Source: an uncultured Elioraea sp.
GTDB lineage: Bacteria > Pseudomonadota > Alphaproteobacteria > Acetobacterales > Acetobacteraceae
DNA: 33,196 nucleotides
Direction of reading: 5' to 3'
Assembly (NCBI GenBank): GCA_937927455.1
Contig: CALBEG010000284.1
Location: 1 to 33,196, forward strand
Numbering within the stretch: the stretch's first letter is position 1; every line of letters starts with the position of its first letter. This document shows, one piece after another, positions 1-33,196 of the stretch. The notes below the pieces were generated by a model. The model saw only the letters and a program-made list of their open reading frames with translations, did not search any database and was not told the DNA's origin. The translations under genes and the position numbers were made by a program.

Positions 1-666
1 GGCTGAGGCGACATGATCGCCGACCGGCAGCATGGCGATCGTGTAGCCGTGCGCGTACCACTCTGTCGCCACCCGACCATTCGGCCGCTCGTGCTCCACG
101 CGGGCAACGATCATGGTCTTGCCGAAGTCGAGCCGATCGGCAGCGATCCCGGCGCGCCCCCGAAGCCTGGAGAAGCGCGTGTCGGCGGCAACGATCAGGC
201 GGGCGCTGATCGCGCTGCCATCATCGAGCTCAAGCCGCGCATCGCGGCTGCTAAGCTCGAGCCCCACCGCGGTGCGACCATAGAGAAACCGCGCCTCGCC
301 CCGTTCGGCCACCGTCTCGTACAGGCTTCGGCGGATGGCATGGTTGGGCACGAACCACCCAAGCGGCTCTCCCGCCCGTTCGGGCGCCGACAAGCGAAGT
401 GTCAGCGGCATGTGCCCGTTCAGCACCCGCGCCTCGCTGAGCGGCGCAATCTCCTCGGCGCGGAGCCGCCCCCAAGCGCCGAGCTTGCTCAGCATCGCCC
501 GCGAAGCGTGGTTGAGCGCGATCTCGCGCCCGTCGAAGGGCGGCCTTGCAAGCACTGCCTCAGCCGATCGTTCGACCAGCACGACCCCGAGCCCACTGCC
601 GGCGAGACAGGCGGCAAGCGACAGCCCGGCAGGACCCGCTCCGACGATCGCCACATCCGTCCGCAT
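1..666 (-). CDS. ubiM: FAD-dependent ubiquinone-biosynthesis monooxygenase (UbiM/UbiH family), 3' end outside window
   Basis: Minus-strand reading from ATG at 666 gives MRTDVAIVGAGPAGLSLACRLAGSGLGVVLVERS (GxGxxG FAD motif) and ...DFGKTMIVARVEHERPNGRVATEWYAHGYTIAMLPVGD..., which resembles UbiM-type hydroxylases from memory. Open at window edge. Confidence 0.7.
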   Translation of the reverse strand, partial: MRTDVAIVGAGPAGLSLAACLAGSGLGVVLVERSAEAVLARPPFDGREIALNHASRAMLSKLGAWGRLRAEEIAPLSEARVLNGHMPLTLRLSAPERAGEPLGWFVPNHAIRRSLYETVAERGEARFLYGRTAVGLELSSRDARLELDDGSAISARLIVAADTRFSRLRGRAGIAADRLDFGKTMIVARVEHERPNGRVATEWYAHGYTIAMLPVGDHVASA

Positions 667-707
667 GCTCGCTTCTCCTCGTCTCACGGCCCCGGCAGTG
701 ATCCCGC

Positions 708-1418
708 TTACCTCGGCATCCCCGCCGGCGATGCAAGCACGTCGTCCGGCCCCTCTTGCACAACCGCCTGCGCCAGCCGATGGCGCCGCAGCAGCACCAG
801 CCCGAACGCCCCTGAGGCGACGAACAGCGCCACTCCAAGCGCGATCTGCACCGCGCCATCGACCCTGACGCCCTTTCCCAAAAGGGCAAAGACCAGCGTC
901 TGCGGCATATAGCCAAGCGCCGAGGCGGCGAGGAAGGGGAGAGCGGGAATTCCCGACAGTCCGGCAAGCAGGTTGAGCGCCAAATTGTTGCCGACGGGCA
1001 GCAGGCGCAGGGTCAGGGTAGCGGTGAACGGATTGTCGGCGAGGAACCGGTCGAGCCGGGCGAAGCCGCCCTTGAGCCGCTGCTGCGCCCACTCCCGCCC
1101 GATCGCGCGGGCATAGAAGAAGCTCGCTGCCGCGCCGAGCAGCATCGCGAGAAGCGCAAGCTGGGCGCCGATGAGAGCGCCGAAGGCGGTGCCGCCGGCG
1201 AAGGCGACCACTTGGCGCGGCACGCCGACGGCGCAGGCGGCCGCACCAAGCGCGACAAAGGTGAACCCGCGCGGCAGATCCCAAAACCCGAGTACGCGAT
1301 CGAGCACTCCCGGTTCGAGCAAGCCCCGCGCTTGCCCCTCACGCAGCGCCACACCCGCCAGAACAAGCCCGGCCGCGAGCAGCGCGGGCTTCCAGAGGCG
1401 AAGGAGAACCGACCTCAC
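708..1418 (-). CDS. TVP38/TMEM64 (DedA/SNARE-associated-like) family membrane protein
   Basis: 236 aa hydrophobic protein with FVALGAAACAVGVPRQVVAFAGGTAFGALIGAQLALLAMLLGAAASFFYARAIGREW; ATGA overlap with the upstream gene. Confidence 0.75.
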   Translation of the reverse strand: MRSVLLRLWKPALLAAGLVLAGVALREGQARGLLEPGVLDRVLGFWDLPRGFTFVALGAAACAVGVPRQVVAFAGGTAFGALIGAQLALLAMLLGAAASFFYARAIGREWAQQRLKGGFARLDRFLADNPFTATLTLRLLPVGNNLALNLLAGLSGIPALPFLAASALGYMPQTLVFALLGKGVRVDGAVQIALGVALFVASGAFGLVLLRRHRLAQAVVQEGPDDVLASPAGMPR

Positions 1419-2245
1419 GCTTGCTCAGGCCCCGGCAACACCTCGACCTCGGGTCGCTTGCCCCGCCGCTGCAGCCACATCACGCCGATCAGGTCGAACA
1501 GTGCGACCGAGGCGCGGTCGAACACGCCGTAGTTCGAGCGACCGCGCACCCGCGGACGATGGTTCACCGGCACGCTGAGCACGCGCCCGCCCGAGCGCAG
1601 GAACAGGGCGGGCAAAAAGCGGTGCATGTGGTCGAAGCGCGGGAGGTCGAGGAAGTCGGCGCGGCGGAACACCTTCAGCCCGCAGCCGGTGTCGGGTGTC
1701 GCATCGCCGAGCAGACGCGCCCGCACGCCATTGGCAAGCCAGCTGACGATTCGCTTGACCCGCGTGTCCTTGCGGCTGACGCGATGCCCGGCGATCAGCA
1801 GCGGCAACGGGTCCCGCTTTGCTTCCGCGAGCGCGAGAGCAAACAGGCGGGGGATGTCGGCAGGGTCGTTCTGGCCGTCTCCGTCCAGGGTGGCGATCCA
1901 TACACCGCGCGCGGCTTTCACCCCGGTGATGATGGCCGCACTCTGGCCGCAGGAGAAGCGATGGCGCCGGCGCACAAGGTCGCCCATCGCAGCTTCACGC
2001 GCGAGCTCCGCCGCGGTCTCGTCGGTTGACCCGTCATCCACGTAGACGATTTCATAGGGCCCGAGGCTGGCGACGGCAGCGCGGATCTCCGCAATCAGAG
2101 GCGCGATGTTCGGGCCCTCGTTGCGGACCGGCACCACGACGGACAGGAGCGGAGGCGCGCCTGCCGCGCCCGCCACGGCAGGATCTCCGCTGACGGTCGG
2201 GTGTCGGTGGTCGCTGGGTGCAGCCGGGGACAACGTGTCGGGCAT
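1415..2245 (-). CDS. Glycosyltransferase family 2 (dolichol-phosphate mannosyltransferase-like)
   Basis: LLSVVVPVRNEGPNIAPLIAEI...YEIVYVDDGSTDETAAEL...ATLDGDGQNDPADIPRL; start chosen at MPDTLSPAAP (2245) rather than the longer ORF. Confidence 0.85.
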   Translation of the reverse strand: MPDTLSPAAPSDHRHPTVSGDPAVAGAAGAPPLLSVVVPVRNEGPNIAPLIAEIRAAVASLGPYEIVYVDDGSTDETAAELAREAAMGDLVRRRHRFSCGQSAAIITGVKAARGVWIATLDGDGQNDPADIPRLFALALAEAKRDPLPLLIAGHRVSRKDTRVKRIVSWLANGVRARLLGDATPDTGCGLKVFRRADFLDLPRFDHMHRFLPALFLRSGGRVLSVPVNHRPRVRGRSNYGVFDRASVALFDLIGVMWLQRRGKRPEVEVLPGPEQA

Positions 2246-2413
2246 CGGTGCGCGCCGCACGGCGAGAGGCGTGGGCCGATGGGCGCGACGCTTGCGTCCT
2301 GGCGCAAAACGGCCATACCAGAGTGGACGGGAGGCGACAAGACGGCGCCTCCCGCTGGATGCCTGGCCTGCGACCCTCAGGCGCGGCACATCGGCACGGC
2401 CAAGGATGCGCGC

Positions 2414-3499
2414 ATGCCTTTTGACACGACGGCAACACCCCTCGCCAGCCCGCGCGCGACCGAGACGGGCTCACGAGCCGACCGCGCCGTCGGCCTCTGG
2501 CTGCTGACGGTCGCGGCGATGGTGCTGGTGATGGTCGCCCTCGGCGGCGCAACGAGGCTTACCGGCTCGGGCCTCTCCATCATGGAGTGGAGGCCATTCA
2601 CCGGCTGGCTGCCGCCCCTGTCCGAGGCCGAGTGGCAGCGGCTGTTCGACCTCTACCGCACCATCCCGCAATACCGCCTGGTCAACCAGGGGTTCGGCCT
2701 AGAGGGGTTCAAGCAGATCTTCTGGCTCGAATACCTGCACCGTGTCTGGGGTCAGCTGATCGGCGTGGCCTTCGCGGGCGGGCTTATCTGGCTCTGGGCC
2801 ACTGGGCGGATCCGCCGCGCCCTCCTGCCGCAGCTTCTGCTCCTTTTCGCCCTCGGCGGGCTGCAGGGGTTTCTCGGCTGGTTCATGGTCGCCTCGGGGT
2901 TCTTCGACCACCGCACCGCCGTCTCGCCCTACCGGCTGGTGATCCACCTCGGTATGGCGTTCCTCATTTTCGCTCTGTTGCTGGCGACCGCGCTGCGCTT
3001 GCTTCGCCCCGCGCCGGCGGCGGCAGCCGACCCCTGGCTCAGGCGCGGCACCGTCGCGGTCGGCGCGCTTGCGATCCTGACGATGCTGGCGGGGGGCTTC
3101 GTCGCCGGCACGCGCGCCGGGTTTACCTACAACACCTTCCCGCTGATGGACGGCCGAGTGGTGCCGGCGGGATATGGCGATCTCTCGCCCTGGCTTCTCA
3201 ACCTGACCGAAAACCTCGCTGCGGTGCAGTTCAATCACCGCCTGCTCGCGACCCTCACCCTGCTCGCAGCCATCGCCCTCGCCTGGCACGCCATACGCCG
3301 TTCGGGGCCGGAGGGGCGCGGCGCGGTGGTCGCATTCGCCATCCTGGTCGCGGCGCAGTACTGTCTGGGTGTGATGACCCTGCTCTGGGTTGTGCCGGTC
3401 GGTCTCGGCACCCTGCATCAGACGATGGCCGTGCTCGTCCTAGCCGGCTTCGTCAACGCCCTCGACCGACTGGGTGGCAGGCGGTGCGAGGCGGTGTGA
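2414..3499 (+). CDS. ctaA: Heme A synthase (COX15/CtaA family)
   Basis: MPFDTTATPL...GGATRLTGSGLSIMEWRPFTGWLPPLSEAEWQRLFDLYRTIPQYRLVNQGFGLEGFKQIFWLEYLHRVWGQLIG; characteristic COX15/CtaA segments and multiple TM helices. Confidence 0.95.
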   Translation: MPFDTTATPLASPRATETGSRADRAVGLWLLTVAAMVLVMVALGGATRLTGSGLSIMEWRPFTGWLPPLSEAEWQRLFDLYRTIPQYRLVNQGFGLEGFKQIFWLEYLHRVWGQLIGVAFAGGLIWLWATGRIRRALLPQLLLLFALGGLQGFLGWFMVASGFFDHRTAVSPYRLVIHLGMAFLIFALLLATALRLLRPAPAAAADPWLRRGTVAVGALAILTMLAGGFVAGTRAGFTYNTFPLMDGRVVPAGYGDLSPWLLNLTENLAAVQFNHRLLATLTLLAAIALAWHAIRRSGPEGRGAVVAFAILVAAQYCLGVMTLLWVVPVGLGTLHQTMAVLVLAGFVNALDRLGGRRCEAV

Positions 3500-6234
3500 G
3501 CGACGAGGACTCTGCCCGCCTCAAGGCCGAACTGGCCGCCCTGCAGAACGCCTTCGAAGCGCTCGCCGAGCGCGAGCGCCGCCTACTCGACTTCACCGAG
3601 GCGTCGGGCGATTGGTTTTGGGAACAGGACGAGAGGCTCCGATTCACCTTCGTCTCCGTGCGTGAGCCGAGCCATCGGGAGCGCGTTCTCACCCAGCGTC
3701 CTTCCGACCCGCTTCTTGGGCGCACGCGCGAGGACCATGCCCTGCGCGAACCTGGAGACGAGGAGGCTTGGGCGGCGCATCTGGCCGATCTCGCTGCGCG
3801 CCGCCCGTTCCGCGACTTCGTCTATCGCGCCAAGGCCACCCAAGGGCCGATCTGGGTGCGCGTCAGCGGCGTGCCGGTGTTCGGCCGCGACGGCCGCTTC
3901 CGCGGCTACCGCGGGGTGGCGCGCGAGGTCACGGCCGAGGTCGAGGCGGCGCGCGCCTCGGCCCGCGCCGAGCGTCTCTTTCGCGACACGCTTGACCGGC
4001 TCCCCGTCGGCATCCGCGTGTTCGACGCCGAGGAGCGTCTGATCTGGGCCAATCGCGCTTACGCCCTGGACGCTGGGCTCGACCCCGATCGGCTTCGGCC
4101 GGGCCTGCCCTTGGCCGAACTGCTCCGTCTTCTCGTCGCCGCTGGCTGGTATGGTGACGTGGCGGACGCCGAGGCCGCGGTGGTCGCACGCCTCGCCATC
4201 GATCGCTCGCACCCGCTGCGCTGGACGAGACGACATCCGGCATCGGGTCGGACCTTCGAGATACGCAGCGAGCCGATCCCCGGCGGCGGCCATGTCGTCT
4301 GTTCGGTCGACGTCACGTCGATCGTCGAGGCCGAAGCGCAGGCGCGGCGTGAGGCGGAGCGGCTGGATACGGTGCTGTCGCGCCTCGGCACCGGCGTCTG
4401 CGTGTTCGGGCCCAACCATCGCGTCGTGCTCGCCAACGACCGCTACGCCCACCTCGTCGGCCTGCCGTCCGGCTTCCTCAAGCCCGGTGTAAGGTTCGCC
4501 GAGCTGCTGGCTGAGCTGAAGGAACGCGGCGAATTCTCGAACCTGGACGACCCCGATGCCTACGTCGCCGACCTGTTGGCCGCGGATCGATCGGTGCCCC
4601 GCACGCGCCGGCGTCGGCGTCCCGACGGCACCGTGCTCGACCTCGCCTCCGTCCCCCTCCCCGACGGCGGGTTCATGGTTTCCGCCAACGACGTCACCGC
4701 CCTGGCTGAAGCCGAGGCCAAGGCCAAGTCAAGGGCGGATCTGCTCCAGGCGATCTTGAGTGCGCTGCCGCACGGTGTTGCCGTCTACGGCCCCGACCGG
4801 CGCCTTGCCATGGTCAACCCTGCCTACGGGCAGATCATGGCCGGCGCACCAATCAGCGTGGGCGAAAGCGTGGCCGAGATCATCCGTCGCCGCGCCGAGG
4901 CCGGCGAATACGGGCCAGGCGAGGTGGAGGACATCATTCGGCGCGAACTCGGCCGCGATCTTACCCGCTCGCAGCGTCGCCGCCGGGTGCGGCCGAACGG
5001 CACGGCAATCGATGTCCGGTCCGCCCCGTTGCCCGATGGTGGCCACATCTCGGTGGTTACCGACATCACCCCCGTCGTCGAGGCCGAGGCCGAGGCCATG
5101 CGCCGCGCGGCTGTGCTCGACACGATGCTCGAGCACATTCGCCACGGCATCTGCCTGTTCGACCGCGATCGCCGGATCGTCGCTGCCAACCGCGCTGCCG
5201 CCGAGCTCCTCGGCCGCTCGCCAGATCTCCTTCGCCCGGGCCGCACGCTCGACGAACTCGCCCTCCTCCTCGACACCCGCGAGGCGCAGCGCGGCCCATC
5301 GGACGGATCGCTGCTCACCCCCGATCCCTCCGTCCCCACCGTCACCTGGCATCACCGGCCGGATGGGCGGATGCTCGAGCTGCGCTCGGACCCCACTCCC
5401 GAGGGCGGTTTCGTGCTGACCTGGACCGACGTGACGGATCAGAAGGCGGCGGAGAGCGCGCTGCGCCGCGCGGCTGAGGAGGCGGAGGCGGCAAGCCGCG
5501 CGAAAAGTCAGTTCCTCGCCGCCATGAGCCACGAACTGCGCACCCCGCTCAATGCGGTGATCGGCTTCTCCGAAGCACTGGCCCACCACTCGGTGCGCAC
5601 AGATCCGCATCGGATCGAGGAATATGCAGCCGCGATCAACGAGGCAGGCAGGCACCTGCTCGCTCTGATCAACGACATTCTCGACGTTGCCTGCATCGAG
5701 GCCGGCAGGCTAGCCATCGCCGAGGACACGGTCGACCTCGCCCGCGTCGCCGAAGCCGCCCTTCGCCTTCTCGAGCCCGCCGCGCGAACAGCCAAGGTGG
5801 CGCTCACGCTCGCCTTCGGATGCGCTCTGCCGCCTGTGCGCGGCGATGAACGAAGGCTGCGCCAGATTCTGCTCAATCTCCTGTCCAACGCGGTGAAGTT
5901 CACGCACGCCGGAGGATCCGTACGGGTGGAGGGCGATATTCTGGACGATGGCGGCATCGAACTGCGCGTCATCGACACCGGAATCGGGATCGCCAAGGCC
6001 GACCTCGAACGCATCTTCCAGCCTTTCACCCAGGTCGATTCCTCCCTCGCCCGCCGCTACCCCGGTTCGGGGCTCGGCTTGTTCCTCTCGCGCGCTCTGA
6101 TCGCGGCGCATGGCGGAACACTCCACCTCGAGAGCGAGCCTGGGCGCGGCACGAAGGCCGTGCTGCGGCTGCCGCCCGATCGCGTGATCAGCGAGCCGAC
6201 CGCACCGTTCGTGCGCGCCGAACGGGGCGGCTGA
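3496..6234 (+). CDS. Soluble multi-PAS sensor histidine kinase (N-terminal PAS, four tandem PAS_7-like repeats, HisKA, HATPase_c)
   Basis: GTG start at 3496 overlaps ctaA TGA (GTGA). H-box AMSHELRTPLNAVIGFSEAL, N-box LRQILLNLLSNAVKF, G boxes DTGIGIAKADL and GSGLGLFLSRAL. Repeated LxxGxxVF...ANxxY modules near 4000, 4384, 4768 and 5137. Confidence 0.9.
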   Translation: MSDEDSARLKAELAALQNAFEALAERERRLLDFTEASGDWFWEQDERLRFTFVSVREPSHRERVLTQRPSDPLLGRTREDHALREPGDEEAWAAHLADLAARRPFRDFVYRAKATQGPIWVRVSGVPVFGRDGRFRGYRGVAREVTAEVEAARASARAERLFRDTLDRLPVGIRVFDAEERLIWANRAYALDAGLDPDRLRPGLPLAELLRLLVAAGWYGDVADAEAAVVARLAIDRSHPLRWTRRHPASGRTFEIRSEPIPGGGHVVCSVDVTSIVEAEAQARREAERLDTVLSRLGTGVCVFGPNHRVVLANDRYAHLVGLPSGFLKPGVRFAELLAELKERGEFSNLDDPDAYVADLLAADRSVPRTRRRRRPDGTVLDLASVPLPDGGFMVSANDVTALAEAEAKAKSRADLLQAILSALPHGVAVYGPDRRLAMVNPAYGQIMAGAPISVGESVAEIIRRRAEAGEYGPGEVEDIIRRELGRDLTRSQRRRRVRPNGTAIDVRSAPLPDGGHISVVTDITPVVEAEAEAMRRAAVLDTMLEHIRHGICLFDRDRRIVAANRAAAELLGRSPDLLRPGRTLDELALLLDTREAQRGPSDGSLLTPDPSVPTVTWHHRPDGRMLELRSDPTPEGGFVLTWTDVTDQKAAESALRRAAEEAEAASRAKSQFLAAMSHELRTPLNAVIGFSEALAHHSVRTDPHRIEEYAAAINEAGRHLLALINDILDVACIEAGRLAIAEDTVDLARVAEAALRLLEPAARTAKVALTLAFGCALPPVRGDERRLRQILLNLLSNAVKFTHAGGSVRVEGDILDDGGIELRVIDTGIGIAKADLERIFQPFTQVDSSLARRYPGSGLGLFLSRALIAAHGGTLHLESEPGRGTKAVLRLPPDRVISEPTAPFVRAERGG

Positions 6235-6246
6235 GGGTGAGCAGGC

Positions 6247-7596
6247 TCAGAGCGCGGCCTCAGCGAACACCCTGGTGACATCGCCGCCCCAGGCCTCGGC
6301 GCAGCGTGCCAGCCAATGGTCTGCCTGGGTGCGGCCGGTGGCGACGATTTGCTCCAAGGGTGCAAGATAGGCCTCCTCGCCAAGGCCCCGCGCGCGCAGG
6401 CCGCGGTGCGCGATCGCCACCATCTCGCGGGCGAGCCAGCGCACGGTGGTGTCGCAGAACGGGGCGTCGAGGCCGAGGCGCGGCACCTCGCGGTGCAGGG
6501 TCTGCCAGTCGCGGCAGGGATGGTCGCGAATCAGCGCCGCCGCCTCGCCCTGGGCGCCGCGGTCGTAGAGCAGGCCGACCCAGAGTGCAGGCAGGGCGAG
6601 CGTCATCGCCGGCGAACCCGCGTCCGCCCCGCGCATCTCGAGGTAGCGCTTCAGCCGAACCTCGGTGAAGACGGTGGTCAGGTGGTCGGCGAAATCGCCC
6701 AGCGTCGGCACCGCCCCATCCGTTTCGGCGGCAAGACGCCCCGCCATGAAATCGCGGAAGCTCCGCCCGGCGAGGTCGAAATAGCGGCCCTGCCTCTGCA
6801 CGAAATACATCGGCACATCGAGCGCCCACTCGACCCAGCGTTCGTAGCCGAAGCCTTCCTCGAAGACGACGGAGGGGATGCCGCACCGATCCGCGTCCGT
6901 ATCGGTCCAGACCTGGGCGCGATAGCTCCGGTAGCCGTTGGGCTTGCCCTCGCAAAAGGGGGAGTTGGCGAACAGGGCCACCGCCACCGGTTGCAGGGCG
7001 AGCCCGATGCGGAACTTCTCCACCATGTCCGCTTCGTTCTCGGCATCCAGGTTCACCTGCACGGTGCAGGTGCGTAACATCATGTCGAGGCCAAGGCGCC
7101 CCTTCTTCGGCATGTAACGGCGCATGATCGCGTAGCGGCTCTTCGGCATCCACGGCATCGCCTCGCGCGCTGCGATCGGGTGGAAGCCCAAGGGCAGGAA
7201 GCCGAGGCCCAGACGGTCGGCGACCGAGCGGGCCTCGGCGAAGTGGAGTTCGAGTTCGGCTTTCGTCTCATGCAGGTCGGCGAGCGGGGCGCCGGAGAGT
7301 TCGAACTGCCCTCCCGGTTCGAGGCTGATGTTGGCCCGCCCGCGCACCAGGCCGATGACGTTCGCGCCGTCGCGAACCGGCCGCCAGCCATGGTCGAGAT
7401 GGCCCTCGAGCAAGGCCCGAATGCCGTCCGGGCCGTCATAGGGCGGGGGCGAGAGATCGGCGCGGCGAAAGACGAACTTCTCGTGCTCGGTACCGATCCG
7501 CCACTGCGCGCGCGGCTTCGCCCCTCCCGCTACGTACTCGACGAGTTGGCGGACGGAGGTGATCGGGGTCGCATCACCCTCCGAGGGGCCGGACAT
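6247..7596 (-). CDS. gshA: Glutamate-cysteine ligase (alphaproteobacterial/plant type, GCS2 family)
   Basis: WRIGTEHEKFVFRRADLSPPPYDGPDGIRALLEG...GQFELSGAPLADLHETKAELELH...MLRTCTVQVNLDAENEADMVEKFRIGLALQPVAVALFANSPFCEGKPNGYRSYRAQVWTDTD. Confidence 0.92.
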   Translation of the reverse strand: MSGPSEGDATPITSVRQLVEYVAGGAKPRAQWRIGTEHEKFVFRRADLSPPPYDGPDGIRALLEGHLDHGWRPVRDGANVIGLVRGRANISLEPGGQFELSGAPLADLHETKAELELHFAEARSVADRLGLGFLPLGFHPIAAREAMPWMPKSRYAIMRRYMPKKGRLGLDMMLRTCTVQVNLDAENEADMVEKFRIGLALQPVAVALFANSPFCEGKPNGYRSYRAQVWTDTDADRCGIPSVVFEEGFGYERWVEWALDVPMYFVQRQGRYFDLAGRSFRDFMAGRLAAETDGAVPTLGDFADHLTTVFTEVRLKRYLEMRGADAGSPAMTLALPALWVGLLYDRGAQGEAAALIRDHPCRDWQTLHREVPRLGLDAPFCDTTVRWLAREMVAIAHRGLRARGLGEEAYLAPLEQIVATGRTQADHWLARCAEAWGGDVTRVFAEAAL

Positions 7597-7618
7597 CGGA
7601 TGATCCTTTCGTGTGGCG

Positions 7619-8383
7619 TCACGTCGGGATGGACAGGCTCAGAGCCTGCGGCCCGCACCAGTCCCCCGTGAGCGCCTGGACGAGCGCAAGGCTGGCCAGT
7701 GCCGCCGTCTCTGCGCGCAGGATTCGGGGGCCGAGCGAGGCCAGCTGAGAGAAGGGGAGATCGCGCAGACGGTCAAGTTCACCAGCCTCGAACCCGCCTT
7801 CCGGTCCGACCAGGACGGCGGGCTGGCCCGCGGCAGGCTGCAGGCCAGCGAGGACGGAAGCGAGAGGCGGCGAAGCGCCCGTCTCGTCGCAAATCACGAG
7901 GGGAAACGCCTCGGGCCAGTCGGCGAGGCGCTGGTCTAGGGCCCGCGGCGGGTCGATGCGCGGCACAGTGAGCCGGCCGCACTGTTCGGCGGCCTCGGTC
8001 GCGATCGCCGCTAGGCGGGTTGGGTTGGTGCGCGTCACCGCACTGCGGGCCGTGGTGGTGAGCAGGATGGCGGCGGCACCGAGCTCGGTCGCCTTCTCCA
8101 CCATCCACTCCGTGGTCTCGCGCCGCAGCACCGGAGCAAGCAGGATCGGGCCGTCCTCCGTCGCTTGCGCGCGCGTGCGCTCAACGGGCACCACCTCGCC
8201 ACCGCGGCGTGATAGGGCGGTGATGCGCGCCTGCCACTCGCCGTCCTCACCATTGAACAGGCGCACCAAGTCGCCGAGGTTGCGCCGGAGCACGCTCGCG
8301 AGGTAGTGCGCCTGCGCCTCGCTCAGCCGGATGGCTCGATCAGCGGCGAGCGGGCAGGCGACGAAGAGGCGCGGCCTGGTCAC
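7619..8383 (-). CDS. rsmE: 16S rRNA (uracil(1498)-N(3))-methyltransferase
   Basis: RLFVACPLAADRAIRLSEAQAHYLASVLRRNLGDLVRLFNGEDGEW...AVLVGPEGGFEAGELDRL; RsmE SPOUT motif VGPEGGF. Confidence 0.92.
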   Translation of the reverse strand: MTRPRLFVACPLAADRAIRLSEAQAHYLASVLRRNLGDLVRLFNGEDGEWQARITALSRRGGEVVPVERTRAQATEDGPILLAPVLRRETTEWMVEKATELGAAAILLTTTARSAVTRTNPTRLAAIATEAAEQCGRLTVPRIDPPRALDQRLADWPEAFPLVICDETGASPPLASVLAGLQPAAGQPAVLVGPEGGFEAGELDRLRDLPFSQLASLGPRILRAETAALASLALVQALTGDWCGPQALSLSIPT

Positions 8384-8427
8384 GGCCGGGTTGTCGGATC
8401 GGAGATCATACCGAGACTATACGGCGC

Positions 8428-9336
8428 ATGAACGGTACGGTGCAGGCGAGCGACATCCGCCTCGGGGGACTGGTCGGCGCCCTGCCGGCCGGCGTTCAGC
8501 CCTATGCGCTTCTGATGCGGCTCGATCGCCCGATCGGCACCTGGCTTCTCTTCCTGCCCGGGCTGTGGGGGCTGGCGCTGGGCGGCGCGCCGTGGCCCGA
8601 CCTGTGGCTCGTTGCCCTGTTCGCCTTCGGGGCGGTGGTGATGCGCGGCGCGGGCTGCGTGATCAATGACCTTTGGGATCGCGACATCGACCGCCTGGTC
8701 GCCCGCACCGCCTCGCGCCCGCTCGCCTCCGGCGCGGTCGATCCGCTGCGGGCGGTCGGCCTGCTCGCGCTCCTGCTCGCGATCGGCTTCGCCGTGCTGA
8801 TCCAGCTGCACCCGCTCGCCGTCGTGCTCGGCATCGCTTCGCTCGTTCCCGTCACGATCTATCCCGCGATGAAGCGCATCACCTGGTGGCCGCAGGCCTT
8901 CCTCGGCCTGACCTTCAATTGGGGTGTGCCGATGGGCTACGCCGCGGCGACTGGGACGGTGGATGCGGCGGCGCTGGTGCTCTACGCGGCAGGGTTCTTC
9001 TGGACGCTCGGCTACGACACGATCTACGCGCATCAGGATCGTGACGACGATGCCCTGATCGGCGTGCGCTCGACCGCGCTCTTGTTCGGCGAGGGCACGC
9101 GGCCGTTTCTCGCCGTCTGCTACGGCGCGACGGTTGCGCTGGCGGCGGCCTCGGGCGCGCTTGCCGGGCTCTCGGCGTGGTATTTCGTCGGTATCGCCGT
9201 GGCAGCACTGCTGCTCGCCCGCCAGGTGATCGTGCTTGACATCCGCGATGCGCCGCTGTGCGGGCGGCTGTTCCGCGCCAACCGCGAGGTGGGCATGGTG
9301 GTCGCGCTTGCGATCATCGCCGGCCGGGTGGCATGA
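8428..9336 (+). CDS. ubiA: 4-hydroxybenzoate polyprenyltransferase
   Basis: MRLDRPIGTWLLFLPGLWGLALG; GCVINDLWDRDIDRLVARTASRPLASG; YDTIYAHQDRDDDALIGVRSTALLFG. Confidence 0.93.
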   Translation: MNGTVQASDIRLGGLVGALPAGVQPYALLMRLDRPIGTWLLFLPGLWGLALGGAPWPDLWLVALFAFGAVVMRGAGCVINDLWDRDIDRLVARTASRPLASGAVDPLRAVGLLALLLAIGFAVLIQLHPLAVVLGIASLVPVTIYPAMKRITWWPQAFLGLTFNWGVPMGYAAATGTVDAAALVLYAAGFFWTLGYDTIYAHQDRDDDALIGVRSTALLFGEGTRPFLAVCYGATVALAAASGALAGLSAWYFVGIAVAALLLARQVIVLDIRDAPLCGRLFRANREVGMVVALAIIAGRVA

Positions 9337-9983
9337 CGCCTGAACAGGCGGCCGCGTTCATCGCAACCCACACCTGCATCCTCCGCCCACCCCTGGTTCC
9401 CGAAGTCGCGCTGCACCTCGCCAATCAGATGATGCCGATCTGGCAGGCGACGGAAGCCTGGCTCGCGCGGGAGGGGATCGAGCCGCCGTATTGGGCCTTC
9501 GCCTGGCCGGGCGGGCAGGCGCTCGCGCGGTTCGTGCTCGACAGCCCCGGTCTGGTGGCTGGCCGGTCTGTGCTCGATTTCGCTGCCGGCTGTGGTTTGG
9601 CCGCGATCGCGGCAGCGATGGCTGGGGCAGAGCGGGTGGTGGCCACAGAGATCGACCCGCTCGCCGCCGCCGCCATTCGAGCGAACGCAGCGTTGAACGG
9701 GGTGTCGGTCGAGGTCACAGTCGGCGACGCGCTGGCTGCGCCTCCCTTGGCGGGGGTGATCCTTGCCGGCGATGTCTGTTACGAGCGCGCCATGACCGCT
9801 CGGGTCTGGCCCTGGCTGCAGGCGGCCGTGCGTGCCGGAGCGACCGTGCTGCTCGCCGATCCCGGGCGCGCTTACCTGCCGCGCGAGGGGCTCGAGCCGA
9901 TCGGTCGCTTCCTCGTCCCGGTCAGCCGCGACCTCGAGGACCGTGAGGAGCGCGAGACGACGATCTATCGTGTCCTGCCGTGA
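9333..9983 (+). CDS. Class I SAM-dependent protein methyltransferase (ETF-beta lysine methyltransferase / COG3897-like)
   Basis: ATGA overlap with ubiA; LRPPLVPEVALHLANQMMPIWQATEAWLAREGIEPPYWAFAWPGGQALARFVLDSP...VLDFAAGCGLAAIAAAMAGAERVVATEIDPLAAAAIRANAALNGV. Confidence 0.8.
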   Translation: MTPEQAAAFIATHTCILRPPLVPEVALHLANQMMPIWQATEAWLAREGIEPPYWAFAWPGGQALARFVLDSPGLVAGRSVLDFAAGCGLAAIAAAMAGAERVVATEIDPLAAAAIRANAALNGVSVEVTVGDALAAPPLAGVILAGDVCYERAMTARVWPWLQAAVRAGATVLLADPGRAYLPREGLEPIGRFLVPVSRDLEDREERETTIYRVLP

Positions 9984-9994
9984 CGGTTGCCGCT

Positions 9995-10765
9995 CTACAC
10001 CGCCAGGGGCACAAGGGCAGTGGCGATCGCTTCGACGTCACGGGCCGCCTCGCTGGTCGGGTGGCGGGTGAGGAAGGGCTGCTGGCGTCGGATCGCCTCG
10101 GCAACACGCGGATCGCGCCGGATCACGCCGGCGAGCGGCGGGGCGGCGCCGAGGAAACGGAGGCAGGATTTCTGCAGGATTGCCGCGGTCCGTTCCCCAG
10201 CGAGGCGGGTGGAGGCGAAGTTGACGACGATGCGTCGGTCGCCCTGGGGATTGTCCAGCGTGGCGAGCTTGAGGCAGGCGTAGGCGTCCGTTAGGGCCGT
10301 CGGCTCGTCGGTGGTGAGTACGAGCAGCGTGTCGGCGCCTGCCGACAGCCGCCGCTGCAGCCGCTCGATTCCCGCGCCGAGATCGAGCACGGCGAGATCG
10401 TAACCGAGCGGGGCGGCGAGGGCGGAGAGAATCCTCTCTGCCGTGGCCTCGTCCGCCCCGGAAAGCGCCCCCGAGCCAGACCGGCCCGCGACGACGTCGA
10501 ACCCGACGTCCGGGAGCGGTGTGACGCACGCTGCGATCGGCTCGCCGCGCAGCAGGGCCGAAATGTCGCGCCGTGGGTCGAGCCCGAGCTGTACGTCGAC
10601 ATTGGCAAGGCCGACATCCGCATCGACGAGAAGCACGCGCAACCGCTGCGCGGCGAGCGCCTGCGCGAGGCTGATCGCGAACCAGGTTTTGCCGACGCCA
10701 CCCTTGCCGGAGGCGACCGCGATGAGGCGTGGGCGAGAGGCGAGGGTGGCCGGGCGGGGAATCAT
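9995..10765 (-). CDS. flhG: MinD/ParA-like ATPase, flagellar number regulator FlhG/FleN type
   Basis: IAVASGKGGVGKTWFAISLAQALAAQRLRVLLVDADVGLANVDVQLGL; immediately downstream of and overlapping flhF. Confidence 0.85.
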   Translation of the reverse strand: MIPRPATLASRPRLIAVASGKGGVGKTWFAISLAQALAAQRLRVLLVDADVGLANVDVQLGLDPRRDISALLRGEPIAACVTPLPDVGFDVVAGRSGSGALSGADEATAERILSALAAPLGYDLAVLDLGAGIERLQRRLSAGADTLLVLTTDEPTALTDAYACLKLATLDNPQGDRRIVVNFASTRLAGERTAAILQKSCLRFLGAAPPLAGVIRRDPRVAEAIRRQQPFLTRHPTSEAARDVEAIATALVPLAV

Positions 10766-11697
10766 GCGGCGAGCTCCGAGGTCGGACGGCGGCGTGCGGC
10801 CGGGGCGGAGAGAAGCCAGGTTCCAAGCAAGCCAGGGTCGAGCGGGATGAGCCCGTCGGCGGCCCCGGGCCCTATCCCCCCTTCGCCGAGGGCGAGGCCG
10901 GCCGAGGCGGCGGCGAGCACGGAGCCCAGGCGGCGGGCGAGGTCGAGCCTGGTCGGCAGAAGATACTCGACCCCCCGCGCCGCCATGGCGTGCGCGATTT
11001 CGCCCGCTTCCTCGGCATCAAGGGCGGCCGGCAGGACCAGCACTGCCTCCGCCCCGACCGCCTGAATGATGGCGGCAAGCTCGGTGCCGTCCTGGTCGGA
11101 GAACGGATCGGTGCCGGCATAATCGACGAGAGCCGGTGCCTCTGGTGCACGGCGCGCGATCGCCTTGGCAAGACGCGGAATGTCGGGGGCGACCACAAGG
11201 TTGAGGCCGAGGAGGCGGGTGAAGGCGGCGAGCTGGTCGACGGCTCCGGCGCGACGCCCGTCGGCGGCGATGACAGAGGGCGAGACGCCGGCAAGACGAA
11301 GCCGGGTAGCGAGCTTGGCGGTGGTGAGCGTTTTGCCGGCACCGGGAGGCCCGCAGAGAATGATCACGTGCCCAGGAGCGAGGGGCAGCGTAGCGAAGCG
11401 AAAGGCGTCCGCGATCGCCTCGCCGAGCGGACGCGTGCGAGAAAGCCGCGCGAGGCAACGTTCGGGCACACCGTGTGCCCGCAAGGCCGCCACATCCCAG
11501 GCCGGTGCAGTCGGGACCGTGGGCATGGCGGGGACGGCTGCGACGTGCGCGTCGTCCGCTTCACCCACCGCCGCAGTGACCTCGACGCCGCCCCCGACGC
11601 GCCGCGTGGCCAGGATCAGCGCGTCCTCACCGAGTTCGGCACGCGCGCGGGCGAGCGCCTGGGCGGAGGTCGGGGCGTGGAAGATTCGAAGCCGCAT
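10762..11697 (-). CDS. flhF: Flagellar biosynthesis SRP-like GTPase FlhF
   Basis: MRLRIFHAPTSAQALARARAELGEDALILATRRVGGGVEVTAAV; P-loop ILCGPPGAGKTLTTAKLATRLRLAG; DYAGTDPFSDQD; between flhA and flhG. Confidence 0.88.
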   Translation of the reverse strand: MRLRIFHAPTSAQALARARAELGEDALILATRRVGGGVEVTAAVGEADDAHVAAVPAMPTVPTAPAWDVAALRAHGVPERCLARLSRTRPLGEAIADAFRFATLPLAPGHVIILCGPPGAGKTLTTAKLATRLRLAGVSPSVIAADGRRAGAVDQLAAFTRLLGLNLVVAPDIPRLAKAIARRAPEAPALVDYAGTDPFSDQDGTELAAIIQAVGAEAVLVLPAALDAEEAGEIAHAMAARGVEYLLPTRLDLARRLGSVLAAASAGLALGEGGIGPGAADGLIPLDPGLLGTWLLSAPAARRRPTSELAA

Positions 11698-11700
11698 GGC

Positions 11701-13800
11701 TCAGATCGTGCCGACGGTGCGCACGCGCGCACGGGGGTGGATCTCGGCTTGGCTGATGACAGGGGTGGCGGGGCGGAAACGCTCGACAACCGCGCGCACA
11801 TGGTGCCTCACCTGCGGGCTCGCCAGCAAGGCGGCCTGCTCGCCCGCCGCTGCGGCCTTCTCGAACGCATCGCGCAGGCGGGCGACGAACTCCTGCAGCT
11901 TCGACGGCGCCATGGCGAGCTGGCGGTCTTCGGGCGGCCCGACGAGCGCCTCGGCGAAGGCACGCTCCCACTCGGCCGAGAGGGTGATCAGCGGGACGTA
12001 GCCCTTCGGGCCTGTCAAACTGTCGGTGATCTGCCGGGCAAGCCGCATGCGCACCGTGGCGAGCAGGGCCGAGAAGCTCCGCGCCGATGCGGCCCCCTCG
12101 AGGATCCCCTCCAGGATCGTCGGCAGGTCTCGGATCGACACGCGCTCGGCGAGCAGGGCCTGCAGCACGCGCTGGATGGTGCCGGTGCTGACCTGCTGCG
12201 CGTTCAGATCCGAGACGAGTTTCTGGTGCTCGCGCGGCAGGTCGTCGAGAAGCTTTTGCGTGTCGGCGAAGGAGAGCAGTTCGGCGAGATGGTCGCGCAC
12301 GAGTTCCGTGAGGTGGGTGACCAGCACCGAGGCCGGATCGACGACGGTGAGGCCGCGCGCCTGGGCCTCGTCGCGGAGCGTTTCGTCGATCCAAATTGCG
12401 GGCAATCCGAACGCGGGTTCCGTCGTGCGCTCCCCGGGAAGCTGGATGGGCGCTCCGGTCGGATCCATCGCCAGGAGCATGGTCGGGCGGAGATCGGCGC
12501 GCCCCGCTTCGATCTCTTTCAGCCGCACGACGTAGGTGGTGGGCGGCAGTTGGACATTGTCCTGGATTCGCACGGGAGGCAGCAGGAAGCCGAAGTCCTG
12601 CGCGAGGCTCCTCCTCAGCGCGCGGATTTGTTCGGTGAGACGCTGGCCGGCCTCGCCGGTGGCAAGCCGAAGCAGGCCGTAGCCGAGTTCGAGCCTGATC
12701 GCATCGATGCGTAGCGCCTGCGCCGGTTCCTCGGCGGCGGCTGCGGGGGCTGGCTGGGCGGCTGTTTCTGCCGCTCGGGCCGTTGCCGCCTCGGTCGCGC
12801 GCTGGCGGGCCCAGGCTGCCGCACCGGCGGCTGCAGCGAGCATCAGGAACGGCAGGGCGGGAAGGCCCGGCAGCAGGGCAAGCGTGCCGGCCGCCGCCGA
12901 AGCGAGGGCGAGCGGCTTCGGTGAACCGGCGAGCTCGCGGGCCAGCGCCTGGTCGGTCGTGCCGTCCACCCCCGCTTTGGTGACGACAATGCCGGCAGCG
13001 GTGGAGACGAGCAGGGCCGGGATTTGGCTGACCAGCCCGTCGCCGATGGTGAGCAGGGTGTAGGTTCGCGCCGCGTCGGCCAGCGGCAGGCCCACCCTGC
13101 CCATGCCGAGGGCGAGCCCGCCGAGGATGTTGATCAACGTGATGACGAGGCCTGCGATCGCATCGCCGCGGACGAACTTCGCTGCACCGTCCATGGCGCC
13201 GAAGAAGGCGCTCTCCTCCTCAAGCTGCTTGCGGCGCGCCCGCGCCCCGGCCTCGTCGATCAGCCCGGCGGAGAGGTCAGCGTCGATCGCCATCTGCTTG
13301 CCTGGCATCGCATCCAGGCTGAACCGCGCCGCGACCTCGGCGATTCGCCCAGAGCCCTTAGTGATCACGACGAAGTTCACGAGAACCAGGATCGCGAACA
13401 CGATCAGCCCGATCACCACGTCGCCTGCCATCAGGAACCCACCGAAGGCGGCGATCACCGCACCGGCAGCCTGCGGCCCCTCGTGGCCGGAGCTGAGGAT
13501 GAGCCGCGTCGAGGCGATATTCAGCCCGAGCCGAAGCAGCGTGGTGATCAGCAGCACCGTCGGAAAGGAGGTGAAGTCCAGCGGGCGCTGCATCAGCACT
13601 GCCGTCATCAGCACCAGGATGGAGGCGGTGAGCGACAGGGCGAGGCCGAAGTCGAGCAGCAGCGTTGGCAGCGGAACGACGAGGATGACAACGAGGAGAC
13701 CGACGCCTGCGGCCATCAGCACGTCCGACCCCGGGCGGACGGCGTTCAGCCGCCCGAGCACGGCGGAAACAGGCGCGCTGGCTTCTACCTCACTCGCCAC
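11701..13800 (-). CDS. flhA: Flagellar biosynthesis protein FlhA
   Basis: TTLLRLGLNIASTRLILSSGHEGPQAAGAVIAAFGGFLMAGDVVIGLIVFAILVLVNFVVITKGSGRIAEVAARFSLDAMPGKQMAIDADLSAGLID, the FHIPEP family signature. Confidence 0.97.
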   Translation of the reverse strand: MASEVEASAPVSAVLGRLNAVRPGSDVLMAAGVGLLVVILVVPLPTLLLDFGLALSLTASILVLMTAVLMQRPLDFTSFPTVLLITTLLRLGLNIASTRLILSSGHEGPQAAGAVIAAFGGFLMAGDVVIGLIVFAILVLVNFVVITKGSGRIAEVAARFSLDAMPGKQMAIDADLSAGLIDEAGARARRKQLEEESAFFGAMDGAAKFVRGDAIAGLVITLINILGGLALGMGRVGLPLADAARTYTLLTIGDGLVSQIPALLVSTAAGIVVTKAGVDGTTDQALARELAGSPKPLALASAAAGTLALLPGLPALPFLMLAAAAGAAAWARQRATEAATARAAETAAQPAPAAAAEEPAQALRIDAIRLELGYGLLRLATGEAGQRLTEQIRALRRSLAQDFGFLLPPVRIQDNVQLPPTTYVVRLKEIEAGRADLRPTMLLAMDPTGAPIQLPGERTTEPAFGLPAIWIDETLRDEAQARGLTVVDPASVLVTHLTELVRDHLAELLSFADTQKLLDDLPREHQKLVSDLNAQQVSTGTIQRVLQALLAERVSIRDLPTILEGILEGAASARSFSALLATVRMRLARQITDSLTGPKGYVPLITLSAEWERAFAEALVGPPEDRQLAMAPSKLQEFVARLRDAFEKAAAAGEQAALLASPQVRHHVRAVVERFRPATPVISQAEIHPRARVRTVGTI

Positions 13801-13833
13801 GTCGTTGCGTCCGTCTGCCGCGAACCGCGTCCC

Positions 13834-15228
13834 TCACGCCGGAACCCGATCCTGCGCGGTGGTGGCGTTCGGCGCGGCGGGAATTCTCAGCCCGGCAGCC
13901 GAGTACTCGCGTAGCTTGTTGCGCAGGGTGCGGATGGAGATGCCGAGCAGGGCGGCGGCATGGGTACGGTTGCCGAGGCAGTGCGTGAGCGTTTCGAGAA
14001 TCAGGTCGCGCTCGACGTCGGCGACGGTCCGGCCGACCAGCCCATTCGTTGCGGCAGGGGACGGAACCGCGCTGGAGCCGCTGCCCCCGAGCGCTGCTGG
14101 AGTGCGGAGGGGCGGGCACGCTTCTGCTTCGGCCGCCGGCAGTTCGATCGCATCGACGTCGATGACCTCGCCCGCCGCGAGCAGCACGGCGCGATGGATG
14201 GTGTTCTCGAGCTCACGCACGTTGCCGCGCCACGGCTGTGCCTCGAGCAGGCGCTTTGCCGCCTCGGTGAGCGGCCGAGCGGAAATGCCATTGACGTCCG
14301 CGTACCGACGCGCAAACATTTCCGCAAGCGGAACAATATCGCGGGGCCGGTCGCGCAGCGGCGGCAGGGTCAGGGTGATGACATTGAGGCGGAAGTAGAG
14401 GTCTTCACGGAATGTGCCCTTCTTGACCTCGGCCTCGAGTGGGCGGTTCGTGGTGGCGAGGATCCGCACGTTCACCTTCACCGGTTCGGTGCCGCCGAGC
14501 CGGTCGATCTCGCGCTCCTGGATCGCGCGCAGGAGTTTCGCCTGCAGCCGTACATCCATCTCGCTGATCTCGTCGAGCAGGAGCGTGCCGCCGTCGGCGG
14601 CTTCGAAGCGGCCGATACGGCGCGCGATCGCGCCCGAAAAAGCGCCTTTCTCATGGCCGAACAGTTCGCTCTCGAGCAGATGTTCGGGGATGGCGGCGCA
14701 ATTGACGGCGATGAATGGTCCTGCGGCGCGACGCGAGCGCCGGTGGATATGTCGGGCGAGAACCTCTTTGCCGGTTCCGCTTTCGCCGCGGATTAGCACC
14801 GAGGCGTCGGACGCCGCGATTTGCTCGGCGCGCCTCAGCGTCGCCAGCATCGCCGGATCAACCGCGACCGGCGCCCGCCCGTCGCCGCCGAGGGTCTCGA
14901 GCAGGGCAGCGATCAGTTCGGCGTCTGGTGGCAGGGGGAGGTATTCGCGGGCGCCGGCCCTGATCGCTGCCGCCGCACGCACGGCGTCGGCGCGCGTGCC
15001 GCAAGCGATCACTGGAGCGGCGATCCGTTCCGCTGTCATCTGCGCGATCAGCTCCTCAATCGGCAGCTGCACGTCGCACAGCACGACATCGGCGCCGCGG
15101 CCGCTGCGAAGTTCCGTCAGCGCTGACACCACATCGTCGGCCTGGGCGATCTTCGCCCCGCGACCGATCGCAATCCGCGCCGCCTCGCCGAGTTCCGCCG
15201 CCATCGATCCGACGATCATCACGCGCAT
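13834..15228 (-). CDS. flbD: Sigma-54-dependent transcriptional regulator FlbD (degenerate receiver, AAA+, Fis-type HTH)
   Basis: [82 protein letters not shown]-terminal Fis HTH; placed after fliN as in the Caulobacter fliF-fliG-flbE-fliN-flbD order. Confidence 0.9.
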
Positions 15229-15264
15229 TTCACCACCACTCCCTTCCGTCGGCTTGTTTCTCGC

Positions 15265-15606
15265 TCAGACGCCGCGCTCGCCCTTGACGATCTCGGTCAT
15301 CGTCACGCCGAGGCGGTCATCATCGACCATCACCACCTCGCCGCGTGCCACGAGCCGATTGTTGACGTAGATGTCGATCGCCTCGCCGAGCTTCCGGTCG
15401 AGCTCAACGACCGCGCCGCGCCCGAGCTTCAAAAGTTGGCTTACCTGCATCACCGACTTGCCGAGCACGGCGGAGACCTGGACCGGGATGTCGTAGACAG
15501 CTTCCAGGTCGCGCGCCGAACGCTGAACCGGCTGATCAGCGGCACCGGCGGCTGTCGGCAGAGACGGGTCGAGATCCTTGAGCTCGATCGAGGGCTCGTT
15601 GCTCAT
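15265..15606 (-). CDS. fliN: Flagellar motor switch protein FliN
   Basis: YDIPVQVSAVLGKSVMQVSQLLKLGRGAVVELDRKLGEAIDIYVNNRLVARGEVVMVDDDRLGVTMTEIV. Confidence 0.96.
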   Translation of the reverse strand: MSNEPSIELKDLDPSLPTAAGAADQPVQRSARDLEAVYDIPVQVSAVLGKSVMQVSQLLKLGRGAVVELDRKLGEAIDIYVNNRLVARGEVVMVDDDRLGVTMTEIVKGERGV

Positions 15607-16343
15607 GCATGGTCTCCACGGGACGATGTGTCATCGGGTGAGGCTGGAAGAAGTTCGTTGAGGAGACGACGCATCGCGTCCGCCACCTCGGCAGGGTTGA
15701 TCACGGCCTCGGCGGACGCCCAGCGGACTCGGACTTCCGTCGTCGGCAGTGCGGGATCAGCACGCAGCCGCAGCGGTGCGGGCGAAGCACCGCTTTGCCC
15801 CAGAGTTGCGAGCGACTTCTCGAGCATGCTCGCGGTCTGCGGCGAGGCAAAAAGATCGAGCGCAACTTCGCTGCCGATGCTCCCTTGCAGGTCGGCGACG
15901 AGCCGTTCGATGCGTACGGGCAGGAGCGCCGTTGCATGATCGGGCAGCGTGGTCGCAAGAGAGTCGATCAGGGTCCGGGCGAGAGCGGCGATTGTCGTCT
16001 CAGCAACGCGACGCGCCTCGGCCACACTCGCCGCGATCGCCGTCGCGCAGGTCTCGAGCGCAGTGGCTTGGCGGGCAAGGAGGCCGCCTTCCGCCTCGGC
16101 CACGCCGGCTGCGCGACCCTCGGCAAACGCTTCGGCGCGGGCGAGTTCGAGGTCCTCGAGCGTGAAAGAGGGGGCGATGATCTCGGGCTCGCTTGCCGGT
16201 GGCGTCGCAGGCGGTGGATCGAAGCTCTCGCCGAACAGGACCCTGCGCGGCCGCTGTGTCTGTGCGACATGGCGCTTGGCCAAGGCGGAAAGCGGCAGGG
16301 GACGAGAGCGAGGGGGAGCCGGAAGAGACGGATGTTCGGCCAT
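15603..16343 (-). CDS. fliH: Flagellar assembly protein FliH-like (FlbE position)
   Basis: SFTLEDLELARAEAFAEGRAAGVAEAEGGLLARQATALETCATAIAASVAEA...; between fliG and fliN, overlapping fliN start; start taken at MAEHPSLPAP. Confidence 0.75.
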   Translation of the reverse strand: MAEHPSLPAPPRSRPLPLSALAKRHVAQTQRPRRVLFGESFDPPPATPPASEPEIIAPSFTLEDLELARAEAFAEGRAAGVAEAEGGLLARQATALETCATAIAASVAEARRVAETTIAALARTLIDSLATTLPDHATALLPVRIERLVADLQGSIGSEVALDLFASPQTASMLEKSLATLGQSGASPAPLRLRADPALPTTEVRVRWASAEAVINPAEVADAMRRLLNELLPASPDDTSSRGDHA

Positions 16344-16344
16344 G

Positions 16345-17361
16345 TCAGTACACCATCTCCTCGTCGCGGCCCTCGGAGAGGACGATCTGTCCCGATGCGG
16401 CAAGATCCTTCGCAGCGGCGACGATGCTCGCCTGCGCTTCCTCCACGTCCTTCAGCCGGACGGGACCGAGGGCCTCGATGTCCTCACGCAGCATCTTCGC
16501 TGCACGCTCCGAAAGATTGCTGAAGAACAGATCCTTGATGGTGTCGGATGCTCCTTTGAGCGCGAGAGCGAGTTTCTCCTTCTCGACGGATCGCATCAGA
16601 ACCTGGATGCCCTGGCCGTTAATCCGGACGAGATCGTCGAAGGTGAACATCAGGCTCTTGATCCGCTCTGCCGCGTCGCGGTTGCGTTCCTCCAGGGCGG
16701 CGATGAAGCGTGCCTCGGCCGAACGATCGAGATTGTTGAAGATGTCCGCCATCACTTCGTGCGCGTCGCGCCGCTGCGTGCGCGCGAGGTTGGACATGAA
16801 TTCCTGGCGCAAAGTGCGTTCCACGCCATCAAGGATTTCTTTCTGGACGGACTCCATACGCAACATGCGCATGATGACCTCCATGGCGAAGGCCTCGGGC
16901 AGCAGCTGCAGGACACGTGCCGCGTGGTCCGGCTTGATTCGGGACAGGACAAGGGCAACGGTCTGCGGATATTCGTGCTTCAGGTAATTAGCGAGCACCA
17001 CTTCGTTGACGTTGCCGAGCTTGTCCCACATCGTCCGGCCGGCGGGGCCGCGGATTTCCTCCATAATCTGCGCAACACGGTCGCGCGGCAGGGTCTTGAG
17101 CAGCAGACGCTCGGTGCTTTCGTAACTGCCGACCAGGTTGCCCGTGGCGCTGATCTGACTGGCGAATTCCTGGCAAAGCCGTTCCACAACGGATGACGCG
17201 ACAGGACCCAGAGTTGCCATGGCGGCAGAGATCTCCTTGATCTCGTCCTCGTGCATCTGGGCGAACAGTTTCGCGGCATTCTCCTCGCCGAGGGTGAGCA
17301 TCAACACGGCAGCCTTCTGCGCGCCCGTGAGGCTGCGGTAGTCGTCGCGCACGCGGGGCAT
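16345..17361 (-). CDS. fliG: Flagellar motor switch protein FliG
   Basis: [42 protein letters not shown]...[48 protein letters not shown]. Confidence 0.97.
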
Positions 17362-17364
17362 CGC

Positions 17365-19026
17365 TCAGTTCTCCTGCGCCATCCAACTGCGCACCACGGC
17401 GACCGCCTCCTCGGGGTGCTTGTCGACGAGTTCGGTGATGCGGCGGATCGAGGAGGCGCGCAGTTTTCCCTCGATGTTGGCAACATCAATCATGTTCTCT
17501 GGTTCGGGCAGCGCCCCGAGGGCGTCCGGTTCGGACGAGATCTGTCCGGCTGCGCCTGCCGTTGTGGCGAGCGGCTGGCTGCCCGACGGACCGGGCAGGG
17601 CGGCCACACCTGAGACCGAGACGAGGCTGCCCGACGCATCGGCCCCCGCCCGTCCCAACCGTTCGATGGCACGGCCTGCGAGCGGCCGAGCGACCAGGAG
17701 AAGAGCGAGCAGCGCGACGACGCCGAACACGACCGTCTCCACCAGTCGGACGAGCTCCGCACGACCAATCGGAAGCCCGAACAGGCTTTCGTCTGCCATC
17801 GGTGTCGGGTCCGCATCGGCGAAGCGGAGATTGACCACCTCGATCCGATCGCCACGCGAATCGTCGAAGCCAACCGCGGAACGGACCAGGGCGGCAAGAC
17901 GATCAAGTTCCTCGGCCGTTCGCGGCCTTGGCTCTCCACCCGCCACGGGAGCGTGATCGACCAGCACGGCGATGGACAGGCGACGAACGGTCGGCGTGTC
18001 GCGCGTGATCTGGCGCAGCACGCGGCCGATCTCGTAGTTCGTCGTCTCCTCCGTCCGGCTCTCCTGCGATCCCGCCTGGGCCCCCTGCGGCTGCGCATTC
18101 GGCAGGTTGTTGCCGACGGTCACATTCTCCGCCCGATCGACGCTCCGGCTCTCTTCCGTCACGCTGTGCACGGACCGCGCGACCTGCTGATCGGGGTCGA
18201 AGCTCTCGCGACTTTCGCTGACGCGGTCGAAATCCATCTCCACCGTGGCCTCGACCCGCACGCGGCCAACCCCGACCGTGCGCTCGAGCATCTCCTCGAC
18301 GGCGCGGGCGAGCCGCATCTCGTGCGCACGGCGCAACTCCTCGGCGTTGAGCGCGAGACCCAGCCCGCCCACCGCCTGGCCGGAGCGGGCGAGGAGCGAG
18401 CCGCGATTGTCGATCACCGAAATGTTCTGCGGTTTGAGGCCCGGAACGGCGGCAGCCACCAGATGAACGATCGCTTGCACCTGTTCGCGGTCGAGGCGCT
18501 GCGCCCCGCTCATCGTCAGCACGATCGAGGCTTGCGCCTCGGCCTCCCGCCGGGAGAAGGGATCGCGCCGCGGCAGGACCAGATGCACGCGCGCGCCGCG
18601 CACACCAGCCAGCGAACGGATGGTTCGCGCCAACTCACCCTCGAGCGCGCGCAGGCGATTCATCTCCTGCTGGAACGACGAGGCGGTGAGACCATCTGCA
18701 CGGTCGAAAATCTCGTAGCCAACGGAGCCGCCTGACGGCAGGCCCTCGGCGGCCAGCGAGAGGCGAAGCCGGGGCACCTGCTCGGTCGGAACGAGGATCT
18801 GCGTCCCGTTTGCGCCAAGGCGGTAGGGCACGCGCTGCCGTTCAAGCGCCTGGACGATTTGTGCCGCGTCGCGTTGATCGAGGTCGCTGTACAACAAGGC
18901 CATCGGCGGTTCGCTGGCGCGGACGGCAAGGAAGAGAATGACCCCGAGTACCGCCGCCCCGACCGCGCCGAGCACAGCGAGCCGCACCGGCCCCAAACTC
19001 CTCAGCCCGACAAGCAGACCGTTCAC
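17365..19026 (-). CDS. fliF: Flagellar M-ring protein FliF
   Basis: PMALLYSDLDQRDAAQIVQALERQRVPYRLGANGTQILVPTEQVPRLRLSLAAEGLPSGGSVGYEIFDRADGLTASSFQQEMNRLRALEGELARTIRSL. Confidence 0.97.
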   Translation of the reverse strand: MNGLLVGLRSLGPVRLAVLGAVGAAVLGVILFLAVRASEPPMALLYSDLDQRDAAQIVQALERQRVPYRLGANGTQILVPTEQVPRLRLSLAAEGLPSGGSVGYEIFDRADGLTASSFQQEMNRLRALEGELARTIRSLAGVRGARVHLVLPRRDPFSRREAEAQASIVLTMSGAQRLDREQVQAIVHLVAAAVPGLKPQNISVIDNRGSLLARSGQAVGGLGLALNAEELRRAHEMRLARAVEEMLERTVGVGRVRVEATVEMDFDRVSESRESFDPDQQVARSVHSVTEESRSVDRAENVTVGNNLPNAQPQGAQAGSQESRTEETTNYEIGRVLRQITRDTPTVRRLSIAVLVDHAPVAGGEPRPRTAEELDRLAALVRSAVGFDDSRGDRIEVVNLRFADADPTPMADESLFGLPIGRAELVRLVETVVFGVVALLALLLVARPLAGRAIERLGRAGADASGSLVSVSGVAALPGPSGSQPLATTAGAAGQISSEPDALGALPEPENMIDVANIEGKLRASSIRRITELVDKHPEEAVAVVRSWMAQEN

Positions 19027-19125
19027 CGAGTATCACTCCCTCGTGCACCGCCGCGGTCTGGCCGGACACGCGCCCGGCGCCATCACGCCCAAGCGTGGAG
19101 GAAATGCGTTGCGACAGGGTTAACG

Positions 19126-19140
19126 CGGCAAAACTTGCCG
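19126..19140. promoter_or_regulatory. Palindromic ftr-like (putative FlbD-binding) site upstream of fliF
   Basis: CGGCAA AAC TTGCCG in the flgD-fliF intergenic region; same motif as 21392-21429. Confidence 0.55.
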
Positions 19141-19176
19141 GGCGGAAAAACCTGCCCGGCCCCGTGACCGGGGACC

Positions 19177-19842
19177 TCAGCGGTCGGGCGAGACAGAGCG
19201 GATGGCAGAACTGTCAATCGCAAGCCCTCCGATGGCGAGCTTGAGCCCGCCCTCGGTTCGCTCCGCCCCAGTGATCCGGCCGATCACCGTGGTTGGAACC
19301 GCCTCCACGCTTGAGCCCCGCTGGGCCTCGACCGAAACCCTATAAACCCCGTCGGGCAGTCTGCGGCCAAACGCGTCTCGGCCGTCCCAGGCGAACTCGT
19401 GCCGGCCTGCCCGTGTCTGCCCCGGCGACTGGGCGATGATCCGACCCCCAGAGTCGCGGATCGTCACTGTGGTCGCGGTCGCATCCGCGCGCAGCATGTA
19501 GGCGCCGCGGGCCGCGCCGTCCTGCAGCACGATCGCTCCGGCCTCCGCCTCCACCGTGCGCCCGATCAAAGGGGTGAGCGCGGTGAGCTGGCTGGTCTCC
19601 TGCAGCTTGATCAGGCGCTCGAGGCTTTGATTGGTGGCGAGCTGCTGTTCGACCTGGGCGAACATGACGAGCTGCTGAGTGAACTGGTTGGTATCCAGCG
19701 GCGCTGTCGGGTCCTGGTTACGCAACTGGGTGGTGAGAAGCTTGAGGAAATCTTGGAAGTTGGAGGCGATCTGCCGGCGTGAGGCGAGTGCGGTCTGCTG
19801 CCGTTCCGTCGGGTTGAGGGTGGTGGTGACCTGGGTGGTCAT
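19177..19842 (-). CDS. flgD: Flagellar hook assembly scaffold FlgD
   Basis: NFQDFLKLLTTQLRNQDPTAPLDTNQFTQQLVMFAQVEQQLATNQSLERLIKLQ...FAWDGRDAFGRRLPDGVYRVSVEA; start at MTTQVTTTLNP. Confidence 0.95.
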   Translation of the reverse strand: MTTQVTTTLNPTERQQTALASRRQIASNFQDFLKLLTTQLRNQDPTAPLDTNQFTQQLVMFAQVEQQLATNQSLERLIKLQETSQLTALTPLIGRTVEAEAGAIVLQDGAARGAYMLRADATATTVTIRDSGGRIIAQSPGQTRAGRHEFAWDGRDAFGRRLPDGVYRVSVEAQRGSSVEAVPTTVIGRITGAERTEGGLKLAIGGLAIDSSAIRSVSPDR

Positions 19843-19858
19843 GGTGTGACGTCTCCCA

Positions 19859-21298
19859 TCAGACAGCGATGTCGAGGAGGGCAGTGGGCGAAGACCTCGG
19901 CGCTGGTGCCGGCGTGGCGCGTTCGGGCTCAGCGGTGCGGGGGCCGCGCCCATCGCCGCGCCCGCCCTGCGCACGGCCGCCGGGCTCGCCGAAGGCGAAG
20001 GAGAGGCTGCGACCCTCAGAACCCACCCCGGCTTGCGCCAGCGCGCGGTCGAGCAGGGCGTGGTCGCGCTGCAGGAGCTGCAGGGTCTCCGCCCGCTCGG
20101 CGACGACCGCGATGGCGAGGCGGCCCTCGCTCATCCTCTCCACCGCGACCTCGATCCGCCCAAGCTCCTGCGGCTCCAGCAAAAGCGTGAGACGCACGGG
20201 CCCCTCCTGCGGCGAGACGGCGAGCGTGATCAGCACCGGCGCGAGCTGCCGGACCACCGGAATGAACGCCCGGGCGGGCGCACCCCGCAAAGGGACGGCA
20301 GGCGGATGCGGCCCCGAAGCAGCGGAAATCCCCGCCGAGGCAGTCGGGCCGGGGACAAAGAGCACGGGAGCCTCGACGGAGGGTCGCGAAGGGGCGTCCA
20401 GGCGGAGTTCGGCGGGCAACGAGATCGACGTTCGAACCAAATCGGGCTCGGTCGGAAGTATCCCATCACTCCCATGCGGTGCGACGGGCGCGGACGCGGA
20501 ACGGGGGACAGCCGAATCTGCCTGAGGCTCCGGATCGTCGCTGAGGGGCGGCGCGCTCCCCTCTGATCGGTGCGGGAGGCGTTCGGTGATCTGTTCGGCG
20601 CGGGGTGGCAGGTCGACCCTACGCCTCACAACGGGCTGCGACAGCGCCGCTTCGCCGTCGGTGGGTCCCGCCGCCTTGCCGACAGCGGCCGGCGCTGTGC
20701 CGCGCAAGCCCGCACGGCCGGTTTCCGGATCTGCTGCTGCGGCCTCGTCGATGCTCTGGATCGCGAGCGTCGAAACCGCCCCGGGCGAACGCACGGCCGG
20801 CGGAGCAGCGGTGCCTTCCGGCGAAGAGGGTGAAGCGACCATCGGCGCTGCAGCTAGCGTCACCGTAACGTCGGTATCGCGCGTCGTCGGGGGCGATCCC
20901 TTGCCATGCTGCGGCGCCAGCGAGGGCGGTTGCGTTGTTTCTGCCGACACGTCGATCGGCGTGACCTCCTCCGTCGCGGGACCCGACGGGACGGCGTCGG
21001 CAGCGAGAGGCGGATCGATCACCGCCGGGGCGGCATGCGCTGGCGCCGCAGTGTCGCTTGGCGTGTCTTCCAGGCTGGGCTCGACCGCCGGCGTGGCGGA
21101 CACTGGACCAGGCGTCTCCTCTCTGGTCGGCTCGACCGCAGGTGTGGCGGAGACTGGAGCGCGGGTCGGGTCCGCCGTCAGGGCGGCCACGAGCAGAGTG
21201 AGGAAGTCCGACCCGGCCGCAGGGAGGGAGTCCGCGCAAGCCGGACAGGCCGGTCGGGCGGGTGCGGCAATCGCGACGGCATCGACGGTTGGTGGCAT
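19859..21298 (-). CDS. fliK: Flagellar hook-length control protein FliK
   Basis: Low-complexity Pro/Ala/Thr-rich N-terminus and C-terminal Flg_hook-like domain EGPVRLTLLLEPQELGRIEVAVERMSEGRLAIAVVAERAETLQLLQRDHALLDRALAQAGV; directly upstream of flgD. Confidence 0.85.
   Translation of the reverse strand: MPPTVDAVAIAAPARPACPACADSLPAAGSDFLTLLVAALTADPTRAPVSATPAVEPTREETPGPVSATPAVEPSLEDTPSDTAAPAHAAPAVIDPPLAADAVPSGPATEEVTPIDVSAETTQPPSLAPQHGKGSPPTTRDTDVTVTLAAAPMVASPSSPEGTAAPPAVRSPGAVSTLAIQSIDEAAAADPETGRAGLRGTAPAAVGKAAGPTDGEAALSQPVVRRRVDLPPRAEQITERLPHRSEGSAPPLSDDPEPQADSAVPRSASAPVAPHGSDGILPTEPDLVRTSISLPAELRLDAPSRPSVEAPVLFVPGPTASAGISAASGPHPPAVPLRGAPARAFIPVVRQLAPVLITLAVSPQEGPVRLTLLLEPQELGRIEVAVERMSEGRLAIAVVAERAETLQLLQRDHALLDRALAQAGVGSEGRSLSFAFGEPGGRAQGGRGDGRGPRTAEPERATPAPAPRSSPTALLDIAV
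21060..21161 (-). repeat. Two adjacent diverged 51-bp direct repeats inside fliK
   Basis: 21060-21110 and 21111-21161 encode PVSATPAVEPTREETPG / (V)SATPAVEPSLEDTPSD; in frame (17 codons). Confidence 0.8.
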
Positions 21299-21313
21299 GG
21301 CGGTGCCCTAGGC

Positions 21314-21328
21314 GCAACTTCCGGGCCA
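21314..21328 (-). promoter_or_regulatory. Putative sigma-54 (-24/-12) promoter for fliK(-flgD)
   Basis: Minus strand TGGCCCGGAAGTTGC: GG-N10-GC with TTGC at -12; predicted +1 about 21302, only ~4 nt before the fliK ATG (21298). Confidence 0.55.
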
Positions 21329-21391
21329 CGCCGCGGATGGCACGATCGGGCAGGCAAAGCGGGGCCTTACGGCGCTCGATTGGAGGGCTGG

Positions 21392-21406
21392 CGGCAAGAC
21401 TTGCCG
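21392..21406. promoter_or_regulatory. Palindromic ftr-like (putative FlbD-binding) site 1
   Basis: CGGCAA GAC TTGCCG, perfect 6-bp arms; in fliK/flbT divergent intergenic region. Confidence 0.6.
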
Positions 21407-21414
21407 TGACGGTG

Positions 21415-21429
21415 CGGCAGGACTTGCCG
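21415..21429. promoter_or_regulatory. Palindromic ftr-like (putative FlbD-binding) site 2
   Basis: CGGCAG GAC TTGCCG, one arm mismatch; 23 bp from site 1; a weaker TTGCCG half-site follows at 21445-21450. Confidence 0.6.
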
Positions 21430-21505
21430 CGGCCGCAGCGGATGTTGCCGCCTGTGCGCTCCCCGCCAGTGCCTCAGCGGGCCGCCTGCCGCCCTCCGCC
21501 GCGAC

Positions 21506-21522
21506 CGGCACGGTGGTTGCTT
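21506..21522 (+). promoter_or_regulatory. Putative sigma-54 (-24/-12) promoter for flbT
   Basis: CGGCACGGTGGTTGCTT: close match to consensus TGGCACG-N4-TTGCW with GG-N10-GC; predicted +1 about 21532, 58 nt before flbT ATG. Confidence 0.75.
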
Positions 21523-21589
21523 TCGTCCCTCGGCAGACACGCATTGGTTGTGTCGATGGACAAGAATGCACCGAGGATGGAAGGGCAGG

Positions 21590-21946
21590 ATGCCGCTGAA
21601 GGTGGTTCTGCGTCCGGGTGAAACGATGGTGGTGAACGGTGCGGTGATTGGCGCCGGCGACCGCACCGCGATCATCTTCCTGCACAACCGGGCACAGTTC
21701 CTGCGCGGGCGCGACATGCTGCGCGCCGAGGATGTGGATGGGCCGGAGCGCGCGCTCTATTTCGCGATCCAGTGTCGATATCTCGGCACGGAGACGGACC
21801 AGGACGTCGAGGCCGCGTTGGCCGCAGCCCGCGCGGCGAGGCCAGAGGCGGCGGCGGTGCTCGATCGCGTGCGCGCCTTGGTGACCGAGGGTCGGGCCTA
21901 TGAAGCACTCCGGCTGTGCGCTGGGCTCTTCCGGGGGAAGGCCTGA
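21590..21946 (+). CDS. flbT: Flagellar biosynthesis repressor FlbT (flagellin mRNA regulator)
   Basis: MPLKVVLRPGETMVVNGAVIGAGDRTAIIFLHNRAQFLRGRDMLRAEDVDGPERALYFAIQCRYLGTE, the FlbT family signature. Confidence 0.93.
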   Translation: MPLKVVLRPGETMVVNGAVIGAGDRTAIIFLHNRAQFLRGRDMLRAEDVDGPERALYFAIQCRYLGTETDQDVEAALAAARAARPEAAAVLDRVRALVTEGRAYEALRLCAGLFRGKA

Positions 21947-22467
21947 ACGCCGCCTTGGGGGGGGGACGTCGGTTCCTCGCCTCCCCCTCTCACGGGGCGT
22001 CTGCGGCGTCTAAGCCTCGAATAGGCGCCCTGTCCCCCCAGCCGCGGTCCAGGGGAGAGAAGCGAAGAGGACAAGGCGAACGGGATCAGCAGACGCGGCC
22101 TGCGCAGCGCGCCGGACACGGGCTCGTTTACGCATGCGTCCCGCGGACGGACTTCGCCGCTCGGTCCAGCCCCAACCTGGCCGGACAGGCGGCGTAGCCC
22201 CGAGAGCCCCGGTTCTAGCCCAGGCGCACGTCTGGCCTGCCTTGTTGAGATGTCGAGGATCCTTCCCTGGTGATCCGGGCTCCGTCGCATGCCCCTCCGC
22301 TCCTCGGCGGATCAAACCGACCCTCGGGGCGAACCACGGAGAGCCCGTCCCGGCCAGCCGAGGGCAGCGGCAGCGCCATCCGCCCAGCCCGCCGAGACAT
22401 GGTGCGGCAAAGGGCCGGCGGCGCGGACTGTCGTTCGCCCCAGTGCTGCTCTGTGCCTCTCTCCGGA

Positions 22468-22505
22468 GTTGCAACTGCGAATAAGTTGCATTATTATCAT
22501 GAGGC
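22468..22505 (+). promoter_or_regulatory. AT-rich sigma-70 promoter with overlapping Fur-like operator
   Basis: TTGCAA (22469-22474), 17-bp spacer, TATTAT (22492-22497); spacer holds TGCGAATAAGTTGCA (22476-22490), an imperfect dyad resembling Fur boxes. Confidence 0.55.
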
Positions 22506-22543
22506 AAGGTCAAGTCGCAACCCGAACGATGTGAGGTCACCCG

Positions 22544-22843
22544 ATGCGCTGCCTTGTTGCCTGCACCGCTGTCGTCCTGCTGCCGGCGCTCGCTTTCGCT
22601 TCGCCGTCCTGTCGCATTGCGTATGCGGAGTTCGAACCCAACGTGCCGCACATCGATCTTGCCGATTGTCCAGGTGAGCCCGAACGAGAAGGGGTGTTTT
22701 GTCGGGCCCAAATTCAAGGCGTTCACATCACCATTTACCGTTTCGAACCGGGCCCGGACGGGTCAAGCTGCCTCGCGGACGCCGAAAGCATGGCGATCAG
22801 AGACTTCGTCAACCGTTTCGGCCGCACGACGGCAGGCCCGTAA
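22544..22843 (+). CDS. Small exported protein of unknown function (99 aa, signal peptide, 4 Cys after predicted cleavage)
   Basis: MRCLVACTAVVLLPALAFA|SPSCRIAYAEFEPNVPHIDLADCPG...GVFCRAQIQGVHITIYRFEPGPDGSSCLADAES; plausible RBS GTGAGG about 10 nt upstream; promoter-like element upstream. Confidence 0.7.
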   Translation: MRCLVACTAVVLLPALAFASPSCRIAYAEFEPNVPHIDLADCPGEPEREGVFCRAQIQGVHITIYRFEPGPDGSSCLADAESMAIRDFVNRFGRTTAGP

Positions 22844-23095
22844 CCCGCGCGACACGTCATGCAGCCCTCGACTACCATCATGGTGTGAGGGTCGAAGGGC
22901 TCACAGCACGTCTGCTTCGCTGAAGCCGCCCGCTGGTCACTCAGTGCAGCCCGCTCACCAGCTGCGGGTCAGCCCGGCAGGTGGCCCCTCCAGGCCGAAA
23001 GTGCGGTCGCGCACAAGCATGGAAACCCCTGCCGGTACAAACTCGTCTGCCGGCTACCGGGTCGGGCTGCCTGGCAGACGCCTGCGACGTACCGC

Positions 23096-24604
23096 TCAAG
23101 CGGCGGCGACCGCCTGCGGCGCAAGCTCGGTCGCCGGTTCCCTTCCCACCGCCTCAGCGAGACGCTCGAGCCGCCGCCAGACCGCTTCCCCGGCGAACAC
23201 GCCGCCGCCGCGCGCGAGCCTCAGCACCACGCGCCCCTGGTCGATGCGGAGGGAGGTCTGCGCAAGCAGCGCAGACGTGCCGCCGCAGAGCGTGTAGGCG
23301 AGCCGCAGCGCCACCCCCAGCACCTCGGCCCGCTTCGCCGAGGCAACATCGAGCAGAGCGCGCGCCGGCGCAAGCCACGGCGCGAGCGGGTCCGCCTCGT
23401 GGCGGATCGCCAAGGTGAGGGCGAGAAAGGCCCGCGCATGGTGATCGAGCCCGATGCCAGGCTGACGCAACATGCGGAGGAACGCCTGCTCCGCCTTGTA
23501 GTCCGGGTGCTCGTGGGCGCCGATGTCCGACACCCAGCACGCGGTCTCGCGCAGGCGTCGCAAGGTGGGCGTCTCGTCGGGAAAGATCGGCTCGGTCCAG
23601 AGGATCAGCGCGGGCGGAAGGTCCTCGCTGCGCCCGAAGCGGCGACAGAGATCGCGCCCAGCGGCGATCACGGGGTCTTCGGCTGCAACCTCGGGGTCGA
23701 GATGAGTCGCATACCACCCCTCGCGCAGGCCGTTGGCGCTGAACACGACGCGGCGGGCGCCTGTGGCGCGCAGCAGCCGCCGCAGCACCACCGCGGCGAA
23801 CGGCAAGGTGTCGAGGCGGCGGCGCGACACGCCCGGAACGCGCTCCAGTGCCTTGCGCGAGAGGTTGGTGATGACGCCGGTGAGGTCGCGGGCCTCCTCG
23901 CGGGCGAGCGTGTAGTGGTGCACGACAGAAAGCGGATAGCCGGTCTGGCCGATGTGGATGCGGGCAAGCGTTCGCCAGGAGCCGCCCACCAAGTAGAGGT
24001 CGCGCCCTGCCCCCTCCGCAAGCCAGGGGATGTCGCGCAACGTCTCCTCGACGATGGCGCGCGCGCGCACGACATCGTTGCCCGAACGGTCGATCAGCCG
24101 CAGTACGCCGAGCGGCACAGTAGCGGTGCGCACCACGCCGCAATCCAGCCGCACCAGTTCAAGGCTGCCGCCGCCCAGGTCACCGAGGATGCCGTCCGCT
24201 TGCGGGATGCCGCACAAGACGCCGAGGGCGGAGAGCCGCGCCTCCTCCTCGCCCGCCAGCACGCGGATCGGCAAAGATGGAAATCGCCGGCGCAGCATCT
24301 CGACATAGGCTGGGCCATTCTGCGCATCGCGCACCGCGGCAGTGGCGAGGATTTCCACAGGGCCGGCGCGCATCGCTGCGGCGACGATGGCGTAGCGTTC
24401 CAGCACCGTGACGGATTGCGCCATCGCCTCTTCATTGAGCCGGCCCGTCAGGTGCAGCCCGCGCCCGAGGCCGAGGATCGCCTTCTCGTTGAACACGATC
24501 TGCGGGTTGCGCGTCAGTCCCTCGAACACGACGAGACGAACCGAGTTCGAGCCGAGATCGATCACCCCAAGCCGCGGCGGATGAGGCGACAGAGGAGCGT
24601 GCAT
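23096..24604 (-). CDS. ppx: Exopolyphosphatase / Ppx-GppA phosphatase
   Basis: RLGVIDLGSNSVRLVVFEGL...ILATAAVRDAQNGPAYVEMLRRRF...VLAGEEEARLSALGVLCGIPQADGILGDLGGGSLELVRL. Confidence 0.93.
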   Translation of the reverse strand: MHAPLSPHPPRLGVIDLGSNSVRLVVFEGLTRNPQIVFNEKAILGLGRGLHLTGRLNEEAMAQSVTVLERYAIVAAAMRAGPVEILATAAVRDAQNGPAYVEMLRRRFPSLPIRVLAGEEEARLSALGVLCGIPQADGILGDLGGGSLELVRLDCGVVRTATVPLGVLRLIDRSGNDVVRARAIVEETLRDIPWLAEGAGRDLYLVGGSWRTLARIHIGQTGYPLSVVHHYTLAREEARDLTGVITNLSRKALERVPGVSRRRLDTLPFAAVVLRRLLRATGARRVVFSANGLREGWYATHLDPEVAAEDPVIAAGRDLCRRFGRSEDLPPALILWTEPIFPDETPTLRRLRETACWVSDIGAHEHPDYKAEQAFLRMLRQPGIGLDHHARAFLALTLAIRHEADPLAPWLAPARALLDVASAKRAEVLGVALRLAYTLCGGTSALLAQTSLRIDQGRVVLRLARGGGVFAGEAVWRRLERLAEAVGREPATELAPQAVAAA

Positions 24605-24615
24605 GGCGGAGCGCT

Positions 24616-26802
24616 TCAGTCCTCCAGCACGCGGTCGGGGCGGTCGCGGCCGAACACGGAAGGGGGAACGTTCACCGCGGCCGGCCCGTGCAGCGCGCTG
24701 CCGCGGCCGGAGAGGGACGGATTGGTCATGAAGTACTCGTGCGCGGAGACCGCCTCCTGGCCTGCAGGGCATCGCTGATACGCGCCGGTCGGCAGCAGGT
24801 CCCAGGTCTGCATCTCGTCGCGCAGGTTGACGACCATGATCTGGTCGAGGATCTGCGCATGGACCGTTTCGTTGTAGATCGGCACCATCACCTCGACGCG
24901 CCAGTCCATGTTGCGCGTCATCCAGTCGGCCGAGGAGATGAACACCTTGGCGCGGCGGGATGGCAGCGCCTCGCCGTTGCCGAAGCAGAAAATTCGGCTG
25001 TGTTCCAGGAAGCGCCCGACGATCGACTTCACGCGGATTGTCTCGGACAGGCCGGGCACGCCGGGGCGGAGGCAGCAGATGCCGCGCACCACGCACTCCA
25101 CCTGCACCCCGGCCTGGGATGCGCGGTACAGTGCGTCGATCAGCGTCTCGTCCACCAGGCTGTTCATCTTGAGCCAGATGCCGGCGGGGCGCCCCTCCCG
25201 GGCGAAGGCGATCTCCTGCTCGATCAGCGCAAGCAGCGTCGGGCGCAGCGTGAGCGGTGCGAAGGCGAGGCGTTCCATCGCCTCCGGCCGCGCGTAGCCG
25301 GTCATGTAGTTGAACAGGCGCGCGGCGTCCTGGGTCAGCGCCGGATCGGCGGTGAAGAAGGACAGGTCGGTGTAGATGCGCGCCGTGATCGGGTGGTAGT
25401 TGCCGGTGCCGAAATGGGCGTAGGAGCGCAGGCCAGGGCCCTCGCGGCGGACCACGAGGCTCACCTTCGCGTGGGTCTTGAACTCGACGAAGCCGAAGAC
25501 GACCTGCACGCCGGCGGCCTCGAGTTCGCGCGCCAGCGCGATGTTGCGCTCCTCGTCGAAGCGGGCCTTCAGTTCCACCATCGCGGTGACGGATTTGCCG
25601 CTCTCGGCCGCCTCGATCAGCGCGCGGGCGATCGGGCTGTCGCGGCTGGTGCGGTAAAGCGTCTGCTTGATCGCGACCACGTTGGGATCGCGCGCCGCCT
25701 GCCGCAGGAACTGCACCACCACGTCGAAGGATTCGTAGGGGTGGTGGACGACGATGTCCTTGGCGCGGATGGCGGCGAAGCAGTCGCCGCCGTAGTCGAG
25801 GATGCGTTCCGGGAAGCGCGGCGTGTGCGGCGTGAACAGCAGGTCCGGCCGGTCGTCCACGATCAGGAACTTGAGGTCGGCGAGGCCGAGCAGCCCGTCC
25901 ACGACGAACACGCCGTCGCGCTTGGCGTCGAGCTGCTCGGCGACGAAGGCCACCATGTCCGGCGGCATGCGCGAATCCACCGACAGCCGGATGGCGCGGC
26001 CGCGGCGGCGGCGCTTCAGCGCCGTCTCGTAGGAGCGGACGAGGTCCTCCGCCTCCTCCTCGAACTCCACGTCGGAATCGCGGATCAGGCGGAACAGCCC
26101 CTGTTCGGCGGCGATGAAGCCGGGGAACAGCCGCTTGAGCGACAGCGCGATCAGATCCTCGAGCAGCAGGAAGCGCAAAGCCGGCCCGTCGGAGGGCAGG
26201 CGGAGGAAGCGGTCGAGCTGCGGCGGGATCGGCAGCAGCGCGCGCATGGTGCCGCCGTCCTCCTCCCGCACCAGCTTGAGCGCCATGCAGAGCGCCATGT
26301 TGGCGATGAAGGGGAAGGGATGCGCCGGATCCACCGCGAGCGGCGTGACGACGGGGAACACCCGGTCCATGAACAGCGTGTCGAGGAAGGCGCGGTCGGC
26401 GTCCGACAGCGTCTCCGGCTCCACCAGCACGATGCCGGCCTCGGCCAGCGGGCCGCGCAGGCTGCGCCAGGCGTCCTGCTGCGCCGCGATCAGCTTCTGC
26501 GCGCGGTCGTGGATGGCGGCGAGCTGCTGCTGCACGCTCATGCCGTCCGGCGAGAGGCGGGTGACGCCCTCCCGCTCCTGCCCGACCAGGCCGGCGACGC
26601 GCACGGAGTAGAACTCGTCGAGGTTGGAGGCGGAGATGGCCACGAAACGCAGCCGCTCGAGCAGCGGGTGGCGCGGGTTCGCCGCCTCCTCCAGCACGCG
26701 TTCGTTGAATGCGAGCCAGGAGAGTTCGCGGTTGATGAACCGCGCCGGATCCTCGGGGCCGATCGCTGCGGGCTGGGGCGGGACGGGGAGCGCGACGTTC
26801 AT
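24616..26802 (-). CDS. ppk1: Polyphosphate kinase 1
   Basis: [51 protein letters not shown]...[35 protein letters not shown]; start at [11 protein letters not shown]. Confidence 0.97.
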
Positions 26803-26812
26803 GGGCCCGAGC

Positions 26813-27541
26813 CTACACCAGCCGCGGCGTATCCCGCGAGGCGTCCGCCGCCACCACCACGGAAGCGTCATGATCGGGGGCGGCGAAGCCGGGCAGGTCG
26901 GACAGCGCGGCGCGGGCCAGCGCTCGGCTCGGCGCGCGGCCGAGCGCGAGCGACAGCCGGTCGAGCCGCCGCGCCACGGCACGCACCGCCCGCGCCTCCC
27001 GCGGCAGGTGGCGCAGAAGCCACGCGCGCGTCGCGTCCGGCAGGCGGATCTGCCGCTCCGCCGTCTCGCGCAGGAGCAGCGCCTCGATCAGCGCCTCCGA
27101 GGGTTCCCCGACCTCGACGGCGGCGGTGGCGGCAAGGCGGCTTCCGAGATCGGCCAGCGCGACGGGCCAGCGCGAGGGCGCGGCGCGGCCGGCGAGCAGC
27201 AGCGGCAGGCCGCGCGCGGCGTTGGCGTTGAGGAGGTGCAGCAGCGGCTCCTCCGGCGCGCAGTCGGCGTCGTCCACCGCCGCCGGCCCGGGCTCCGGCA
27301 CGCCGGCAAGATCCGGGCCGCGCAGCAGCCGCCAGTCGCGCACCGCGGCCGTCTCGGCCAGCATGTGGCTCTTGCCCACCCCCTCCGGCCCCCACAGGCA
27401 CAGGCGCGCCGCCGGCCAGCGGGCGGGATCGGCGAGCCAGGCGCGCGCTGCGGCGTTCGAGGCGTCGGGCAGGAACGGCCCGCGCGCCTCCGCCGCTGCC
27501 GGCAACGGCAGGGGAAGCTGGCGAGGCAGCGGAGCCGTCAC
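26813..27541 (-). CDS. hdaA: DnaA-related regulatory inactivation protein (HdaA-like)
   Basis: GTG start overlapping upstream TGA (GTGA); PRQLPLPLP...[21 protein letters not shown]...[49 protein letters not shown]. Confidence 0.85.
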
Positions 27542-28683
27542 GATCCGGTCCGCGGCGGATCGAGATAGAGCGGGCTTTCGAGATACCGCCGCAGCCAGTA
27601 GCGCGCCACCACGCCGATCGCCGCCGCCATCGGCACCGCGAGCAGCACGCCGAGGAAGCCGAACGCCACGCCGCCCGCGAACAGCGCGAAGAACACCCAT
27701 ACGGCGTGGAGCTGAACCCTGTCCCCGAGCAGGCGGGGATAGAGGATGTAGCCCTCGATGAAGTTGCCGGCGACGAACACGCCCATGACGACCATCACGC
27801 CCTGCCAGGAGCCGTACTGGCCGAGCGCCAGCAGGAAGCCGAGCACGAAGCCGGTGATGGTGCCGACATAGGGGATGAAGGACAGAAGCCCCGCGACCAG
27901 CCCGACCAGAAGCCCGAGCTCGAGCCCGAGCAGGGTGAGCGTGATCGCGTAGAACAGCCCCATCAGCAGGCACACCAGCAGCTGCCCGCGCAGCCAGGCG
28001 GACAGCACGCGGTCGGTGTCGAGCGCGAGCTGGCGCAGCACCGCGGCGTTGCGCCGCGGGAGCCAGGATTCGATTCGGCCGATGATGCCCGGCCAGTCGC
28101 GCAGCAGGTAGAAGGCGACGAAGGGCGTCACGATCAGCAGCGCGAAGACGTTGAACAGCGCGATGCCGCGGGTGATGAGGCCGGTCATCGCGCTGCCGAG
28201 GAGCTGCAGCATCTCGCCCGCCTGCCGGATAGCGAGGTCGCGCAGCCGCGCGTCCATGAACTCGGGGCCGATGCTCTCCTCGACCTGCGTCAGCACCTCG
28301 CGCAGCACGGCGCCGATGCCGGCGGCGTAGGCGGGCAGGCGCTGCACCAGGATCGTCACCTGCCCGACCACCAGCGGGTAGATCAGCAGCAGGAAGAACA
28401 TCACCGCGCCGCAGAGCAGGAAGATCATGACGAAGGCGCCGATCGCCCGCCGCACCCCGAGGCGCTGCAGGAAGGTGACCGGCGGATCGAGGAAATAGGC
28501 GAGGCAGGCCGCCAGCACGAAGGGCGTCAGGATCGCCGAGAAGTACCACAGCGAGAACAGCAGCACGCCGACGAGGCCGAGCACCAGCGCAAGCCGCTGC
28601 GCCCGCGTCGCGTTGCGCGGGCCGTGCGGCGGCGGGGCGGCGGCCGGCGGCGTGGCCGGCGGACGGGCGGCGGGCAGGTTCAT
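27538..28683 (-). CDS. AI-2E family transporter / PerM-like permease
   Basis: LYFSAILTPFVLAACLAYFLDPPVTFLQRLGVRRAIGAFVMI...GLLVGLVAGLLSFIPYVGTITGFVLGFLLALGQYGSW...FIEGYILYPRLLGDRVQLHAVWVFFALFAGGVAFGFLGVLLAVPMAA. Confidence 0.92.
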   Translation of the reverse strand: MNLPAARPPATPPAAAPPPHGPRNATRAQRLALVLGLVGVLLFSLWYFSAILTPFVLAACLAYFLDPPVTFLQRLGVRRAIGAFVMIFLLCGAVMFFLLLIYPLVVGQVTILVQRLPAYAAGIGAVLREVLTQVEESIGPEFMDARLRDLAIRQAGEMLQLLGSAMTGLITRGIALFNVFALLIVTPFVAFYLLRDWPGIIGRIESWLPRRNAAVLRQLALDTDRVLSAWLRGQLLVCLLMGLFYAITLTLLGLELGLLVGLVAGLLSFIPYVGTITGFVLGFLLALGQYGSWQGVMVVMGVFVAGNFIEGYILYPRLLGDRVQLHAVWVFFALFAGGVAFGFLGVLLAVPMAAAIGVVARYWLRRYLESPLYLDPPRTGS

Positions 28684-29264
28684 CCCGCCTCCGTCCGGGC
28701 GAAGACGCCGCGCACATAGAGCGCGCCGGAGGCCAGCGTGCTCGCCGCCACCGCCCACACCAGCGCCTCCAGCAGCAGCGGCGCCGACAGGCCGAAGCCC
28801 GCGAGCAGCAGCGCCAGCGCGGCGAGCGCGATCTGCAGCACCGTGTTCGCCTTCGAGATCAGCAGCGGCTCGATCGGCCGCGGCTGGCCGAGCAGGAAGA
28901 ACACCACCACGCCGCCCATGATCAGCACGTCGCGGAACACCACCAGGATGGCGAGCCAGTCCGGCAGCACCCCGATCATCGCCAGCGTGACATAGACCGA
29001 CACCAGCAGCGCCTTGTCCGCCATCGGATCGAGCAGCGCGCCGAGCGCCGAGCGCAGGTTCCACCGCCGCGCCAGCCAGCCGTCCAGCGCGTCCGACACG
29101 CCGGCGCCGACGAACACGAAGAAGGCGATGTCGAGCCGCCCCTTGATGATGAGCCACACCGCCGCTGGCACGGCGCACAGCCGCAGCAGGGTGATCAGGT
29201 TCGGCAGGGTGAAGGGCCCGGCCTCGGCCGGGCGCCGCCCGCCGGCGTCAGAACCGGCCACCAA
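28680..29264 (-). CDS. CDP-alcohol phosphatidyltransferase family protein (PgsA-like)
   Basis: [21 protein letters not shown]...[28 protein letters not shown] matches DG(x)2AR(x)8G(x)3D(x)3D. Confidence 0.92.
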
Positions 29265-29940
29265 GCCGCACCAGCCAGGCGGTTCCCTGGCGCCCCTCCG
29301 CCGGAGCGAGCGTCACCCCCGCCCCGGCGAGCTCTTCGGCAGCCTGTGCCGCATCGGCCCTGAGCGACAGCCGGAGCCGCGCCGAATCGGTCGAAATCGC
29401 CAGGATCTCGATGCGCGCGACCAGCGGATGGGCGGCAAGCCGCCGGCGCATCTCCAGCCACTCGGGGAAGGTGCTGTAGGTCGCCGCCGCCTCGATCACC
29501 GCCGCCGCCGGGCCGCCGACGCCGCCGCCGGGCGGGGGTGGCGCCTCGCCGCGGCCGCGGGCGGCGATGGCGGCGCCGCTGAACACCACGGTGATGCGGG
29601 CGGAATAGCCGGTGCGGGTCGAGCGTTCCTCCTCGATGGTGATCGCCTCGACGAGCGACTCGATCTCGGCATCCGTCGCGTTGGGCGGCAGGCCAGCGCG
29701 GGCGGCGATGCGGCGGTAGGCCTCGCGCTGGCCGGCGGCGAGCGCACGTTCGCGCGCCACCACGGCGTTCTCCGCCACCGCTTCCGCCGGCACGCCGCGT
29801 TCCACCATGTTGGGCAGCGCCGGCGCCGCCGCCCCGCCGCCGAACACCGCCTGCGGCGTCGCCTGCGCCCATGCCATGCCGGGCGGGAGACCGAGCATCA
29901 GCGCCAGGGCAATTGCGGGGATCGGCCAGACATGGTGCAT
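29248..29940 (-). CDS. DUF2066-like exported protein
   Basis: Signal peptide [50 protein letters not shown]...[12 protein letters not shown]; position upstream of pgsA/perM/hdaA as commonly seen. Confidence 0.65.
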
Positions 29941-30006
29941 TCCGCGCCCTCCGGGCCGGCGGGCCCTGCCACGCCGGACCTTCCGAATAGCCGATCCGAG
30001 GCCGCC

Positions 30007-31074
30007 ATGACCAGCCCGACCGGGCCGCTCTCCTACCGCGATGCCGGCGTGGACATAGACGCCGGCGACGCGCTGGTGGACCGCATCAAGCCGCTGGCCT
30101 GCTCGACCGCCCGCGCCGGCGTGCTGGGCGGATTGGGCGGCTTCGGCGCGCTGTTCGACCCCCGCGCCGCCGGCTTCGCGGACCCCGTCCTGGTGGCGAC
30201 GACGGACGGCGTCGGCACCAAGCTGCGGGTCGCCGTCGAATCCGGCCTGCACGCCACCGTCGGGCAGGATCTGGTGGCGATGTGCGTCAACGACCTCGTG
30301 GTGCAGGGCGCGGAACCGCTGTTCTTCCTGGATTACTTCGCGACCGGCGCGCTCGATGTCGAACAGGCGGCGACGATCATCGCCGGCATCGCCGAGGGCT
30401 GCCGGATCGCCGGCTGCGCCCTGGTCGGCGGCGAGACGGCCGAGATGCCCGGCATGTACGCCGCCGGCGACTACGACCTCGCCGGCTTCGCGGTGGGTGC
30501 CGCCGAGCGCGGGCGGCTGCTGCCGCGGCAGGACATCGCGCCGGGCGACCTGGTGCTCGGGCTTGCCGCCTCCGGCGTGCACTCCAACGGCTTCTCGCTG
30601 GTGCGGAAGATCCTGGCGCTGTCCGGGGCGCGCCTGTCGGATCCGGCGCCCTTCGCCGAGGGCGCGACGCTCGGGCAGGCGTTGATGGCGCCGACCCGAA
30701 TCTATGTCCGGCCGCTGCTCGCGCTGCACCGCGCCGGGCTGCTCAAGGCGGCGGCCCACATCACCGGCGGTGGGCTGCCGGGCAACCTGCCGCGCGTGCT
30801 GCCCGCGGGCGTCGCCGCCGAGATCGAGGCCGGCTGGCCGGTGCCGCCGGTGTTCGGCTGGCTGGCCCGCACCGGCCATGTCGCGCCCGAGGAGATGCTG
30901 CGCGTGTTCAACTGCGGCATCGGCATGGCGCTGGTGGTGGCGGAGCAGGACGCGGAGGCCGCGGCCGCGCTGCTCGCCGCTGAGGGGGAGGCGGTGCGGC
31001 GGATCGGCCGCCTCGTGCCCCATGACGGCGCGCCGGAGGCCCGGATCGCCCTGCCGCCGGGCTGGCCGGCGTGA
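30007..31074 (+). CDS. purM: Phosphoribosylformylglycinamidine cyclo-ligase
   Basis: [23 protein letters not shown]...[14 protein letters not shown]...[27 protein letters not shown]...[24 protein letters not shown]. Confidence 0.97.
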
Positions 31075-31757
31075 ACCGCCGCCCGACCGCGATCCTGATC
31101 TCCGGCCGCGGCTCCAACTTGGCCGCGCTGCTGGCGGCGGCGGCCGACCCGTCCTACCCCGCGCGCATCGCGCTCGTGCTGTCGAACCGGCCGGATGCCG
31201 CCGGGCTCGACCGCGCGCGGACGGCCGGGGTGCCCGCCGCCGTCGTGGACCACCGCACCTTCCGGGGCGACCGCGCGGCCTTCGAGGCGGCGGTGAACGA
31301 GAGGCTCGACGCTGCCGGCGTCGAGATCGTGGCGCTGGCCGGCTTCCTGCGGGTGCTGACGGAAGGCTTCGTCGCCCGCTGGCAGGACCGGCTGGTGAAC
31401 ATCCACCCCTCGCTGCTGCCGGCCTTCAAGGGGCTCGATACCCATGCGCGCGCGCTCGCGGCCGGGGTGAAGATCCACGGCTGCACCGTCCACCTCGTGC
31501 GTGCGGGGGTGGACGAGGGGCCAATCCTGGCCCAGGCCGCCGTGCCGGTGCTGGACGAGGACACCGAGGCGACGCTCGCCGCCCGGGTGCTGGAGCAGGA
31601 ACACCGCATCTACCCGCCGGCGCTGGCGGCGCTCGCCGCCGGGCGGGTGCGCATCGCGGGCGGCCGGGCGATCGTGACGGGGGCGGCGGCGCCGGCAGGC
31701 GCGCTCGCCAACCCCTTGCCCGCCCCGGCCGCGCCGCCTACACCAAGCACCGGTTGA
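31071..31757 (+). CDS. purN: Phosphoribosylglycinamide formyltransferase
   Basis: [19 protein letters not shown]...[59 protein letters not shown] overlap with purM. Confidence 0.96.
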
Positions 31758-31780
31758 GACCAGTCGCCGAGGGGAAGGCC

Positions 31781-31939
31781 GTGGCCGAGCAGGAGCAGCA
31801 GGTGGAGTTCATCCCGGTCAAGGACACCGACATCCTGTCGGAACGGACCGAGATGTTCGAGCGTTTCAACCAGTTCACCGTCTACGCCATCGTCGGCACC
31901 GCGGCGCTGCTGGTGCTGCTCGCGATCTTCCTCGCCTGA
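31781..31939 (+). CDS. aa3-type cytochrome c oxidase subunit IV-like small membrane protein (52 aa)
   Basis: GTG start with purine-rich RBS (GAGGGGAAG): VAEQEQQVEFIPVKDTDILSERTEMFERFNQFTVYAIVGTAALLVLLAIFLA, single C-terminal TM. Confidence 0.65.
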   Translation: MAEQEQQVEFIPVKDTDILSERTEMFERFNQFTVYAIVGTAALLVLLAIFLA

Positions 31940-32406
31940 CCGGGGCGCTCTCCGTCCGCCGCGCGACCGGGGCCGATCTTCCGGCCATCGTCGCCATGCT
32001 CGCCGATGACGCGCTGGGCGCGGCGCGGGAGGATGCCCGCCTGCCGCTCACGCGCGGCTACGCCGACGCCTTCGCCGCCATCGCCGCCGACCCCAACCAG
32101 CTTCTCGTCGTGGCGGAAGCGGACGGCGAGGTGGTGGGCACCCTGCAGATCACCTTCATCCCCGGCCTGTCCTACCAGGGCGCCTGGCGCGGGCAGATCG
32201 AGGGGGTGCGGATCGCCGCCGCCCGCCGCGGCCAGGGCCTCGGGCAGCGGCTGATCCGCTGGGCGGTGGAGGAGTGCCGCGCGCGCGGCTGCCGGATCGT
32301 GCAGCTGTCCACCAACATGTCACGGACGGACGCGCAACGCTTCTACGAGCGGCTGGGCTTCAGCCGTTCGCACTACGGCTACAAGCTTGACCTGGGCGTG
32401 GGCTGA
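31936..32406 (+). CDS. GNAT family N-acetyltransferase (start uncertain; ORF track start is 31996)
   Basis: LSVRRATGADLPAIVAMLADD...GTLQITFIPGLSYQGAWRGQIEGVRIAAARRGQGLGQRLIRWAVEECRARGCRIVQLSTNMSRTDAQRFYERLGF; homologous-looking beta1/alpha1 extends upstream of the first ATG. Confidence 0.85.
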   Translation: MTGALSVRRATGADLPAIVAMLADDALGAAREDARLPLTRGYADAFAAIAADPNQLLVVAEADGEVVGTLQITFIPGLSYQGAWRGQIEGVRIAAARRGQGLGQRLIRWAVEECRARGCRIVQLSTNMSRTDAQRFYERLGFSRSHYGYKLDLGVG

Positions 32407-32465
32407 ACCCCGCCCAGCCTGGCCTTTTCTGGCGCGTGGCCGCCACACCAGCCCTGCGCGCCATC

Positions 32466-32487
32466 CGCCCGGCCTTGCGGCCGGGCG
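32466..32487. terminator. GC-rich hairpin between convergent GNAT gene and ndk
   Basis: CGCCCGGCC-TTGC-GGCCGGGCG, perfect 9-bp arms; GNRA-type loop (GCAA) on the ndk strand; no U-tract. Confidence 0.45.
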
Positions 32488-32489
32488 TA

Positions 32490-32912
32490 TCAGCCGACGA
32501 TCTCGTAGCCCGCGAAGAAATAGGCGATCTCGATCGCCGCGTTCTCCGGGCTGTCGGAGCCGTGGACGCTGTTGGCCTCGATGCTTTCCGCGAACATCGC
32601 GCGGATGGTGCCGGAGGCGGCCTTCTTCGGGTCGGTCGCGCCCATCAGCTCGCGGTTCTTCGCCACCGCGTTCTCGCCTTCCAGCACCTGCACCACCACC
32701 GGGCCGGAGACCATGAAGTCCACGAGGTCGTTGAAGAACGGGCGGTGGGCGTGGACCTTGTAGAACTCCTTGGCGTGCGCGCGGCTCATCCAGATGCGCT
32801 TCTGCGCGACGATGCGCAGGCCCGCGGCCTCGAATTTCGCGTTGATCGCGCCGGTCAGGTTGCGGTTGGTGGCGTCCGGCTTGATGATAGAGAGCGTGCG
32901 CTCGACGGCCAT
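32490..32912 (-). CDS. ndk: Nucleoside diphosphate kinase
   Basis: [83 protein letters not shown]...[20 protein letters not shown]. Confidence 0.98.
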
Positions 32913-32985
32913 GGGTCTTTTCCTTTTATCTGTCGGGTCGTCCCGGTAAATCTTCGGGGCGGCGCATAACATGGAGGCTTCGTCG

Positions 32986-33196
32986 ATGAAAGCGCATTTC
33001 GAGATGATGGCCGCCTATAACGCATGGGCGAATCGTCGCCTCTACGCGGCGTCCGAGGGAGTTTCGGACGCCAACCGCCGCTCCGACCAGGGCGCGTTCT
33101 TCGGCGGCCTCCACCAGACCCTGAACCACATCCTCGTCGCAGACGTGATCTGGATGGCCCGGTTCCGCGGCCAGACCCCGCCGAAATGGAAGCTCG
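32986..33196 (+). CDS. DinB family protein, N-terminal fragment (runs off window)
   Basis: [78 protein letters not shown] at 32973-32977 favours ATG 32986 over ATG 32971. Confidence 0.82.

Follow-up and report, generated by a model that had tools for sequence, protein, structure and literature searches.

Predicted bidirectional FlbD/sigma-54 control of fliK-flgD and flbT in Elioraea, with related sites across the Acetobacteraceae

The window, that is, the whole stretch of 33,196 bp analyzed in this work, is one contig of the genome assembly of an uncultured Elioraea strain (G000; 87.9% complete, 289 contigs). Its minus strand carries fliK-flgD and, further to the left, fliF-fliG-fliH-fliN-flbD-flhA-flhF-flhG, with flbD located inside the operon fliF-fliG-fliH-fliN-flbD-flhA, while flbT is read from the plus strand (Table 1). 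The start of flbT (ATG at 21590, with GGAAGGGCAGG ahead of it) was set from the sequence and from the boundary of the Pfam match. The predicted start codon of fliK (21298) and the predicted start of its transcript (21302) are separated by only some 4 nt, so this gene would be nearly leaderless or else begins further in.

Table 1. Genes and sequence elements of the fliF-flbT part of the window
Feature	Sequence	Position	Strand	Remarks
flbD, presumed activator/repressor		13834-15228	minus	best NCBIfam match NF050807, 703 bits
fliF, MS ring, first gene of the class II operon		17365-19026	minus	Pfam PF01514/PF08345
CtrA-like site (TTAA-N7-GCAA), fliF promoter	GTTAACCCTGTCGCAAC	19108-19124	minus	found in 7/7 Elioraea
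fliF box, third full palindrome	CGGCAAAACTTGCCG	19126-19140		upstream of fliF, ftr4-like; matrix rank 1 in window
Weak second fliF box	CGGAAAAACCTGCCC	19143-19157		17 bp from the first; matrix score 12.0, rank 5 in window
flgD, hook cap		19177-19842	minus	Pfam PF03963/PF13860
fliK, hook-length control, first gene of fliK-flgD		19859-21298	minus	Pfam PF02120
fliK-flgD -24/-12 (sigma-54) promoter	TGGCCCGGAAGTTGC	21328-21314	minus	1 mismatch
Box A	CGGCAAGACTTGCCG	21392-21406, centre 21399		14/15 positions self-complementary; matrix rank 2 in window
Box B	CGGCAGGACTTGCCG	21415-21429, centre 21422		matrix rank 3 in window
Box C, weak	CAGCGGATGTTGCCG	21436-21450, centre 21443		low matrix score, 2.3
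flbT -24/-12 (sigma-54) promoter	CGGCACGGTGGTTGC / CGGCACGGTGGTTGCTT	21506-21522	plus	1 mismatch
flbT		21590-21946	plus	Pfam PF07378

The interval between fliK and flbT is bounded by two outward-facing -24/-12 sequences, which were scored by counting mismatches to the sigma-54 pattern TGGCACG-N4-TTGC. Between them lie palindromes with the consensus CGGCA-N5-TGCCG (looser form GGCA-N5-TGCC), referred to below as boxes. Boxes A and B, their centres, the 23 bp between these centres and both promoter elements had been described in the first-pass annotation and were recovered exactly, in position as well as in strand. Its description of a two-palindrome array was right for both members and wrong in their number, since a weak third box (C), centred 21 bp from box B, and the full palindrome before fliF had been missed. 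Box A lies 71 bp from the fliK -24 element and 107 bp from that of flbT, and box B 94 and 84 bp, respectively, A being closer to fliK and B to flbT.

To score the boxes we used a weight matrix trained solely on fliF-upstream sites from genera other than Elioraea. Boxes A and B and the fliF box occupied ranks 1–3 among the approximately 33,000 positions of the window. The looser form was seen 6 times versus 1.25 expected, a number reached in none of 100 shuffles. At up to one mismatch the window contains three promoters, two of which flank boxes A and B; taken alone, the promoters are not significant, because Markov shuffles (mean 0.6) give up to 4.

Comparison of seven Elioraea genomes, E. thermophila and E. 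tepidiphila among them, revealed the fliK promoter with no more than one mismatch in all seven and a recognizable flbT promoter, likewise in all seven (the copy in G006 has two mismatches). At least one box is present between the two promoters in each genome, the boxes of G005 being degenerate; G002, G003 and G006 have a single good box there. Despite its low score, box C is the second or third best matrix site in all seven intervals, 42–44 bp from box A. Thus, both the divergent sigma-54 promoters and the boxes between them, for which an alignment of relatives had been suggested, are kept within the genus.

The same association was found throughout the family. In 80 Acetobacteraceae loci, sigma-54-like promoters with no more than one mismatch numbered 87, and 56 of them had a box 30–150 bp upstream (1.6 expected; control patterns 0–4), as did 10/10 perfect ones. 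A search of 120 family genomes located the combined box-promoter pattern 75 times and its reversed control once; these loci and genomes are related by descent and their counts do not represent independent events. At 28 of the 75 places the first downstream gene was examined, and in 23 it was FlgE/F-like (12), FlgI (six) or FliK (five). In the source genome, boxes of the same kind also occur at fliF, flgE, flgI/fliX and a gene for a GGDEF protein.

Could the palindromes and the promoter-like words simply reflect chance in DNA of high GC content? The bare CGGCA-N5-TGCCG pattern is indeed not clearly more common genome-wide than its reversed controls (21 vs 13 in G000, 33 vs 35 in G003), but chance is excluded by the placement statistics and the control palindromes, and we give this explanation practically no weight. 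The signal of the box is its placement at promoters and not its genome-wide count. A scan for co-occurrence with flagellar promoters had been proposed in the first-pass annotation, and the box does track them although the bare pattern is not enriched; we found neither scatter without flagellar linkage nor loss of conservation, the computable outcomes that it had named as contrary to its reading. Its recurrence across the family marks the arrangement as a genuine control element that has been well conserved.

Two groups of candidates were set aside. Palindromes on contigs C193, C282, C18 and C124 were taken as chance occurrences, because they apparently lie inside reading frames and have no sigma-54-like promoter (up to two mismatches) within 300 bp. 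The CGGCAAGCCCTGCCG sites (G004:C6 and G005:C2) were rejected as flgE promoters, as they showed neither a sigma-54-like promoter nor a flgE match.

The box before fliF is organized in a different way: it adjoins a CtrA-like site and has no sigma-54 promoter. The looser form GGCA-N5-TGCC is present ahead of fliF in 61 of the 80 Acetobacteraceae loci, at 25-fold the density seen in the rest of those loci, and most control patterns show no rise there. In many of these loci the box is likewise adjoined by a CtrA-like TTAA-N7-GYAA. The same neighborhood, a CtrA-like site and no sigma-54 promoter, characterizes Caulobacter ftr4, and by this analogy FlbD may shut off fliF through the fliF box. It should be mentioned that a variant with a shorter spacer, GGCA-N3-TGCC, is enriched 9-fold ahead of fliF too (16 of the loci L075–L154).

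Measured from the middle of the box to the -24 element, the distances fall into groups at about 38, 48–49, 58–59 and 69–70 bp, that is, one helical turn apart. The periodicity persists in weaker form when repeated values are removed (jitter test, p about 0.008, with related genomes that are not independent). This phasing bears on whether the palindromes act as RNA hairpins, either terminators or leader structures. They are perfect or near-perfect G+C-rich inverted repeats, as hairpins would be, but they are situated upstream of both predicted start sites, lack a T run, keep a helical spacing to the promoters and recur at fliF beside the CtrA-like site. Hairpins are therefore a very improbable explanation.

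Divergent sigma-54 pairs have a box between them in 26 of 27 cases (none with any of seven control patterns). In eight loci a box occupies the exact midpoint, at 48/48 or 48/49 bp from the two -24 elements, and most of these loci have no second box. Provided that both promoters depend on a box, a lone midway one must act on both. These observations support the proposal of the first-pass annotation that one enhancer acts in both directions. The boxes of the window could instead be independent neighboring enhancers, A for fliK and B/C for flbT. Two or three of them are present, each strong one closer to its own gene, and in Rhodobacter sphaeroides divergent flagellar promoters can have a CtrA site in common or one each (PMC6180460). 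Against this stand the single good box of G002, G003 and G006 and the midway loci, and we regard separate enhancers as unlikely. Sharing is the likeliest reading for the window with its three boxes, and one array would then serve both promoters in vivo.

The divergent partner of fliK differs between lineages. In most Acetobacteraceae it is the hook gene flgE, whereas G001, G002, G003, G006 and E. rosea have the arrangement fliK, box(es), flbT, box, flgE, flgK. Within the clade of the window flgE is located elsewhere: a flgE-like gene on G000:C80 and G005:C80 has an upstream box and CGGCACAGCATTTGCT, a weaker sequence resembling a promoter. The contig with the flgE-like gene in the source genome also carries a second, diverged flbT-like gene (about 37–39% identity; G000:C80:184-534, L053). 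The suggested coupling of FliK/FlgD to FlbT thus applies to Elioraea and not to the rest of the family, where the partner of fliK is flgE.

The presumed regulator is encoded in the window, as first annotated. FlbD scores 703 bits against NF050807, for which the equivalog cutoff is 750; the cutoff was missed in all 120 family genomes searched. FlbD reads GAFSGA in place of the GAFTGA that is usual in sigma-54 activators. The same GAFSGA was found in 58 of 60 motif matches among the Acetobacteraceae loci read. In the high-scoring FlbD loci drawn from the class as a whole, the motif is GAFTGA or GSFTGA. RpoN (PF00309 match) and FliX (PF10768 match) are also encoded in the source genome. At L003 (G000:C47:8614) fliX and flgI point away from each other; the intervening DNA contains box CGGCAAAATTTGCCG and, toward flgI, a sigma-54-like promoter with one mismatch.

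Sites with box and promoter were found in 49 of 73 FlbD-positive versus 6 of 47 FlbD-negative family genomes (Fisher p = 2.5e-9); conversely, FlbD is present in 49 of 55 pattern-positive versus 24 of 65 pattern-negative genomes. Several of the six matches in FlbD-negative genomes resemble chance coding matches, and G010 is a draft. It is conceivable that the boxes are bound by another regulator, such as a different NtrC-family or a Fis-type protein. Outside the family, G045 and G091 have a box and promoter before a GGDEF gene and no FlbD-like match, and in these two genomes the box may be recognized by a different activator. However, the association with FlbD across the Acetobacteraceae is strong, and the targets, class III flagellar genes and fliF, are those of Caulobacter FlbD (PMC3930126, PMC3096577), which makes a different regulator improbable for the family. 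This association points to FlbD as the very probable binder of the boxes, in agreement with their initial assignment as ftr-type sites, for which binding is predicted.

We propose that segment 21302–21532 controls transcription in both directions through sigma-54. RNA polymerase with sigma-54 would occupy the two outward-facing promoters, that of fliK-flgD on the left and that of flbT on the right, and FlbD would bind the predicted boxes between them (two strong and one weak, spaced by 21–23 bp, close to two turns of the helix), its AAA+ ring opening either polymerase via a short DNA loop. FlbD would be active only after early basal body assembly, through FliX. Such an assembly checkpoint is transferred here from Caulobacter. 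In that organism FlbD acts at ftr sites to switch on class III promoters and at ftr4 to repress fliF, and FliX governs FlbD in step with the state of assembly (PMC3930126, PMC3096577, PMC7064773). Based on the observed sequences, their conservation, box-promoter co-occurrence, helical spacing, flagellar targets and FlbD co-occurrence, we assign a probability of roughly 0.88 to a bidirectional FlbD/sigma-54 enhancer for fliK-flgD and flbT with a FliX checkpoint and fliF shut-off.

As in Caulobacter crescentus, FlbD, FliX and RpoN are encoded and box-bearing sigma-54 promoters precede fliK, flgE/F and flgI. The likeness to ftr concerns placement and targets. Unlike in the Caulobacter system, flbT of the window is under a sigma-54-like promoter. 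Caulobacter sigma-54 enhancers are IHF-assisted, whereas a consensus scan of 21301–21540 revealed no IHF site (WATCARNNNNTTR). Caulobacter flbG is the hook operon, fliK and flgD included, and flaN is flgK. The divergent partner is flaN in Caulobacter, flgE in most Acetobacteraceae and flbT in Elioraea. The divergent flaN/flbG region of Caulobacter, as it is cited in PMC3096577 (Mullin and Newton 1993), is likewise a pair of divergent flagellar units under sigma-54 and ftr elements, ftr2 and ftr3. To judge from the title of that work, ftr2 and ftr3 are located downstream of a promoter there and not halfway between two. Since divergent ftr control is thus already known in Caulobacter, the element of the window is, by analogy, a further case of the FlbD/ftr system.

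A single activator site for back-to-back flagellar promoters has also been demonstrated by mutagenesis in R. sphaeroides, where one CtrA site is common to the divergent fliF2 and fliL2 promoters (PMC6180460). That case differs in that CtrA binds near -35 of promoters of a non-sigma-54 type, with no looping from an enhancer (PMC6180460). No published FlbD work in Acetobacteraceae was found in the literature searched. The present data would extend the Caulobacter FlbD/ftr circuit to this family, and the explicit consensus CGGCA-N5-TGCCG, combined with the spacing rule, makes the regulon predictable from sequence.

A wider proposal is put forward tentatively, and we consider it rather doubtful as a whole: that a strictly phased and often exactly centred box, 48 bp from each -24 element and elsewhere offset by a helical turn, lets one complex serve two sigma-54 polymerases at short range and without IHF, that Elioraea extended this control to flbT, and that it reaches diguanylate cyclases across the Alphaproteobacteria. 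The midpoint geometry is a compact setting in which to ask whether two sigma-54 promoters can be fired simultaneously by a single enhancer complex. As to diguanylate cyclases, four of 11 proteins encoded downstream of box-plus-promoter sites outside the family are GGDEF proteins (L248, L249, L252, L253), which suggests that c-di-GMP synthesis may be linked to the flagellar programme through boxes at GGDEF genes. Two of the genomes concerned have no FlbD-like match. If true, control of diguanylate cyclases by FlbD boxes throughout the Alphaproteobacteria would tie c-di-GMP synthesis to flagellar assembly.

In the source genome a box and a perfect sigma-54-like promoter are located ahead of a small GGDEF (diguanylate cyclase) gene (L025/L226, G000:C235:2921-3001). 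Finally, at four sites in other alphaproteobacterial families (L241, L244, L245 and L254) the downstream proteins, for which no fitting Pfam family was tallied, share a segment resembling NPLQHxPxVxxxYRxxTGD.
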